NCBI GenBank assembly: GCA_019307945.1
Contig: JAFDIS010000012.1
Location: 1-64,000, forward strand
DNA from: Deltaproteobacteria bacterium
GTDB lineage: Bacteria; Desulfobacterota; DSM-4660; Desulfatiglandales; Desulfatiglandaceae
DNA: 64,000 nt
Reading direction: 5' to 3'
How positions within the stretch are numbered: the stretch's first letter is position 1; each line of letters begins with the position of its first letter. Positions 1 through 64,000 of the stretch are shown here, piece after piece. The notes under the pieces were generated by a model. The model saw only the letters and a list, made by a program, of their open reading frames with translations. It made no database searches and had not been told where the DNA came from. The position numbers and the translations under genes are program-made.

Positions 1-3000
1 GAATGCAAACGCCTGGCCGAAGTTGACTTCCCAATTGCCGTTGTTTCAAAGCACTCGGCGCGGGAGAAATCTATCCGCCATGGCCATCCCTCGACACTTC
101 ATCTCTGGTGGGCGCGTCGGCCGCTGGCGGCGTGCCGGGCCATGCTTATGGCACTGCTGTTGCCTGATCCGTGTGATGCTAAGTGTCCCGAGGAATTCAG
201 AACAAAGGCGAGGGAATTGTTACTCAGAATGCCGGGATGGAATAGCCCGCGAATGAACCAACAGGTGAAATCGAACGAGGGGTTGCGTAAAGCGATCCTC
301 ACCTTCATCGGGGATTTCGCCAACTGGGACAACGCCGCGGACACGGAATACCTTGCGGCGGCCCGTGGCCTTGTCAAGGCCGCCCACCTGCCTACCGGCA
401 GGCAGGCCCGGTACGAACCGCCGCTCGTGGTGGACCCATTTGCCGGGGGCGGCTCGATTCCACTGGAGGCCCTGCGGCTTGGCTGCGAGGCGTTTGCCAG
501 CGATCTCAACCCCGTGGCCTGTCTTATCCTCAAGGTCATGCTGGAGGACATCCCGCGTCACGGGCCCGAACTGGCCGAGGAGCTGCGGCGGGTCGGCAAG
601 GAAATCAAAGAGAAGGCTGCGAAAGAACTCGCGGAGTTTTACCCAAAACGATGGATCGTGCCTGATAAGCTTAGAAAAAAACCACTCCTGCTTTTGTCTG
701 TTAAGGATTCAGGCGTCGCAGCAGTAACGGTTAGTGATGCTCAAGAGCATATCGACCAAAATGGTCCGATATACACTCATTATGTCCCCCGCAAAAAAGG
801 CCAGGAGCACGGCCCTCTAGCCATGCAGGTTGCTTGGGGTACTTTTCTAACTCACGGGGATGTTGATCGTAAACTTAATGAAATCGGCGCACGGATGCTG
901 AAACTCCAGGAAGAACAACCTATTGCTTATCTCTGGGCGCGGACGGTGAAGTGCGAGTCGCCTAACTGTGGGGCCGAAATTCCGCTCATGCGATCATTTT
1001 GGCTGTGCAAGAAAGCGAATCGGAAGAAAGCACTGAGGTACAAGGTCGTCCGCAAACCCTCTCCCTCTGGGAGAGGGTGGCGCGAAGCGCCGGGTGAGGG
1101 GCATCATGGACCCAATGTTATACCGAATGACCTGCTTCAATTCGCCCGCAACCTGCGCAAACAGCAAACGGACGCAGAAACTAAGATGTGGCATCTACTC
1201 CGCAACCGTCGTCTGGCAGGTAAAAAATTCCGTCGTCAGCATCCTATCCCTCCATATGTGGTTGACTTCTATTGTCATGCAGCTTCCTTGGTAATTGAAA
1301 TAGACGGAGGTCAACATTCGGAAAATCGGCAACATGACGAAAGACGCACAACATTTTTGGAGGAAAAAGGCCTGAGGGTCATTCGCTTTTGGAATAACGA
1401 AGTACTTGGAGAAACCGAAGCTGTTTTGCAGGTTATATGGAATGTTCTTCAAGAACCCTCACCCCTAACCCCTCTCCCAAAAGGAGAGGGGAGGAATGTG
1501 CCGCGGGTGGAATTCGAGATCTTCGAGCCGAAATCCGACAAGGAAGTGCCAAATGGAACGGTAACACGTGCCAAGGCCACGTGCCCATGCTGCGGGACGG
1601 TCCTTCCGCCAGAGCGGGTGCGTGCGCAACTGGCCGAGCAGCGTGGCGGCGCGGATGTGGTATTCGATGAGAAGGGCAACCGTATCGGTGGTGCACGAAT
1701 GACCGCCGTGGTGACCTTGCATCCGGGAATACAAGGCCGGCACTACCGTTTACCGACTGAAATTGACTACCAAGCGGTCTGGAAGGCGCAGAAACGGCTC
1801 CAACAGATACTCGATGGATGGGAGCAAGGCGATAAAAAGGGCCTTTGCCCAGTTCCGGATGAACCGACTCCAGCCGGAGGAGGTTCAGGTGCTGGTCGTG
1901 CGTTCAGTGTGCAGAAATATGGAATGACACACTTTCGAGACCTTTTTACTGCGCGCCAGGCAATCGGTCTATCTACCTTATCCACACTTGTTGATCGCAT
2001 TGGGGTCTCGTCGCCATTGAAGTTGGCATGTAAGAATGCCATGGCATTGGTTGCGAGCCGATGTGCCGACTACAACTCAGGATATGCGAGATGGGCTCAA
2101 TCCGGAGAGTTTGTCGGAAACACTTTTGGAAGACAGGCTTTAGGTCCATCATGGGATTTTTGTGAGACCTTCCTCTTGAGTTCTGAATCGGGCGGCTATC
2201 CGGGTGCCCTTGAATGGGTGGCCAAAGTTATAGACTCCCATGCCGGGGTGATTAGTTCTCCGGGGCAAGTCGAGGGTAGCGACGCATGCAACTCGCCACT
2301 TCCGGATGAATCATGTGGGGTTTGGTTTACAGATCCTCCGTACTATGATGCTGTGCCATATTCAGACCTGTCTGATTATTTTTTCGTGTGGCAGAAGCGT
2401 ACGATTCATCTGGTACCTAGAGTTTCTTTGGAACTCGGTGAACACTCAGGCCTCACTCCTAAAAGCTTTGAACTTGTACAGGACGAAACCAAAAAATGGA
2501 ACGATAAACCCAAGGATAAAGCATTTTTTGAAGAGCGTATGTCTTCAGCCTTTTCTGAGGGAAGGCGCATCTTAAAGAACATGGGTATCGGATCCGTAGT
2601 TTTTGCTCACAAAACCACAGAAGGCTGGGAGGCCCTATTAAATGGGATGATTCAGTCCTCTTGGAAGATATCAGCTTCTTGGCCTATCGCAAGCGAGAGA
2701 CCAGGACGTTTAAGAAGTCAGGACTCGGCCGCCCTTGCCACCAGTGTCCACCTCATCTGCCGTCCTCGTCCAGATGATGCGCCCGTGGGTGACTGGGCGG
2801 ATGTGCTGCGGGAGTTGCCCAGACGTGTTGGCGATTGGATGGAGCGGCTCCAGGCAGAAGGAATTCGCGGCGCGGACCTAGTCTTCGCCTGCATCGGACC
2901 GGCGCTGGAAATCTTCAGCCGCTATCGATCCGTCGAGACAGCCGAGGGCCGGGTAGTCGAGCTAGCGGAATATCTGGAGAAAGTCTGGGAAGTCGTAGGA

Positions 3001-3756
3001 CGTTTGGCCTTAGAGCAGGTGCTTGGCACGGCCGACCTGCCTGCCGGCAGGCAGGGGCAGGCTCGAAACGGCGCGGCCGGGGCTGTCGAGGAGGATGCGC
3101 GACTTACCGCGCTCTTCCTTTGGACTCTCCAGAGCACGAACGGCGAAACGAGTAACGGTGACAACAAAGCTGAAAGCGACGAAGACGAAGACGCCGCATC
3201 TCGCCTGCCTGCCGAAGCCTCGGCGCAGGCAGGCGGCAAACCCAACGGTTACAGCCTTGTCTTCGACGTGGTGCGTCGTTTCGCCCAGCCCCTCGGGATC
3301 GACCTGCCCAAGTGGGAAGGTCGGATCATCGAGACGAAAAAAGGCGTGGTGCGGCTCATGGCCGTCTCTGAGCGGGCCGGGCAACTCTTCGGCACTGCCG
3401 GGATTGAATCTGCCGTCGAAGAGCTGTTCTCAACACCCTCAAGCGGTCAAATGGTTCTTCCAGGGTTTGAAGAGCTGGCAGCAAAACAGAAACGCAAGCG
3501 TCGGGGACGGGGACAGAAGATCAGCATTGAAGATCCCGGCGAAATGGATGCATCGGCCACAACTCTTGATAGGGTACACGCGGCCATGCTTCTCCAGTCG
3601 GGAGGGCAGGCCAATGCTCTGCGCGCGCTTATCAAGGCAGAACAGGATCGGGGCCCGGACTTCCTGCGCCTGGCCAACGCCCTTTCTGCCCTGTATCCGA
3701 AAGGCAGCGAAGAAAAACGATTGCTGGACGCGATGCTTCTGGCGGTTCACAGATAG
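1..3756 (+). CDS. DUF1156-type adenine-specific DNA methylase, 5' partial, with nested DUF559 domain
   Basis: The frame is open from base 1, so the start lies upstream of the window. The first codons already read a typical DUF1156 N-terminus ([25 protein letters not shown]). SAM-binding motif I, DPFAGGGS, is at about 433-456, and the catalytic DPPY motif with YYD after it is at about 2332-2349. Zinc-ribbon cysteines (CESPNCG, CPCCG) lie near 951-971 and 1582-1596. This is the COG1743 type of predicted N6-adenine DNA methylase, usually found with a DUF499 ATPase, which is present three genes on. Between the two halves of the zinc region the protein is interrupted in frame at about 1057-1491 by a DUF559 endonuclease-like domain. 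It also carries three CCTGCC...GGCAGG palindromes. Base composition is patchy, with AT-richer stretches near 640-900, 1120-1450 and 1910-2720, as in a mosaic gene. Family assignment is firm; target sequence is unknown. Confidence 0.9.
387..406. repeat. In-frame palindromic element, copy 1
   Basis: CCTGCCTACCGGCAGGCAGG, a near-perfect palindrome inside the methylase, read as LPTGRQ. Confidence 0.75.
1057..1101 (+). repeat. Left palindromic flank of the DUF559 insert
   Basis: A hairpin with CCCTCTCCC/GGGAGAGGG arms (1057-1077) is followed by a second small hairpin, GGCGCGAAGCGCC (1079-1091), and by GGGTGAGGGG (1092-1101). The outer motif is the inverted counterpart of the element at 1456-1491. 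Confidence 0.8.
1456..1491 (+). repeat. Right palindromic flank of the DUF559 insert
   Basis: CCCTCACCCC (1456-1465) is followed by the hairpin CCCCTCTCC-caaaa-GGAGAGGGG (1469-1491). It is in inverted orientation to the left flank, so the DUF559 module sits between two matching ends facing inward. Confidence 0.8.
3036..3055. repeat. In-frame palindromic element, copy 2
   Basis: CCTGCCTGCCGGCAGGCAGG inside the methylase, read as LPAGRQ in the same phase as copy 1. Confidence 0.8.
3202..3235. repeat. In-frame palindromic element, copy 3 (long form)
   Basis: Arms CGCCTGCCTGC and GCAGGCAGGCG enclose a smaller inner stem (GCCGA/TCGGC). It is read as [11 protein letters not shown] within an acidic linker of the methylase. 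Confidence 0.8.
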
Positions 3757-3765
3757 GAGGCTTAC

Positions 3766-5001
3766 ATGCTTACGAGTTTCACGGTGCACGATTTCAAATC
3801 CTTAAAGGATGCTACGATCAAATTGCCCAAAATGGCGGTTCTTTTTGGGCCCAACGCTGCTGGCAAAAGCAATCTCTTGGATGCTATTCAGGCTCTTTCG
3901 CGAATCGGTACTCAGCGCACCCTTGCAGATGCAATAGGCGACCCGATTCGTGGCCATCCTATTGAAGCCTTTTCCTTTCCCTCCGGTGGGATGCCCGAAC
4001 TGCTTTCCAATCCGTCGGCACAGTTTTCTCTCGAGGCAGAAATGACAATCGGGAGAGAGAAATACACTTATCGCATTACGGTGGAAATTGAGCCAAGTTC
4101 TGGCAAACTAAAAATTAACGATGAATATTTGGCGTTGTTGGGGAAAACCGGTGAACCCAAAGGCAGGCCAGCCATAGAACGGGTAGGGGAGAATCTCCAC
4201 ATCAGGCGTAAAAGCAAGCCAGCACATCCGCGCCAGGAGCCGATCGGTCTGAACCATTCCATCTTATCTGATCCGCGCCTGGGCGGTATCGAGTACCGTT
4301 GGCTGGAAAAAGTCCGAGGGGAACTGGCTGACTGGCGCTCTTACTATCTCGACCCCCGTGTAGCGATGCGTTACCCACAACCTCCTACCGATGTGGGAGA
4401 TATCGGTGTTTTAGGGGACTACATCGCTCCGTTTCTGTACAAGCTTCGTGCAGATCATCCCAAGCATTTCGATGCGGTTCTTCGGGCGTTGCGTTCGATC
4501 ATTCCAAGTGTGGAGGCGCTCACTGTCGATTTGGACAAGCGTCGCGGAACACTGGATTTACTGATTCGTCAGAACGGCGTGGACTACTCATCACGCATTG
4601 TATCTGAGGGCACACTTCGCGTTCTAGCTCTATGTGCAATCGCAGTAAACCCTTGGGGAGGATCACTGCTTGCCTTCGAGGAACCTGAGAACGGTGTCCA
4701 TCCTAGGCGGTTGGAGTTAATAGCTGAACTTTTTTTTGCATTGGCACTGGAGCAAGGACAGCAAGTAGTGGTTACCACACATTCCCCTCTTTTCTGTGAT
4801 GCAGTATTGAAACGGGCACGATCTTGTCAGAAAGATATCGGACTTTTTAACGTCCGGCGCGACGGCCAGGCAACCATCATACAACCTTTTGAAGTCACAG
4901 GTCCTTTATTCACTGATTCTGAAATTTCCAACGCTCTGACTTCAGGAACCGAGGACGGGCTTTTCGAAAACCTCCTCCTGCGAGGGATGCTTGATGAGTA
5001 A
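3766..5001 (+). CDS. OLD-like AAA family ATPase (ABC/SMC-type, no TOPRIM domain)
   Basis: 411 aa. Walker A FGPNAAGKS is at residues 27-35. The ABC-like signature (IVSEGTLRVLALCAI) is near residue 280, Walker B (LLAFEEPENGVHP) near 300-313 and the H-loop (VVVTTHSPLF) near 335-345. This is the AAA_21/OLD-like ATPase fold. In full-length OLD proteins a nuclease TOPRIM domain follows; here the C-terminus is short and a separate TOPRIM-like gene overlaps it by 8 nt (ATGAGTAA). The gene starts 9 nt after the methylase stop. The pair is visibly more AT-rich than the methylase and DUF499 genes on either side, which suggests separate acquisition. ATPase-plus-TOPRIM pairs act in phage defence in systems such as PARIS; that role is inferred here. 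Confidence 0.85.
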   Translation: MLTSFTVHDFKSLKDATIKLPKMAVLFGPNAAGKSNLLDAIQALSRIGTQRTLADAIGDPIRGHPIEAFSFPSGGMPELLSNPSAQFSLEAEMTIGREKYTYRITVEIEPSSGKLKINDEYLALLGKTGEPKGRPAIERVGENLHIRRKSKPAHPRQEPIGLNHSILSDPRLGGIEYRWLEKVRGELADWRSYYLDPRVAMRYPQPPTDVGDIGVLGDYIAPFLYKLRADHPKHFDAVLRALRSIIPSVEALTVDLDKRRGTLDLLIRQNGVDYSSRIVSEGTLRVLALCAIAVNPWGGSLLAFEEPENGVHPRRLELIAELFFALALEQGQQVVVTTHSPLFCDAVLKRARSCQKDIGLFNVRRDGQATIIQPFEVTGPLFTDSEISNALTSGTEDGLFENLLLRGMLDE

Positions 5002-5602
5002 GAAAGTAGTAATTGATATTTTTGTGGAGGACCGTGCACACGAAGCATTTCTCAAGCCACTCATCGAACGCATTGCACAAGAAGAAAATATCGTAGTGCT
5101 AACAAGAGTGAGATCTGCGCGAGGCGGGCACGGGAAGGCTATGGAAGAGTATAAGTTGTACCAGGACAATCTGTTAAAAGGCTTCTTGAGAGATGCGCAT
5201 CCAGATTTAGTCGTGGTTGCCATTGATGGAAATTGCTGGTCTTTTTCAAAGATGCGAGATGAAATACAGAACAAGACAAGACCTGAATTGAAACATCTAA
5301 TCGTGGCTGCCTGTCCAGACCCGCATATAGAACGCTGGTATCTTGCAGACCCCAATTCATTCTATGATGTCATCGGGAATCTCCCCAGGGTTGGCAGAAA
5401 AAAATGCAGGCGCAACTACTACAAGAATATCCTTACCGGTACCATTCGGAATGCGGGACATCCGCTCACTTTAGGCGGTATGGAATTCGCCCAGGATCTG
5501 GTGGCTGCAATGGATCTTTATCAAGCTGGAAGAAACGATCATTCCCTGGATGCATTCGTAAATGAGTTGCGCGGGAAGTTTAAACAACTGATAGCTACAT
5601 GA
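4994..5602 (+). CDS. TOPRIM/DUF4276-like protein, partner of the OLD-like ATPase
   Basis: 202 aa from ATG 4994; the TTG at 4991 is less likely. The N-terminal strand carries the acidic residue expected of a TOPRIM fold (VIDIFVEDRAHEAFLKPLIE), then comes LVVVAIDGN in the position of the DxD motif, and HIERWYLADPNSFYDVIG downstream. This layout matches DUF4276/RloB-like small TOPRIM proteins. Such proteins are typical partners of stand-alone AAA_21 ATPases and are thought to be nucleases that the ATPase controls. The start overlaps the ATPase stop by 8 nt, so the two are translationally coupled. The family call rests on motif pattern only. Confidence 0.7.
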   Translation: MSKKVVIDIFVEDRAHEAFLKPLIERIAQEENIVVLTRVRSARGGHGKAMEEYKLYQDNLLKGFLRDAHPDLVVVAIDGNCWSFSKMRDEIQNKTRPELKHLIVAACPDPHIERWYLADPNSFYDVIGNLPRVGRKKCRRNYYKNILTGTIRNAGHPLTLGGMEFAQDLVAAMDLYQAGRNDHSLDAFVNELRGKFKQLIAT

Positions 5603-5612
5603 GAAGGTCATT

Positions 5613-8510
5613 ATGGAACCCTGGTACAAGATAGCCAAACCGCGCAAGGAAGTAAGGGAAGGCCGCTCGTTTAACCCGGACGAGTTCGCCATCCACATGG
5701 AGCAGGTCATTGCTAAGACCGCGCCGGAAGATTACCGGGAGCCCGAGCAATTTTTTGCGCGGACTTGCTTCACGCGGGCGCTGCGAGAGCATGCGGGGAT
5801 GGTGCTTCGCCGGCTCTCTGGTGAGACAGCGAACACCGCGCCTGTCATGACGCTTATCACTCAGTTCGGCGGCGGTAAGACCCACACTCTGACAGCTCTC
5901 TATCATCTCGTCACGAACGGGCCTAAGGCCTTAGGCTATCCGGGTATCGATGACTTGATCAAGGAAGCGGGTATAAGCACTGTGCCCCACGCCAGGGTCG
6001 CTACCTTTGTGGGCAACGCCTGGGACCCCCAGGCAGGAAGGGAGACGCCATGGATCGATGTCGCCCGGCAGCTTGCCGGAGATAAGGGCGTAAACGTGCT
6101 CGGCGCGGCTGCGAAGACCACGCCGCCGGGTACGGAGGCGCTTGCCCGCGTCTTCCAGGCAGCAAACGGTCCGGTGCTCTTGCTCTTCGATGAAGTGCTC
6201 AACTTTCTGAACCGGCATCGGGGCATGGCCGACCAGTTTCACGCCTTCATCCAGAACCTGACCGTGGCTACCACAGGAACTACTCAGGGCGCGGCGGTTA
6301 TCAGCTTGCCCCGGAGCCAGGTTGAGATGACCGAATGGGACATGCAGTGGCAGGACAAGATTACAAAGGTTGTCCGCCGAGTGGCTAAAGATCTCATCGC
6401 GAACGACGAGACTGAGATCAGCGAAGTGGTCCGCCGTCGTCTCTTCGAGGACATTGGCAGCGACAGAGTCCGCAAGAACATATGCAAAGCATACGCAAAT
6501 TGGTGCTTTGAGCGCCGTGCACAACTTCCGCCGGAATGGACGGCTGTGGATAGTACCACGACGGAAGCCAAGTCCAGGGAGTACCTGCGCAAGCGATTTG
6601 AGGTTTGCTACCCGTTCCATCCGGCGACGTTATCGGTGTTTCAACGCAAGTGGCAGGCCCTTTCCCAGTATCAGCAGACGCGCGGGACGCTCGCCATGCT
6701 TGCGCAGTGGATTTCCTGGGCCTATCGAACCGGATTCACCGAGGCCAGACGCGAGCCGGTGATCACCCTCGGGTCAGCGCCCCTGGATGTGCCGGAATTT
6801 CGCAGCGTTGTGCTGGGGCAGCTCGGGGAATCCCGACTTGTGGCGGCCATCGATTCCGATATCTCAGGAGCACAATCCCACGCCCGTGCCCTTGATGCGG
6901 ATACCAAAGGAGCGCTGCGCAATATCCATCGCCGGGTCGCCACCACGATTCTTTTCGAGTCGTCCGGGGGCCAGATTGACAAAGTGGCGCACCTGCCGGA
7001 ATTGCGCTTCGCGCTCGGTGAGCCCTGTCTGCGTGCGGGCACGCACAGGCAGGCGGAGGTGGACACGACCTCTGTGGACAACGCTGCATTTGCGCTGGAA
7101 GACAAATCATACTTCATCCGGCGCGTGGGCTCGGACGGCTTCAAGATAAGCCACCAGCCGACCATGAAGAAGGTCGTGAATGACCGGCGTGCTTCTCTCG
7201 ATGAAGACACCGAGATCAAGCCCGCTATGAGGACGCTTGTCCAGAAGGAGTTCGGCAGGGGCGCGAGCATTCCCATTGTTCCTTTCCCGGCCGATGGGTC
7301 ATCCGTTCAGGACACGCCGAGGCTTACCCTGGTACTGGTCGACCCCGACTCTGAATGGACGCCTGCCTGCGCCGCGGCCGCGGCAGGCAGGGGAAGCGCC
7401 GTGCCTGCCGGCAGGCAGGGAACACTACGCGAGCAGATCGCGGAATGGACCAGGCAACGCGGCAAGTCACCTAGGTTGTACCCCGGCTCGCTTGTCTGGT
7501 GTCTCAAGAAACCGGGACGCGACCTCCGCGACAAGGTGGAACTCTGGCTGGCATGGAAGCGCGTGGCCAAGGAGATTGCTGAGGGAACCTTGGGAGGCGA
7601 TTTCGACCGTGCTGACCGGGCGGATATACAATCGAAAGTGTCGGATGCCGAGGAAGCGGCTAAAGATGAGGTGTGGGGTGGCTATCGTTTCGTTGTCATC
7701 GCAGACAGCCATGAGCCGGACCTGCCTGCGCCGCAAAGCGAAGCGACGCGGCAGGCAGGTGGACTGAAGACCATTGATCTCGGCGCAGGACATTCCAGCG
7801 GTGGCGAGACGCTCTGCGGGCGCGTTATCACCGCACTGAAGTCCCAAGCCCTTCTCAACGAGTCAGTGGGCGCGGGTTACATTGAGCGCAACTGGCCCCC
7901 GGCGCTTCAGGAATCCGGCGCGTGGCCGCTGGCGAGTCTTCGGCAGAGTTTCCTCAACGGATCGCTGACCCGCCTGCTCGATCCGGACACCACGCTGCGC
8001 ACCAAGATCGTTGAGTTTGTCTCCAAGGGCGACTTTGGGCTGGCTTCCGGCCAAAAGCCTGACGGAACGTATGAGCGTGTATGGTTCAATGAACCGCTCG
8101 GGGCTGACGAGGTAGCCTTTGAATCGGGTGTGTTCCTTCTCTTGAAGTCAAAGGCCAAGGCGCTGAAGATCATGCCTGAACCGGGGGCTGAGCCTAAACC
8201 TACTCCTGTACCTGAACCCATGCCTGTCGGGGGGCGCGGCGAGCCGATCCCAGGTCCCAGCCCTGAACCGGAACCAGCACCTACACCTAGTGCAGGTAAA
8301 CGGAAGTTCCGAATTTCCGGTGAGGTGCCCCCAGAAATCTGGAACCGGCTGGGAACGAAGGTCCTGCCGAAGTTGCGCAACGGCTCGGATCTCAAGATCG
8401 AAATCGAGTTTTCTGTGACCATTGACGGACAGCTTGTGCAGAGCTTCGAAACTGATCTCAAACAGATACTCGAAGATCTTGGCCTGACGAAAAAAGTTAA
8501 AATTCAATGA
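5613..8510 (+). CDS. DUF499-type (COG1483) AAA+ ATPase
   Basis: 965 aa. Walker A lies in TQFGGGKTHTLTALYHLV (near residue 90) and Walker B in VLLLFDEVLNFLNRH (near residue 190). A long central region includes FEVCYPFHPATLSVFQRKWQ, which is typical of the family. A proline-rich hinge (PEPGAEPKPTPVPEP and more) near 850-900 precedes a C-terminal domain (KRKFRISGEVPPEIWNRLG). DUF499 ATPases occur with DUF1156 methylases in defence islands; their mechanism is not established. Four CCTGCC...GGCAGG palindromes lie in frame in the C-terminal half (7024-7759) without breaking it. It starts 10 nt after the TOPRIM gene, so it is part of the same operon. Confidence 0.88.
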   Translation: MEPWYKIAKPRKEVREGRSFNPDEFAIHMEQVIAKTAPEDYREPEQFFARTCFTRALREHAGMVLRRLSGETANTAPVMTLITQFGGGKTHTLTALYHLVTNGPKALGYPGIDDLIKEAGISTVPHARVATFVGNAWDPQAGRETPWIDVARQLAGDKGVNVLGAAAKTTPPGTEALARVFQAANGPVLLLFDEVLNFLNRHRGMADQFHAFIQNLTVATTGTTQGAAVISLPRSQVEMTEWDMQWQDKITKVVRRVAKDLIANDETEISEVVRRRLFEDIGSDRVRKNICKAYANWCFERRAQLPPEWTAVDSTTTEAKSREYLRKRFEVCYPFHPATLSVFQRKWQALSQYQQTRGTLAMLAQWISWAYRTGFTEARREPVITLGSAPLDVPEFRSVVLGQLGESRLVAAIDSDISGAQSHARALDADTKGALRNIHRRVATTILFESSGGQIDKVAHLPELRFALGEPCLRAGTHRQAEVDTTSVDNAAFALEDKSYFIRRVGSDGFKISHQPTMKKVVNDRRASLDEDTEIKPAMRTLVQKEFGRGASIPIVPFPADGSSVQDTPRLTLVLVDPDSEWTPACAAAAAGRGSAVPAGRQGTLREQIAEWTRQRGKSPRLYPGSLVWCLKKPGRDLRDKVELWLAWKRVAKEIAEGTLGGDFDRADRADIQSKVSDAEEAAKDEVWGGYRFVVIADSHEPDLPAPQSEATRQAGGLKTIDLGAGHSSGGETLCGRVITALKSQALLNESVGAGYIERNWPPALQESGAWPLASLRQSFLNGSLTRLLDPDTTLRTKIVEFVSKGDFGLASGQKPDGTYERVWFNEPLGADEVAFESGVFLLLKSKAKALKIMPEPGAEPKPTPVPEPMPVGGRGEPIPGPSPEPEPAPTPSAGKRKFRISGEVPPEIWNRLGTKVLPKLRNGSDLKIEIEFSVTIDGQLVQSFETDLKQILEDLGLTKKVKIQ
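7024..7053. repeat. In-frame palindromic element, copy 4 (degenerate)
   Basis: CCTGTCTGCGTGC...CGCACAGGCAGG in the DUF499 gene, read as CLRAGTHRQA. It is the most diverged copy and is in a different phase from copies 1-3. Confidence 0.6.
7362..7391. repeat. In-frame palindromic element, copy 5
   Basis: CCTGCCTGC, then a GC-rich palindromic core, then GGCAGGCAGG, in the DUF499 gene. It adds an alanine-rich run (ACAAAAAGRG) and lies 12 bp before copy 6. Confidence 0.78.
7404..7419. repeat. In-frame palindromic element, copy 6
   Basis: CCTGCCGGCAGGCAGG in the DUF499 gene, read as VPAGRQ in the same phase as copies 1 and 2. It is nearly adjacent to copy 5. Confidence 0.78.
7721..7759. repeat. 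In-frame palindromic element, copy 7 (long loop)
   Basis: CCTGCCTGCGCCGC and GCGGCAGGCAGG arms around an A-rich loop in the DUF499 gene, read as LPAPQSEATRQAGG. Confidence 0.78.
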
Positions 8511-8538
8511 ATCTCATGGAATTTGGAGAGAAGAAAGA

Positions 8539-9416
8539 GTGCCAAGGCAGGTTGATCAATTTGCTATCTTTGACCAAATAAGAAGCACAAGCAAATAGAT
8601 ACTCTTTCCGGAAAAGCTTGGGTTGCTGTAGGGGATGAAGCCAACTGGGAAAAAGGCTTGGAAAATGGAATCTGGGGCTTGAGGCCGCAGCTTGAGAATA
8701 GCTGGGGTAAGATCCACTCTGGCAACCTGGTGCTTTTCTATTGTACCGCCCCGGTTAAAGGTTTTTTTGGGGCTGGTGTCATAAGGTCGAGGTTCAGACA
8801 GACAATCCCTTATTGGAAGGAGGAAATCGAGGCAGGTGAGGTGATATGGCCCTATCGCTTCGAGTTTGATGTGACCCACTTAATCCCTTTGGGCCGTTGG
8901 CGGAAACTGGCGGTTTCCAACAAACCTTTCAACCTGGCGATTCTCGCGGGTATCAACCCGGTAAAAGATTTAGAAAAAGCCCTGGAAATTCTTGAAGCCT
9001 TGAAGTTCACTGTTATCCAGCCGATTGCACCTGAAAAGGAGGTGGCTCAGCGGATATTCGAGATCGGAAAGATCCAGCGCATGGTGGTCGAGACAGGGTA
9101 TCTGGTGGATCAGAGATCCCTGGATGTTATCTGGAAACGGACAATCCGCAGTGTTCCCACCTATGCATTTTCGGTGAACTTGAAGGGCCGGTTCGACACC
9201 TCCCTCCAAATCTTGAAACATGCCCATGACCTTTGGAATAGCAGGCCTTTTCTTATTACGGAACAACCCCGCCTCTCGGAACTGAAAGAGGCGACCTCTG
9301 GACTCTATCACGAATTCGCATCGTCACTGAAGATCCTTACAACGGGGCAGGTTGAAGAACTCTATGAATCGAAGAAGAATTATTACGACCTTGAAGAAAA
9401 ATACGGTCTACGCTGA
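8539..9416 (+). pseudogene. EVE/PUA-like domain protein with N-terminal frameshift
   Basis: The body of the protein is open in one frame from 8574 to 9416 and reads like an EVE domain: AWVAVGDEANWEKGLENGIW, LVLFYCTAPVKGFFGAGVI. EVE domains bind modified nucleobases and are often found with restriction or defence genes. No usable ATG or GTG exists in that frame before the domain; the first possible start is TTG at 8658, which would cut off the first strand. A GTG at 8539, preceded by GGAGAG at 8525-8530, opens another frame (PRQVDQFAIFDQIRSTSK) that ends at TAG 8596-8598, just where the EVE frame takes over. One missing base near 8590-8598 would join them. The C-terminal half (about 150 residues) is unrecognised. 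The gene may be broken or an assembly error; it lies 28 nt after the DUF499 gene. Confidence 0.7.
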
Positions 9417-9566
9417 TCGTTAGCGTATGAAATATGATCCGTGATCCGGGGATGACCCCAAGAAACTAAGAAAGGGAGGACGGAAACGACGAGGCTACCG
9501 CAAGGGCACGGCCTTAAGACACCACGTATTTTTCGCGCCGAGCGGGTCCGTAGACGGAATAAGGCT

Positions 9567-9618
9567 TTTCAGGGAACGAGTTGATGGAAGGGTTTCAGGG
9601 AACGAGTTGATGGAAGGG
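9567..9618. repeat. 26-bp tandem duplication
   Basis: Two exact head-to-tail copies of a 26-bp unit starting TTTCAGGGAACGAG (9567-9592 and 9593-9618). It overlaps the 3' end of the transposase remnant and marks local rearrangement. Confidence 0.9.
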
Positions 9619-9825
9619 AATGGAGGTACCCCGTGGATCCTGTTGGATTCGGAACCTGTGCTTCCAGCGATAGAAGGCATGCGGATGGATCTGATGCTCG
9701 CGGCAGAGGGCCGCACCGCTCAGCCCGCTTTCTGCCTGTTGTTCCATGATTCGCGCCGGTGCGCGGATCGTTCTTCGCGTGTCATGAACCTGCCCCCTTC
9801 TGAAGATCTCATACCACGGGGGCAA
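9595..9825 (-). pseudogene. Transposase remnant (OrfA-like helix-turn-helix)
   Basis: A short reading frame on the - strand codes for a transposase-type helix-turn-helix: RIMEQQAESGLSGAALCREH followed by QIHPHAFYRWKHRF. This pattern is typical of the small OrfA/TnpA subunits of IS66- and IS3-like elements. It is then cut off with no catalytic subunit nearby and no clear terminal inverted repeats. It is a decayed mobile-element fragment at the right edge of the accessory operon. Confidence 0.65.
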
Positions 9826-10088
9826 GAATACTTACGGATGAGAATCCCGCAAAAGACGGGTTCCTCTGACGGTTACGGCCACAAGGTAATGATTCATGGG
9901 CATCCCGTCACCATTTCCATGCAAATATCATCTTGGAAATCTGAAATCGATAATATGATCTCCAGCTTCACACCTTGTCCGAAGGGACAGATATTCACGG
10001 CTTGGATCTTTTTGCCCTTCAAATCATGCTTTTGCCCTAGATCACACCAGGGATAATCATCCTCGTCCGCCAGATCATCTTCCTATAG

Positions 10089-10208
10089 TGGTGCCATATC
10101 AAAGATCCTGATATGGCGCTCAAATTTTTGAGAGAGTGGTGGCTGGGGCATATTAATATGGAGGACAAAAAATACGCGCCTTACGTTCAAAAGCTGGACG
10201 GGGATTAA
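10089..10208 (+). pseudogene. 3' fragment of a bacteriohemerythrin gene
   Basis: After a stop at 10086-10088 the frame reads KDPDMALKFLREWW, then LGHINMEDKKYAPYVQK and TAA at 10206-10208. This matches the last helix of bacteriohemerythrins (FLxxWWxxHI..xDKKYxPY), including the histidine and aspartate that bind the di-iron site. The rest of the gene (about 100 codons) is missing, so it is a truncated remnant. No other gene is seen in 9826-10088. Confidence 0.6.
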
Positions 10209-10227
10209 CGCCTACGTCCACGTGGGA

Positions 10228-11865
10228 TCATGATTTTTTTGCGGCTTCTTTCTCGGCCCATTCCTTTAGCTTCTTCTTGTCCACCTTCCCGGCTCCCAGC
10301 AACGGCCACGCCGAACCGTCGATGAAAAGCACATGTTTGGGTATCTTGAACCCTGCGATCCTGCCTTTACAGTAATCGATCACTTTCTCTCGACTCAGGC
10401 GCTCGCCTTCGCTCACTTCAATAACGGCCGTGACGGCCTCGCCCCATTTTTCATCGGGTAAGCCCACCACCTGAACCGCCCTGACCCCCGGAATACCCTC
10501 CAGAAACATCTCGATCTCCCTCTCGGAGACGTTTTCCCCCCCTGTCTTGATCATCATCTTGTAGCGCCCGCGATAAGCCAGGTTGCCCTTCTCATCCAGC
10601 CATCCGTAGTCCCCGGAATGGAAAAACCCCTCAGCATCGATGGCCTTGCGTGTCTCCTCGGGGTTCTTGTAGTACTCTTGAAAACGACTCCAGCCCCGCA
10701 GGCAGATTTCCCCGGGCGTATTGGGAGGCACGATCCGTCCGGTTGATGGATCCACTATCTTGATGTCGATCCCGGGCCAGGGTTTGCCGTTCATATGTTT
10801 TCTTATCTCGTAGTCCTTTTCTTCGCGCGCCTGGCTGACCCCGGTGCCCTCGGTAAACCCGTAGTGATGGGCGATCACCTCGGCGGCGGGAAAGATCTCC
10901 TTTACCCGATCGTACCATTCAGGTCCCACCGCCAGAAGAATGAATTTCACCGAGTTCAAATCGTATTGATTGAACTCGGGGTGATTCCGTATCGCATTGA
11001 AATGGGCGTCAAATCCCCCGAAAAAATTAATCTTCTCCTCATCAATCAGTCGCATGATATCCTCGGGGATGAATTCATGGACATAGAGCCTGCAGCCACG
11101 GAGCAGGGATGCCAAGACATGGTAGACACAGCCGCCGATATGATAGAAAGGGAGGTAATTGATCAAACGGTGTTCCGCATTCACACCGAATGTTCTTCCA
11201 ATGAGGTGCTCGCCGATGCCCAGCAGGCTCCGGTGGATGTGGACGGCACCTTTGGGAAATGCGGTGCTCCCTGAGGTGAAGAGAATGTTGCAGGGATCCG
11301 TGGGTTTCCCCTTTTCCAGGAACATATCGATATCGGCCTGCCTGAAATCAGCGCCCAGTGCCGTCACCTCGTCGTAATCGTAACAGAAAGGATATTTTCT
11401 GTTTTCATCGCTGATACAGATGATCCTTTCGAGAAAGGGCAGGGCTTCCGAGTGGACCCGCTCTCGCGGACATGAAACGATGGAAGGGTCTATTTCACCC
11501 AGCATATCGATATAATTTCCGAACCGAAGGGCATCGTGCATTAAAATTGTCTTCACGTCGGCCTGTCGCAACAGATATTCCAGCTCCCGGGTCTTGAAAT
11601 TGACATTCACCGGCACAACGACCGCTCCCAGCAGATGCAGGGCATACTTGGCGATGACCCACCCGTTTCCGAAACCAAAAATGGTGGCCACGTGATCACC
11701 TTTGCTCACCCCGAGCCGGTGCATGCCGAAGGCCAATCGACAGGCTCGGTCATAGAGTTCTCCGAAGGTGAGCCTCTCCTCCATCGTGATCAGCGCTTCA
11801 TCCTCCCCTGATTCCATGGCCCGCTGCCGTAAGGCCTCTCCGATCGTCAGATTTTCCCACTCCAC
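10228..11865 (-). CDS. AMP-forming acyl-CoA synthetase/ligase
   Basis: 545 aa from GTG 11865, chosen because AAGGAGG (11874-11880) lies 8 nt upstream; an in-frame ATG at 11889 has no such site. Adenylate-forming signatures are complete: the P-loop ILFTSGSTAFPKGAVHIHRS, HYGFTEGTG, the GDYGWLDEKGN/RYKMMIKTGGENVSEREIE hinge region, and the C-terminal catalytic lysine in GKVDKKKLKEW. It activates a carboxylic acid to its CoA thioester with ATP. Substrate cannot be told from sequence; medium-chain fatty or alicyclic/aromatic acids are all possible. It faces away from the accessory island and precedes an epimerase and an AOR cluster. Confidence 0.88.
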   Translation of the reverse strand: MEWENLTIGEALRQRAMESGEDEALITMEERLTFGELYDRACRLAFGMHRLGVSKGDHVATIFGFGNGWVIAKYALHLLGAVVVPVNVNFKTRELEYLLRQADVKTILMHDALRFGNYIDMLGEIDPSIVSCPRERVHSEALPFLERIICISDENRKYPFCYDYDEVTALGADFRQADIDMFLEKGKPTDPCNILFTSGSTAFPKGAVHIHRSLLGIGEHLIGRTFGVNAEHRLINYLPFYHIGGCVYHVLASLLRGCRLYVHEFIPEDIMRLIDEEKINFFGGFDAHFNAIRNHPEFNQYDLNSVKFILLAVGPEWYDRVKEIFPAAEVIAHHYGFTEGTGVSQAREEKDYEIRKHMNGKPWPGIDIKIVDPSTGRIVPPNTPGEICLRGWSRFQEYYKNPEETRKAIDAEGFFHSGDYGWLDEKGNLAYRGRYKMMIKTGGENVSEREIEMFLEGIPGVRAVQVVGLPDEKWGEAVTAVIEVSEGERLSREKVIDYCKGRIAGFKIPKHVLFIDGSAWPLLGAGKVDKKKLKEWAEKEAAKKS

Positions 11866-12074
11866 ACTCACATCCTCCTTCCTTCCCATTTCACGGGATT
11901 ATTCCGTATACGAGGTTAAGATCCGCGCATTGTCACATGAGATGCCTCAGAAAGCTGCTCGATAACCGAAAGTGGGCGAATGGGAGTTGCAACTGCATAG
12001 AAAACGCAAGAAAAGGCCCTTATGGGGAATAAGGATGGATACTTGATGGTCGAGCCCCCTCTGCCGGGCTCCGG

Positions 12075-12941
12075 CTATGCCAAGGCCTCTTTCACCGCCG
12101 CCTGAAGTTGCTCAAAAAAGGCCTCCAGGGTGGTTTTCTGGTAACCCAGGAGCGCCTGGGATTCTGCCGTGTCGTACCAGTTCAGCCAGCCCGGGCGGTC
12201 CTGGAAAGACATCTCATCAAGAGGGATCTCCATGATCTCGCCCCATCGCGACACATACTCCCGCCCCATAACCTGCCACGTAGGCCCACCGGCGATGATC
12301 AGGGTCTTACCGAACGCCTCGGGCCTTCCCACCACGGCCACCATGGCCTCCACCAGGTCCGAGAGGGCCACGAGTTCGATCCGCTGATCCGGCACGAAAG
12401 GCCAGGGCTCGGGCGGATCCAGGAATTCGGGGATGGCGATACCGGAGATCCGCAGATTCACCCAGGGCAGAGCCGAGCGGGCCAGGATTTCCTCACAGGC
12501 AACTTTGCTCTCGGCGTAGATGTCTATGGGGTTGACCGGATCATCGGACCTCAAGGGTCTGCCTTCACCTTTGGGCTCCCCGTACACGGAGATAGAGGAT
12601 GCGAAGATCACGCCCGGGGAGCCTGCCTCCTGGCAGGTCTCGAGGAGCTTTTTCGTCCCCTCAACGTTGACCCGGAAGGTCCGCTCCCGGTCTTCCTCGC
12701 TAAAAGGGGGAAGAATGGCCGCCAGGTGAAACACCAGATCCACGCCCTGCACCGCATCGCGCCACGATGCGGGTTCGAGGATATCACCCCGAAAAATCCT
12801 GGTGTCACTCCACTGCTCCGCAAAGCTGAAATCACACGAAGGCAAATCCAGGAGCCTCAATCCGTGTCCCGCCTCAGCCAGTGCCGTAGCGAGGGTCCTC
12901 CCGAAATTGCCGGCTCCCCCTGTGATCAGTATTTCCGACAC
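12075..12941 (-). CDS. NAD(P)-dependent epimerase/dehydratase (extended SDR)
   Basis: 288 aa, GTG start with GAGGAG upstream. The Rossmann motif GGAGNFGRTLATALAEAG is at residues 8-25, and the acidic LLDLPS follows the second strand. FASSISVYGE carries the active-site serine region and YAESKVACE supplies the YxxxK pair near 140-150. This is the family of nucleotide-sugar epimerases and dehydratases and many other oxidoreductases, so the substrate is open. It lies between the acyl-CoA ligase and the MoaD-like gene, about 20 nt downstream of the latter, so probably co-transcribed with the AOR cluster. A CCTTAT/ATAAGG hairpin near 12018 may end the transcript. Confidence 0.85.
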   Translation of the reverse strand: MSEILITGGAGNFGRTLATALAEAGHGLRLLDLPSCDFSFAEQWSDTRIFRGDILEPASWRDAVQGVDLVFHLAAILPPFSEEDRERTFRVNVEGTKKLLETCQEAGSPGVIFASSISVYGEPKGEGRPLRSDDPVNPIDIYAESKVACEEILARSALPWVNLRISGIAIPEFLDPPEPWPFVPDQRIELVALSDLVEAMVAVVGRPEAFGKTLIIAGGPTWQVMGREYVSRWGEIMEIPLDEMSFQDRPGWLNWYDTAESQALLGYQKTTLEAFFEQLQAAVKEALA

Positions 12942-12962
12942 GTTCTTCTCCTCAGCTTCCCC

Positions 12963-13244
12963 TCACCCCCCTGCCAAGATCGGGATGACCTTGATTTGCT
13001 CGCCGTCGGCCAGAGGAGTTTCCCGGCCCTCGTGATCACGGCCTTCTCCCAGCACGAGAATCCGGGGCTGGAATGTCTTTGTCTCGCGATCCCATATCCG
13101 TTCATGAAGGCTAGGACCGAACCTTCGGTCAATCTCCTCCAGGAGATCACCATACACGGCCCCCTCGGGCAGATCGAATTCCACCCTCGGCACACCGCCC
13201 GTGTATTCGGCCAGGGGACCAACAAATGTCACGTAGACTTTCAT
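12963..13244 (-). CDS. MoaD/ThiS-family ubiquitin-like sulfur carrier
   Basis: 93 aa from ATG 13244 (KVYVTFVGPLAEYTGG). The beta-grasp pattern is clear: an N-terminal strand pair, the EFDLPEGAVYGDLLEEI helix, then LADGEQIKVIPILAGG with a C-terminal double glycine that would be adenylated and thiocarboxylated. MoaD proteins carry the sulfur for molybdopterin synthesis. Dedicated MoaD-like proteins are often encoded next to AOR-family tungsten enzymes, and an AOR gene lies 0.5 kb upstream. That suggests a role in its pterin cofactor. No MoaE is seen here. Confidence 0.82.
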   Translation of the reverse strand: MKVYVTFVGPLAEYTGGVPRVEFDLPEGAVYGDLLEEIDRRFGPSLHERIWDRETKTFQPRILVLGEGRDHEGRETPLADGEQIKVIPILAGG

Positions 13245-13323
13245 GCAACACTTCCCGCCTTCAATACCGTTCCCCTTCCCGGGATCCAAGGCCCGAAGAA
13301 GGGGGAAGTGCCTGCGCAGGGCA

Positions 13324-13659
13324 TCACGTCATGACCACGGTTCTTCCCTTGAGGGACTCTTTGAGGGTCCCTACCGCGTCCACAAACTCTGCTGCCATGG
13401 CCTTAAATTCTTCCGGGTCGTCCGGAGCGTCTTCCCAGGCCTCCCGGAGGTTCTCCGCCGCCTCTTTGACCGGAAAGGCCTGATTGGTCCCGTTCTTGGT
13501 CCTCAGAGTCGGCCGCTTCTTAAGGGCTTCCAGCTCCTTGAAGGACTTTTCCAGATCTTCCACCAGATGGTCCCCTTGCGGGACCCCTTCATTCCGGAGA
13601 GCCGTAAGGACCTCCTTGCACATGTTGACTGCTTCGTTCACCAGCTCTTGACCGTTCAC
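13324..13659 (-). CDS. Small protein of unknown function in the AOR cluster
   Basis: 111 aa from GTG 13659, which has an AAGGGGAG ribosome site 4-5 nt upstream; a longer GTG start at 13704 is possible. It is mostly helical and charged (VNEAVNMCKEVLTALRNEG, LVEDLEKSFKELEALKKRP, EEFKAMAAEFVDAVGTLKES), with no cysteine motif or membrane segment. It is not recognised. It sits between the AOR gene and the MoaD-like gene, so a role tied to that enzyme is plausible but unproven. Confidence 0.6.
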   Translation of the reverse strand: MNGQELVNEAVNMCKEVLTALRNEGVPQGDHLVEDLEKSFKELEALKKRPTLRTKNGTNQAFPVKEAAENLREAWEDAPDDPEEFKAMAAEFVDAVGTLKESLKGRTVVMT

Positions 13660-13771
13660 TTCACTCCCCTTGTTGCAGGGCGCGGAGGGAAGCGGCAAAT
13701 CCACCCCGCTTCCCTCCGCGCTCGATGGATTGACTCCCCCGGGGGACCTTCCGGGCCTATCTTTCGCCGGA

Positions 13772-15637
13772 TCAGACCCCCAGATCGTCAGCTATGTCCG
13801 CGAGACCCAGGATCGCCAGTCTTTCCCGCGTGGGGATGCCGTTTTCATCCCAGCCCCGCAGGGGGTAATACTCTCCAAGCTGATATTCAAGATCCGCTGC
13901 CTTGCCCGCCGCGCCCCCGTCGGGCAGCGGCGTGATGAGCCGCTTGGGAAGGACGTCGTCCTTTCGCGAGATGCCCTCCCGCACCGCGAAGGCTCGCTGG
14001 ATATTGGTGATCCGCTCGCCTGTCTGTAGAATGGTCTGGGCGTTGTGCCCGAGGCCCGCCGTCAGACCCAGCAGCATCCCCATGGCCGAAGGCGGAAGCG
14101 CCATGCCCGCGAACATGCAGATAGCCAGGGAGTTCACAACGTTGGCCATGTCCTGAGATACCTTCGCGGCCAGGCCCTTGTTCCTCTTGTCGTGCCTTCC
14201 CTGCTTGTATGTGAGACCCGCTTCCGGATTGATGAGGGCCATCTCCACCACATAGGACCCACCCTGCACGTGACAGGCCCCCCGCATGCCCGTGGCGTAA
14301 TTGACCGCCAGGCTGAAATAGCACCGGGGATCGTGCATCGGCACCTCCAGGCCCTTGACCTGGATGGCGTACTCTTCCGACCCCTTGCCGACCTTCCGGG
14401 AAGCCGCACGGGACCCCTGCGCCAGCAGTGCGCCGAATCCTTCGCCCTTGCCCATCAGGTCCACCACCTCCAGCACCGCGTCCACGTTGCCCCAGTTCAA
14501 TTCGATGCCTCCGGTGTCCGCCTTGGTAAGCGCGCCCTTCTCGTAAGCCTCCATGGCCCATGCAATGGTGCACCCGGCCGAGATGGTGTCCATGCCCGCC
14601 TTGTTGCACATCTCACCGATCCAGGAGATGGCCTCCAGGTCGTCGATCAGGAGCATGGATCCGAACGCGCCCAGGGTCTCGTACTCGGGGCCCGGGCCTT
14701 CGTAACTGAACCGCCCCTCCTTGATCTCCACCCACCTGGCGCACCGAATGGGGCAGTTGTAACAGGCGCCGCCGTGGGGCTTGAGAATGGTGTCCGCCAT
14801 GCGGGCCCCGCCGATTTTTGTGAAACCCTCACCTCCGTTCCAGGTGCCCTGCCGCCAGTTTTTGACCGGCACGTCGCCGGCGGCCCATCCCATGTCCATG
14901 CTGAAGGCGGTGCCCCACTTGGTGAAAAAACCGGCGAAGGGATCTTCGGCCACCGCCTTGTTGATCTCCTTGACCATGGCCAGGAGCCACTCGTCGGCCG
15001 CAACCTCGATCTTTTGTGTGCCGAGGCAGGCGATGGCCTTGAGGTTCTTGGATCCCATTACGGCCCCCACCCCGCCGCGACCCGCAGCCCGGCCGTCGTC
15101 GTTCATCACGCAGGCGATGGGTAATTGTTTTTCACCGGCCGAGCCGATGCAGGCGACCCTGGCCCGTTTCTTCCCAAGCCGCTCCTTCAAGACGGTCTGG
15201 GTCTCATATGCGTCCTTACCCCATAGATCCGAGGCGTCCTTCAATTTTGGACCTTCACCCGCAATCTCCAGGTAGACCGGCTTTTCGGACCGCCCTTCGA
15301 AAATAATGCCGTCGAATCCGGTCTTTTTCAGTTCGACACCCCAGAATCCCGAGGAGGTGGAGGTAACCATGATCCCCGTGAGCGGTGACTTGGTGCCCAC
15401 CGTGAACCGCCCGGAGGTGGGAAACCGCGTCCCCGTGACCGGGCCCGTCATGAAGATAAGCCTGTTTTCCGGCCCCAGCGGGTCCGTCTTGGCGGGCACC
15501 TCGTCGTAAAGGGTGCGGCTGATGAAGCCCGCCCCGCCGATGTAGTTTTGCGCCATGCCGGGGTCCACGTCCTGCTCGGAGAAGGACCCGTCGGCCAGGT
15601 TCACCCGAAGAACTTTCCCCATATATCCGAAACCCAT
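13772..15637 (-). CDS. Aldehyde:ferredoxin oxidoreductase family tungsto-enzyme
   Basis: 621 aa from ATG 15637 with AGGAGG 8 nt upstream; the open frame runs further 5' but that part is a shadow of the next gene. The N-terminus is family-typical (MGKVLRVNLADGS, YIGGAGFISRTLYDEV) and pterin-binding loops are recognisable (TGTRFPTSGRFTVGTKSPLTG, DDGRAAGRGGVGAVMGSKNL). The [4Fe-4S] cysteines are in GGACYNCPIRC. Members oxidise aldehydes or reduce acids with ferredoxin as carrier, and BamB of class II benzoyl-CoA reductase belongs here too, so the substrate is open. It lies 11 nt after a DUF362/ferredoxin protein, its likely electron partner, and upstream of a MoaD-like gene. Confidence 0.9.
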   Translation of the reverse strand: MGFGYMGKVLRVNLADGSFSEQDVDPGMAQNYIGGAGFISRTLYDEVPAKTDPLGPENRLIFMTGPVTGTRFPTSGRFTVGTKSPLTGIMVTSTSSGFWGVELKKTGFDGIIFEGRSEKPVYLEIAGEGPKLKDASDLWGKDAYETQTVLKERLGKKRARVACIGSAGEKQLPIACVMNDDGRAAGRGGVGAVMGSKNLKAIACLGTQKIEVAADEWLLAMVKEINKAVAEDPFAGFFTKWGTAFSMDMGWAAGDVPVKNWRQGTWNGGEGFTKIGGARMADTILKPHGGACYNCPIRCARWVEIKEGRFSYEGPGPEYETLGAFGSMLLIDDLEAISWIGEMCNKAGMDTISAGCTIAWAMEAYEKGALTKADTGGIELNWGNVDAVLEVVDLMGKGEGFGALLAQGSRAASRKVGKGSEEYAIQVKGLEVPMHDPRCYFSLAVNYATGMRGACHVQGGSYVVEMALINPEAGLTYKQGRHDKRNKGLAAKVSQDMANVVNSLAICMFAGMALPPSAMGMLLGLTAGLGHNAQTILQTGERITNIQRAFAVREGISRKDDVLPKRLITPLPDGGAAGKAADLEYQLGEYYPLRGWDENGIPTRERLAILGLADIADDLGV

Positions 15638-15648
15638 GGCGGCACCTC

Positions 15649-16971
15649 CTACGGCTCTCTGACGTCTTCCAGGTTGATTTCTTCCTTGAACTTGAACCCG
15701 CCGGGGGGCATGATGTCGCCCTTCTTCGCGAAGACCTTGCCGAACTTTGCGCCCACAGGTACCTGGCTGCAGAGGTAAGGTGTGGGATCTGCGGCAGGCT
15801 CCACTTCGATGAGTTCGTAGGCCCTGGTCCCCAGTCCGATGATTTGTCCTACGTTGGGCTGGATCTCCTCGCTGACCCCCAGGAAGGAGCCGCAGGTTGA
15901 AAACTTGGGCGTCCCGGGATCCATGGCGCCCTTGGCCATGGCCAGGGAATCGGGCATGCCGGCTGACTCCCTGGCCTTCTGCACGCAGGCCGAGTCGATG
16001 GCCACAGGGTCCCAGGATGCGAAAAGTCCAAGGTTGGGGACGATGGGACGGTCGGAAAAGTTGACGCAGTCGCACCAGGGTGAGATATCCAGGGCCATGT
16101 TGATGTAGCCCACCTTTTCAGGGCCGCCCACGGCCTTGACGGCGGCCAGGGCCGAATCGGTGATGGCCGCCGACGTGGCATCAAAGTAGTCGTCCGGGAG
16201 AAAAGCCACACCGCACATCGTCACCACGCCGATGCACGCAAGACACCCGATGCACTTGTCCCTATGAAACAGGATCGAATCTTTCGTGTGTTCAATGGCA
16301 CCTACGGGACACAGGTTGAGGCACATCTGGTAGTCCGGGCATTCCTCCTTTGCACAGCGTTCGGGCATCCAGTGACGGGTCTTGACTCCATAGCGCGGAT
16401 GCCCGCCCAGGTGCAGACAGAGCTTGCCCCGCTTGGAAGCGCAACCCACGCCGATGTTCTTCATGGCCCCGCCGAACACTCCCATGGGGTGCCCTTTGAA
16501 ATGCGTGAGCGCGATCATGGAATCGGCCAGCGCGATACCGGTTGCGATGTATTGCTCTTGCAGGATGTAGCCCTCGGGCAGGTCCACTTTCACATCATCC
16601 GTGCCGATGAAGCCGTCCGCAATCACGATGGGGGCTCCGCACGTGGATTGTGTGAAGCCGTTCCGGGCCACGGTCTTGAGGTATTCGAGGGCGGTCACCC
16701 GCGAGGAAAAGGGCCAGTATGGCAGCGTCGTGGTGTCCACCACCATGGGGTCCCCCCCGAGGCTCCGGATCTTCTCCACCAGGGCCCGGACGTATACGGG
16801 CCGCAGATAGGCCGTGTTGTTGAACTCGCCCATGTGAAGCTTGATGGCCACGACGTCCCCGGGGTTGACCAGCTTTTCAAAGCCCGCCGCATCAAACAGG
16901 GTAAGCATCTTGGCCACAAGACTGGTCTCTATGGATGAAGACCGATCGTTCATGTAATAAACCTCAGCCAT
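15649..16971 (-). CDS. DUF362 protein with ferredoxin cluster motifs
   Basis: 440 aa. A DUF362 domain covers most of the protein (VAIKLHMGEFNNTAYLRPVY, ALTHFKGHPMGVFGGAMKN, DPVAIDSACVQ). Between its halves, near residues 205-260, are cysteine clusters: CAKEECPDYQMCLNLCP and CIGCLACIGVVTMC, which look like ferredoxin-type iron-sulfur sites, the second one slightly irregular. DUF362 proteins with ferredoxin motifs are common in anaerobes; the biochemical role is unknown. It is the first gene of the operon with AOR, so it probably passes electrons to or from that enzyme. Confidence 0.85.
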   Translation of the reverse strand: MAEVYYMNDRSSSIETSLVAKMLTLFDAAGFEKLVNPGDVVAIKLHMGEFNNTAYLRPVYVRALVEKIRSLGGDPMVVDTTTLPYWPFSSRVTALEYLKTVARNGFTQSTCGAPIVIADGFIGTDDVKVDLPEGYILQEQYIATGIALADSMIALTHFKGHPMGVFGGAMKNIGVGCASKRGKLCLHLGGHPRYGVKTRHWMPERCAKEECPDYQMCLNLCPVGAIEHTKDSILFHRDKCIGCLACIGVVTMCGVAFLPDDYFDATSAAITDSALAAVKAVGGPEKVGYINMALDISPWCDCVNFSDRPIVPNLGLFASWDPVAIDSACVQKARESAGMPDSLAMAKGAMDPGTPKFSTCGSFLGVSEEIQPNVGQIIGLGTRAYELIEVEPAADPTPYLCSQVPVGAKFGKVFAKKGDIMPPGGFKFKEEINLEDVREP

Positions 16972-17507
16972 ACCTGGTCCTCCTTTTCATTGTCGACTCG
17001 ATTCGGGACGCTAAACCATCACGCCCTTTGCACCTGGTGAACCATTTCTCTCCTGGGAAGTCTCTTTCGGCTATCCCCTCCTTTCGAACGCAAGCCGCGA
17101 TTACATTTTGCGTACTTACCACAGGTGCGTAAAAATTTCCTCAAAAAAATGCCCACTTGGGCCCAACGACCATGCTCGGGCTGAGGTATGGAAAAGCCTC
17201 AGGATTGAAAGGGCCCTGGCCGGTGACCGCAATTGATCCGTCAGCGCCTGGGATTTCCGGGCGAGGACACCACTTTACCGTTGTAGTATATCCCAAAATG
17301 AACGTTTCAAATTTTGATGGGATATCTTTTCATGCATATGAACCATTTATATAGTGATCTTCGATAATGGATCGTGGCCTGAAAGGGTTGATAGCGTGTG
17401 TCTTGTTTCCTTTCCAAAGACCAGGGTCGAAAGCGATCTCCCCATCATGGGATCACGCCTGCCGCAGTTGCGGGATTTCACCCGGTCTTGGCCCTCGGCG
17501 AAGGGCC
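16972..17507. other. 536-bp non-coding region between the DUF362 operon and xth
   Basis: It must hold the promoter of the - strand DUF362-AOR operon, but no clear -35/-10 pair stood out to me. An AT-rich inverted repeat lies at 17288-17325 (separate entry). Short open frames here have no ribosome sites or family features. Confidence 0.6.
17288..17325. repeat. Interrupted inverted repeat ATATCCC-AAAAT / ATTTT-gat-GGGATAT
   Basis: Left arm ATATCCCAAAAT (17288-17299) pairs with ATTTT (17311-17315) and GGGATAT (17319-17325), with a 3-nt bulge and an 11-nt loop. It could be an operator or a terminator for xth; it lacks a clean T-run on either strand. Confidence 0.6.
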
Positions 17508-18290
17508 TCAGCCTGAGTCACCCAGATCGAACTCGGCCACGAGAAAGGTGTGATCTGAAGGCTTGGGAAGCATACGGGCGGCAACGTCGATCCAGGCGTT
17601 CGAGCATCGCCGAGAAAGGGGTTCCGTAGCCAGAATATAGTCGACCCGCCATCCCATACGCCGCTTGACGGCGTTTGGAACCCGGTAGTCCCAAAACGTG
17701 AAGTGGCCCCCTTCAGGATGATGTTTGCGAAAAACATCGTGCAGCCCCCAGTCCATGAATCGGCGCAGCACGGCACGCTCCTCCGCGTGGAACCCCACTT
17801 CGCCCTCCAGGCCCTCTGGATCAAAGACGTCCACCGGCTCCAGGGCCACGTTGAGATCGCCTGCGACAATCAGGGGTTTTTCGGGGCGATAGCGGTCCGT
17901 CACGTGGGCCAGAAGGGTCTCCAGGAACTTCAACTTATCCTGGAATTTTTCGCTTCCCACCTGAAAACCCTGGGGGACGTACACGTTGATGACGGGGATG
18001 TCATCGAAAGAGGCACTGAGGAACCGGGCTTCCGTGTCACCCTCCGAGAAAAGGTCCCTCAGTATCCTGCGGCAAGGGCGCCGGCTGATGAGCGCCACCC
18101 CATTGTAGGCCTTCTGGCCGCGGCTGACCACCTGGTAGCCCTGATCCTCGAAATCACGGACCGGGAAAGCCTCGTCCCGCACCTTGGTTTCCTGGACAAG
18201 GAGCAGATCGGGTCGCTCCCGCCGGAGCCAGTCGCAAAGCAGGGGCAGGCGGGCCCGAACCGAGTTGGCATTGTAGGTGGCGAGCTTCAT
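17508..18290 (-). CDS. xth: Exodeoxyribonuclease III
   Basis: 260 aa, the usual length. Family motifs are present: MKLATYNANSVRARLP, LLLVQETKVRDE with the metal-binding glutamate, YNGVALIS, VAGDLNVALEPVDVFDP with the catalytic aspartate and asparagine, and the terminal SDHTFLVAEF with the catalytic histidine. It is a class II AP endonuclease and 3'-5' exonuclease for base-excision repair. The start overlaps the metG stop (TGATG), so it is the last gene of the tmk-holB-ricT-metG-xth operon. Confidence 0.95.
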   Translation of the reverse strand: MKLATYNANSVRARLPLLCDWLRRERPDLLLVQETKVRDEAFPVRDFEDQGYQVVSRGQKAYNGVALISRRPCRRILRDLFSEGDTEARFLSASFDDIPVINVYVPQGFQVGSEKFQDKLKFLETLLAHVTDRYRPEKPLIVAGDLNVALEPVDVFDPEGLEGEVGFHAEERAVLRRFMDWGLHDVFRKHHPEGGHFTFWDYRVPNAVKRRMGWRVDYILATEPLSRRCSNAWIDVAARMLPKPSDHTFLVAEFDLGDSG

Positions 18291-20194
18291 CAGGATACCC
18301 TGCAGCCCGCCTCCACCCGGCCGTCGGGCGCCAGGAGGTGGACCCCTCCATCATCCACGGCCGCCAGAATCATGCCCTGGGACTCCACCCCCATAAGTTT
18401 GGCTGGAGCCAGGTTCGCAACCAGCACCACCTGCCGGCCCACCAGTTCATTGGGATTGTAATGCCCGGCCAGCCCCGCCACCACGGTCCTCGTCTCGCCC
18501 ACATCCACGGTCAGACGGAGCAGTTTCTTGGACTTGGGGATGGCCTGGGCCTCGCGGATAATCCCCACTCTGAGGTCCAGTTTCTTAAATTCGTCAAAGG
18601 ATATGATCTCCATGGGTTTCTCCTCGGCAACCTTCTCCGCAGCCTGCGCACGCCTTTTCCGCTCCTTTTCCTCCACCCGCGGAAAGAGGGCCGGTGCACG
18701 GCAAAGGGGTCTCACCGGCTTTTCCCCACCCCACCGCGCAAGATCCGACAGGGTGAGTTGCGCGCCCTTTTTCCCCAGCCCCAGTTGCTCCTGGATCTTT
18801 TCCGCCGAGGCCGGCATGAAGGGCCACAACAGGCCCGAAACAACCTTCAGGACTTCCACCACATGAAAGAGCACGGTGGCCAGCCGCTCGCGATCCTTCT
18901 TGGCGAGAACCCACGGGGCCGTGGTGTCGATGTATTTGTTCACCTTCCCTATGAGCTCCCAGACGGCGATCAGGGCTTTGTGAAAACCCAGTTCCCTCAT
19001 GTGCCTGTCATAGGGATCCAGCAGGGCGAGGGCCGACTCCCGCAGTTCGTCGTCCTCCCGGTCAGGCGCCCCCCCCTTGGGGAGCTCACCCTTGAAGTAC
19101 TTATGGACCATGGTCAGGGCGCGGCTTACCAGGTTTCCAAGGTCGTTGGCCAGGTCCGCGTTGATCCGTGCAACCAGCGCTTCCTCGCTGAACTCGGAGT
19201 CCAGTCCGAAGACCATATCCCGCAAGAGAAAATACCGGAAGGCATCCAGGCCGTAGATGTCCACAAGATCCAGGGGCCTGACCACGTTGCCCAGGCTCTT
19301 GGACATCTTGCCCTCATTGATGTTCCAGTACCCGTGCACGTTGAGGTGGCGATAAGGTTCGATGCCCGCCGAGCGCAGCATGCAGGGCCAGTAGATGCCG
19401 TGGGGCTTGAGGATGTCCTTGGCGATCATGTGCTGGGCTGCGGGCCAGTAAGTCTTGAAGCGTTCTCCGTCCGGGAACCCGAGGGCCGAGATATAGTTGA
19501 TGAGGGCGTCGAACCAGACGTAGGTCACGAACCGGTCGTCGAACGGCAGCGTGATACCCCACTCCAGCCGCGACTTTGGGCGTGAGATGCACAGGTCTTC
19601 GAGGGGCTCGCGCAGGAAGGCCAAGACTTCGTTCTTGTAGCGCTCGGGCCGTATGAAATCGGGGTTCTTTTCGATATGATCCACGAGCCAGTCCTGGTAG
19701 CGGCTCATCCGGAAGAAATAATTGGCCTCCCGAATGACTTCAGGCTCTGTGAGGTGATCCGGGCACTTTCCGTCCACCAGTTCCCTCTCGGTATAAAACC
19801 TTTCGCACCCGAAGCAGTAAAGGCCTTCGTAATCGCTGTAGTAGATGTCGCCCTTTTGGTTCACCCGATCCAGGATAATGCGCACCACGTCCTTGTGTGC
19901 CCTGTCAGTGGTGCGCACGAAGTAGTCGTTTGAGATGTTCAGCTTGGGCCAGAGGTCCCGGAACAGGCCGCTGATCCTGTCCACGTATTCCTTGGGCGTC
20001 TGCCCCTCCTTTTCCGCCGCTGCTGCGATCTTATCCCCGTGCTCGTCCGTACCTGTGAGAAAAAAGGTTTTCTCCCCCGCAAGGCGGTGGAAGCGATTCA
20101 GCACGTCGGCCACGATGGTGGTATAGGCGTGCCCGATGTGAGGGGCGGCGTTGACATAATATATGGGCGTCGTCACGTAGAACGTTCCGGACAC
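18290..20194 (-). CDS. metG: Methionyl-tRNA synthetase with C-terminal tRNA-binding domain
   Basis: 634 aa, GTG start. The class I signature HIGH is in APHIGHAYTT (residues 16-25), and a zinc knuckle of the single type is near 130 (CFGCERFYTERELVDGKCPDH). KMSKS is in EGKMSKSLGNVV near 295. The C-terminal 110 residues form an EMAP-II-like tRNA-binding domain (FKKLDLRVGIIREAQ, LVANLAPAKLMGVESQGM), after a lysine/glutamate-rich linker. It charges initiator and elongator tRNA-Met. It starts 6 nt after the ricT-like gene and overlaps xth by one base. Confidence 0.96.
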   Translation of the reverse strand: MSGTFYVTTPIYYVNAAPHIGHAYTTIVADVLNRFHRLAGEKTFFLTGTDEHGDKIAAAAEKEGQTPKEYVDRISGLFRDLWPKLNISNDYFVRTTDRAHKDVVRIILDRVNQKGDIYYSDYEGLYCFGCERFYTERELVDGKCPDHLTEPEVIREANYFFRMSRYQDWLVDHIEKNPDFIRPERYKNEVLAFLREPLEDLCISRPKSRLEWGITLPFDDRFVTYVWFDALINYISALGFPDGERFKTYWPAAQHMIAKDILKPHGIYWPCMLRSAGIEPYRHLNVHGYWNINEGKMSKSLGNVVRPLDLVDIYGLDAFRYFLLRDMVFGLDSEFSEEALVARINADLANDLGNLVSRALTMVHKYFKGELPKGGAPDREDDELRESALALLDPYDRHMRELGFHKALIAVWELIGKVNKYIDTTAPWVLAKKDRERLATVLFHVVEVLKVVSGLLWPFMPASAEKIQEQLGLGKKGAQLTLSDLARWGGEKPVRPLCRAPALFPRVEEKERKRRAQAAEKVAEEKPMEIISFDEFKKLDLRVGIIREAQAIPKSKKLLRLTVDVGETRTVVAGLAGHYNPNELVGRQVVLVANLAPAKLMGVESQGMILAAVDDGGVHLLAPDGRVEAGCRVS

Positions 20195-20200
20195 TTTATC

Positions 20201-21037
20201 TCATCCTCTTTTCTTCTTCGACGGTTTTTTCCTGGCGGGGCGCTGCTGTAGCAGGTCACTGAGGCCTACCTCAACCTCTTCTCCAGAGTCCAGTTGGAGG
20301 GTGAGCGTTTCCTTGAGCACATTCTGCCGTATCACCTTGCCCTCTCCCAGTTTGCTCACCACCCGCTTGCCGGTCTTGGGTAAGTGATCCTTCATCTTCT
20401 CATAGTAGCGGTGCTCGTAGGTCAGGCAGCACATGAGCCTGCCGCACATTCCCGAAATCTTGGAAGGATTCAGGGACAGGTTCTGCTGTTTGGCCATCTT
20501 GATGGTCACAGGCGCGAAGGTATTCAAAAAGGTGGCACAGCACAGGGCCCGACCGCAGGGTCCCAGTCCCCCCACCATCTTCGCCTGATGGCGGACGCCG
20601 ATCTGACGCATCTCGATACGGGTCCTGAACTTCCCCACCAGGTCCTTGACCAACTGCCGGAAATCCACCCGACCGTCGGCAGTGAAATAGACGACGACCT
20701 TGCTCCCGTCGAAACGCCTCTCCACGCACACGAGTCGCATGGGCAGAGATCTTTCCCTGATTTTCTGATAGCAGAAGGCGTAGACCTTCCGTTCCAGTTC
20801 CACCCCCCGCTCGTAGCGTTCGACCTCCTCCTCCGTTGCCAGGCGAAAAACCTTCTTGAGGGGCCTCTTCGGGGCCTTGCCCGATCGGACCCTGGGCTCC
20901 GTGCAAACATATCCTATGGCAGGGCCTTCCTCTGTGATGACCATCACTTTGTCCCCTCTTTTAAGGACGAAGTGCCCTGAATCGAACTCTTGGGTCTTCC
21001 CGTCGTGCTTGAATCGAACGCCTACGATCTTGCTCAA
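20201..21037 (-). CDS. ricT: PSP1 domain protein (RicT/YaaT-like)
   Basis: 278 aa, TTG start overlapping the holB stop as TTGA. The PSP1 C-terminal domain is clear: FTADGRVDFRQLVKDLVGKF, TRIEMRQIGVRHQAKMVGG, LGPCGRALCCATFL, and GMCGRLMCCLTYEH. These cysteines bind iron-sulfur clusters in the Bacillus Ric complex, where RicT helps control RNA processing and sporulation signalling. In this lineage only the gene context is known: between holB and metG, as in many bacteria. A lysine-rich tail (KKPSKKKRG) ends the protein. The gene symbol is by homology. Confidence 0.88.
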   Translation of the reverse strand: MSKIVGVRFKHDGKTQEFDSGHFVLKRGDKVMVITEEGPAIGYVCTEPRVRSGKAPKRPLKKVFRLATEEEVERYERGVELERKVYAFCYQKIRERSLPMRLVCVERRFDGSKVVVYFTADGRVDFRQLVKDLVGKFRTRIEMRQIGVRHQAKMVGGLGPCGRALCCATFLNTFAPVTIKMAKQQNLSLNPSKISGMCGRLMCCLTYEHRYYEKMKDHLPKTGKRVVSKLGEGKVIRQNVLKETLTLQLDSGEEVEVGLSDLLQQRPARKKPSKKKRG

Positions 21038-22095
21038 TGGTTCCTCTCAAGAATCCTGTCGGGATCCCCCCTCCATTCACACAAGCGCCTCAAAGCGAGG
21101 ATCACGTGCTCCAAGACCAGGCCGGGGTTCCTGTTCCGGCTCAGATCCTGCCCGGCCTGGGTTATGATCTGAACGCTATGGATCAAATTTCCAATTTTAA
21201 AAGATTTAGCGCTTTTTTTCAACTTCTGGGAAAAATCCACATTCACGATGATGGACTCGGGCCCCCCGGTCTTAAGCACGAGCAGATCCCGATACCAGTT
21301 AGCCCACGTCTCCAGAAGGTCCTGAAGCCCGCCTCGGGCCCTGTCCCCACCCTGAGCCCCCAGCGGCTTGAGGCCTTCGGCCAGTTGCAGGGCGTAGGGC
21401 AAGGCCTTTTCCTGCGGCACCTTGACCAAGGCCATGAGTTCGTGAAGCCACTCCTGCCTCGCTTCAAGAAACCCGGAATCCTTCATCCTCAGGGCCTCGC
21501 CGAGGCTGCCCCGGCATACCCGGGCCAGGACGACTGCCGAGTCCCGCTCCACTTCCTCCCGCTCCATCAGATACTGCTCGATCTCCTCGGGGGTCAGGGG
21601 GCGGAAAGGAACCCTCTGGCACCGCGAAACGATGGTGGGAAGCAGATCCAGCGGCTCCGTGGCGCTGAGGATCAGGATGTTGCCGGGGGGCGGTTCCTCA
21701 AGGGTCTTGAGGAAAGAATTGGCCGCCTCGTCGGTCAGGGATTCGGACCGCTCCACGAAGCAGACCCTGTAGCCGCCTTCGTTGGGGGCGAAAGAAAGGG
21801 CGCGATTCAGTTCACGAATCTGGTCGATCTTGATGAACTGGCCCTCCGGGGCCAGCTTGACGAAATCCGGGAAATTCTCCGTCCTGATCTTCCTGCAGGT
21901 GGCGCACACCCCGCAACTGTCGTCCGCCTCGGGGTTCATGCAGTTGAGCGCGGCCGTGAGGGCCCGAGCCGTCGAGGCCTTGCCGATCCCGGGAATCCCC
22001 GTGAACAGGTAGGCATGGGGAATCTTTTCCCGGGCCATGACCTGCGTGAGAAAGGCCTTCGCCCTCTCCTGGCCGATGATGTCGGAAAAACGCAT
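21034..22095 (-). CDS. holB: DNA polymerase III delta' subunit
   Basis: 353 aa from ATG 22095 (RFSDIIGQERAKAFL). The P-loop is FTGIPGIGKAST near residue 35-45, slightly altered from GxxGxGKS/T. The zinc-binding module is CMNPEADDSCGVCATCRKI, and LILSATEPLDLLPTIVSRCQ holds the sensor and SRC motif. It is part of the clamp loader together with delta and tau. It lies 10 nt after tmk, the arrangement seen in many genomes. The open frame upstream of 22095 is not needed. Confidence 0.93.
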   Translation of the reverse strand: MRFSDIIGQERAKAFLTQVMAREKIPHAYLFTGIPGIGKASTARALTAALNCMNPEADDSCGVCATCRKIRTENFPDFVKLAPEGQFIKIDQIRELNRALSFAPNEGGYRVCFVERSESLTDEAANSFLKTLEEPPPGNILILSATEPLDLLPTIVSRCQRVPFRPLTPEEIEQYLMEREEVERDSAVVLARVCRGSLGEALRMKDSGFLEARQEWLHELMALVKVPQEKALPYALQLAEGLKPLGAQGGDRARGGLQDLLETWANWYRDLLVLKTGGPESIIVNVDFSQKLKKSAKSFKIGNLIHSVQIITQAGQDLSRNRNPGLVLEHVILALRRLCEWRGDPDRILERNH

Positions 22096-22105
22096 GGGGC
22101 CTCGG

Positions 22106-22747
22106 CTATGTGCCCTGGCCGGGCAGGTGCGGTCGGATACGGGCAAAAATCTCCGCTTCGATCTCCGCCTCATCTCGCTCCGCGTCGATCACCACGAACC
22201 GCCCGGGCTCCCCTTCGGCCAGTTCCAGATAGCCCTTCCGCACCGCTTCGTGGAAGACGATCCGCTCCCTCTCAAAACGATCCTGGCCATTGTGGGGGGT
22301 CCTTTGATTTCTTCGCAGCGCCCTTGCAAGTCCGGTCTCCACGGGACAGTCGTGAAGAAAAGTGAGATCCGGGGCGATGCCCGCGCAGACGTGCTCGTTC
22401 AGGAACCGGATGAAGGCCTTGTCCAGTCCCCTGGCATATCCCTGATACACTGTGGTGGCATCATAGAAGCGATCGCAGACCACCCATTGACCACGGTCCA
22501 GGGCGGGACGGATGACCTCTTCGACGTGCTGGGCCCGGTCGGCCTCGTACAGGAGCAGTTCGCACAGCGGAAGTAAATCCCGATTCCGCGCGTCGAGAAG
22601 AATCCGCCTGACCTGCCGGCCCAGGCGCGTGCCCCCAGGCTCCAGTGTTCTAACCACGTCCACACCAAGGCCCAGCAGACGACGTACGAGACGATCCGCC
22701 TGGGTGGTCTTTCCGCTGCCTTCGATCCCTTCGAACGTTATGAACAC
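22106..22747 (-). CDS. tmk: Thymidylate kinase
   Basis: 213 aa from GTG 22747 with GGGAG about 9 nt upstream; the longer frame to 22822 does not fit the family. The P-loop is FEGIEGSGKTTQ at residues 5-16. LEPGGTRLGRQVRRIL is the dTMP-binding DR/EPGGT loop, and VCDRFYDATTVYQGYARGL follows, with the LID-region arginines in FERE. It phosphorylates dTMP to dTDP. It is the first gene of the operon with holB, ricT, metG and xth. Confidence 0.95.
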   Translation of the reverse strand: MFITFEGIEGSGKTTQADRLVRRLLGLGVDVVRTLEPGGTRLGRQVRRILLDARNRDLLPLCELLLYEADRAQHVEEVIRPALDRGQWVVCDRFYDATTVYQGYARGLDKAFIRFLNEHVCAGIAPDLTFLHDCPVETGLARALRRNQRTPHNGQDRFERERIVFHEAVRKGYLELAEGEPGRFVVIDAERDEAEIEAEIFARIRPHLPGQGT

Positions 22748-22948
22748 CGATGCGCTCTCCCTCCGGGCTCGCCCCGCAACCCGTGGATTTGGTACAGGCG
22801 GTGAGTATAGAGAAATCGGCAAGGCGAATCAAGGCTGAAGGCCCGAGCCCTCTCCCGGGCATCTCCTGGGGACCCAGGGGGGAGGATGAATCCAATTTAT
22901 TGAAATTTCACAATAAAAACGGCACATCATTTTTTTGTCATTTTCTTG

Positions 22949-22976
22949 TTGACAAGTGCCGAAAAATGACTAAAGT
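22949..22976 (+). promoter_or_regulatory. Sigma-70-type promoter for the DksA-like gene
   Basis: TTGACA (22949-22954), 16-bp spacer, TAAAGT (22971-22976), in an AT-rich patch about 250 bp upstream of the start at 23228. TGTCA (22937-22941) and TGACA (22950-22954) form an inverted repeat across the -35 element that could be an operator. The rest of the 480-bp intergenic region (22748-23227) shows nothing else clear. Confidence 0.5.
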
Positions 22977-23227
22977 TGCAAATCTTTTGATTTTTCCCAT
23001 GGTTTTCCGACCCGCCCCCGCAAACGCGCCAGGGATATTCCACGTTTGTTTCAGCAACAGCCGTGACGCACCAGCGCTGAAGAGGCGCCGGGGGCCTGAA
23101 GGAGGCGGCAGCAGGCCGGCGCACATTGCACCGACGGCCGTGGGCAGTGGCCGCCTTCGCCATCGGCATCCTGGTGCGCGATGGGGCTTGCGGGTGATAG
23201 GCCTGGGGGAAAAGGAGCGTGTTTGAA

Positions 23228-23812
23228 ATGTCGGATGATAGAGAAAACTTTATTGATGCGTTGCTGAAGAAGAAGGAAGACACGGAAACAGCCTTGAGGC
23301 GCCTGCTCGAAGCTCAAAAGGAATCCACGAGCCAGATGTCCGAAGACCTGCTTTCCGATGAGTTCGACTCGGCTCAGAGGGAGGTGGCCGTTCAGGCCCA
23401 GTACCGGCTTATCGAGAAAAAGACGGAGGAACTGAAACGCATCGACCGATTGATACTGCAGGTGCGTCGGGACGAGGATTTCGGGATTTGCGAGGAATGC
23501 GGAGAACCCATTCCCCCTGCCAGGTTGTTGATCGTCCCGGATTCCACGCTGTGCGTAACCTGCCAGCAGGAGGCCGAAAAGGTCCACAGGGCCAGGAGCG
23601 TGTCTCTTCAGGCACCCTCCCTCCCGGGCCGAAAACAGTGGGAGTGGGAGCAGGATGCCGATTCCGGTCTCCCCGATCTCGAGGACGATTCGCTGGGAGA
23701 CGGTCTGGAGATTTTCGAGTTTGAGGAAGACTCACAAGGGGGTCCAAGCGGCATGATATCCGGAATTTACGGCGACACGGGCGGCGAGGACACCAGGGCA
23801 TCCGCCATGTGA
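23228..23812 (+). CDS. TraR/DksA-type zinc-finger protein
   Basis: 194 aa from ATG 23228, with GGAG 10 nt upstream; the in-frame GTG at 23219 is too close to that site. An N-terminal coiled coil (DALLKKKEDTETALRRLLEA onward) is followed by the C4 zinc finger CEECGEP...CVTCQQEAEK near residues 85-110. DksA-family proteins bind RNA polymerase in its secondary channel and tune transcription with ppGpp. This one is longer than usual, with an acidic tail of about 75 residues (SGLPDLEDDSLGDGLEIFEF) of unknown role. It is monocistronic as far as can be seen. Confidence 0.85.
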   Translation: MSDDRENFIDALLKKKEDTETALRRLLEAQKESTSQMSEDLLSDEFDSAQREVAVQAQYRLIEKKTEELKRIDRLILQVRRDEDFGICEECGEPIPPARLLIVPDSTLCVTCQQEAEKVHRARSVSLQAPSLPGRKQWEWEQDADSGLPDLEDDSLGDGLEIFEFEEDSQGGPSGMISGIYGDTGGEDTRASAM

Positions 23813-23904
23813 GGATCCAACGCTGAAGATTTTTCATCGACTTCATTTTCACGAACGGGGTCCTTGCTTTCACCCCTTCCCATCACCACCGAGGAGGTAT
23901 CGCC

Positions 23905-25311
23905 GTGACGGAACTTTACTACCGTACTTGTACGGAACTGGTGGATCTCATCCGATCGGGAGAGCTTTCCCCCGTTGACCTGATGGAAGAAACTTTGAGG
24001 CGCATCGAGGCCGTGAACCCAAAGGTCAATGCCTTTGTGGCCCTGAGGCCCGAGGAGGCCCTGGCCGAGGCCCGGGAGGTGGCAAAACGCCTCGCCTCCG
24101 GTGACCCGGTGGGACCCCTCGCCGGAATCCCCCTGGGTGTCAAGGACCTGGAGGACGTGGCGGGCATGGTGACCAGTTTCGGCTCCGTGCCGTTCCGGGA
24201 TCATGTGGCGCAGACCGATTCCGTGCAGGTGGCGCGGCTCAAGGCGGCCGGTGCCGTGGTGGTGGGAAAAACGAACACACCTGAATTCGGTTTCACCGGG
24301 TTTACCAAGAATCGCGTCTACGGCACGACCCGGAACCCATGGAACCTGGAACGCACGCCCGGGGGCTCCAGCGGCGGCGCGGGTGCGGCCGTAGCGGCCG
24401 GAATGGTGCCCCTGGCCACGGGGTCCGATGCCGGTGGATCCATTCGGATCCCCGCCTCCTACTGCGGCTGTTTGGGGCTGAAGCCCTCATACGGGCGCAT
24501 CCCCATGGGGCCGGGCCCCATCCTGCACATGGCGGGAACCGCCGTTTACGGGCCTCTGTGCCGGAACGTGGAAGACGCGGCACTCTATCTGGACGTGGCG
24601 GCCGGATACCATCCGGCCGATCCCCATTCCCTCCCGGGCCCGGGCATCTCTTACAGGGAGGCCCTTTCCGCCCCCCTCCCCTCCCTGAAGATCGGATTCA
24701 GCCCCACCCTGGGCTATGCGAGGGTCCAGAAGGATGTGCTGCGTGTCGTGGAGGACGCGGCGGGGGCTTTCAGCCGCATGGGACATCGGGTCGAAGAGTG
24801 GGAGGGCGGTTTGCCCGACGTGAGTGATGCCTGGGCCCGCTGGATGAGCCTGGAGGTCTACGCTCAGGTCCATGAAAAATATGAACGGATACGTCCCGAG
24901 ATGGGAAGAACCCTTGCGGCATCCATCGACGAGGTCAGAGGCATGAGCGTGGATGATCAGGTCCTCTACCAGCGACTGCGAAGCGACCTGAACCGGGCGC
25001 TATGGGATTTCTTTGACCGTTTCGACCTGATGTTGACCCCCACAATGCCCACAGAGGCCTTCGGCGCCAAGGGTCCTCCGCCCTCCGAAATCGACGGAAT
25101 GCCCGTGCCCATCATGGGGGCCGTAGCCTTCACGTATCCTTTCAACTTCTCCGGACACCCCGCGGCCACGGTGCGGGCCGGCCTCACGGACTCCGGGCTC
25201 CCGGCGGGGCTACAGATCATTGGGCCGCGGCACCGGGATGACCTGGTCCTTCAGGCGGCACGGGCCTTTGAGCTGAAAAGACCCTGGAACCATCACTGGC
25301 CCCCCTGTTGA
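23905..25311 (+). CDS. Amidase signature family hydrolase
   Basis: 468 aa, GTG start with GAGGAGG 8 nt upstream. The Ser-cisSer-Lys machinery is complete: the lysine in [12 protein letters not shown] (near residue 82), the amidase signature [16 protein letters not shown], and [16 protein letters not shown] with the nucleophile serine. It hydrolyses a carboxamide. The family includes GatA, indoleacetamide and other amidases; no GatB or GatC neighbour is present, so a GatA role is unlikely here and the substrate is unknown. A strong terminator follows. Confidence 0.9.
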
Positions 25312-25332
25312 GCACCTCGACGGCGGTGTGTT

Positions 25333-25358
25333 GATTTTTCCGCAGGAGCGGAAAAAAT
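25333..25358 (+). terminator. Rho-independent terminator after the amidase
   Basis: GATTTTTCCGC-agga-GCGGAAAAAATC: an A/T-extended perfect stem with a 4-nt loop, 22 nt after the amidase stop; usable in both directions. Confidence 0.85.
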
Positions 25359-25461
25359 CTCCTGAATGTCTACCGGCCTTGCGTACGCGTCCAGGGGAGG
25401 AATCGAACTTAACATATTGAAAAACTTAGGATTAAATGCAAATCCCTCAGCCCAGGCTGAA

Positions 25462-25478
25462 TTGGCACGAGTGTTGCT
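25462..25478 (+). promoter_or_regulatory. Sigma-54 promoter of the short unit at 25.5-25.86 kb
   Basis: TTGGCACGAGTGTTGCT matches the sigma-54 consensus TGGCAC-N5-TTGC exactly, with GG and GC 12 bp apart. The start of transcription would be near 25490, about 130 nt before the small reading frame at 25623. Upstream, 25380-25460 is AT-rich and could hold activator and IHF sites. Confidence 0.82.
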
Positions 25479-25622
25479 TTAAGAATACCGGAAGGGAAGG
25501 CTCCTGAGATGACGGGGCTTTCGTTGATCAAGGCATGACGGGTCTGCAGCCATTGGGTCGCCCCCTGCCGGGGTGGCGAGGGCCGTTTCAATATCGCTGC
25601 GGCCCGAAGAGATACGGTGGTA

Positions 25623-25811
25623 ATGATGCCTGCCAAGAGAAGTGGACAAAACGAACAACACGCCCCACGGCTCGACATCGAGGAGGTCCTGCAATCCTTC
25701 CGGGACATTGACCGGAAAATCGAGGCGTTCGTGGGAGAACGGAGCCCGCGTGGCCTTGACGGCCGGGAACCTGGCACCAGCGTCTCCCGCAGCAGACGAC
25801 CCAAAACCTAA
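25623..25811 (+). CDS. Small unknown protein (62 aa) or part of a regulatory RNA
   Basis: 62 aa from ATG 25623 (second ATG at 25626). The centre is a probable amphipathic helix (LDIEEVLQSFRDIDRKIEAF) and the tail is basic and arginine/serine-rich. The ribosome site is weak, so coding status is uncertain. What supports a real unit is its frame: a consensus sigma-54 promoter upstream and two hairpins with a T-run immediately downstream. The 130-nt leader also holds two ATGACGGG..CT starts (25508 and 25535) opening short peptides. It is not recognised. It could be a sigma-54-dependent small RNA. Confidence 0.4.
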   Translation: MMPAKRSGQNEQHAPRLDIEEVLQSFRDIDRKIEAFVGERSPRGLDGREPGTSVSRSRRPKT

Positions 25812-25824
25812 TGCAGGAATGAAT

Positions 25825-25863
25825 GGGGAGGTTTCCTCCCCTTACCGCCCGGGCGGCCTTTTT
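25825..25863 (+). terminator. Double hairpin terminator of the sigma-54 unit
   Basis: GGGGAGG-ttt-CCTCCCC (25825-25841) is followed by CCGCCCGGGCGG (25845-25856) and CCTTTTT (25857-25863). It ends transcription just after the 62-aa frame. Confidence 0.75.
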
Positions 25864-26078
25864 CTGAGTTCTTGCCACCGCGTGACGGGAATCATGAAAC
25901 CCGCATCAGAACCCCCCTTTGCTGCCCCCCCCCCCCGGTAGCCGGTGGACGTTTTTATGTGTCGGCGGCAGGCGCGGCCATCAGCACCCCCGGCGGGGGA
26001 AACCTATTGACGCCTGCTCCGGGCCTCTGGTAGAAGACACAGCATCTTTCAACGCCATTTCCGGACGGATTTGAGCCA
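25864..26078. other. Leader region of hisS with a 12-C tract
   Basis: No gene seen. It contains a run of 12 cytosines at 25925-25936, about 140 bp before the hisS start. No clear promoter was found. Confidence 0.55.
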
Positions 26079-27344
26079 TTGGAATTTTCGACCATCAAAG
26101 GATTCAAGGATATCCTGCCCGAGGAGGTGGGCCCGTGGCAACGCCTGGAGCAAACGGCCCGCCACGTATTTCACTGCTTCGGATACCGGGAGATCAAAAC
26201 GCCCCTGCTGGAACGCACGGAACTGTTCAGCCGAAGCATCGGGGAAGAGACCGACATCGTCTCAAAGGAGATGTATACCTTTCATGACAGCAAGGGACGC
26301 GGCATGACCCTACGCCCCGAGGCTACCGCCTCCCTGACCAGGGCCTATATCCAGAACCGGCTCTACCACCAGAGCCCTGTCCAGAAACTCTTCACCATCG
26401 GGCCCATGTTTCGGCACGAACAGCCGCAGAAGGGCAGGTTCAGGCAGTTTCACCAGATCGATGCGGAGATCTTCGGGGATCCAGGGCCCATGAGCGATGC
26501 TGAACTGATCCTGATGGCCATGGAAATCCTGCGCCTGCTGGATCTTGAAGGGCTCACCCTGGCCGTGAATTCCCTGGGCTGCCCGGAGTGCAGGCCCGGA
26601 TTTCGTTCCGAACTCTCAAAGTTCCTGGCTCAAAAGACCGGAGCCCTTTGTGACAATTGCACGAGACGGGCCCGGACCAATCCACTGCGGATCTTCGATT
26701 GCAAGGTGCCCGCATGCGGCCAAGCGGTGGCCGGGGCACCGTCCGTCCTCGATTTCTGCTGCGAGGCATGCCGCGCCCATTTCAAGGGCCTCCAGGGCTA
26801 TCTGGAAGAAGCTCAAATCCCGTTCCGCGTGGACCACAGGCTCGTGCGCGGACTAGACTATTACACCAGGACGGCGTTCGAGATCCAGACGGACCTCCTG
26901 GGCGCACAAAACGCCGTGGTGGGAGGCGGCCGCTACGATCAACTCACGCAACAGTTGGGAGGCCCGGACCTGCCCGCCATAGGCTTTGCCATGGGCATGG
27001 AGCGCGTCGTGGCCCTGATGGAAAGAAGGGGCGAGGCCATGCCCGAGAGACCTGATCTCTTCATCTGCGCCCTGGGGACTGAGGCCGGCAAGGCCGCCTT
27101 TGTCTGGATGACCGACCTGAGGAGATCAGGGTTCTGGGTGGAAATGGATTACTCCGGCAAGGGTCTCAAGGCCCAGATGAAGCGTGCTCACCGCCTGGGG
27201 GCCCGAAGAGCGCTCATCGTGGGCGAGGACGAACTCGCCGCAGGAAAGGCGGTCCTGCGTGACATGGACAACAAACGCCAGGAAGAGGTGGCCCTCGAAG
27301 GACTGACCTCCCACCTGCAGCAGGCCTTGAGGCAAAATGACTGA
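26079..27344 (+). CDS. hisS: Histidyl-tRNA synthetase
   Basis: 421 aa from TTG 26079; no ATG or GTG precedes the conserved N-terminus (FSTIKGFKDILPEEVGPW) in this frame. Class II motif 2 is in LYHQSPVQKLFTIGPMFRHE, the histidine-specific LVRGLDYYTRTAFEIQ lies near 250-265, and AVVGGGRYDQL and AIGFAMGMERV form motif 3. A cysteine-rich insert near residues 170-230 (CPEC, CDNC, CKVPACG, CCEAC) probably binds zinc. It charges tRNA-His. It overlaps aspS by 8 nt, so the two form an operon. Confidence 0.95.
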   Translation: MEFSTIKGFKDILPEEVGPWQRLEQTARHVFHCFGYREIKTPLLERTELFSRSIGEETDIVSKEMYTFHDSKGRGMTLRPEATASLTRAYIQNRLYHQSPVQKLFTIGPMFRHEQPQKGRFRQFHQIDAEIFGDPGPMSDAELILMAMEILRLLDLEGLTLAVNSLGCPECRPGFRSELSKFLAQKTGALCDNCTRRARTNPLRIFDCKVPACGQAVAGAPSVLDFCCEACRAHFKGLQGYLEEAQIPFRVDHRLVRGLDYYTRTAFEIQTDLLGAQNAVVGGGRYDQLTQQLGGPDLPAIGFAMGMERVVALMERRGEAMPERPDLFICALGTEAGKAAFVWMTDLRRSGFWVEMDYSGKGLKAQMKRAHRLGARRALIVGEDELAAGKAVLRDMDNKRQEEVALEGLTSHLQQALRQND

Positions 27345-29139
27345 GAAACACCCCCTTCAGATCGATGCTCTGTCAGGTTGGAAGCGGACCCATGATTGCG
27401 GCTGTCTCCGCAAGGAGGATGCGGGCCTGGAAGTGATCCTGATGGGCTGGGTCAACGGCAGGCGGGACCTGGGAAACCTCATCTTCATCGACCTCCGGGA
27501 CCGGGGAGGCCTGACCCAGGTGGTCTTCGACCCGGAGGTGGATCCCCGAAGCCACGAAAAGGCCCATATCCTGCGAAACGAATGGGTCGTGGCGGTGAAA
27601 GGCCGGGTGTCTCCGCGGCTGGAGGGCCGGGAGAATCGTGATCTGCCCACGGGTGAAATCGAGATCAAGGCCCTTGAGCTGCGCATCCTAAACCATACCG
27701 ACACACCGCCCTTTCAGGTTGACGGAATGGTGGACGCCTCAGAGGCCCTCAGGATGAAATACCGCTACCTCGAGCTGAGAAGACCCCAGGTCCTGGAAAA
27801 CTTCCGCAAGAGGCATCACATCGCGACCGTGGTCCGCAGCACCCTCAACTCGAAGGGTTTCCTGGAAGTGGAAACTCCCTTCCTCACCCGAAGTACGCCC
27901 GAAGGGGCCAGGGACTACGTGGTTCCCAGCCGAGTGAACCCGGGCATGTTCTATGCGCTGCCTCAATCCCCCCAGCTCTTCAAACAGTTGCTCATGGTGG
28001 CCGGCTTTGATCGCTATTATCAGATCGTGCGATGCTTCAGGGACGAGGACCTGCGGGCGGACCGGCAGCCCGAATTCACACAGGTGGACATGGAGATGTC
28101 CTTCGCGGATGAGGAAGGCGTCATGCAGGTGATCGAGGACCTCATGAAGGCCCTGTTCCACGAAGTGCTGGGACGACCGATGCCCGCCCCCATACCGCGC
28201 ATCACCTACCATGAGGCGATGGAGCGTTACGGAACGGACCGACCCGACCTGCGGTTCGGGATGGAAATGGAGGACATCTCCGAGCTGGCGGCAAGATCCG
28301 ATTTCCGCATTTTCCGCGGCACCGTGGAAGAGGGAGGCGTGGTAAAGGCCCTCACGGTCCACGGCGGGGCGGGGGAGTTCTCCCGCAAAGGGATCGACGA
28401 ACTGGCGGCCACCACATCCGAGGGCGGTGCTCGGGGCCTGGCATGGGCCAAGGTGACCGAAGGGGGCTGGCAGTCGTCATTGGACAAGTTCTTCGATGGG
28501 AGCCTGAAGGCCCGGGTAAACGAGAGGCTTGGAGCAGCTCCCGGGGACCTGCTCCTCATGGTGGCGGACAAACGGCCTACAGCGAACCGCTCCCTGGGCC
28601 TGTTGCGGCTGGAAATCGCACGCCGATTGAAACTTTACGAGGCGGATCAATTCGCCCTGGCCTGGATTACCAGGTTCCCCCTGTTCGAATGGGACGAGGA
28701 GCAAGATCGCCTCGTCTCGGTTCATCACCCCTTCACCTCTCCCATGGAAGAAGACATGGATCTGCTGGAGTCGAACCCGGAAGGAGTCCGCTCCCGGGCA
28801 TACGATCTAGTGCTGAACGGCGCGGAGATCGGGGGGGGGAGCGTGAGAATTCACACCCTGCCCATGCAGGCGCGGATCTTTCGGATCCTGGGCATCTCAG
28901 AGGAAGAAGCCGGGGTCAAGTTCGGGTTTTTCCTGGAGGCCTTGAAGTACGGCGCACCCCCGCACGCGGGCATGGCGCTTGGTTTCGACCGGCTGGTGGC
29001 CATCCTCGCGGGCGTTTCATCCATTCGGGAGGTGATCGCCTTTCCCAAGACAACGAGCGCCTCCTGTCCCCTGACCGAGGCCCCGGCGCCCCTGGACGAG
29101 GCACAGTTGCGGGAACTGGGCCTCAAACCGATCCGGTAG
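27337..29139 (+). CDS. aspS: Aspartyl-tRNA synthetase
   Basis: 600 aa, the bacterial length. It has the N-terminal OB-fold anticodon domain (VILMGWVNGRRDLGNLIFID), class II motif 1 (FLEVETPFLTRSTPEGARDY), motif 2 (YYQIVRCFRDEDLRADRQPEF), the bacterial GAD insertion in the middle, and motif 3 (GAPPHAGMALGFDRLVAILAG). It charges tRNA-Asp, and in bacteria lacking AsnRS also tRNA-Asn; that cannot be judged from this window. The start overlaps the hisS stop by 8 nt. Confidence 0.96.
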   Translation: MTEKHPLQIDALSGWKRTHDCGCLRKEDAGLEVILMGWVNGRRDLGNLIFIDLRDRGGLTQVVFDPEVDPRSHEKAHILRNEWVVAVKGRVSPRLEGRENRDLPTGEIEIKALELRILNHTDTPPFQVDGMVDASEALRMKYRYLELRRPQVLENFRKRHHIATVVRSTLNSKGFLEVETPFLTRSTPEGARDYVVPSRVNPGMFYALPQSPQLFKQLLMVAGFDRYYQIVRCFRDEDLRADRQPEFTQVDMEMSFADEEGVMQVIEDLMKALFHEVLGRPMPAPIPRITYHEAMERYGTDRPDLRFGMEMEDISELAARSDFRIFRGTVEEGGVVKALTVHGGAGEFSRKGIDELAATTSEGGARGLAWAKVTEGGWQSSLDKFFDGSLKARVNERLGAAPGDLLLMVADKRPTANRSLGLLRLEIARRLKLYEADQFALAWITRFPLFEWDEEQDRLVSVHHPFTSPMEEDMDLLESNPEGVRSRAYDLVLNGAEIGGGSVRIHTLPMQARIFRILGISEEEAGVKFGFFLEALKYGAPPHAGMALGFDRLVAILAGVSSIREVIAFPKTTSASCPLTEAPAPLDEAQLRELGLKPIR

Positions 29140-29202
29140 GTCGCCGGGCGGACCCCGCAGATCCTCCGGCATCCCGCTCCTCAGCATGTTTTTTCATCTT
29201 TC

Positions 29203-29266
29203 TTTTCTTGACAAGCGGTGGATCGTTGCTATTTTTCTTGACAATTTTTGTCGATTGAGGCATAAG
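29203..29266 (+). promoter_or_regulatory. Tandem sigma-70-type promoters for the PxxKW gene
   Basis: TTGACA (29208-29213)-N16-TATTTT (29230-29235) and TTGACA (29238-29243)-N17-CATAAG (29261-29266). Both -35 boxes sit in a repeated TTTCTTGACAA, 30 bp apart. Confidence 0.5.
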
Positions 29267-29307
29267 TAACAGTTCTTTTTAGATTTTAGAGAAAGGATGT
29301 GATAACC

Positions 29308-29586
29308 ATGGTTTGTACAAGCGTCAAGGAAGGGGTTGAGTGCTACTTCATGAGCAAGAAAGGCTGCCAGTTCAACGGCGGCACCTGCCACCAAGTCGTT
29401 GAGGAATGCAGCGGCTGTCAGAAGGTCACCGAGTTTCCCACCGGAAAATATTGCCTGGTGTTTCCCGATCCCGCGGCCAAATGGCGGCTGGGCAAATGCG
29501 TCATGGCAACTCATCTGAAGGGTAAAGAAAAAAGGGGAAACGGAAGGTTGAATCCCCTCAAGGCATCAAAGCGCGGTTCCAGGTAA
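29308..29586 (+). CDS. PxxKW family cysteine-rich protein
   Basis: 92 aa from ATG 29308, with AAGGA about 10 nt upstream; the in-frame GTG at 29299 is too close. Seven cysteines are spread through the first 70 residues (VCTSVKEGVECYF, GCQFNGGTCHQVVEECSGCQ, YCLVF, GKC), and the family name motif is seen in FPDPAAKWRLGKC. These small proteins are known mainly from sulfate reducers and relatives; their function is unknown and metal or cluster binding is a guess. The last 20 residues are basic and probably disordered. Confidence 0.85.
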   Translation: MVCTSVKEGVECYFMSKKGCQFNGGTCHQVVEECSGCQKVTEFPTGKYCLVFPDPAAKWRLGKCVMATHLKGKEKRGNGRLNPLKASKRGSR

Positions 29587-29761
29587 ACTGAAGAATCGTC
29601 CCCGGGCTCCCGGACGACGGCAGGCGCGGGTAATCCGCCTCGCGGGAGGTCTCTGCGGTCTTTGGGTGGAGGCCCCGGCGGAACTTTTCGAGGATCCGGG
29701 ACTCCGCCCCATGGGGAACATGAGGAAGCGCTCGGGGACCCCACCGGCCCTCCCGATCTCA

Positions 29762-30489
29762 TCACCTCTTGAGGTAGAGCAGGAACTCCCGGTTACCCTT
29801 GGGGCCCAGGATGGGGGAGGGCATATGCCCTTCCACCTTCCATCCCAGGGACTTGCTGTGGATGCAGATGTCCTCCACCACGGCCTGATGAAGCCGCGGG
29901 TCCCGCACCACACCGCCCTTGCCCACCCTGCCCTTGCCCACCTCGAACTGGGGTTTGATCAGGACCACGATGAAGGCCTTTTCTTCCAGGAGACGGGAGA
30001 CGGGAGGAAGTACGAGTTTCAGGGATATGAAGGAGACGTCCGCGACCGCGCCGTGAAGCGGGCCGGGAAAGGTCCCGGGGGCGACATGGCGGATGTTGGT
30101 CCTCTCCACCACTTTCACCCGGGGGTCCTGCCGCAGTTTCCAGGCCAGTTGCCCGTACCCGACGTCCAGGGCCACCACCCGCCGTGCTCCTCTCTGGAGC
30201 AGACAGTCCGTGAATCCCCCGGTGGACGCACCCACGTCCAGGATATTGAGGCCTTCCACCCGGATGGCGAAACGTTCCATGGCCGCGGCCAGTTTCAGGC
30301 CTCCGCGGCTCACGTAGGCCGGTCCCTGCTCCACGTCTATGGCGGCGTCCGTGGCCACCGCCCGCCCGGGCTTGTCAACGGGCCGACCCTCCACCGCCAC
30401 CCGACCCGCCATGATAACGGCCCTCGCCTTCTCCCGGCTTTCCGCCAGGCCCCGTTTCACCAGAAGAAGATCAAGCCTTATCTTTTCAT
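29762..30489 (-). CDS. tlyA: TlyA-type rRNA 2'-O-methyltransferase, apparent one-base frameshift at codon 2-3
   Basis: About 242 aa if repaired. It has an N-terminal S4 RNA-binding domain ([20 protein letters not shown]) and a FtsJ-like methyltransferase domain with SAM motif [20 protein letters not shown] near residue 80. TlyA proteins methylate 16S and/or 23S rRNA cytidines. The conserved frame has no ATG, GTG or TTG at its beginning. The ATG at 30489, which overlaps the dxs stop as ATGA and has AAGGAAGG in front, opens the wrong frame (ATG AAA AGA TAA). One extra A in the A-run at 30483-30486 would give the expected MKKIRLD. It is either a sequencing deletion or a true lesion. Confidence 0.85.
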
Positions 30490-32390
30490 CCTTCCTTTTT
30501 GCCCCAGAGATTTCTCGCCTCCCGCAGCACGCCCTCCGTATCCATGCCGTACTTGGCACGCAGGATGGAAACCGGGCCGTGTTCGATGAAACGATCCGGC
30601 AGGGCCACACGCCGCACCCTGACTCCCTCCACCCCCGAGTCGTTGAACAACTCCAGCACCGCCCCGCCCAGACCGCCCTGACGCGTGTTTTCCTCCAGCA
30701 CCAGGACACGTCCCGCACCTTGGGCCAGATCGCACAGGCGGGAATCGAGGGGCTTTACGAACCTGCAGTTGATCACCGAAGCGGAAATTGCATCCTCCTC
30801 CAGGCGCCGGGCGGCCTCCAGGGCGGGCCTCACCAGGCTCCCCAGCGCAATCATCACCAGGTCCTTGCCCTCCCTGAGTACCTTGGCCTTGCCGATCTCC
30901 AGCCGCCGGTAGTCCGTCTCCAGGTCCACCCCCAACCCTTTTCCCCTGGGATATCGCAGGGCGATGGGGCCCGGATGATGGATGGCGGTGTAGAGCATGT
31001 GCCTCAACTCGTCTTCATCCGCCGGTGCCATGACCACCATGTTGGGCAGACTCCGCAAGTAGGAAAGATCGAAGAGCCCGTGGTGGGTGGGCCCGTCCTC
31101 TCCCACCAGGCCGCCGCGATCAATGGCGAAAACCACGGGCAGGTTCGGCAGACAGACGTCGTGGATGATCTGATCGAAGGCCCTCTGCAAAAAGGTGCTG
31201 TAGATCGCAACCACGGGGCGGTATCCTTCAGTGGCCAGCCCCGCGGCAAAGGTCACCGCATGCTGCTCGGCTATGCCAACGTCTAGAAAACGCTCCGGCC
31301 AGCGCTCGGCGAAATGGCTGAGGCCCGTACCCTCGGGCATGGCCGCCGTAATCGCAAAGAGATGTTCGAATTTTTCGGCCAGATCCACCATGGTCTCACC
31401 GAAGATCTCCGTATAGGAGGGAATCGGTTTTTCCCGCGGCGGAGGGGGACAACCGGTGGTCACTTCGAAGCACCCAACGCCGTGATAATGGGCGGGATCC
31501 TTTTCCGCCGGCTCATAGCCCTTTCCCTTCCGGGTGAGCACATGCACCAGGACCGGGCCTTCCAGATGTCCCACGTTCCGGAAGGTCTCGATGAGCTCCG
31601 GAAGCCTGTGGCCTCGGATGGGGCCCACGTACTTGAACTTGAAGGCCTCGAAAAGCATCCCGGGGGTGAAAAAAGTGATGAAGGAGTCCTCGCTTTTCCG
31701 AACAAGGTTCAGAATGTTCTCTCCCACCCCTGGCAGGGATCGGATGAAATTCTCCAGATCTTTTTTCAGGTTGACGAACCTCCGCCCGGTCATTTTCCTG
31801 CTGAGGAAGGAGGAAAAGGCCCCCACGTTGGGCGCGATGGACATGGCATTGTCATTCAGGACCACTATTAGGTCCTTTTCCGTGTGGCCCGCCTGATTCA
31901 GGCCTTCGAAGGCCATGCCGGCTGTCATGGACCCGTCGCCGATGACCGCGATCACTTTGCAGTCCTCTCCCCTAAGGCTCTTGGCCGTGGATATCCCCAG
32001 CCCGGCGGAGATGGAGGTACTACTGTGCCCGGTGGTGAAGGTATCGTACGGGCTCTCTTCGCGCTTGGGAAATCCGCTGATCCCTCCGTGCTGTCTGAGG
32101 GTATGGAATCGATCCTTTCTGCCGGTGAGCAACTTGTGCGCATAGGCCTGATGCCCCACGTCCCATATAATCTTGTCCCGGGGGGCCTCGAACACGTAGT
32201 GCAGGGCGATGGCCAGCTCGACCACTCCCAGGCTCGGCGCCAGATGCCCGCCGGTCTCGGCCACAGTTTCAATGATCGTCCGTCGAATCTCCCCTGCCAG
32301 GGCCTCCAGGTCTTTGACCTTCAAGGCCTTGAGATCCGCCGGGCTCTGCACGGCGTCCAGCAGAGGCGTCGGATTTTGGGTGGAATTCAT
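30486..32390 (-). CDS. dxs: 1-deoxy-D-xylulose-5-phosphate synthase
   Basis: 634 aa, usual length. The thiamine diphosphate motif is [18 protein letters not shown]...NDNAMSI near residues 150-180. The N-terminal [18 protein letters not shown] and the transketolase-like region [17 protein letters not shown] with the catalytic glutamate are present, followed by [17 protein letters not shown]. It makes DXP from pyruvate and glyceraldehyde 3-phosphate, the first step of the MEP isoprenoid route. It sits after ispA (ATGA overlap) and before tlyA, a common bacterial gene order (xseB-ispA-dxs-tlyA). Confidence 0.96.
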
Positions 32391-33319
32391 TTGTTTCTCT
32401 CAATGATGTATTTCGCAATGAGGCGCAGGGGATCGGCCTTCACGTCGAACGGTTCCAAAAAGTCTATGGCCGATTGCACCAACTGCGCCTGGAGCGACTT
32501 GGATTCGTGCAGCCCTACCACTGCGGGGTAAGTGCTCTTCTCCTTCCTCTGATCACTTCCCGCGGCCTTGCCCATCATCTCGGCATCTCCCTCCACGTCC
32601 AGGATGTCGTCGGCGATCTGGAATGCAAGACCGATTCTCTCTCCATAGGACCTGAGCGCCGCCACCTGGTGTTCGTCCCCTCCGCCCAGCAGGGCCCCGA
32701 CCGTGACGGATGCCGTTATCAGTGCACCGGTCTTGCACGCGTGCATGTACCTGAGGGTCTCCAGATCCAAGGAACGGCCCTCGGAGCGGATATCCACCGC
32801 CTGCCCGCCCACCATCCCCTGATAGCCCGAGGCCCGGGCGATGAGCCGAATCACCCGGAGGATCCGTCTCTCCGAGATCCCACTCACGGTCTCCTCCGCG
32901 CTCAGGAGGCGGAAGGCCTCGGTCAGAAGCCCGTCGCCGGCCAGCAGGGCCATGGCCTCTCCGTAAACCATGTGGTTCGTGGGAACTCCCCGACGCAGAG
33001 CATCATCGTCCATGACGGGCAGGTCGTCGTGAATCAGGGAATAGGAATGAATGAACTCCAGGGCACAGGCCACGGGCATGGCATCGCGCCATGCCCCCCC
33101 CACCGCCTCGGCGCCGGCCAGACACAGGATGGGTCTCAGGCGCTTGCCCCCCGCCAGCAGGCTGTACCTCATGGCCTTGATCAGCTCGGAGGCGGGTCCC
33201 CGGGGCTCCGGCAGATAATCCCGGATGGCCCGATCGACGGCGGTCTTCCTCTCCTCCAAGTAACGCTTCAGATCCAAGCGGTTTTCACTCCGAACGGCCC
33301 TGGAAGAATCATTGACCAT
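32387..33319 (-). CDS. ispA: Short-chain polyprenyl diphosphate synthase (FPP/GGPP synthase)
   Basis: 310 aa from ATG 33319, overlapping xseB by 11 nt. The first aspartate-rich motif is [14 protein letters not shown] and the second is [14 protein letters not shown], with [16 protein letters not shown] before the first. It condenses DMAPP/GPP with IPP to farnesyl or geranylgeranyl diphosphate; product length cannot be settled by eye. Its stop overlaps the dxs start. Confidence 0.93.
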
Positions 33320-33548
33320 CTTCCTCCTCCGGCGCAAAGGGGACCTCCCGAAGACCTTCTTCCCCATCCTTGACAAGGAGAGAGACCTTCTTCTCCGCCT
33401 CCTCGAGCTTAGCGGAACAGAAACGGACCAGTTTCATTCCTTCCTCGAACACCTTCAAGGAGTCCTCCAGGGACAATTCCCCGGTCTCGAGGTTTTCCAC
33501 GATCTCTTCAATCCTCGCCATGGCATCTTCGAATTTCTTATCGGCCAT
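33309..33548 (-). CDS. xseB: Exodeoxyribonuclease VII small subunit
   Basis: 79 aa from ATG 33548 with AGGGGGA upstream. The family signature is FEDAMARIEEIVENLETGEL, followed by LEDSLKVFEEGMKLVRFCSA. The protein forms a complex with XseA that degrades single-stranded DNA. The acidic tail (EEEDGQ) overlaps the ispA start. It is separated from xseA by about 120 bp. Confidence 0.93.
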   Translation of the reverse strand: MADKKFEDAMARIEEIVENLETGELSLEDSLKVFEEGMKLVRFCSAKLEEAEKKVSLLVKDGEEGLREVPFAPEEEDGQ

Positions 33549-33670
33549 AATTCCCCCTGCTGAACGCGCCTGGTCCGCCTCTTTTCCCATCCCGGCACCG
33601 TGCGAGGCGGGCTTCATCTTTGCCCTCGCTCTGTGGAAAATTTTATAACGCCCTTTTAGCCGCTGTCAAA

Positions 33671-35032
33671 TCAAGGTCCCGGACTCTCGTCCTCATTCAC
33701 GCCTTCCACGCGGCATTCCAGGGCCCCCTGGGCCAACAGGACGTGGACCCGCCTACCCGGTTCCACACCGGCCGCGGTGGTCAGGACCCGACCCTCGGGG
33801 AGTTTCCGGGTCACACTGTAGCCTCTTTTCAGGACCGCCAGCGGGCTCAAGCCCTTCAACATCTCCTCAAGCCTCTTAAGGGCCATGGTCCGGTCCATGA
33901 CGATGCGCCGTCCCGCCCCGGTGAGCATCCCCTGGGCGTGGACCAGCCTCTCTGTCATCAGGATGATGGAACGAACGGGAGACTGCACCAGGAGGGCCCG
34001 GCGCTCCATTGCGAGGCGACGGTCCGCCTCGCGCAATACGCCCTCCATGCGCCGCTCAAGCCGAGCCCGCATCTCATCCAGGCGAAGCCAGGAGTCGGAG
34101 AGCCGTTTCCGCGGGTCGCGGATCCCTTTTCGAAGATGTCTGAGATCCCTGGCGAAATCCGCAAGTCTCTGGGTCACGGCCGTCTGGAGCCGTTCCGCTT
34201 TTTCTCGAAGAGCGGCAACGAGGGCCGCCTTTTCCTGAACGAGGAGTTCCGCCGCGGCGGAAGGCGTAGGGGCCCTGAAATCTGCGGCAAGGTCCGAAAT
34301 CGTCACATCTATCTCATGGCCCACCGCAGAGACCACCGGGATCCTGGAACGCCGGATTGCCAGGGCCAGTTCCTCCTGATTGAAGGCCCAGAGGTCCTCC
34401 AGCGATCCCCCCCCACGCGTCAAAACAATGACATCTCCGTCGAAATGTCGATTGATGAGATCCAACGCCTCCACCATCTCCTCTGCGGCTCCTTCCCCCT
34501 GGACGCGTACGGGAACCACGGTCACCCATATATTGGCGAACCGTCTTTGAATCACTTTGAGGAAGTCCCGGATGGCGGCCCCCGTAGGGGAGGTGATGAC
34601 CCAGACACGCCGCGGCAAATAGGGGAGAGGCCTCTTGGCGACCTCGTCAAAGACGCCCTGGGCGGCCAACTTTCTCTTGAGTTGTTCAAAGGCCAGGGCC
34701 AGGGCCCCCACGCCCAGAGGCTCCAGATAGTCGAGGATCACCTGGTACTCTCCGCGCGGAGCATAAACGGAGATCCGCCCCCGGGCGAGGACCTTCATAC
34801 CGTTTTCAGGCAGAAACCGGAGATATCGCGCCTGGGTTCGAAACATGACGGCCCGGATCCTGGCCGCCTCGTCCTTGAGATCCAGGTAGTAATGGCCCGA
34901 TGCCGGAGTCCTGAAATTGGATACCTCCCCCTCCACCCAGATGAATTCAAAGCGCTCCTCCAGGAGGTCTCGTATTTCGCCGGTCAGTCGGCTTACCGTG
35001 TAAACCGGGGGCCCGTTGCCGTTCTGCGACAA
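33671..35032 (-). CDS. xseA: Exodeoxyribonuclease VII large subunit
   Basis: 453 aa from TTG 35032, chosen because AAAGGAG lies 8 nt upstream (35041-35047); the open frame extends to an ATG at 35083 without such a site. It has an N-terminal OB fold (YTVSRLTGEIRDLLEERFEF, WVEGEVSNFRTPASGHYYLD), catalytic-domain motifs (VWVITSPTGAAIRDFLKVI, VDVIVLTRGGGSLEDLWAFN as DGDVIV...) and a long coiled coil (ALREKAERLQTAVTQRL). It cuts single-stranded DNA to oligonucleotides from both ends. Confidence 0.95.
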   Translation of the reverse strand: MSQNGNGPPVYTVSRLTGEIRDLLEERFEFIWVEGEVSNFRTPASGHYYLDLKDEAARIRAVMFRTQARYLRFLPENGMKVLARGRISVYAPRGEYQVILDYLEPLGVGALALAFEQLKRKLAAQGVFDEVAKRPLPYLPRRVWVITSPTGAAIRDFLKVIQRRFANIWVTVVPVRVQGEGAAEEMVEALDLINRHFDGDVIVLTRGGGSLEDLWAFNQEELALAIRRSRIPVVSAVGHEIDVTISDLAADFRAPTPSAAAELLVQEKAALVAALREKAERLQTAVTQRLADFARDLRHLRKGIRDPRKRLSDSWLRLDEMRARLERRMEGVLREADRRLAMERRALLVQSPVRSIILMTERLVHAQGMLTGAGRRIVMDRTMALKRLEEMLKGLSPLAVLKRGYSVTRKLPEGRVLTTAAGVEPGRRVHVLLAQGALECRVEGVNEDESPGP

Positions 35033-35190
35033 AAGGGTTCTCCTTTCATCCTTCCCCGCTCTCCGTGTGGGGGTCGCGAACAATATACGGCCAAGACACG
35101 AATGGAGACAAGGCCAATCTGGGGAGTGGGTACCACCTGTCTTTGCAGCGCCCCCCGTCCCCCTGAGGAGACGGAAAAAACGGTTTGCCG

Positions 35191-35206
35191 TGGCATCGAT
35201 TTTGCA
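35191..35206 (+). promoter_or_regulatory. Sigma-54 promoter of the PilZ gene
   Basis: TGGCATcgattTTGCAT: TGGCAT, 5-bp spacer, TTGCA, with GG and GC 12 bp apart. The expected start is about 70 nt before the PilZ start codon. Confidence 0.75.
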
Positions 35207-35282
35207 TTATCAGTCTTGAGGACGCAGTCCTCCGATGGGGAGGGGTGGGAGTGGGCCGGCCCCACAGCAATCATTCGACAGG

Positions 35283-36011
35283 ATGGGCATGGAAACACCC
35301 GAACTAATCACCGGGGACAGAAGGACCCGGATTTTTCGCCAACTGCAAAAGGATCGAACCGTTCTGACCCTGCGGCTCCTGGGCCGCGACTACGAGCGGC
35401 TCACGATGGTGATCGGCGTGGAGCAGGACGGGGGACAGCCCTCTTTCCTCATCGATTATCCGAGGGGGTTCCGGGAGGCCGTATCCGGGATCCCCGTGTG
35501 GATGCTGCGCTTCGAGTTTATCGGGACGGACCACCTCGCTTACCGGTTCAGGACCAAAGGCGGCAGGATCCTGAAAGAGGGCGTGCATCTTCCCCTGCCC
35601 GAGGCCATCGAGAGGATCCAGAGGCGGGCCCATTTCCGCGTGGAGGCGCCCCTGGGTTCCACGGTCCGTTTTCCCGATCCCGGCCCGGGAGGAGACTTGC
35701 TGGAAATGGCCCTCGTCAATGTAAGCGTGGGGGGCGCCCTCATGGCGTCCCGGAAGGCGGGCGGTCCCTCGGATTCGCTCGGGATGGACACGGAGATACG
35801 CGACCTCAAATTGTTTTTCCCGCTCCCGGATGAGGATGTGACCATCCCGGTTCGGTCCGCCGTGGTCAAAAGAGTGGAATCGGACGGGGAGACGGGCAAG
35901 CCCAAGTACGCCGTGCGGTTCGAGCCACTGCCCGCCGCGGAGGCTGATCGCCTCAACGAACTGATCTGGGAGATCCAACGGATCCAGCTCCGCAGGCAGC
36001 AATTGTTGTGA
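35283..36011 (+). CDS. YcgR-like flagellar brake protein with PilZ domain
   Basis: 242 aa from ATG 35283 (a second ATG is at 35289). The N-terminal YcgR-like domain covers residues 1-110. The PilZ domain follows, with the c-di-GMP-binding arginines in RIQRRAHFRVEAP near residue 115 and the second motif VNVSVGGALM near 150 (NxSxxG, a permitted variant of DxSxxG). On binding c-di-GMP such proteins slow or bias the flagellar motor. It is transcribed opposite to the flagellar operons and has its own sigma-54-type promoter, so it is probably under flagellar control. Confidence 0.88.
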   Translation: MGMETPELITGDRRTRIFRQLQKDRTVLTLRLLGRDYERLTMVIGVEQDGGQPSFLIDYPRGFREAVSGIPVWMLRFEFIGTDHLAYRFRTKGGRILKEGVHLPLPEAIERIQRRAHFRVEAPLGSTVRFPDPGPGGDLLEMALVNVSVGGALMASRKAGGPSDSLGMDTEIRDLKLFFPLPDEDVTIPVRSAVVKRVESDGETGKPKYAVRFEPLPAAEADRLNELIWEIQRIQLRRQQLL

Positions 36012-36508
36012 GGCAACACAGGAACAGCGGGGGTTGAAGCCTCATGAGCCGGTCATACATAGAGGTCCAGCAACCTGCCTCTGGCCCTCAGAGGCCTCTC
36101 CACGCGCCCGGTGGCACCGTAGATGGCCCGGTCACGCTCGGATTCGTATCCCACGTACAGGACCCTGTGGGCCTCTCCCTCGGTGTGGGCAAACCCGTGC
36201 CCCGCCCTGCCCGCATCAACCTCCACGGCAAAGGGCATGGGAACCATAGGAACAAGGGCGGTCACGGGCTCTGAAGTCACGGTTGTCCCCGGAGTTTGTG
36301 GGAAATAAAAAACTAACAATAATCAACTTAGTTTATCATATTTGATGGGTGTTTCAAGAAAAATATTTCCTGGACTCGTGGAAGGCTTCTCCCGTAGGGG
36401 AGACGAAGACTTTTTGAAATACGGCTCGTTGAGAATTCAAATCCGGCCGCCGGGTCCGGAGGTCCGGGACCGCTCGACGAGGATTGAAAGGCGCCCGGAG
36501 GCAAGGCC
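36012..36508. other. 497-bp gap between the PilZ and small FliL-like genes
   Basis: An 88-codon - strand frame (36053-36319) has no recognised features and no good ribosome site; I do not call it. An AT-rich stretch at 36300-36360 may hold promoter elements. TTTTTGAAATACGG (36411-36424) recurs upstream of the sigma-54 activator gene at about 41576-41589. Confidence 0.5.
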
Positions 36509-36937
36509 ATGGCGTTGAGGCAAACAATGAAATGGACAGCGGGTGTATTGCTCGCGGTGATGCCGCTGGGCATCTTGTGGGTCTATTTTCATCGTCAGGA
36601 GCTCAATATTCCGTTGGCTCCTCCGGGCTCAAAAAAAGAGGAAAGAGTTGAGAAAGGGAGGGTCAAATGCACGGTGATCACGAGTATAGGAAATCGGACA
36701 TCCCTGCGTCTGAAGGTGGCCATTCCCTATAAAGATCCATCCCAGCGCGACGATCTAATGAAAAAAACACCCAGGATACAGCACGATCTGGTGCTGCTTC
36801 TGACACAGCCGGACATGGAGGCCGTATTGAGGACCCGGGATTTCCCGATGCTCAAGCGCCGGATCGCCCAGATCATCAACCGATCCGCGGAAAGACCCGT
36901 GGAGACGGTTTATCTGGAAAATTTTTTCTTGAATTGA
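36509..36937 (+). CDS. Small FliL-like flagellar basal-body protein
   Basis: 142 aa, with CGGAGG upstream of the ATG. One N-terminal membrane segment (WTAGVLLAVMPLGILWVYF) is followed by a periplasmic domain with FliL-like features: LRLKVAIPYKDPSQRDDLMK, IQHDLVLLLTQPDMEAVLRT, and the ending VETVYLENFFLN, close to the V..VYFTxFVxQ end of FliL. FliL supports stator function at the motor. A second, longer FliL-like gene lies in the main operon (53457-54287). It converges on cyaA, 36 bp away. Confidence 0.72.
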   Translation: MALRQTMKWTAGVLLAVMPLGILWVYFHRQELNIPLAPPGSKKEERVEKGRVKCTVITSIGNRTSLRLKVAIPYKDPSQRDDLMKKTPRIQHDLVLLLTQPDMEAVLRTRDFPMLKRRIAQIINRSAERPVETVYLENFFLN

Positions 36938-36973
36938 AAAGCGTCCCGGGCCCGCCACGCCCTCTGCCCCGCA

Positions 36974-39082
36974 TCAGTGAAATCGCTCCGGTACCGGCCC
37001 TCCGTCCGACTGACGTAGGCCGCCGGCCCTTTGCAGCTTCCTACCGGCCGACTCGGGCATGTGCACAAAGGAAAACAGGTTCATTCCCCCCCGCGAAGGA
37101 GGCACTTCTTTTAACGGCAATGCCCTCATGATCCGGTAGAAAACGCGGTTGGCCGCATGGGTGTCCCTCGCCGATTCGGGCAGGTGTACCTTGATTCTGG
37201 CCATGAGTTTTCGGGGGTCGGACTCGCCCAGATCCTCGGCGTAGTCTGCCAGGATGCCCAAACCCTCGGCAAAGGAATGGGTTTCCACGAACATCTCCCC
37301 CCAGCTGTTCTTGTAAACGATATCGAGGGTCTTGGGCCTGTGAAATTTGCGGACCTCCTCCATGTCCACTACGGCGAGGATCTTGGCCTTCACCGCCGCC
37401 CTTTCCAGTGCGGACGGATCGGAGGATGGGTAGAATGCCGGCTGAATAAAGGTGTTCAGGTGTTTGAGCAGGTGAACCAGGTCATTGAGTATGACGCCTG
37501 AGGAATTGGGGTTCATCTCCACGACCGTTCTGGGATATTCGTAGAGGCCGTTGTTGACGAGCCAGGCCGCAGCCTTGACTACGCTTGCGGCTGCAAAGAT
37601 CCGCCATTGTCTCCTCTTCTCCTCGGCCGGATACCACGACGCGTCATAAAGCGTCCATCTCTTCCTGCCCTGCGCGTCGGTACTGTATTCGAATACACAC
37701 CTTTCGAGGACCAGGCGGGTGCCGTTGAGATTGGGGGTATATCGCAGTTTGTCACGTCTCCTGGCGAAAAGGGCCATGAGACGACGTCCCAGGATCGTGA
37801 GATCATACTGGTCGATGGCCTGACCTTCCCCCAGGCGTACCCGCTCAGAGAGGCTCCGGTATGTAGAAAAGAAAAACTGGTTGATTTCGTTAGCAAACTT
37901 TTGTTGTCGGCTGAAGCTCCAGTTCCGAATCTGGTTCAATTCCTCCACCAGATCCAGGGACCAACCCCAGGATTCCATCATCTCTTTGAAGACTTCCACC
38001 TTGTAGTCGCCCCCAGAGGTCTTGATCTTCGTGCGGGTGATCTTGGGGTCCGATTTCAGGTAAAAGGCCCTCCTGAGCAAGTCCATGGTTGACTCCCGGC
38101 CCTGCTTTGCATAGAAATCCAAGACCTTTTCCACAACCAGGAGGTAAGGGTCCATATCTCTGAGTGTGCGTGCCCCGCCCAGCACGCGGCCTTTCAGTTC
38201 CTCACACAGCAAAGGCCCTCCATAGGCGTCGGACAAATACATGTCCATCATGGCCATCTTGAGGATCGATTTGAAAGGATCCTTTATCCCCTTGCCCAAC
38301 TGCCACAGGGCGTTTCCCAGAAACTCGTCCCTGGAAACGCGTTTGAGGAATCCCAGGTCCACATATTCCACGAAATCGAAAGGGGCTTCCCGGACCAGCC
38401 GTTCCCACATGGTTTCATAGGATTCATGGTCCGTTTCGGGGGGAACCACCCACCAGAAGGGGATTTTGCCCGCCACCAGAAGCATGGTCCGATAGCATTC
38501 TTCCTTTAGGAATTTCTTTTGGGACGAACCGACGCTTTCCTCGTCCACCTTACCGAAATCGTTCCGCCGAATCTGTGCCAGGTCCAGGACGAAGAAATGC
38601 ACTTCCATTCCGAAGGTTACCTGGCACCAGTGACTGATCGCTTCGGTCTTCAGTCGAAGTTCCTCCATGGCCTTTTTGGAGGCGACGGTACCGTCAACGC
38701 AAACCCAATAGTCGAAGTCCGATTTCCCGGTGTGCCCCACGGTCCCTATGCTTCCCAGGGTAAAGAGAGTCTCCACCACCGGCCTTTTGATCAGGTATTT
38801 CTGGTAGGCCACATTGCGTTTTCTGAACTCGGGGAAATAGTCGTGGATCACGCGCCTCAAGCGATAAGAGGAGCCGACGCCGAAGACACCGTACCCTTCC
38901 TCGGCTCCGCTCACATACCCCGGCAGATCCACTTCGTTCAAGGTGAGAAGCACAGGGACGATCTCGAGCGCTACAGAGACCTTTTCAGGATCCAGGTCAT
39001 AGGCATGTTGTACCCTGAGCCGGTTGTAGTTCAGGAAGCGCTTTCGGTTCCGCTGGATCTGCCTGAAATCCGGTTCCTTCAC
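36974..39082 (-). CDS. cyaA: Class I adenylate cyclase (CyaA-like)
   Basis: 702 aa. The N-terminal catalytic domain of class I cyclases is recognisable: FTLGSIGTVGHTGKSDFDYW with the nucleotidyltransferase GS and DxDxW residues, then HFFVLDLAQIRRNDFG and SQKKFLKEECYRTMLLVAGK. It is shorter than the enterobacterial enzyme (about 850 aa), with a different C-terminal half. It makes cAMP from ATP. The gene lies alone between convergent fliL-like and a bidirectional terminator, next to motility genes, so cAMP control of motility is possible but not shown. No Crp gene is in the window. Confidence 0.88.
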   Translation of the reverse strand: MKEPDFRQIQRNRKRFLNYNRLRVQHAYDLDPEKVSVALEIVPVLLTLNEVDLPGYVSGAEEGYGVFGVGSSYRLRRVIHDYFPEFRKRNVAYQKYLIKRPVVETLFTLGSIGTVGHTGKSDFDYWVCVDGTVASKKAMEELRLKTEAISHWCQVTFGMEVHFFVLDLAQIRRNDFGKVDEESVGSSQKKFLKEECYRTMLLVAGKIPFWWVVPPETDHESYETMWERLVREAPFDFVEYVDLGFLKRVSRDEFLGNALWQLGKGIKDPFKSILKMAMMDMYLSDAYGGPLLCEELKGRVLGGARTLRDMDPYLLVVEKVLDFYAKQGRESTMDLLRRAFYLKSDPKITRTKIKTSGGDYKVEVFKEMMESWGWSLDLVEELNQIRNWSFSRQQKFANEINQFFFSTYRSLSERVRLGEGQAIDQYDLTILGRRLMALFARRRDKLRYTPNLNGTRLVLERCVFEYSTDAQGRKRWTLYDASWYPAEEKRRQWRIFAAASVVKAAAWLVNNGLYEYPRTVVEMNPNSSGVILNDLVHLLKHLNTFIQPAFYPSSDPSALERAAVKAKILAVVDMEEVRKFHRPKTLDIVYKNSWGEMFVETHSFAEGLGILADYAEDLGESDPRKLMARIKVHLPESARDTHAANRVFYRIMRALPLKEVPPSRGGMNLFSFVHMPESAGRKLQRAGGLRQSDGGPVPERFH

Positions 39083-39100
39083 AGTATCCTTCTCCGGAGA

Positions 39101-39131
39101 AAAAAAGCCATCACCTCAGGATGGCTTTTTC
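39101..39131. terminator. Bidirectional terminator between flgM and cyaA
   Basis: AAAAAAAGCCATC-acctcag-GATGGCTTTTTC: a 6-bp GC stem extended by A/T pairs with T-runs on both strands. It ends the DVU0524-flgM transcript on the - strand. Confidence 0.85.
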
Positions 39132-39155
39132 GGCTACGGTTTGGGTGGGAGCTCT

Positions 39156-39476
39156 TCAATGTCCCATGATATCGAGGAGGCTTTCCCTGATCACCTTTTC
39201 CGCCACCTTGCGGGCGTCCACATGATACTGACCGGTCTGCACGGCCTCCTTGATTCGGTTGACCCTTTCGACCCGTTCCGGCGTTTCGGCCTCCATGGCC
39301 TCGGCGGCCTTTCGGAATTCCTGCGATGCGGTGGAAATGTCCACCCGGGTGGTCCCTTCACTGCCCCGCCCGTCGGCCTTTTCGTCGGCACGCTGTGTGT
39401 CGTCCTTTGTCTTGCCGGCCGCATCCGCGGCATTGGCGAGCATATTTGTATGTTGTGATATTTCCTCTATTTTCAT
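39156..39476 (-). CDS. flgM: Anti-sigma-28 factor FlgM
   Basis: 106 aa from ATG 39476 with GGGAGG upstream. It is a small, charged, probably unfolded N-terminus (KIEEISQHTNMLANAADAAG) followed by the FlgM C-terminal region: TRVDISTASQEFRKAAEAME, then ERVERVNRIKEAVQTGQYHV and ARKVAEKVIRESL. FlgM holds FliA inactive until the hook is complete and is then exported. fliA is in the same cluster (54284-55117). It is probably co-transcribed with the DVU0524-like gene from a FliA-type promoter. Confidence 0.93.
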   Translation of the reverse strand: MKIEEISQHTNMLANAADAAGKTKDDTQRADEKADGRGSEGTTRVDISTASQEFRKAAEAMEAETPERVERVNRIKEAVQTGQYHVDARKVAEKVIRESLLDIMGH

Positions 39477-39551
39477 GTTCTCCCTCCCCCTCAGGGCTAC
39501 GACTGCGAGACACGCCCTCCGCAAGGGTCAGCCCGATTCCCATGAGCAGTC

Positions 39552-39776
39552 TTACATCCCTTCCTCTTCAGCCGCCCTTCCGGGAACCACCTGGGAAATC
39601 AGTTTTTCCGTAATCTGGCTCAGGACCTGTTTTCGTCGGGCGTCCATGGAAATTTCCACCCGATCTCGGATCGCACTCCCACCGGCTTCCGCCTCTTTTG
39701 CCAGACCGGCCCGCCGTTTGAGCTGCGTGCCGTACGTCCTCAGGACATTTCTGACTTGATGACTCGTTATGGTCAT
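39552..39776 (-). CDS. DVU0524-family FlgM-associated protein
   Basis: 74 aa from ATG 39776 with CGGAG 8 nt upstream. The sequence TITSHQVRNVLRTYGTQLKR...DRVEISMDARRKQVLSQITE matches the small family found immediately before flgM in Desulfovibrio and relatives. The motif DRVEIS resembles the S/T-rich RVDIS of FlgM itself, so it may be a FlgM-related partner. Function is unknown. It is the first gene of the two-gene flgM unit. Confidence 0.8.
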   Translation of the reverse strand: MTITSHQVRNVLRTYGTQLKRRAGLAKEAEAGGSAIRDRVEISMDARRKQVLSQITEKLISQVVPGRAAEEEGM

Positions 39777-39802
39777 AACAGCGACTCCGTTTGCCCGATC
39801 TT

Positions 39803-39831
39803 TTAATCGGCACGCCGCTTTTCGAACTTTA
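39803..39831 (-). promoter_or_regulatory. FliA (sigma-28)-type promoter for the DVU0524-like gene and flgM
   Basis: On the - strand: TAAAGTTC, 12-nt spacer, GCCGATTA. The FliA consensus is TAAAGTTT-N11-GCCGATAA, so this differs by one spacer base and small changes. The expected start is about 20 nt before the start codon at 39776. Confidence 0.7.
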
Positions 39832-39994
39832 ATCTTTTTGCGAAGGTCTTGGGATTCGGCGAGGGGGGGGGAATGGGCCGGGTGAGGCGTTTCCCGCACG
39901 GATTTACAGGGAAGAAGTCAAAATCCGTGAATCACCCCGAGAGCCGCCTTCCCGCACGCCCCGCGGGGTGGTGGTGAGCGGCGATGGCCTCCGA

Positions 39995-41386
39995 TCACCC
40001 GGCGTACTGGGAGCGCTCCAGGCCCTGTTTCTTGATCTTTTCCACGAGGGTGGTTCGGTTCATGTTCAGCAGTTTGGCCGCACGGTTTTTCACCCACCCG
40101 GTCTTTTCCAGGGCGCTTAGGATCAGTCGCTTTTCATATTCGTTGACCGCGTGGCTCAGAGAAAAGCCCTCGTCCGGGATGGCCGTCTGAATCACCTGGC
40201 TCACCGCACCCTTTCTCGCAATCTTCTCCGGGAGATCCTCCACAGTGATCTGATCCCCCTCGCACAGGATGACCATCCGCTCGATGATGTTTTCCAGTTC
40301 CCGTACGTTTCCCGGCCAGTCATACCGCTCCAGGGCGCTCATGACCTCTTTGGAGATCCCTTTGACCCCTTTCTTCTTGACCCTTATCATCTTTGACAGG
40401 AAATGATTCACCAACAGGGGAATGTCCCCCGACCTATCCTTGAGGGGTGGCAGTTGGATCGGAATGACCTTCAGCCGGTAGTAGAGATCCTCTCTGAAGG
40501 AACCATCCTCTACGGCCCGGTCCAGGTCTTTGTTTGTGGCTGCCAGAATCCTCACGTCGCACTTGATGGTCCGGGTCCCGCCCAGCCGTTCGAACTCCTG
40601 TTCCTGCAGGACACGAAGCAGCTTGATTTGAAGCTGGGGGCTCATCTCCCCCACCTCATCCAGAAAAATGGTCCCTCCTTTAGCCATCTCGAATCGTCCG
40701 ATACGGGTCTTGATGGCGTGGGTAAAGGCCCCTTTTTCATGTCCGAAAAGCTCGCTCTCGAGCAACTCTCCAGGAATGGCGCCGCAGTTGACGGGGATCA
40801 GGGGCTTGTCCTTTCTTGTGCTGTTGTAATGAATCGCCCGGGCCACCAATTCTTTGCCCGTCCCCGAGGCACCCAGGATCAGGACGGTACTGTCGGTGTC
40901 CGCAACCTTCTCGATGATCCTGAACACCTTCCGCATCTGGGGGCTGTCCCCGATAAAATTCTTGAACTTGTATTTTTCCTTTAACTGCCGTTTAAGGGCA
41001 TAATTCTCCCGTCTGAGTGCCCGGAGCTCCATGGCGCGCCGGATGACCAGGGCGACCTCTTCCATCTTCACGGGCTTGGAGAGATAATCGTAGGCTCCCG
41101 CCTTCATGGCCTCCACGGCGTTTCGGATGCTCGCGTATCCCGTGAGGATGATGCCCACCGCCTCGGGGTCTCTGTCCACGAGGTGTTTGAGCACCGCCAT
41201 GCCGTCCACCTTGGGCATGTTCATGTCAATAAGGGTGACATCGAAGACGTCCTCGTCGAGCATACGCTGGGCCACTTCGCCGTCCGATGCCGTGGCCACC
41301 TCGAAACCTTCCGTCGTCAAGAATTCCGAGAAAGCGTCCCGCACCTTCTCCTCGTCATCCACCACCAAGATTCTGCCTTCGCTCAC
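39995..41386 (-). CDS. Sigma-54-dependent response regulator (NtrC/FlrC type)
   Basis: 463 aa, GTG start with GGAGG 10 nt upstream. The receiver domain (1-120) has the acidic pocket VVDDEE, the phosphorylated aspartate in VTLIDMNMP and the lysine in YLSKPVK. The AAA+ domain has Walker [16 protein letters not shown] and [15 protein letters not shown]. The sigma-54-contacting loop reads GAFTHA, not GAFTGA. Walker B is [14 protein letters not shown]-terminal Fis-type helix-turn-helix follows ([20 protein letters not shown]). Its place at the end of the flagellar operon and the sigma-54 promoters nearby make it the likely flagellar class II/III activator. No cognate kinase is in the window. Confidence 0.9.
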
Positions 41387-41468
41387 GAATCACGCGCCTC
41401 CCCTTGCCAGGACGAATGCAGCGCCTGAACAGGCCCCTCCCCCTAAAACGGTGCCCGTCAAGCCCCTG

Positions 41469-41482
41469 TGCGCCAATTTTTT
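41469..41482 (-). repeat. Direct repeat copy 1 upstream of the sigma-54 activator gene
   Basis: TGCGCCAATTTTTT (+ strand), identical to 41510-41523, 41 bp apart (about four helical turns). Confidence 0.7.
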
Positions 41483-41509
41483 GGCTTGCTCCCGGGCTTC
41501 AAACAGACA

Positions 41510-41523
41510 TGCGCCAATTTTTT
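41510..41523 (-). repeat. Direct repeat copy 2 upstream of the sigma-54 activator gene
   Basis: Second copy of TGCGCCAATTTTTT. It abuts the -10 element of the predicted promoter and would cover the transcription start, as an operator might. Confidence 0.7.
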
Positions 41524-41551
41524 AACATACACAATCGGAGAAAAATATCAA
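41524..41551 (-). promoter_or_regulatory. Sigma-70-type promoter of the sigma-54 activator gene
   Basis: On the - strand TTGATA (41551-41546), 16-bp spacer, TATGTT (41529-41524). Transcription would start near 41517 with a leader of about 130 nt. The 277-bp region 41387-41663 holds no gene. Confidence 0.5.
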
Positions 41552-41663
41552 TGGTTTTTTCCCGATTTTCCCGTTTTTTTGAAATACGGTTCCCGTCAAA
41601 GAAGTGTGGGGGTGAAGGGACGGCTGTCAGGCCTGAAAGAGGAACCCTGAACCCGATCCGGGC

Positions 41664-42110
41664 TCAGTCGGAGGAAGGTCGGGATCGCAGAACCGGGTGC
41701 TGTGTGGAAAGCCCGGAGTTGGCCAGAATCACCTGTCTTCCCACCCGGGACTTGGGATCGATCACCACGGGGGCCAGCAGGTTGGCCGTCATTTCCTCCA
41801 CACGGCCCTCGGGGATGGTGATGAGGGCCAGTACGAACTTCGTGGAACCCTCCTCCAGTCCCAGACATGCCCGGTCCCCCGTGTGAAGGGCTTCAAGAAA
41901 ATCCGGCTTGATCAGCCGGGGGTCAATAGTCAGAAAAGCAAGTTGAGGCAGATCCAGAGACTGGAGCCAAAACAGGGGGGAGTCCTCCTGGTGTTCCAGG
42001 ATTGCGAAGGCTTTCCATTGCGGAAACCCTATCAGTCCATCGGGGAATTGAATCACGCGCTTTTCACTCACCTCCAAATCCCCGAAACGGGTCGTCTCGA
42101 TGATCGGCAT
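41664..42110 (-). CDS. fliW: Flagellar assembly factor FliW
   Basis: 148 aa. Recognised by IETTRFGDLEVSEKRVIQFP near the start, GLIGFPQWKAFAILEHQEDS, FWLQSLDLPQLAFLTIDPRL, and the later region VVIDPKSRVGRQVIL. FliW binds CsrA and blocks it; flagellin displaces FliW, so translation of flagellin is tied to assembly. It starts 6 nt after csrA, the classic csrA-fliW pair. Confidence 0.94.
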   Translation of the reverse strand: MPIIETTRFGDLEVSEKRVIQFPDGLIGFPQWKAFAILEHQEDSPLFWLQSLDLPQLAFLTIDPRLIKPDFLEALHTGDRACLGLEEGSTKFVLALITIPEGRVEEMTANLLAPVVIDPKSRVGRQVILANSGLSTQHPVLRSRPSSD

Positions 42111-42116
42111 ACGGTC

Positions 42117-42377
42117 TCAAACCTCCCCTTCCGAGGGCGGCTCCTGGCTGCGACGCGGAAGCAGGTCCTCACTAATGCGATCCAACTCTTCAGGCACTTC
42201 GGCCGCCCTGATGTTTTGCTCCATTATGCTTTTGTACACCTCCGAACGATACACGGCGGTCGACCTGGGGGCCTCGACCCCCAACTTCACCTGGTTTCCC
42301 CTTATCTCCAGCACGGAAACGACGATGTCGTTTCCGATCATGATGCTTTCTTCCACCTTCCTGGTCAATACAAGCAT
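42117..42377 (-). CDS. csrA: Carbon storage regulator CsrA
   Basis: 86 aa with a strong AAGGAGG site. The core is conserved: [20 protein letters not shown], then [19 protein letters not shown]. CsrA is an RNA-binding translational regulator that binds GGA motifs in leaders. The protein is about 20 residues longer than the enteric one, with a charged C-terminal extension ([19 protein letters not shown]), as in other csrA-fliW lineages. It lies 129 bp after flgL and just before fliW. Confidence 0.95.
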
Positions 42378-42506
42378 GGGTACCCTCCTTGGCTCCCACC
42401 CCGGGGATTTTCACTCGTTGGAAAAAGGCACCACCGGACGGCAGCCCCCCGTAGGGCCAGCCCGGCCATTGCGCCTGCAAGCATGCCGCCCTGCGGCCGA
42501 GGTCTA

Positions 42507-43433
42507 CTAGAGATAGTCCACCAGACTCACTTTGAGAATCTTGGAAGATGAGGCCAGCGCTGCCTGATAGGCCACTTGCCTTGATTGCAGATCCATGATG
42601 GCCTCCGCTATGTCCGCGTCCTCGATCCGGGACATACGGTCAGTATAGCTAAGTTTGAGATCGGCGATGATATTTTCTTTCACGTCCAGCCTGATGATCC
42701 GCGTGCCGATATCCGAAATGGCCGCATTCACGGTGGAAAGGTGGTTGTCCAGTTTGGTGAGCGCACCCTGGATCCCGGCAGTAGAGTCGCTTTCCAGGTA
42801 CCCCTTCAGGTCCAGGAGCGTCTTGAAGATGTTGTCCTCGCCGGCCGAAGCATTGCTCCAATCGAAATCATCGTCACCGAAGATCTGCTCTCCGTCTTTG
42901 CCGACCGCCACTTCCAGATCATTTCCTATCTTGATGGAGAAGGCGCTGGCATTGCCTGCGTAAGTGACCTCGGTGGGGGTATCCTCGTCGTCAAAGGAGA
43001 AAGGGGTGGTGTCCGTATTGGTCCCCCCGAATATATACCGATCCCCCACTTTCGAGTTGGCCAGGGCTAGGACCTGCCGCAGGAGACCCTCCACCGTCTC
43101 GGCCGCAGCACTCCGCTCCGAGGACCCCACGTTCTCACTCGCCATCTGGATGGCGAGGGACTTGACCTGGGAAAGGATGTCTTCCACCTGGGTCAGCGCG
43201 GCCTCCCCCGTTTTGAGCCAGGTGCGGCCCATTGTGATGTTGCGCTCCAGTTGTTCCAGATTCTTGATGTCCGACCGCAGGTCCAGCACCGACACCATGC
43301 CCACGGGGTCATCGGAAAGCTTATTGATCCTCTTGCCGGTGCTCACGATTAGATTGGCCCGGAGCATTTGATCGGATACGCGGGTGATATTCGCTTTGAC
43401 GCTGTCGTACACGCTGTTGGTTGAAATCCTCAT
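42507..43433 (-). CDS. flgL: Flagellar hook-associated protein 3 (hook-filament junction)
   Basis: 308 aa. The flagellin-like N-terminus (MRISTNSVYDSVKANITRVS) and C-terminus (QVAYQAALASSSKILKVSLV) form the D0/D1 coiled coils. A variable middle includes KVGDRYIFGGTNTDTTPFSF. It forms the junction between hook and filament with FlgK, whose gene ends 9 nt upstream. It is exported through the flagellar type III apparatus. Confidence 0.93.
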   Translation of the reverse strand: MRISTNSVYDSVKANITRVSDQMLRANLIVSTGKRINKLSDDPVGMVSVLDLRSDIKNLEQLERNITMGRTWLKTGEAALTQVEDILSQVKSLAIQMASENVGSSERSAAAETVEGLLRQVLALANSKVGDRYIFGGTNTDTTPFSFDDEDTPTEVTYAGNASAFSIKIGNDLEVAVGKDGEQIFGDDDFDWSNASAGEDNIFKTLLDLKGYLESDSTAGIQGALTKLDNHLSTVNAAISDIGTRIIRLDVKENIIADLKLSYTDRMSRIEDADIAEAIMDLQSRQVAYQAALASSSKILKVSLVDYL

Positions 43434-43442
43434 GGCGTCCCC

Positions 43443-45194
43443 TTACCTGGTCTCAAGGAGTGTCTGAAACATCTCATCCGCCGTGGAGACCAGCTTGGCC
43501 GCTGCGGAGTAGGCATGTTGAAACTTGATGAGATTAGCCAGTTCCTCGTCAATGGACACGGCCGAGATATTGTTCCGCGTCTCGCTCAGTTCCTCCGCGA
43601 TGACCTCGTTGTATTCCCTCGACCGTGTAATACTCTGACTCCGAATGCCCACCGAACTCTCCAGAGAATACAAATAGCTGCTGATGGTTTCGGTCACAGC
43701 GGAACTTGTGGGTGTGCTCGACCCCCGTGTATAGATATAGTGCGTCATGGAGATTTCTTCGTACTGCAGATCCGCCATGGCCAGGGCATTAGTGTTGTCC
43801 CCTGTCGCAATCTGGCCTGAAGTACCCACCCGCGCCGCCGCGATGAGGTTCTTGTTCGATTCCAGTGCGGAATTCATGTCGGCCGATTCGGCATCGTCAC
43901 CCGTGAAAAAGACATTGATCCCGAGGGCGGCCAGGACATTGCTGTCGTCCCCTGAAAAGGCGAAGGAATACCCTCCGGAGGCGGTTATGGTGAACTTGCC
44001 GTTGCTGACGGAGGCGGTCAAGTGGGTGACGTCGATGGCGTTTATGGCTGAAGCCAGCGAAGAAGCCGTTGTCCCCCCCGCATCGGCGTCGATGGTCAGA
44101 GTCGTAGATGCGGACACCGCTCCGGTGTCGTCGTAGAGCCATAGTTTGAAGGACCCGTCCGTGATCTTGTCATAGAAAGCCAGGCCCGAATCGACAGTAC
44201 CCAGTTCTTCGCCGCTGTCACTGATCGAATAGGCACCCGTGACCGACGTAAACTTCTCAACGCCCGCCCCCAGGCTATGGGTCTGGTTCACTTCCCAGAT
44301 CATGTTCTCGGCCAGTTCGTTCAGGTCCCGCTCATAACTAGGAAGAATAACGTCCCGCATCTCGAGCCAGCCTCCCAGTTTTCCGCCGGTGATGGTGTCG
44401 GTGATGTCCAGGTCCGCAGTCCCGGAGCTTTCCCACCGCACATCGGTTCCGTCGAAGGACAGGTCGTAGGAATCATCTCTGCTCACGAGCACGTATCCCC
44501 TGCCTGTGGTCACCGTGAGGCTGCCGTCTGCGTCTTCGTAATATTGCAGGTCGAGGTACTGGGAAAGACGGGTCACCAGTGCCTGCCTTTTATCATACAG
44601 GTCATTGGGCGTCGAAAATACCCCCAAACCCGCAATCTGTTCGTTTAGCCCGGCGATTTCCGCGGTCAGTTCGTTGATTTGGTCAACGCCCGCGTCCAGG
44701 GCAAGGTTGATCTGTTTCTCCAGTTGGTCGAAATCGCCCGAAAGGTCGTTGAGGGCCTGGCAGACAAGGGCGCCCCGCTCGTAAAGCGCGCTCCTTTCGG
44801 CGAGGCCCGAAGGGTTGTTGGCCAGATCGTGCCACGCATTCCAGAAGTCGGTCAGGTGGCTGCTCAAGCTACCGGAGGAACTCTCGTTTAACAGGGCCTC
44901 CAGCGCGGCCATGTAGGCCTCTTCCTCCTCCATGGCCTTCAGATCACTCCTTCTCTGCATCAGGCGTTCCTCGATAAGGTTGTCCACGTTGCGGACCACC
45001 TCGTCCACATCCACCCCACGGCCCAGCACCACCCCGGCGTAAGGCGCAGGATCCCTGGCCGAAAGGACCGGGATCTGGCGTGTATAACCCTCCGTGTTCA
45101 CGTTGGCTATGTTGTGGCCCACCACGTCCAGGGCCGTTTGCTGCGCCAGGAGGGCGTCACGCGCAGTACTCAACAGGAGTCCGATGCCGCTCAT
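43443..45194 (-). CDS. flgK: Flagellar hook-associated protein 1
   Basis: 583 aa. The N-terminal rod/hook signature ALDVVGHNIANVNTEGYTRQ, QALNDLSGDFDQLEKQI, and the C-terminal ELANLIKFQHAYSAAAKLVS are diagnostic. The middle is variable, rich in D/T/S. It is the first junction protein on the hook and is coupled to flgN (2-nt gap), its export chaperone, and to flgL. Confidence 0.94.
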   Translation of the reverse strand: MSGIGLLLSTARDALLAQQTALDVVGHNIANVNTEGYTRQIPVLSARDPAPYAGVVLGRGVDVDEVVRNVDNLIEERLMQRRSDLKAMEEEEAYMAALEALLNESSSGSLSSHLTDFWNAWHDLANNPSGLAERSALYERGALVCQALNDLSGDFDQLEKQINLALDAGVDQINELTAEIAGLNEQIAGLGVFSTPNDLYDKRQALVTRLSQYLDLQYYEDADGSLTVTTGRGYVLVSRDDSYDLSFDGTDVRWESSGTADLDITDTITGGKLGGWLEMRDVILPSYERDLNELAENMIWEVNQTHSLGAGVEKFTSVTGAYSISDSGEELGTVDSGLAFYDKITDGSFKLWLYDDTGAVSASTTLTIDADAGGTTASSLASAINAIDVTHLTASVSNGKFTITASGGYSFAFSGDDSNVLAALGINVFFTGDDAESADMNSALESNKNLIAAARVGTSGQIATGDNTNALAMADLQYEEISMTHYIYTRGSSTPTSSAVTETISSYLYSLESSVGIRSQSITRSREYNEVIAEELSETRNNISAVSIDEELANLIKFQHAYSAAAKLVSTADEMFQTLLETR

Positions 45195-45196
45195 GG

Positions 45197-45652
45197 TCAG
45201 GCCTCCCTCAGGATCAAGGCGGGACCTCTTCCTTCCACCTGCCCGCCTAATCGACGATAGGTGGGTTCCTCGTCACCGCGGGAGGTGATACACCCGATGA
45301 GCTCGTCGAGGAATTGTACCGTCTCACCGATGAATGCCACGTTTTCCAGGACACGCAACTTGATTTCTTCTCTGAGCTGGGCGGTCCTCCGCTTGAGATC
45401 CGAAAAACCCGGATCCCGCAACAGGATCCTGAAGGCCTCAGGCCCGCTCGCACCCTGCCCCATGGTGCGCAGTTCCTCGTTGACTTCATCAATGGCCGAG
45501 GTCAGTTCCCTTTTCCTGCGGATCAGCCCCCAGAGACCGTCCAGGTCCGGGCCCGCGAGGCTGTCCGCTTCCTGTTCGAGACATCGGCGCAGCTCTTCCA
45601 GCAGGCCAAGGCGCCTTCTGTATAGCTCCTCGATAGAGGTCGGCTTTTCCAT
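45197..45652 (-). CDS. flgN: FlgN-like export chaperone
   Basis: 151 aa, AGGAGAC upstream. It is almost all helical: YRRRLGLLEELRRCLEQEAD, LIRRKRELTSAIDEVNEEL. The family is poorly conserved; position directly before flgK and the all-helical pattern support the call. FlgN keeps FlgK and FlgL export-ready. Confidence 0.8.
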   Translation of the reverse strand: MEKPTSIEELYRRRLGLLEELRRCLEQEADSLAGPDLDGLWGLIRRKRELTSAIDEVNEELRTMGQGASGPEAFRILLRDPGFSDLKRRTAQLREEIKLRVLENVAFIGETVQFLDELIGCITSRGDEEPTYRRLGGQVEGRGPALILREA

Positions 45653-45711
45653 CCTGTCTCCTCGAATGATTCATCGGCCGAACAACAAAGATTCTAAAAA
45701 GCGGCCGGTGT

Positions 45712-46422
45712 TCACGTACCCCTTTCCCCGGTGCCTTCGGCCCTGAGGACCCTGAAGATGCCACGGGGATCCACAGACTCGCCGGCACGCCGAACCTCAA
45801 AATGGAGGTGAGGCCCGGTGCTCCTGCCGCTGGATCCCACCTCGGCGATTACGACTCCAGCCTCCACCCATTGGCCTTCCTGCACGAAGTTCTTCTTGTT
45901 GTGCGCATAGAGGGTGTTCCATTTTCCGCCGTGGTCGAGGATCACCACGTTGCCGAACCCGGGGCGTTGTCCGCTGAAAACCACCCGTCCCGCGAGGGTT
46001 GCCCGGACGGGACTCCCCTCTCCGGCAGCCACGTCCATCCCACGGTGAAAGGCCCGCTCCCCGGTTATCGGATCTTTTCTCCATCCGTATTCCGAGCTTA
46101 TCGTCCCCGGGGCGGGCCACACGGGCGAGTCGTTGGAAACTCGACTCAACTGCCTGTAGAGTAGATCGGCCAGACTTCCCGGTCCCAGTCCCGCCATCCC
46201 CTTGGACAATTCCATATCGAACATTGATTCATAGATTTCCTCTCCCTGCCCGCCGTGTATGAGGTCGCATTTGTCGATGGTCCTGCGCATGGTCTTGAGG
46301 AGATGGTAGGTGAATATGGCCTCAAAATCCTTGCAGGCCTTGAAGAGCTTTTCATCCCTCGCAGGAGCTTGCCCCCAGGCGGGTGCGGGCATTCCGATTT
46401 TCAGCGTGGTGCGTTCGATCAT
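45712..46422 (-). CDS. FlgJ-like rod-binding domain fused to M23 peptidase
   Basis: 236 aa. Residues 20-80 are the FlgJ rod-binding domain (LFKACKDFEAIFTYHLLKTM, then GEEIYESMFDMELSKGMA). Residues 100-225 are an M23 metallopeptidase domain with the zinc ligands in HRGMDVAAGEGSPV and the HxH motif in GPHLHFEV. In enterobacteria FlgJ carries a glucosaminidase for cutting a hole in peptidoglycan for the rod; here a peptide-bond-cutting M23 domain takes that place. No signal peptide is seen, as expected for rod-type export. It lies between flgI and flgN. Confidence 0.9.
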   Translation of the reverse strand: MIERTTLKIGMPAPAWGQAPARDEKLFKACKDFEAIFTYHLLKTMRRTIDKCDLIHGGQGEEIYESMFDMELSKGMAGLGPGSLADLLYRQLSRVSNDSPVWPAPGTISSEYGWRKDPITGERAFHRGMDVAAGEGSPVRATLAGRVVFSGQRPGFGNVVILDHGGKWNTLYAHNKKNFVQEGQWVEAGVVIAEVGSSGRSTGPHLHFEVRRAGESVDPRGIFRVLRAEGTGERGT

Positions 46423-46479
46423 GGCTTGCTTTCACCCGGCAAAAGAAGACTTCATCAAATGGGATTCTCGTTTCAGCTT

Positions 46480-47610
46480 CTAGATTATCTCGAGTTCCGC
46501 CTGGAGTGCGCCGGCGGCCTTGATGGCCTGAAAGATGGCTATCAAATCGCGCGGCGTCGCTCCGATGGCATTCAGTGCCCTTACCAGTTCGCCCAGGTTG
46601 GTACCCTTGGGCATCAGGATCAGTTTCTTCCTCTCTTCCGTCACCTTGACCTCGCTGTCCTTGGTAACCACCGTCTGCCCGCCCTGCGAGAGCGGGGTGG
46701 GCTGGCTGACGTTCTGGGATTCCTTGATCTGGACACTCAGATTGCCGTGTGCGATGGCCACCGAGGAGATCCGTACATTTTCTCCCATGACCACCGTGCC
46801 CGTGCGCTCGTCCAGTATGATCCTGGCCCTGATGTCCGGGGAGACCTGTAGCTGCTCGAGAGAGGCCATGAGACCTACAAGATTACCACGGTAGGCGGAG
46901 GGCACGCTAACCTTAATGGTGCCGGCATCCTTCGGAAAAGCTGCCTTTTCGTCCAGAAAATCATTGATGGATCGGGATACCCTCACGGCCGTGGTAAAAT
47001 CCGGATGACGCAGGGAGATGACCAGGTCTTGGAGCTTCCCGAAATCAAAGGGTATTTCGCGTTCGATGGTGGCCCCTTCCGGAATCCTGGCCACCGTGGG
47101 ATGATTTTTCTGGACCCCCCCTCCTGCCGCCCCCGAACTGGCGAACCCCCCCACGAGCAAGGGACCCTGGGCAAGGGCGTAGACCTGGTTGTCCGCCCCG
47201 CGAAGGGATGTAAGAAGCAAGGTCCCGCCCTGAAGGCTCTTGGCGTCCCCCACGGAAGAGACAAGGACATCCAGCTTACTGCCCACCCGGGCGAAGGGGG
47301 GAAGATCCGCCGTCACCATGACCGCCGCCACATTGTTTACCTTGACCTGGTCCGCGGTGGCGTGAATCCCCAAGCGCTCCATCATGTTGACAAGGGACTG
47401 CACGGTGAATTGGGTTCCCGTACCGTCGCCCGTCCCGTTGAGACCCACCACGAGACCGTAGCCGATCAGTTGGTTCTTTCGCACACCCTTCAACGAGGCG
47501 ATATCCTTGAGCCTGGCGCCCCATGCCTGACTCTGAAAAAATATCCCCAGGGTCAGCAACCCCGAAATGCAAAGCAAGACACAGAACCTCAAGCCCTTCT
47601 TGCCGTCCAT
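46480..47610 (-). CDS. flgI: Flagellar P-ring protein
   Basis: 376 aa from ATG 47610 with GGAGGAA upstream; the open frame starts earlier without need. Signal peptide FCVLLCISGLLTLGIFFQSQ ending near AWG-AR. Conserved core: LKDIASLKGVRKNQLIGYGL, GLNGTGDGTGTQFTVQSLVN, and the C-terminal LGELVRALNAIGATPRDLIA. It forms the P ring in the peptidoglycan layer, with FlgA as its chaperone, encoded nearby. Confidence 0.95.
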   Translation of the reverse strand: MDGKKGLRFCVLLCISGLLTLGIFFQSQAWGARLKDIASLKGVRKNQLIGYGLVVGLNGTGDGTGTQFTVQSLVNMMERLGIHATADQVKVNNVAAVMVTADLPPFARVGSKLDVLVSSVGDAKSLQGGTLLLTSLRGADNQVYALAQGPLLVGGFASSGAAGGGVQKNHPTVARIPEGATIEREIPFDFGKLQDLVISLRHPDFTTAVRVSRSINDFLDEKAAFPKDAGTIKVSVPSAYRGNLVGLMASLEQLQVSPDIRARIILDERTGTVVMGENVRISSVAIAHGNLSVQIKESQNVSQPTPLSQGGQTVVTKDSEVKVTEERKKLILMPKGTNLGELVRALNAIGATPRDLIAIFQAIKAAGALQAELEII

Positions 47611-47624
47611 TTTGGATTCCTCCG

Positions 47625-48374
47625 TCAGAATGGCCACACGTAATCAATGATCCTCATGAGCCACCCGGGGCGCTGCTTGTCGCTGACCGCTCCGCTGCCC
47701 GTATAGGTGATCTTGGCGTCTGCAATGTAGCTCGAAAGCACGGTATTGTCCGGCGAGATGTCCGAGGATCTGATGATCCCGGTCAGTGTGATGAACTGGG
47801 TTTCATTGTTGACCTGCACCTGCCTCGTGCCCTCGATGAGCAGGTTTCCGTTGGGATATGTCTCGATGACCTTGGCGGTAATGGAAGCGCTCATGGTTTC
47901 ATCGCGAGTGGTGCTTCCGCTCCCGTCAAACGCATTCTCCATGGAGGCCTTGAACATGACCTTGTTGTTGAAGGCGTCCGGGAATTTGTATTTGCCCGGA
48001 AGCAGACTCTTTTGCATCTTGGTTTCGTATCCCAGGAGGTTGGTGATTCCGGCCGTTATGGACGAATCACGCGATGAACTGGTGGTGGCCTTTTTGGAGG
48101 CCTTGGAGGTCTCAACGATGTTCACCGTCACCAGATCACCCACCTTCCGTGCCCGCAGATCCTGAAATATGCCGTTGAACGATGCAGGCCGGTAAAGGCC
48201 GGCAGCCCCGGGGTCCTGGGCCCCCCTGCCGGGGGGTTGAAAGTGCTTTGCCTGGCGTAGCGCAGGCGAGACACGGCCCGAAGGAGCCGTTTGCGCGCGA
48301 TTTCCCGCACAACCGATAAAAGCCAGAAAGACCACCATAATGGCGAAAACATGCCCTTTCTTGATACAATCCAT
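47625..48374 (-). CDS. flgH: Flagellar L-ring lipoprotein
   Basis: 249 aa. Lipoprotein signal FAIMVVFLAFIGC with the lipidated cysteine near residue 22. FlgH core: RARKVGDLVTVNIVETSKAS, TITAKVIETYPNGN in the form MSASITAKVIETYPNGNLLI, and GIIRSSDISPDNTVLSSYIA. It forms the outer-membrane L ring, so the organism has a Gram-negative envelope. It sits between flgA and flgI. Confidence 0.94.
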   Translation of the reverse strand: MDCIKKGHVFAIMVVFLAFIGCAGNRAQTAPSGRVSPALRQAKHFQPPGRGAQDPGAAGLYRPASFNGIFQDLRARKVGDLVTVNIVETSKASKKATTSSSRDSSITAGITNLLGYETKMQKSLLPGKYKFPDAFNNKVMFKASMENAFDGSGSTTRDETMSASITAKVIETYPNGNLLIEGTRQVQVNNETQFITLTGIIRSSDISPDNTVLSSYIADAKITYTGSGAVSDKQRPGWLMRIIDYVWPF

Positions 48375-48385
48375 GGCATCGCCTC

Positions 48386-49369
48386 CTAGAAAAAAACCTC
48401 CACCTGGCCCGGCCCCTTCACGGTGGCATGAATCTCCTTGCCGCTTGAAAGGTTCACCACCCGGATCTGGTCCCCGCGTGCGCCGTCCTGCAACGCCTTG
48501 CCGAAAGTGGTGATCCTGATCTGCTCGTTTTCCGCCTTGATCAGTACCCGACGGCCTTTCAGCACCAGGGGGACGGGTTCAACCATCTGTTTGGTGACGG
48601 GCTCTCCGGCGCGAAGGCCCCTGGTGATCCGCATGCCCACCAGGACCTCGCTGGAGCCGAACACATTGCCCGAGGGTCTGATCCTGCGTTCGGTCACCGT
48701 GAACAGGTCCCCGGCCGTCAAGACCGTGCCCGCCCTGAGCGCTCTTGCCGCCTTTACCACGCATTGGTCCACGCTGATCCTGCCTGAAAGGGAGATCTTC
48801 CTTTGGGGAACACCGTCAACACGAAAGACTACCACCACTGAAAGATCGCCGGCACGGACCCTTGCAGGTCCTCTCACCTCCCAGTCCACCCGCCCCGACG
48901 GCAGACGGATGGGATAAGCTACCCGGATCCTTTCAAAGTGGATCTTTTCCGGCGGCCACGAAGCATGCTCCAGAACGTACTGCCGGAAAATTCGTTTCTG
49001 CTGACCCACGCCGATCGTCACGCACTCCCTTTCCACCAGTAGCTGCTTGGGAATCTTTACCTTGATCCCCTCTTCCCGCTTGAGTTCCGCGTAAAGACGG
49101 TACATGAGGAAGCGGTCGCTCAGGGTGGCGGTGCGGCCCGGAGGAGGTGAACTAGCCACCTCAAGACGCTTCATGCGCCGTACCCTTTCGCCGTCCGCTG
49201 GTTGGAAGCGCGCGATCTCTCCCAGCAACACCTTCTCCCCGTGGACCGTGGCGCGCTCCTTGACGGCTATGCGAATAGCCCCCCCCGCCAGGACCTGGGA
49301 GGCGGTCAGGCATACGCAAATGCAAAGGGCTGACAGGAAACGCGGCATGGTAGGCCTCATCTGGATCAT
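48386..49369 (-). CDS. flgA: P-ring assembly chaperone FlgA (SAF domain)
   Basis: 327 aa, start overlapping the flgG stop as ATGA. Signal peptide FLSALCICVCLTASQVLA. The C-terminal SAF-type domain is recognisable in VVKAARALRAGTVLTAGDLF, ITRGLRAGEPVTKQMVEPVP and RGDQIRVVNLSSGKEIHATV. FlgA helps FlgI assemble in the periplasm. It is longer than enteric FlgA (about 220 aa) owing to an extra N-terminal part. Confidence 0.9.
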   Translation of the reverse strand: MIQMRPTMPRFLSALCICVCLTASQVLAGGAIRIAVKERATVHGEKVLLGEIARFQPADGERVRRMKRLEVASSPPPGRTATLSDRFLMYRLYAELKREEGIKVKIPKQLLVERECVTIGVGQQKRIFRQYVLEHASWPPEKIHFERIRVAYPIRLPSGRVDWEVRGPARVRAGDLSVVVVFRVDGVPQRKISLSGRISVDQCVVKAARALRAGTVLTAGDLFTVTERRIRPSGNVFGSSEVLVGMRITRGLRAGEPVTKQMVEPVPLVLKGRRVLIKAENEQIRITTFGKALQDGARGDQIRVVNLSSGKEIHATVKGPGQVEVFF

Positions 49370-50148
49370 CTCCTGATGTTGTTAGTCAGTTGCATCATCT
49401 CGTCTGCGGCCTTGATGGATTTGGAGCAAATCTCGTAGGCCCGCTGACCTGTAATCATGTTGACCATCTCTTCCACCACATCCACGTTGGACATCTCCAG
49501 GTAACCCTGGGCGATGGTCCCCATCCCGTCCACCCCCGGGGTACCTTCTACAGGATCCCCGGAGGCGGCCGAGGGGATGTACCGGTTGCCGCCGATGCTC
49601 AGCAGTCCGGAGGGATTGGCAAAGCTGTAGAGGGTGAGTTGAGCGCTTCCCAGTTCGGTCCCGTCCGCCCCCATGGCCACGATGTTTCCGCCCGAATCGA
49701 TGGTGATGTTGGTGGTCCCGCTGGGGATGGCGAACTCGGGTTGGAGGCGATCTCCATCACTGGTGCAGATATAACCCTCACTGTCCACCTTGAAGGCACC
49801 CGAGCGCATGTACACCTCATCCCCGTTGCTCAAGACCTTGAAGAATCCTTTCCCCTCGATGGCCATGTCCAGGTCGTTCTTGGTCTGGACATAATCCCCC
49901 TGGGAAAAGATCTTCTGCACCGAGACGGGGCGGGTTCCCATGCCGATCTGAATACCGGTGGGGACTTGCCCTCCCCCGGCTGTTGCAGCCCCCGGAGAAC
50001 GCAGGTTCTGATAAAGGAGATCCTGAAAATCACTTCGACTCTTCTTGAAGCCCGCCGTGTTCACGTTGGCCAGATTGTTGGCGATCACGTCCAGGTTCAA
50101 TTTTTGCGCCGCCATTCCGGATGCGGCCGTCCAAAGGCTCCTGATCAT
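49366..50148 (-). CDS. flgG: Flagellar distal rod protein
   Basis: 260 aa. Canonical start MIRSLWTAASGMAAQKLNLD, then VIANNLANVNTAGFKKSRSD and FQDLLYQNLRSPG, and the C-terminal VDVVEEMVNMITGQRAYEIC. It forms the distal rod. It follows flgF by 60 bp and overlaps flgA. Confidence 0.96.
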   Translation of the reverse strand: MIRSLWTAASGMAAQKLNLDVIANNLANVNTAGFKKSRSDFQDLLYQNLRSPGAATAGGGQVPTGIQIGMGTRPVSVQKIFSQGDYVQTKNDLDMAIEGKGFFKVLSNGDEVYMRSGAFKVDSEGYICTSDGDRLQPEFAIPSGTTNITIDSGGNIVAMGADGTELGSAQLTLYSFANPSGLLSIGGNRYIPSAASGDPVEGTPGVDGMGTIAQGYLEMSNVDVVEEMVNMITGQRAYEICSKSIKAADEMMQLTNNIRR

Positions 50149-50208
50149 GGCACTGTCTCCTTATTTCTCGCGGACCCGGATCCCTGTATCGCAGCCCGGC
50201 CCGCCGAT

Positions 50209-51000
50209 CTATCGTACCCGGCCCACCTGATTGATGACCCGGTCGTCGATTCCGTCCAAAAGCCTTAGCGCCTTTTGATAACTCTCAAAGGATCTCATGC
50301 AGTCGATCATATTCACCATTTCCCTGGAAATGTTTACATTGGAGTCCTCCAGATACCCTTGCTGAATCGTGTACCTACCCACGACATTGGATTCGCGGAC
50401 CGTGGGATCGAGCCGAAAGAGGCCGTTTCCCTCTTTGATGGGTCGCACATCCTCGGGGAACACCACCACGTCCAGTCGTCCCGCCTCGGAGCCGTCCACC
50501 AGGATTTTCCCCGTCTCGTCCACCTTCATGTCGGATCCGGAGATCAGGACGGGGCCGCCCGATCCCATGACCTGGTATCCTTCCTGGGTGATGAGATACC
50601 CTTGGCTGTCAACGACAAAATTGCCTTTTCTCGTATAGCGGATCCCATCGGGCGTTAGTACCTTGAAAAACCCCCGGCCCTGGATGGCAAGGTCAAAGAC
50701 GTTTCCTGTGAATCGGGTGGTACCCTGGGACATGTCCGTACGGATCTCCACCGTCGGCATACCCTCGGCAACCCCGGCCGTGAGGACCTTGGCCCCCATC
50801 CCGTTCGCAAGGGAATCGGGTGCCGCCACTGGCTCCGGCACCGAAGGTGCGCTGAGAAAACGCCGCTCAAACATGTCTCGAAAGGATACCCGGTCCCCCT
50901 TGAATCCCGGGGTCGCGGCATTGGCCAGGTTATTGGCGATGACATCCAATCTTGTCTGCTCCCTCATACATCCCCTGACCGCTTCCAGCATGCCCAACAT
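50209..51000 (-). CDS. flgF: Flagellar proximal rod protein FlgF-like
   Basis: 263 aa. It has the rod-family N-terminus (LDVIANNLANAATPGFKGDR) and C-terminus (NVNISREMVNMIDCMRSFES). FlgF and FlgG are paralogues; the position before flgG supports FlgF. It is the first gene of the rod/ring operon behind a sigma-54-type promoter. Confidence 0.9.
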   Translation of the reverse strand: MLGMLEAVRGCMREQTRLDVIANNLANAATPGFKGDRVSFRDMFERRFLSAPSVPEPVAAPDSLANGMGAKVLTAGVAEGMPTVEIRTDMSQGTTRFTGNVFDLAIQGRGFFKVLTPDGIRYTRKGNFVVDSQGYLITQEGYQVMGSGGPVLISGSDMKVDETGKILVDGSEAGRLDVVVFPEDVRPIKEGNGLFRLDPTVRESNVVGRYTIQQGYLEDSNVNISREMVNMIDCMRSFESYQKALRLLDGIDDRVINQVGRVR

Positions 51001-51254
51001 CTGTCAAGAATCCTCCCTTTGTCTACCTTGTCGCACCTTCCTGCTGACCTGTGCCTCACTCCCATGATTTAGCAAGATCCATACCAACCCTCGCTTTTCC
51101 CGATCATTCCCTCAATAGAGCCAACCTACTGTCTTTACAGGTATTTTGTCTTGAATCGCTCAGAGCGGCTCGGGCACGGAGACATGCTTCGAAGCCGGGC
51201 TGAAGTTGTTTCCCACCGTGGGGGGAAAAACTTGCCCGCCTAGGGGCAGTGCCC
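51001..51254. other. 254-bp non-coding region before flgF
   Basis: It contains the sigma-54-type promoter at 51072-51087. No gene is seen. Confidence 0.6.
51072..51087 (-). promoter_or_regulatory. Sigma-54-type promoter of the flgF-flgG-flgA-flgH-flgI operon
   Basis: On the - strand TTGGTATGGATCTTGC: GG and GC 12 bp apart with the conserved TTGC box; the -24 box is TTGGTAT, not TTGGCAC. The start of transcription would be near 51060, 60 nt before flgF. Confidence 0.65.
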
Positions 51255-51563
51255 TCAAAGAGTGCCCGGCGATCCCGATCTCCGCTCCTCACCGACCTTG
51301 TTGTTGAGCCGATAGGCAAAGGCCAGCAACTCAGCCACGGCCCGGTACAGAAGGGGTGGAACCTCCTCGTATGTCTCCAGTCTCATGAGACTTTCCACAA
51401 GATCCGGATCCTCCGTAACGGGGACCCCTCCGGCCCTTGCAGTCTCGATGATTTTCCGGGCCACCACACCCCTGCCTTTGGCCCTGACCTTGGGAGCCCG
51501 ATCTTTTTCTGCATCATAGGAAAGGGCCACGGCCTTTTGTCTCGATTTTTCCTCTTGTCCCAT
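51255..51563 (-). CDS. FlhB C-terminal domain paralogue (EscU/YscU/HrcU-type switch fragment)
   Basis: 102 aa from ATG 51563, with GGAGGT 10 nt upstream. It matches only the cytoplasmic C-domain of FlhB (KAVALSYDAEKDRAPKVRAK, then GVPVTEDPDLVESLMRLETY and LLYRAVAELLAFAYRLN) and has no membrane part and no NPTH site. Such stand-alone proteins are known in many flagellated bacteria and can partly replace the FlhB C-domain in substrate switching. It lies downstream of the fliK-like gene, which fits a switching role. Confidence 0.85.
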   Translation of the reverse strand: MGQEEKSRQKAVALSYDAEKDRAPKVRAKGRGVVARKIIETARAGGVPVTEDPDLVESLMRLETYEEVPPLLYRAVAELLAFAYRLNNKVGEERRSGSPGTL

Positions 51564-51581
51564 CTGAATGGTCACCTCCAC

Positions 51582-51811
51582 CCGGGTGGCTGAAAGCGCT
51601 CCGGCCAGGCCCCCCAGGGCTTCCTGATTTCACTCCGCCATCCGACACCGGAAAGCCCCGGGGCTTTGACCGTGGATCAATATGGCCATGGCGCCCCGGT
51701 GCCCTGTCATTCAATGTCGCCGATTGCGAAGCAGTGGGACTGAGCACCCAAAGGGTGTGAAGAATTGGAAACTCGCCAGTGGCCAAAATTGATTCGTGGA
51801 GGGGCACTGAG
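51582..51811. other. 230-bp gap with palindrome AAAGCCCCGGGGCTTT
   Basis: The 16-bp perfect palindrome is at 51652-51667. It may act as a weak terminator between the fliK-like gene and the FlhB-like gene; there is no T-run. No gene is seen. Confidence 0.5.
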
Positions 51812-52897
51812 CTAGATCACCAGATCCAGCCAGGCCTCCCCGGCAGCCGACGGCATCTCCTCTTCGGGGTCTCCAGCGCCCTCCTTCTTGACCTCATATC
51901 CGATCGCTTTCACCACGAATCCCGCCTGTCGAAGCCCTTCCTCAAGGAGATGCGCGTGCTTTTCGAGCAGTAGGACGGTCCCCTCATCAGGGCTCCTGAG
52001 GTGAACACTTATCGTGCGCCCTTTCAGGAACAGCCATGCTTCGAGTGATCCCAGTCGACTCCAGCGCGTATAAAGGAGCAGTATGCAAGCATCGTCGGTT
52101 TCCGTCTTCCGTATGTATCCTTCTGCGCCTTGGAACCCTTTTTCCTCATGAGGGCCCATGAGCCAACACCACCCTTGTCTACCCGCGGCCGAGGCCGCTG
52201 CCGCCTCCTCCTCATTTCGTAGGATCGCTATGGCCTCCGAAGTCCATGCCCGGGCCTTTGCCGCCCATTGACCTCTCTCTTTCTCAAGGGCCTTTAGAAG
52301 TCCCCGGAGACTTCTCTCCACATCCAGGGAAGAGAGTGACTTGAAGAATCGGCGATCTTTTCCAAAGAGGTTCTGGAGGAACTCGCTTTCCCACAACAAT
52401 CCGCCCCATACGATCTGAAGGCCCCGCATCCCGGCGGGATTGCCGGAAGGGGAGGATCGGGCAAGGAGAGGAAAGAGGGCCTTGAGGTCCGCCAGCGCAT
52501 TCAAGACTCCCCTGGCGGGTGCGCCTCCGTGGATTTCCCCGAAGAGGTTTGAGAGGGCCTGTGAAAACCTATGGCTTCCGCCGGGAACCAAGGCCGCCGG
52601 ACGGGGCGGATGCATCTTGGCGGGGTGCCCCACCACTTCCAGGCGCACCCCGGGGGCGGTACGAAGGGCACGAAACCTATACACGGCCCTTTCCACCACT
52701 TTGCGGTGTGCCACAGCCTCGAAACGCCCTCTAGGCGTGGAAAGAAGGACCCTGCCCTTCCCGCAGAGCCGTAGCACCAGGGCATCGAAGACCTCCCCTC
52801 GCCGATAGGGGAAACTAGGAGGACGGGAACGCCCCGTTCCCCCATCGCCCCGGTGGGGGGGCACATGGTGAAGTTTGTGCGGTACGGCTCTAAGCAT
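51812..52897 (-). CDS. FliK-like hook-length control protein (C-terminal similarity)
   Basis: 361 aa. Only the C-terminal region resembles FliK: LEAWLFLKGRTISVHLRSPD, EGTVLLLEKHAHLLEEGLRQ and AGFVVKAIGYEV. The N-terminal 250 residues are arginine-, glycine- and leucine-rich and unrecognised. FliK measures hook length and switches export via FlhB; the FlhB-like gene downstream fits. The ATG at 52897 directly follows the T-run of a terminator and has no ribosome site, so the true start may lie further inside (no clearly better one was found). Confidence 0.7.
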   Translation of the reverse strand: MLRAVPHKLHHVPPHRGDGGTGRSRPPSFPYRRGEVFDALVLRLCGKGRVLLSTPRGRFEAVAHRKVVERAVYRFRALRTAPGVRLEVVGHPAKMHPPRPAALVPGGSHRFSQALSNLFGEIHGGAPARGVLNALADLKALFPLLARSSPSGNPAGMRGLQIVWGGLLWESEFLQNLFGKDRRFFKSLSSLDVERSLRGLLKALEKERGQWAAKARAWTSEAIAILRNEEEAAAASAAGRQGWCWLMGPHEEKGFQGAEGYIRKTETDDACILLLYTRWSRLGSLEAWLFLKGRTISVHLRSPDEGTVLLLEKHAHLLEEGLRQAGFVVKAIGYEVKKEGAGDPEEEMPSAAGEAWLDLVI

Positions 52898-52930
52898 AAA
52901 AAATGAGGGATAATAGATCTAATCCCTCAT
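52898..52930 (-). terminator. Terminator between DUF2802 and the fliK-like gene
   Basis: On the - strand ATGAGGGAT-10 nt-ATCCCTCAT followed by TTTTTT. The DUF2802 stop codon lies inside the stem, and the T-run abuts the next start codon. Confidence 0.85.
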
Positions 52931-53394
52931 CCCTCCTGTTTTCCGTCCTGGAGCTTGAGAAGTAGTTCCAATTCCCCTGACGGGACATCCAGATGCCTGG
53001 CGGCCTCACGAAGGCTCATTCCCTTGTCCATAAGGCCCCTGGCCCTCTCCCCCAGGCGGCGGCCCGAATTGCTCGGAGCCTCCGCCCGGCGGGGAGCTTC
53101 CAAGTCGCGGTGAATCTTGCGGTACTCTTGGATATGCCTTCGGGCCTCGGCGGTGCGCCGGTCCAGCTCCTCGAAAAGGCTCCGTGTCAGGCGCCTCTTT
53201 TCCTCCAGATTCTTTTCCAGAACGGAACCAATCTCACGCATCTCTCCCAGGAGCTGCTGGGTTTTCTCATGGGTTGTTTTCACCTCATCCATGGATACCC
53301 GATTCTTCCGCTGAACCCGCAACAGGAGCAGAATGAGACCGAACATCACTGCGTCGATCATCACTTGGCTGAAAATCCAAACCTGGACATCCAT
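52927..53394 (-). CDS. DUF2802 family flagellar-cluster protein
   Basis: 155 aa from ATG 53394; an in-frame GTG at 53406 is also possible. One N-terminal membrane segment (VMIDAVMFGLILLLLRVQRK), a long coiled coil (EKTQQLLGEMREIGSVLEKN onward), and a C-terminal helix-turn-helix-like DUF2802 region (RARGLMDKGMSLREAARHLD, VPSGELELLL). The family is linked to flagellar and chemotaxis loci; function unknown. It is the last gene before a strong terminator. Confidence 0.8.
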   Translation of the reverse strand: MDVQVWIFSQVMIDAVMFGLILLLLRVQRKNRVSMDEVKTTHEKTQQLLGEMREIGSVLEKNLEEKRRLTRSLFEELDRRTAEARRHIQEYRKIHRDLEAPRRAEAPSNSGRRLGERARGLMDKGMSLREAARHLDVPSGELELLLKLQDGKQEG

Positions 53395-53456
53395 GCTCCG
53401 TTCCACCTGCAGCCCCTATCGAGGCCGAAAAAAGTGTGATTCCTCGTGACCCCCGC

Positions 53457-54287
53457 CTAGGAGACACCTTTCAATTCCGCCTGCAGGACCTTGACTCGCC
53501 GAGAGCCCAACAGCCGCTGCAGGAGGGCCTGTACACCGCTTCGAAGGCTTTCCACCTCCCGGGGATCGGTCCCCGCGCCCCTGGTGTTGGACGAGAGATA
53601 ACGATAGAGTTCATGCCGGAAACGATGGTTTTCCCTCCGGTAAAGAGCCTGGGACAAGGCGTCCCAATCCACGCTCAGAGTCACTTTCACGGCCACGGTC
53701 CCTGAATCCGATTCCATAGGGATGTAAAAGGGGCGGAGCCGATGCTGAATCCGTAGTTCCTGAAGCGGCGGGGAGATGAACTCCGGTGAGCGTGCGTCAC
53801 CTCCGGGTCCTTCGTCGGAGGCCGAAAGCATGTATCCGAATCCCGCTCCAACAAGGGCCAGGGCACAGGCCACGGCGGGGATGAGAGGTTTCTTGATGAC
53901 CCGGTAAATCATCCCCGGGCGCTTTTTCTCACCGCCTTCGTCCTCTTTGTGGGGGAGGGTTTCTCCGCTTTCCGCGGCAGATTCCTCACGGGCATCGCCG
54001 GAGGATGAATCCGCTTCCGGTCCTTCCTCAAGTGGTACGGTTTCCAGGGGTCCTTCGGACACATCATCCGGCCGGGCCTGGGAGGCGGAAGGCTCGGCAC
54101 CGCGCTCCTCCGCTTTCGAAATCACTTCAACGCTTTCGGACGAGGGCTCCGCCCCTTCGCCGGCAGGCTCCGGTGCGGGCTCCGTTTCGGAGACCTGCCC
54201 GTCCCCTGGGCCGCCTGAACTCGCGGAGGGCTCGGTCGGGGAATCCTGTCCCCCGTTTTCTTCCGTCAAGGCCTCCTCGGCACTCAT
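53457..54287 (-). CDS. FliL-like protein with long acidic N-terminus
   Basis: 276 aa, start overlapping the fliA stop (ATGA). The first 120 residues are a low-complexity Glu/Ser/Pro-rich cytoplasmic tail. Then come a basic segment and a membrane helix (LIPAVACALALVGAGFGYML) and a periplasmic FliL-type domain (ELRIQHRLRPFYIPMESDSG, VAVKVTLSVDW). FliL is a stator-associated ring protein. The acidic tail is unusual. A shorter FliL-like protein is at 36509-36937. Confidence 0.7.
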   Translation of the reverse strand: MSAEEALTEENGGQDSPTEPSASSGGPGDGQVSETEPAPEPAGEGAEPSSESVEVISKAEERGAEPSASQARPDDVSEGPLETVPLEEGPEADSSSGDAREESAAESGETLPHKEDEGGEKKRPGMIYRVIKKPLIPAVACALALVGAGFGYMLSASDEGPGGDARSPEFISPPLQELRIQHRLRPFYIPMESDSGTVAVKVTLSVDWDALSQALYRRENHRFRHELYRYLSSNTRGAGTDPREVESLRSGVQALLQRLLGSRRVKVLQAELKGVS

Positions 54288-55117
54288 CTTCGTCCCCTCT
54301 CCGTCTCGAAGTAGTAGCGGACCCTGTGACGCAATCTCATCACGGCCTTCGTGTGGATCTGGGAAATCCTTGATTCCGTATATCCCAGGATGTTTCCTAT
54401 CTCTTTCATAGTGAGCTCTTCGTAGTAATACAGGCTCACCACGAGCCGTTCATTTTCCGGGAGACTCTCGATGGCCTTTGCAATGACCTCCCGCAATTCG
54501 TTGAAATCAAATTCGGAAACCGGGTCCAGGCTTCGCTGGCTCTGGTAGATCTGCCACAGGCTGGTCACCCGCTTGTCGGAAATAAGATCCCCGATCTCGT
54601 CTTCACTGATGGTGGAGATACCCTTGACGTCCTCCAGCATCTTATGGAAGGTCTCGATGTCCACCCCGAGCTCCTCGGCCACTTCCTCGTCCCGGGCAGG
54701 ACGCATGGTCCTTCGCTCCACGCGGGCGTATGCCTCTTCCATCTTTCGGGCGTTTTTTCTCACGGAGCGGGGCACCCAATCCATGGCTCGGAGTTCGTCC
54801 AGCATGGCGCCTCGAATCCTAAACTCCGCATAAGATTTGAATGCCACGCCCTTTTTCGGATCAAACTTGCTGATCGCGTCAAGGAGGCCCATGATCCCCG
54901 CGCTGATCAGATCATCCTGGTCCACGTGGGGGGGGAGTTTCATGGCAAGCCTTCCCGCAACGGTACGGATCAAGGGGGCGTACTTGGCGATGAAGGCCTC
55001 CCTTTGCGCCTCGTCTCGGTTAGGTTCCTCGAAAAACGGTTCGGTCTCGTACTTTCGAACTTTTCCAGTCGCTGAATAGGACATAGGTCGATACCTTTGC
55101 AGTGGTAGTTCAACCAT
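54284..55117 (-). CDS. fliA: Flagellar sigma factor FliA (sigma-28)
   Basis: 277 aa from ATG 55117, which has GGGAGG 10 nt upstream; a longer start at 55171 would overlap flhG. Sigma region 2 is in HVDQDDLISAGIMGLLDAIS and AFKSYAEFRIRGAMLDELRA, region 3 in RMKEEAYARVERRTMRPA-like sequence, and region 4 in SLPENERLVVSLYYYEELTM, then KEIGNILGYTESRISQIHTK. It directs late flagellar genes and is held by FlgM, encoded at 39156. It follows flhG, as usual. Confidence 0.95.
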   Translation of the reverse strand: MVELPLQRYRPMSYSATGKVRKYETEPFFEEPNRDEAQREAFIAKYAPLIRTVAGRLAMKLPPHVDQDDLISAGIMGLLDAISKFDPKKGVAFKSYAEFRIRGAMLDELRAMDWVPRSVRKNARKMEEAYARVERRTMRPARDEEVAEELGVDIETFHKMLEDVKGISTISEDEIGDLISDKRVTSLWQIYQSQRSLDPVSEFDFNELREVIAKAIESLPENERLVVSLYYYEELTMKEIGNILGYTESRISQIHTKAVMRLRHRVRYYFETERGRR

Positions 55118-55146
55118 GGGCGTACGGCCCTCCCGGCCCACGGGCG

Positions 55147-56055
55147 TCAAAATCTCAATAGACGCCTCCAAAAGAACTTGATGTCCCCCTCGAAATCGAA
55201 GGCGTCCTCGCTCTCCAGCATCCTTTCGGCGATCTCGGCGAAACTCCTGCTGACGCGCGAATCCGGGTAAAGCTCAGAGACGGTTTGCTGCCTTCGAACC
55301 GCTTTGGGAACATGCTCGTCATAGGGAACCCAGCCCAGATAATCCAGGGAGGGGGAAGACAAATACCGGTCCACTACTCGACTCAGGTGGCGATAGATCC
55401 TTTCGGCCTCCCCCGCGCTCCTGGCAGCGTTCACAAGAATCCTGTACCTCTTCTGGCGATACTTTTTGGTGAGAATCTTGATCAGGGCGTACGCATCGGT
55501 GAGGGACGCGGGTTCGTTGGTCACCACCACGATCTTTTCCATGGCCGCGAAATTGAAGTACATCACGTTGGAGGAAATCCCGGCCCCCGTGTCTATGAGG
55601 AAGACGTCGAAGGAATCCTCGAAATCCTCGAATTCGTTCAACAGAAGGAGGCGCTGAGAATGATCCAACTCGGTCAACTCCTGGATTCCGGAAGCGGCCG
55701 GGAGCAGGGAAAACCCTGATGGAGTCCGGAGGATCACTTCTTCGAGGTTCTTCTCCCCGGAAAGGACGTGTTGAATAGTGTAACGAGGATTGACGCCCAG
55801 GAGCACGTCCATGTTGGCCAGGCCCAGGTCCGCGTCCAGGATGAGGACGCGCCTGCCCATTCGGCTCATGGCATACGCCAGGTTTCCCACCACGTTGGTT
55901 TTGCCCACGCCTCCCTTTCCGCTGGTCACGGAAATGACCCGGACAGGCCCCTGCGGAGCGGCCGAATCCATAACGTCCCGAGGCAGCGCACCGCCGGACA
56001 GGAAGTCTCTCTTCTGATCACCCATTATCATTCTCAGTCGGCTGGCCTGGTCCAT
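55147..56055 (-). CDS. flhG: Flagellum-number regulator FlhG (MinD/ParA-like ATPase)
   Basis: 302 aa from ATG 56055. The N-terminal MDQASRLR is the DQAxxLR motif by which FlhG activates FlhF. The deviant Walker A VTSGKGGVGKTNVVGNLAYA is near residues 43-62, then LILDADLGLANMDVLLG and FLIDTGAGISSNVMYFN. It limits flagellar number and, in polar flagellates, position. Its start is just after flhF. Confidence 0.94.
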   Translation of the reverse strand: MDQASRLRMIMGDQKRDFLSGGALPRDVMDSAAPQGPVRVISVTSGKGGVGKTNVVGNLAYAMSRMGRRVLILDADLGLANMDVLLGVNPRYTIQHVLSGEKNLEEVILRTPSGFSLLPAASGIQELTELDHSQRLLLLNEFEDFEDSFDVFLIDTGAGISSNVMYFNFAAMEKIVVVTNEPASLTDAYALIKILTKKYRQKRYRILVNAARSAGEAERIYRHLSRVVDRYLSSPSLDYLGWVPYDEHVPKAVRRQQTVSELYPDSRVSRSFAEIAERMLESEDAFDFEGDIKFFWRRLLRF

Positions 56056-56056
56056 C

Positions 56057-57202
56057 CTACACAACCTCTCGACGATACTCGGCCTCTGCCGTCCGGTTTC
56101 GATTCAGCATCATAGCCGCTAGCCTCCGTTTCGATGCGGGTTCGATATCCTCCGGAACCTGCTGACCCATCGTAAAAAACGAGACGGGTTTTTCTCCCAT
56201 GACCAGGAAATTGATCATGGCCGTCGGGTCCTCCGCCTCGTCCAGCTTGGTGAAAATGTAGCTGTCGAAAGGCAGGAGGTTGAACCTCTTTTCCGCGTGA
56301 ATCAGGTTCTCGTACTGGGTCGTTGCGCTCAGGACGAGGTAGTGGTGGATCTTTTCCGGAATCGAAAGGATATCCTTCAATTCCTTGAGTTCTTCCATGT
56401 TGTTGGGACTCCTCCCGATGGTATCGATGAAGACCGCATCACAATCACTGTGCCTGGAGACGGCTGCCTGAAGTTCCTCCCGCGTGGTGGCCACCTCCAG
56501 GGGTACCGACATTATGCGGGCGTAAGTTTCCATCTGGGCCACGGCCGCAATACGGAAGGTGTCCAGAGTGATCATGGCCACGCGCTTGCCGCGCTTGACC
56601 GCCGCCAAGGCGGCAAGCTTCGCCATGGAAGTGGTCTTGCCCACTCCCGTGGGTCCAAGGAAGGAGACTATGCGCGCCCCGTCGCCTTTGCCGCCCCGGC
56701 CCCCGATTCGGATGGAGTCCAGGACCTCCAACAGATAACGCCGGATGGAAAAATCATGGTCCCCGGTCACGCACTCGGCCCCGTTTTCCGCTGTCGTGGA
56801 CCGGGACATGAGCCTGGTCAACGCACTTCGGTTCAGACCGAACCCCCTCAGACATGAATAACGATCTTTCACCTCTTTATTGAAGTATAGTTCCGGCTTG
56901 AGAAGGGACCCCGCCTCCAGCATCCAGAGCGCGTCCTTGATTTCGCAAAGCTCCTTTTCGAGGACATTCCACCTCCGGTAGAGTTCCTCCTGCCGCCTGA
57001 ACGCAGATCCGGACACGGAGGTAGCTTCCAGGTCATAGTCCACTGCGGCGGTCACCTCGATATTGTCCCCGGGCCGCCCGTGATCGGCCTCGGAGCGCTC
57101 CAGGGTGCGGGTACGGAGGATGACCGCCTCGGGTCCCATCTCCTCCTTGACCATGCGCAGCGCCTCTGTCGTGTTGGAGGCCCGAAAGATCTTGACCCTC
57201 AT
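56057..57202 (-). CDS. flhF: Flagellar positioning GTPase FlhF
   Basis: 381 aa from ATG 57202, which gives the typical MRVKIF start; a GTG at 57211 overlaps the flhA stop. SRP-type GTPase domain: VSFLGPTGVGKTTSMAKLAA (G1), VAMITLDTFRIAAVAQMETY (G2), VFIDTIGRSPNNMEELKEL (G3, DTIGR instead of DTAGR) and FTKLDEAEDPTAMI (G4). It sets where the flagellum forms; FlhG stimulates it. It is coupled to flhA by overlap. Confidence 0.94.
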   Translation of the reverse strand: MRVKIFRASNTTEALRMVKEEMGPEAVILRTRTLERSEADHGRPGDNIEVTAAVDYDLEATSVSGSAFRRQEELYRRWNVLEKELCEIKDALWMLEAGSLLKPELYFNKEVKDRYSCLRGFGLNRSALTRLMSRSTTAENGAECVTGDHDFSIRRYLLEVLDSIRIGGRGGKGDGARIVSFLGPTGVGKTTSMAKLAALAAVKRGKRVAMITLDTFRIAAVAQMETYARIMSVPLEVATTREELQAAVSRHSDCDAVFIDTIGRSPNNMEELKELKDILSIPEKIHHYLVLSATTQYENLIHAEKRFNLLPFDSYIFTKLDEAEDPTAMINFLVMGEKPVSFFTMGQQVPEDIEPASKRRLAAMMLNRNRTAEAEYRREVV

Positions 57203-57207
57203 CTCGA

Positions 57208-59286
57208 TCACCCGATCTCACCGAGCGACTGCACATTCACTTCGCTCGGAATCTCGTTGTGGGAGAGCACCGCCACCGGGACCTGGAACCGCTCGCAGAG
57301 CTTTTTTACATGACGCCTCACCGTGGAGGAGCACAAAAGCACCGCATGTTGGGCCGACGAGGCCGCCTTCTCCAAGGCGGCGCGTATGTTCTCGGTAAAC
57401 TGCTGTGCCTGCCGCGGCTCCAAGGCCAGATAAGACCCGTACTCCGTCTGGGTGATTCCGCCGGCTATCACCTCTTCGGCGGCTCTGGACAGCGAGAGGA
57501 TCTTGAGCGTCTTGTCGCTGTCCAGGTACGGCTTGGTGACGGTCCGTGCAAGCCTCTGACGCACATATTCCGTGAGCAGGTCGGTGTCCTTGGTCATGGG
57601 CGCATAGTCGGCCAGGGTCTCCACTATGCTCAGCAGATCCCTGATGGAGACCTGCTCCCTTACCAGATTCTGCAGGACTTTCTGGACCGCACCCAGGCTC
57701 AGCAGTGCCGGTGTGAGTTCTTCCACTGCCTTGGGATGGGTCTTTGCAAGCCCGTCCAGGAGTTCCTGCACCTCCTGCCTTCCCAGGAATTCATCTCCAT
57801 GCCTGCGAACCACCTCGGAAAGATGGGTGGTAATCACGCTGGCGGGATCCACGACGGTGTAGCCCGCCAGTTGCGCGTCGCCTTTCCTCTCAGGCGAAAT
57901 CCAGACAGCGGGGAGGTTGAAGGCCGGGTCTGCGGTCTGGATGCCTTCCACCTTTGCCCGGGCGTCTCCCGGGTCGATGGCGAGGAAATGATCCATCATG
58001 AGTTCTCCGGTCGCCACCCGGTTTCCCCGGATGCACACGGCGTACTCATTGGGTTTCAACTCCAGATTGTCCCGGATGTGAAGCGAAGGAATCACGAGCC
58101 CCATATCCAGCGCGAACTGCTTGCGCAGGCTGCGGATACGATCCAGAAGCCCTCCTGATTTCTGGGTGTCCACCAACGGGATGAGGCCGTAGCCCAGCTC
58201 CAGTTCAAGCAGGTCCAGGGGCAGGAGCGCCTGGACCCGGGCCGGGGTGAGTTCCTCGGGTTCCGGCTCCTGAGGTTTGGCCTCCTCTTCCTCACGCTTC
58301 TTCCGGGCCGATACAAGGGTCCGGGACAGGGCAAAAACGGCGGCCGCCAGGAAGAAAAAGGGGAGGAACGGCATCCCCGGAGCCAGGGCAAACAGGAAGA
58401 TAACGACGGAGGCGATTCCCAACGCCCTCGGTTCGGTGCTGAACTGGCCTGCCAGCAGCGATCCCACGTTCTCTTCGGCGGCCGCACGGCTCACCAGGAT
58501 GCCGGCGCCCGTGGAAAGGACGATGGCCGGGATCTGGCTCACCAGGCCGTCGCCGATGGTCAAGAGGGTGTAATTCTGGGCAGCTGTGGACAGATCCAGC
58601 CCCATCTGAAGGACCCCGATGACCAGCCCGCCCACGATGTTGATAAGGGTGATGACGATACCGGCCACCGCATCGCCTCTTACGAACTTGCTCGCACCGT
58701 CCATGGCCCCGTAGAACTCGGCCTCCTTGGCGATCTGGGTGCGCCGCTCCCTGGCCTGCGCCTCGTCGATGAGCCCGGCGTTGAGATCCGCGTCGATTGC
58801 CATCTGTTTACCCGGCATGGCGTCCAGCGTGAACCTGGCGGCCACCTCGGCGATACGTCCCGAGCCCTTGGTGATCACGACGAAATTTATGACCACGAGG
58901 ATCAGGAAGACAACCAGTCCCACGGTGGTGCTGCCGCCCACCACGAAGGAGCCGAAACTCTTGATGATCTTTCCCGCCGCATAGGATCCGGTATGGCCGT
59001 TCAAGAGGATGAGCCGCGTGGATGCGATGTTGAGGGAAAGCCTGAAAAGGGTGGTCACCAGGAGCAGGGTGGGAAAGGCGGAAAAACTCAAGGGCGGAAC
59101 GACGTAGATGGTCAGAAGGAGGACCAGGACGCTCAACGTGATGTTGAATGCCAGCAACATGTCGAGGACCATGGTAGGCATGGGAATCAGCATCACCATC
59201 AGGATGCCGACGATACCCAGGGCGATGGCGATGTCCGCGTTGTTGCTCACGCTCATCTTTCCAACGGAAGCCTTGATGAAATCCAA
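57208..59286 (-). CDS. flhA: Flagellar export apparatus protein FlhA
   Basis: 692 aa from TTG 59286, chosen because GGAGG lies 9 nt upstream (59296-59300) inside the end of flhB; an ATG at 59256 has only a weak site. Eight membrane segments lie in the first 330 residues (IALGIVGILMVMLIPMPTMV onward), with the conserved FHIPEP-type loop (RIAEVAARFTLDAMPGKQMA, then DADLNAGLIDEAQARERR). The cytoplasmic C-domain follows. It is a core part of the export gate and binds chaperone-substrate pairs. Confidence 0.95.
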   Translation of the reverse strand: MDFIKASVGKMSVSNNADIAIALGIVGILMVMLIPMPTMVLDMLLAFNITLSVLVLLLTIYVVPPLSFSAFPTLLLVTTLFRLSLNIASTRLILLNGHTGSYAAGKIIKSFGSFVVGGSTTVGLVVFLILVVINFVVITKGSGRIAEVAARFTLDAMPGKQMAIDADLNAGLIDEAQARERRTQIAKEAEFYGAMDGASKFVRGDAVAGIVITLINIVGGLVIGVLQMGLDLSTAAQNYTLLTIGDGLVSQIPAIVLSTGAGILVSRAAAEENVGSLLAGQFSTEPRALGIASVVIFLFALAPGMPFLPFFFLAAAVFALSRTLVSARKKREEEEAKPQEPEPEELTPARVQALLPLDLLELELGYGLIPLVDTQKSGGLLDRIRSLRKQFALDMGLVIPSLHIRDNLELKPNEYAVCIRGNRVATGELMMDHFLAIDPGDARAKVEGIQTADPAFNLPAVWISPERKGDAQLAGYTVVDPASVITTHLSEVVRRHGDEFLGRQEVQELLDGLAKTHPKAVEELTPALLSLGAVQKVLQNLVREQVSIRDLLSIVETLADYAPMTKDTDLLTEYVRQRLARTVTKPYLDSDKTLKILSLSRAAEEVIAGGITQTEYGSYLALEPRQAQQFTENIRAALEKAASSAQHAVLLCSSTVRRHVKKLCERFQVPVAVLSHNEIPSEVNVQSLGEIG

Positions 59287-59300
59287 TGGAACGTGCCTCC

Positions 59301-60368
59301 TCACCCGACCTTCTTCTTGAGACTATAGACGTAGGCCAGAATTTCAGCCACGGCCCTGTAGAAATGTGAGGGGATCTCCTCACCAATATCCACAGATCTA
59401 TACAAGTTCTGTGCCAGCAATTTGTTCTCCACGATGGGGATATCCCGCTCCCCGGCCAGGGCTCGGATCCTGAATGCAACTGCGTCCGCCCCTTTACCTG
59501 CAACCACCGGTGCGGTCATGGTTTCCGGGTCATAACGAATGGCCACCGCAAGATGCCGGGGGTTGGTTATCACAACGTCGGCCCGCTTGACCTCCTCCAT
59601 CATTCTTCGTCTCGCCTTTTCGAGCTGAATCGAACGGATACGGCCCTTGATCAGGGGATCTCCCTCAGTCTGTTTCAGTTCTTCCTTCACTTCCTGCTTG
59701 GTCATCTTGAGATTCTGCTCGTACTCCCATTTCTGATACATATAATCGAGGACCGCGAGCACTACGATCACACAGCAACTGCGCACGATCACTTCGAAAG
59801 CAGTGCTTCCCAGCAGACCCAGGATCTGCTCCCGTCCCTGATAGGAGAGCTGCACGAGATCGTCCAGGGCGTCCTTTACGGTGGAAAACGCCGCCCAACC
59901 CACGATGCCGATTTTTGCCAGGGACTTTCCCAGTTCCACCAGAGATCGCTTGGAAAAGAGTCGTTTCACCCCTTGAATTGGGTTGATTTTTGACGCTTTA
60001 GGCGCCAACGGTTCGACGGTCCAGAGGAACCCGGTCTGGGCGTAGTTGCTCAGCACGGCCGCCACGGACAGAGCCATCATGAAAGGGAGGACCATCCCGA
60101 AAAAGGCCCAGACAAATCCCGTCAGCACATGGAATAGGCCGATCTGTCCCGAGCAGACGCCGGGAATCATATCGAAAGCCCCCTTGATCACCCGTGCCAT
60201 GTCCTCGGTCAGCCCCTTTGCGCCGAAAAAGAGGTAGATGGTTCCGGTCACGAGGACGGCTACGGAGGAAATTTCCCTGCTCTTGGCCACCTGGCCCTTT
60301 TTTCTCGCCTCCGAGCGCTTTTTCGGGGTTGCGGGCTCGGTCTTTTCCTGAAAAGATTTCTCAGCCAT
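59301..60368 (-). CDS. flhB: Flagellar export apparatus protein FlhB
   Basis: 355 aa. The basic N-terminus EKTEPATPKKRSEARKKGQV, four membrane helices, and the C-terminal autocleavage region VVITNPRHLAVAIRYDPETM. The usual NPTH motif reads NPRH here; cleavage after N should still be possible. It governs the switch from hook to filament substrates with FliK. It overlaps fliR by 8 nt. Confidence 0.95.
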   Translation of the reverse strand: MAEKSFQEKTEPATPKKRSEARKKGQVAKSREISSVAVLVTGTIYLFFGAKGLTEDMARVIKGAFDMIPGVCSGQIGLFHVLTGFVWAFFGMVLPFMMALSVAAVLSNYAQTGFLWTVEPLAPKASKINPIQGVKRLFSKRSLVELGKSLAKIGIVGWAAFSTVKDALDDLVQLSYQGREQILGLLGSTAFEVIVRSCCVIVVLAVLDYMYQKWEYEQNLKMTKQEVKEELKQTEGDPLIKGRIRSIQLEKARRRMMEEVKRADVVITNPRHLAVAIRYDPETMTAPVVAGKGADAVAFRIRALAGERDIPIVENKLLAQNLYRSVDIGEEIPSHFYRAVAEILAYVYSLKKKVG

Positions 60369-61149
60369 TGGGCACCTGCATCAAACGGAGGAGGCCCAGC
60401 ACGGATCGGGCCATGTCGCCCACGAGATCCGTCAGGAAAGGCCCCAGATTGGCGATGACGATCCCCAAGAAAATGAGCCCCAGGCAGATGTTCAGTGGAA
60501 AGCCCACCATGAGTATATTGACCTGGGGGACGGTTCGGGCCACGATGCCAAGGCACAGGTTGGAAAGAAACAAGGCAATGATTATGGGGGCCGCCAGTTT
60601 GAGCGCTATGACGAACATCTCGTTGCTCAGGGCCACCAGGGCGTTGACAAGTCCGGGTGTAAGAAAAAAACTCCCGGGCGGCACCCGATCAAAGGACTCC
60701 GAGAGCGCCCGGATGAAGAGATGATGGCCGTTGACGGAAAAGAAGACCAGGACGGTGAAGAGGTGGAGGGCCTGGGAAATGACCACACTCTGCCCCCCTG
60801 TTTCGGGATCCATTGCGCTGGCCATGTTGAAGCCCATCTGGAATCCCATGAATTGACCCGCCAGTTGCACCGATCCCAGGATGATCCGAACTCCCAGCGC
60901 AATGGAAAACCCAAGTAGGATCTCCGAGGCGAGCCCCACCGCAGTGCCCAGCGCGGTGGCCGGAAATGGCGGGGGAGAAGGAACCAGTGGTGTCAGGAGC
61001 ACGGCCAGGAGCAAGGAAATCCCCGCCTTCCACAGGGCGGGGACGTTCCTGGCGCCGAAAAAAGGCAGGAGAAAAAAGAGCACGCTCACCCGGGCGAGCA
61101 CCCAGGCAAACCCCTGAAACTGTACTATGGAGGATGCATGTATCAGCAC
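60361..61149 (-). CDS. fliR: Flagellar export apparatus protein FliR
   Basis: 262 aa, hydrophobic throughout with about six membrane helices. Family features: LARVSVLFFLLPFFGARNVP, EILLGFSIALGVRIILGSVQ, MGFNMASAMDPETGGQSVVI and SNLCLGIVARTVPQVNILMV. It is part of the export gate with FliP and FliQ. A 184-bp spacer separates it from fliQ. Confidence 0.95.
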   Translation of the reverse strand: MLIHASSIVQFQGFAWVLARVSVLFFLLPFFGARNVPALWKAGISLLLAVLLTPLVPSPPPFPATALGTAVGLASEILLGFSIALGVRIILGSVQLAGQFMGFQMGFNMASAMDPETGGQSVVISQALHLFTVLVFFSVNGHHLFIRALSESFDRVPPGSFFLTPGLVNALVALSNEMFVIALKLAAPIIIALFLSNLCLGIVARTVPQVNILMVGFPLNICLGLIFLGIVIANLGPFLTDLVGDMARSVLGLLRLMQVPNG

Positions 61150-61333
61150 CTTTTACACCCGTATCGAACCTGCCGTTCAGGCCCTGAAGGGCCCTCCGCG
61201 GACGGGTTGACGCAGCACCTCCCCCAGGAGTTCCGGGGGAGGCCTAAGGGGTCCGGGGTGAGGGCGGAGGAACCGGGCCCTTCCCTTCCCGTGAGGTGCA
61301 GGGGCGGGCGGAAATCCCTGACAGGTGAGCGAT
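61150..61333. other. Spacer between fliQ and fliR with a hairpin
   Basis: It contains CCTCCCCC (61218-61225) and GGGGGAGG (61235-61242), a strong 8-bp stem with a 9-nt loop and no T-run. It may lower downstream expression or stabilise mRNA. Spacers here are otherwise a few bases, so the length is unusual. Confidence 0.6.
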
Positions 61334-61603
61334 TCAATGCACGATATCCGGTATGGTGGTGATCATCCGGCTCGCAAACTGGGTCATCTTGTTGAGCATC
61401 CAGGGGGCCGCCACCAGCAGGGCCAGGAGAACGGCCACGATCTTGGGGACGAAAGTCAGCGTCATCTCCTGGACCTGGGTGGTGGCCTGAAGCACAGCTA
61501 TTGCGAGACCCACCGCCAGGCCCACTCCCAGGAGGGGCAGGGACAACAGGAGACTCATCTTGACGGCCTCCGCCGCCACGCTCACCACGAATTCAGGGGT
61601 CAT
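61334..61603 (-). CDS. fliQ: Flagellar export apparatus protein FliQ
   Basis: 89 aa with two membrane helices. Family pattern: VVSVAAEAVKMSLLLSLPLL, GLAVGLAIAVLQATTQVQEM and TLTFVPKIVAVLLALLVAAP. It forms the gate with FliP and FliR. It begins 10 nt after fliP. Confidence 0.95.
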   Translation of the reverse strand: MTPEFVVSVAAEAVKMSLLLSLPLLGVGLAVGLAIAVLQATTQVQEMTLTFVPKIVAVLLALLVAAPWMLNKMTQFASRMITTIPDIVH

Positions 61604-61613
61604 TCTCGGCTCC

Positions 61614-62384
61614 TCACCCGAAGCTTCTCACCATCGAACCGACGAGCAGGTTCCACCCGTCGATCAAAACGAAAAGCATCAGTTTGAATGGCAACGATAT
61701 CATGAAGGGGGGCAGCATCATCATTCCCATGCTCAACAGGACGCTGGCCACCACCATGTCGATCACCAGGAACGGGATGTAAATCATGAACCCGATCTGA
61801 AATGCCGTCTTCAATTCACTGATCACAAAAGAGGGAATCAGCACCAGGGTCGGAATATCATCCGGATTCCTGGGACGGTCTTTTCCGGAAACCTTCATGA
61901 ACAGGGCTATATCCTTCTGCCGCGTCTGCCTGAACATGAATTTGCGGATGGGCTGAAGGGCCCTTTCGATGGCTTGATCCTGTGAGATTTCCTCCGCCAG
62001 GTACGGCTGGAGGGCCTCCTTGTTTATCTGATCATACACGGGCGACATGAGAAAAAAGGTCAATAGGAGCGCAAGCCCCACCAGAATCTGGTTGGGCGGC
62101 ATCTGCTGAGTCCCCAGGGCGTGGCGCACCAGAGAAAAGACCACCGCGAGGCGGGTAAAGGAGGTCATCATCACCACGATGGCCGGCGCCAGGGAAAGGA
62201 CGGTGAGAAGGAAAAGGATCTGCAGGAGCACCGAGACCTGGCCAGGCTTGTCGGCGCTGTTCACCCCTATGGTCACACTGGGCAGGAGAGGAAGATCCTG
62301 CCCGTGAGCGATTGCAGCCCCCGTAACGAGGACTCCGAGCGAAGCGGCCAGGATGACCACCCGCCTTGTATTAGGACCGCCCAT
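61614..62384 (-). CDS. fliP: Flagellar export apparatus protein FliP
   Basis: 256 aa from ATG 62384 with GGGAGA upstream. It has a cleavable-type N-terminal signal ([20 protein letters not shown]), then the family motifs [60 protein letters not shown] and [20 protein letters not shown]. It forms the FliPQR gate. It overlaps fliO by 14 nt. Confidence 0.96.
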
Positions 62385-62892
62385 TTTCTCCCTCGTCCCC
62401 GCCCCGGGACGTGCCGCCGCCCCTGAAAAGCCGCTCCTTGAGAATACTTTCGAAATTCTTTCCCGTCCGGTCACCGAAACCGGATTCTCGGTCGGGGTCC
62501 AAGCGGGAAATATACGTGACCGATTCCGCCCCCACGCCCAGCAAGAGCCATTGTCCCTGTACCTCCACAAGGGCCAGGGACCTCCTTGGCGCAAGGCTCA
62601 AAGTCCCCAAGAGCCGCATGGTAGGCGCTGCCCCGGAACGAAACGCCCCCCCACGAAGTCGTCTCGCCAGGAAATACAGAGCCGCTATGACCCCCAATAC
62701 GAGGAGGAGAGATCCGGCCATCTTCAGCGAGGCCCATCCGAGATCGCTAAACGGCGCCACCTGCTCGTTCGCGCCTCCCAGGCGGGGTGGAGATGCGGCA
62801 AACGCCGGGAGTCTCCACAGGGCCACTGACAGCATCAACACGCCCCGAAGCAGTGCCGAGCAAGAAGGCATTATGTGCGCTTTGCGGCTCAT
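62371..62892 (-). CDS. fliO: Flagellar biosynthetic protein FliO
   Basis: 173 aa, start overlapping the fliN stop (ATGA). It has a signal-like N-terminus, a membrane helix ([20 protein letters not shown]), then the cytoplasmic FliO domain ([40 protein letters not shown]). It helps FliP assemble. The tail is basic and glycine-rich. Confidence 0.9.
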
Positions 62893-63266
62893 GCAAGACT
62901 CTTGACCCGATCGTCCGGGCTGATTATCTCAATAAGTCTCACTGCAAATCGGTCGTTCACCACCACAACCTCGCCATGCCCCATGAGCTTATGGTTGATG
63001 AAGATGTCCACGGGCGAGTTGGTGAGTTTGTCCAACTCTACGACCGACCCGTGGGTCAGCTTCAACAGGTCACCGATCGGCATCTTTTTCCGGCCCAGTT
63101 CCACCGAGATTTCCAGCGGTACGTCCAAAAGAAACTCGATACCTCTGGGACTCTCCGTACCGGTCCCGCCAGGCGAAATCTCCGCGAACTCCACGCCCTG
63201 GGTTTCCGCGCCGCTGTTCTCCGCAGGCTGCGTTTCCTGAGGCAAACTTTCATCGCTTCCGGTCAT
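62889..63266 (-). CDS. fliN: Flagellar motor switch protein FliN
   Basis: 125 aa, with GAGGT upstream of the ATG. The SpoA-type domain is clear: LLDVPLEISVELGRKKMPIG, LLKLTHGSVVELDKLTNSPV and KLMGHGEVVVVNDRFAVRLI. The first 35 residues are an acidic linker. It is the base of the C-ring with FliM and FliG. It starts 93 bp after fliM. Confidence 0.95.
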   Translation of the reverse strand: MTGSDESLPQETQPAENSGAETQGVEFAEISPGGTGTESPRGIEFLLDVPLEISVELGRKKMPIGDLLKLTHGSVVELDKLTNSPVDIFINHKLMGHGEVVVVNDRFAVRLIEIISPDDRVKSLA

Positions 63267-63359
63267 ATCAACACCTCATGGTAGTCTTTTGAAACGGTCT
63301 CTAGGGCCGGGGTGGGAACCCCGGCACACGGAGCCCCTGCAGGGCCGCCATTTGCGGGC

Positions 63360-64000
63360 TCAGGAGACGATCTCGCCTTCCACTCTGAAGACCCTCCGGT
63401 TCTTGAAACGCCCCACGTATCCCTCCAGCTTGGGAAGACCCTCGACCCTAGCCGTCAGTCTGCTTTCGAAATGGTTGTCCAGAACCAGGATATCCCCCAC
63501 CTGCATATTCAGGTAATGGCCCAGGGGAATCCTAGTCTTTCCCAGATCCACGCTGAGTTCCACCTCCGCTTCCTTCAAACGCTCGCCGAAAAGATGAACC
63601 CAACCTTCATCCTGGTCCTGATCTTCCTGGTGGTATCCGCCTGCCAGTTTGTCCCGAATCGGTTCCAGCGAAGACTGGGGAATGCACAGAATGATATTCC
63701 CGCCCGTATTGTTCAGTTCCAGCTCGAACTTGACCGAGACCAGGAGTTCGGCGGGAGGAACCACGTTCACTCCCAGGGGATTGCTCTCGGATCTGATGAA
63801 CTGTGGATGAATGGGAAAGACTTCACGCCAGGCCTCCTCCATACCCTGGAGCACCATGTGCACCACCTTTTCGATGATCCTCCGCTCTATAGGCGTAAAA
63901 TCCCGCCCTTCCACTTTGGTATTGCCCATGCTGGCGCCGCCGAAAAAGGCCTCGATGAGATTGAAGACGAGGCGGCTTTCGATCACCAGCATGCCCGTAC
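63360..64000 (-). CDS. fliM: Flagellar motor switch protein FliM, 5' partial
   Basis: The frame is open to the right edge of the window, so the N-terminus with the CheY-binding motif is outside. The visible 213 codons cover the end of the middle (CheC-like) domain (ESRLVFNLIEAFFGGASMGN, FTPIERRIIEKVVHMVLQGM, LELNNTGGNIILCIPQSSLE) and the C-terminal SpoA domain (AEVELSVDLGKTRIPLGHYL, VGDILVLDNHFESRLTARVE). It forms the C-ring with FliN and FliG. Confidence 0.95.
   Translation of the reverse strand, partial: TGMLVIESRLVFNLIEAFFGGASMGNTKVEGRDFTPIERRIIEKVVHMVLQGMEEAWREVFPIHPQFIRSESNPLGVNVVPPAELLVSVKFELELNNTGGNIILCIPQSSLEPIRDKLAGGYHQEDQDQDEGWVHLFGERLKEAEVELSVDLGKTRIPLGHYLNMQVGDILVLDNHFESRLTARVEGLPKLEGYVGRFKNRRVFRVEGEIVS

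Follow-up and report, generated by a model that had tools for sequence, protein, structure and literature searches.

What is made from a short stretch of DNA that carries a sigma-54 promoter of its own and lies between an amidase gene and hisS in a member of the Desulfatiglandaceae? A first-pass annotation of the window, i.e. the whole stretch of 64,000 nucleotides that was analysed (assembly GCA_019307945.1, contig JAFDIS010000012.1, positions 1 to 64,000), had left the choice between a small RNA and a small protein. Our analysis reveals a genuine sigma-54 gene for a microprotein, restricted to one lineage. The gene is probably monocistronic and sigma-54-dependent and encodes about 61 residues, and its product would use its helix to dock on a partner. 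The relevant features of the window are the following:

23219-23812: gene for a DksA/TraR-type zinc-finger protein (PF01258); a similar gene is found close to the microprotein gene in genomes G005 and G018
25333-25359, no strand: inverted repeat with T/A runs 3' of the amidase gene, from the sequence
25462-25477, plus strand: sigma-54 core promoter TTGGCAC-N5-TTGC, from the exact sequence, the chance count and like elements at other loci
25489-25625, plus strand: putative 5' leader of about 137 nt, from promoter geometry
25626-25811, plus strand: microprotein gene, 61 amino acids (62 codons with the stop), from the ATG at 25626 and homologue profiles
25677-25739, plus strand: single predicted helix, codons 18-38, within the conserved core (LDIEEVLQSFRDIDRKIEAFV), from an AlphaFold model and the alignment
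25825-25863, plus strand: two hairpins and TTTTT, a likely intrinsic terminator, from the sequence and a comparison with random stretches
39995-41386, minus strand: NtrC-type response regulator (receiver, sigma-54 interaction domain, Fis helix-turn-helix), a candidate activator, from domain matches

The promoter, a leader of 130 nt, a 62-codon frame with a weak ribosome site, two hairpins with a T-run and the position between an amidase terminator and hisS had all been called in the first-pass annotation, and these calls agree with what we find. The -24/-12 core promoter, read directly from the sequence as TTGGCAC-GAGTG-TTGC, has an exact GG at -24 and an exact GC at -12 with the correct spacing. 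The window contains two exact copies of TGGCAC-N5-TTGC versus 0.07 expected by chance, of which the second is located at position 149 within a long frame. With one mismatch allowed, four copies are present versus 4.0 expected, and thus there is no enrichment. A sequence with one mismatch to this motif (TGGCATCGATTTTGC, 35191-35205) is located shortly upstream of the frame at 35235, whose product we take, from reading the sequence, to be of the PilZ/YcgR type. Placing +1 12 nt past the -12 C of the microprotein promoter would put the transcription start at about 25489. The frame could also start at 25617 (GTG) or 25623 (ATG). Upstream, the amidase frame stops at 25311 and the inverted repeat that follows is likely a terminator insulating the microprotein unit; downstream, hisS starts at 26079. 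The distal end of the unit is formed by hairpin 1 (25825-25841, GGGGAGG-TTT-CCTCCCC), hairpin 2 (25845-25856, CCGC-CCGG-GCGG), which has just four pairs, and the T-run at 25859-25863. In one scan, these hairpins together with the T-run were stronger than 300 of 300 random stretches, and they were absent from the list of a simpler terminator scan. Scanning the homologous loci described below, with the truncated G066 left out, yielded a strong terminator in the source genome G000 and one at G067a, and most others had none.

Several searches were made for relatives of the microprotein. Searching the genomes of the same taxonomic family with the window protein alone gave weak matches, among them a short protein of G036 that has this helix and is preceded by a stretch resembling the promoter element. 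Several other weak matches of this first search were rejected as coiled or antisense. A two-row profile added G066, and G005 at an E value of 0.058, the latter being visible in hisS neighbourhoods as well. Finally, a nine-row profile yielded 13 loci, nine of which were already rows of that profile, with E values per genome from 1e-26 to 9e-4. These loci, all of which encode short proteins built around one conserved helix, are distributed over 12 of 46 genomes and 5 of 23 genera of the family, and the profile search did not find the gene in the other 34 genomes. L083, L086 and FliT-like proteins were set aside as non-members, and a weak, truncated candidate in G035 (L092, E 0.036) is outside all counts. 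Among 39 other genomes of the order, no match was counted as a member. When up to 15 candidates per genome were scored in 395 genomes of the phylum, G000 itself was the sole pass at E 0.001, and no second carrier was present among the genomes listed. No match was obtained in a first protein search of a general contig collection, and hmmsearch found no microprotein at 53 hisS loci from this collection (L099-L151), some of which are short. Moreover, the window protein matched neither Pfam nor NCBIfam, and a literature search retrieved no paper describing such a microprotein. Judged by Pfam, NCBIfam, Rfam and the literature search, the family is new, though of a known kind.

The gene neighbourhood is partly shared. 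A dksA-like gene, the amidase gene and/or hisS surround the microprotein gene in three genera (G000, G005 and G018). In G000 and G005, the microprotein gene is located upstream of hisS with the dksA-like gene further upstream, and G018 keeps the order dksA-like gene, amidase gene, microprotein gene, with hisS following some 7 kb on. An amidase gene precedes the microprotein gene in G000, G018 and G063. At the g12 loci, the microprotein gene adjoins a divergent polA-like gene, and at the g5 loci it follows another gene; both neighbours were judged by reading the sequence and not by a family search. Thus, the differences between genera indicate that the microprotein gene is a separate unit that occurs in varying places.

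The promoter also recurs in modified form. Judged by the best score within 200 nt upstream relative to about 20,000 random stretches, using our own weighting of the sigma-54 consensus, a -24/-12-like element precedes 12 of the 13 loci (four clear, six variant, two marginal, one none) or, leaving aside the window locus, 11 of 12 (three clear, six variant, two marginal). The clear elements are those of G000, G005, G018 and G033, with fractions of random stretches of 0.0013, 0.0035, 0.0061 and 0.023, respectively, the last with 95 nt available. The six g12 loci have the variant TCGCAC or CTGCAC-N5-TTGC (0.009-0.048), which disrupts the GG at -24, and the two g5 loci have a weak TGGTAT-N5-TTTC (0.053), which disrupts the GC at -12. 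G063 lacks a promoter-like element upstream (score 8.4; 0.71 versus random stretches). For the recurrence of the element in the four other genera, Fisher's combination of one genome per genus (the lowest handle), excluding the discovery locus, gave p 1.3e-5. The window promoter is further supported because like elements recur upstream of the homologues. The cognate sigma factor RpoN is encoded in G000 (PF04552, E 2.9e-63) and in 11 of the 12 genomes carrying the microprotein gene; it was not found in G033, whose genome is 82% complete. In three g12 genomes, rpoN and the microprotein gene share a contig, about 18-30 kb apart (G029:C158, G011:C329 and G067:C151; L049, L050 and L082). By eye, a common AT-rich, GATAT...TATAT-like stretch is seen 40-60 nt before the element at the g12 loci L049, L046, L050, L081, L082 and L091, which is possibly an activator or IHF site.

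The activator that would drive the unit had been suggested to be one such as that encoded at 39995. However, no evidence was found that links the 39995 activator to the microprotein promoter. In excerpts of two papers on Desulfovibrio vulgaris, the flagellar regulators DVU1063 and DVU2894 are assigned the site GGCA-N4-TGCC and the predicted site yGTCA-N6-TGACr, respectively (PMC3333781; PMC4641369). The DVU1063-type site has no match within the window, and the DVU2894-type site is absent near the microprotein promoter, a near-match being located at 25229 inside the amidase gene. Neither an FlbD-like dyad nor an exact FlrA-like dyad is present near the window promoter. A dyad scan across 12 microprotein loci, with G063 left out, revealed none that is convincingly common, and an FlbD-like dyad was found in G005 only.

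Whether the unit codes for a protein can be judged from its relatives, for which the first-pass annotation had proposed weighing conserved codons against conserved structure. The comparison favours the codons: the protein core is similar across the five genera, and the nucleotide sequence is not conserved. Over the first 36 codons, dN/dS is 0.07 (G067a/b), 0.10 (G029/G069), 0.22 (G068/G067a) and 0.28 (G011/G067b) in four more diverged pairs; in three close pairs, it is 0.16 (5 changes), 0.60 and 1.56, values that are not low or come from few changes. Two pairs show a bias of changes towards third positions (p 0.004 and 0.04), and no such bias is present in the three close pairs. Moreover, Shine-Dalgarno-like stretches precede several homologue starts (AGGAGG in G018 and G063, AAAGGAG in G005). 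On these sequence comparisons, the product is much better read as a protein than as a small RNA, and the protein half of the first-pass alternative stands as a self-contained sigma-54 unit, with a -24/-12-like element at most homologues and RpoN in the genome. In the RNA half, the unit would give a small regulatory RNA from its sigma-54 promoter, comparable to those that sigma-54 activators control in D. vulgaris, whose sigma-54 regulome includes four non-coding RNAs according to an excerpt of PMC4641369, and the frame would be incidental. This fits the long leader and the weak ribosome site of the window gene, but a nucleotide search of 61 genomes matched nothing beyond the source genome itself, whereas homologous proteins are found in five genera; shuffled versions of the RNA fold equally well (z -0.40), and Rfam gave no match. 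The leader length is not conserved either, the start codon being 38-78 nt past the -12 C in the homologues and up to 148 nt past it overall. We thus consider a small RNA very unlikely. A decaying remnant or a chance open frame behind a leftover or chance promoter is more improbable still: the patchy distribution, the freely changing protein tails and the imperfect elements of several relatives would suit it, but not a core conserved in five genera, a neighbourhood common to three, and dN/dS below 0.3 in the four diverged pairs.

The microprotein would act through its helix. In the AlphaFold model, one helix spans residues 18-38 (block means 74-89), the rest being of low confidence with loose ends. 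This helix is similar to helix three of a FliT-like orphan protein (hhalign E 5.3e-6, score 35.5; the reversed control scored 16.3, and none of 60 column shuffles exceeded 13.0). The match covers 36 columns of one coiled helix, and a generic coiled helix could account for it. The orphan is encoded at 13 loci of the order (L152-L164, e.g. L159:1501-1911, L160:1501-1902 and L161:1501-1899), where its gene stands alone, with a rhomboid-like gene and a divergent AMIN-like gene next to it. It matches the Pfam FliT family weakly and below the cut-off (E 6e-6 to 2e-3), and its predicted model has three helices. No PDB entry matched this model at E 0.001, FliT (3a7m_B, TM 0.64/0.74) being at rank 13. 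Strong sigma-54 elements precede the orphan at 10 of its 13 loci, and GTCA-N6-TGAC occurs near 5 of 10 examined loci versus 1.1% of random 300-nt stretches. A dyad of this type has been predicted for a FlrA/FleQ-like regulator, as excerpts of the D. vulgaris papers indicate (PMC4641369; PMC3333781).

The microprotein could accordingly belong to the flagellar programme, with expression controlled by a flagellar sigma-54 activator and a FliT-like helix that binds a chaperone of the FliT family or competes for it. The profile match with its much lower controls, the strong sigma-54 elements of the orphan itself and the flagellar genes that occupy much of the window from 41 to 64 kb, as read from translations, point in this direction. 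However, the match is restricted to one coiled helix, and other coiled proteins, including a winged-helix-like one (named by reading), match the microprotein profile as well (E 3e-4 and 1.3e-3). True FliT scored just 17 against this profile, which is no match, and PF05400 (FliT) matched neither the window protein nor the three homologues scanned (L005, L049 and L040). Just 3 of the 12 carriers were found to encode the orphan, and 8 have the flagellin N-domain versus 18 of 34 other genomes (Fisher p 0.51); G029 and G011, which are 97% and 95% complete, have the gene without this domain. An FlrA-like dyad was seen at none of the 12 microprotein loci scanned. Thus, with no true FliT match, few orphans, flagellin unlinked and other coiled matches, we favour a mechanism in which one helix binds a partner, and we regard a flagellar role as an unlikely rival. 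A bolder variant is more doubtful than this: the family would consist of sigma-54-induced decoys, each a single helix left from the truncation of a FliT-like chaperone and made on demand. Such decoys would occupy the docking surface of chaperones or activators in the cell-exterior programme, as a bacterial counterpart of the dominant-negative microproteins of plants.

For helix-partner docking, the mechanism that we prefer, we envisage that an enhancer-binding activator would respond to a signal and that RpoN polymerase would transcribe the unit. The transcript of about 375 nt would terminate at the hairpins and the T-run and would be translated to a microprotein with one amphipathic helix (residues 18-38) and loose, fast-changing ends. 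Judged by the shape of this helix, the microprotein would most likely act by docking on a partner protein, as an adaptor, a small chaperone or a competitor.

The unit resembles the short sigma-54 units of D. vulgaris in having a -24/-12 promoter, a transcription unit of its own and a short product, and the source genome likewise encodes RpoN and NtrC-type activators; however, in the excerpts of the source papers, the D. vulgaris units are non-coding RNAs and several are named for an adjacent activator gene, whereas the window unit is protein-coding and has no activator gene beside it (PMC4641369; PMC3333781). With the FliT family (PF05400) and the FliT-like orphan, the microprotein may share one helix with a pattern like EIxEVIxSIxDxDKRxEELxxEK, and with the orphan it has upstream sigma-54 elements in common. 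The FliT family forms a helical bundle, and the orphan has three helices, about 137 residues and a C-terminal tail that is conserved; in contrast, just one helix is predicted for the microprotein, and no such tail is present. A promoter call made on raw sequence has led to a family of microproteins that had not been described, encoded by uncultured relatives among the deltaproteobacteria. If it is true that the helix docks on a FliT-like chaperone, the microprotein would be a new means of tuning the sigma-54-dependent cell-exterior programme.
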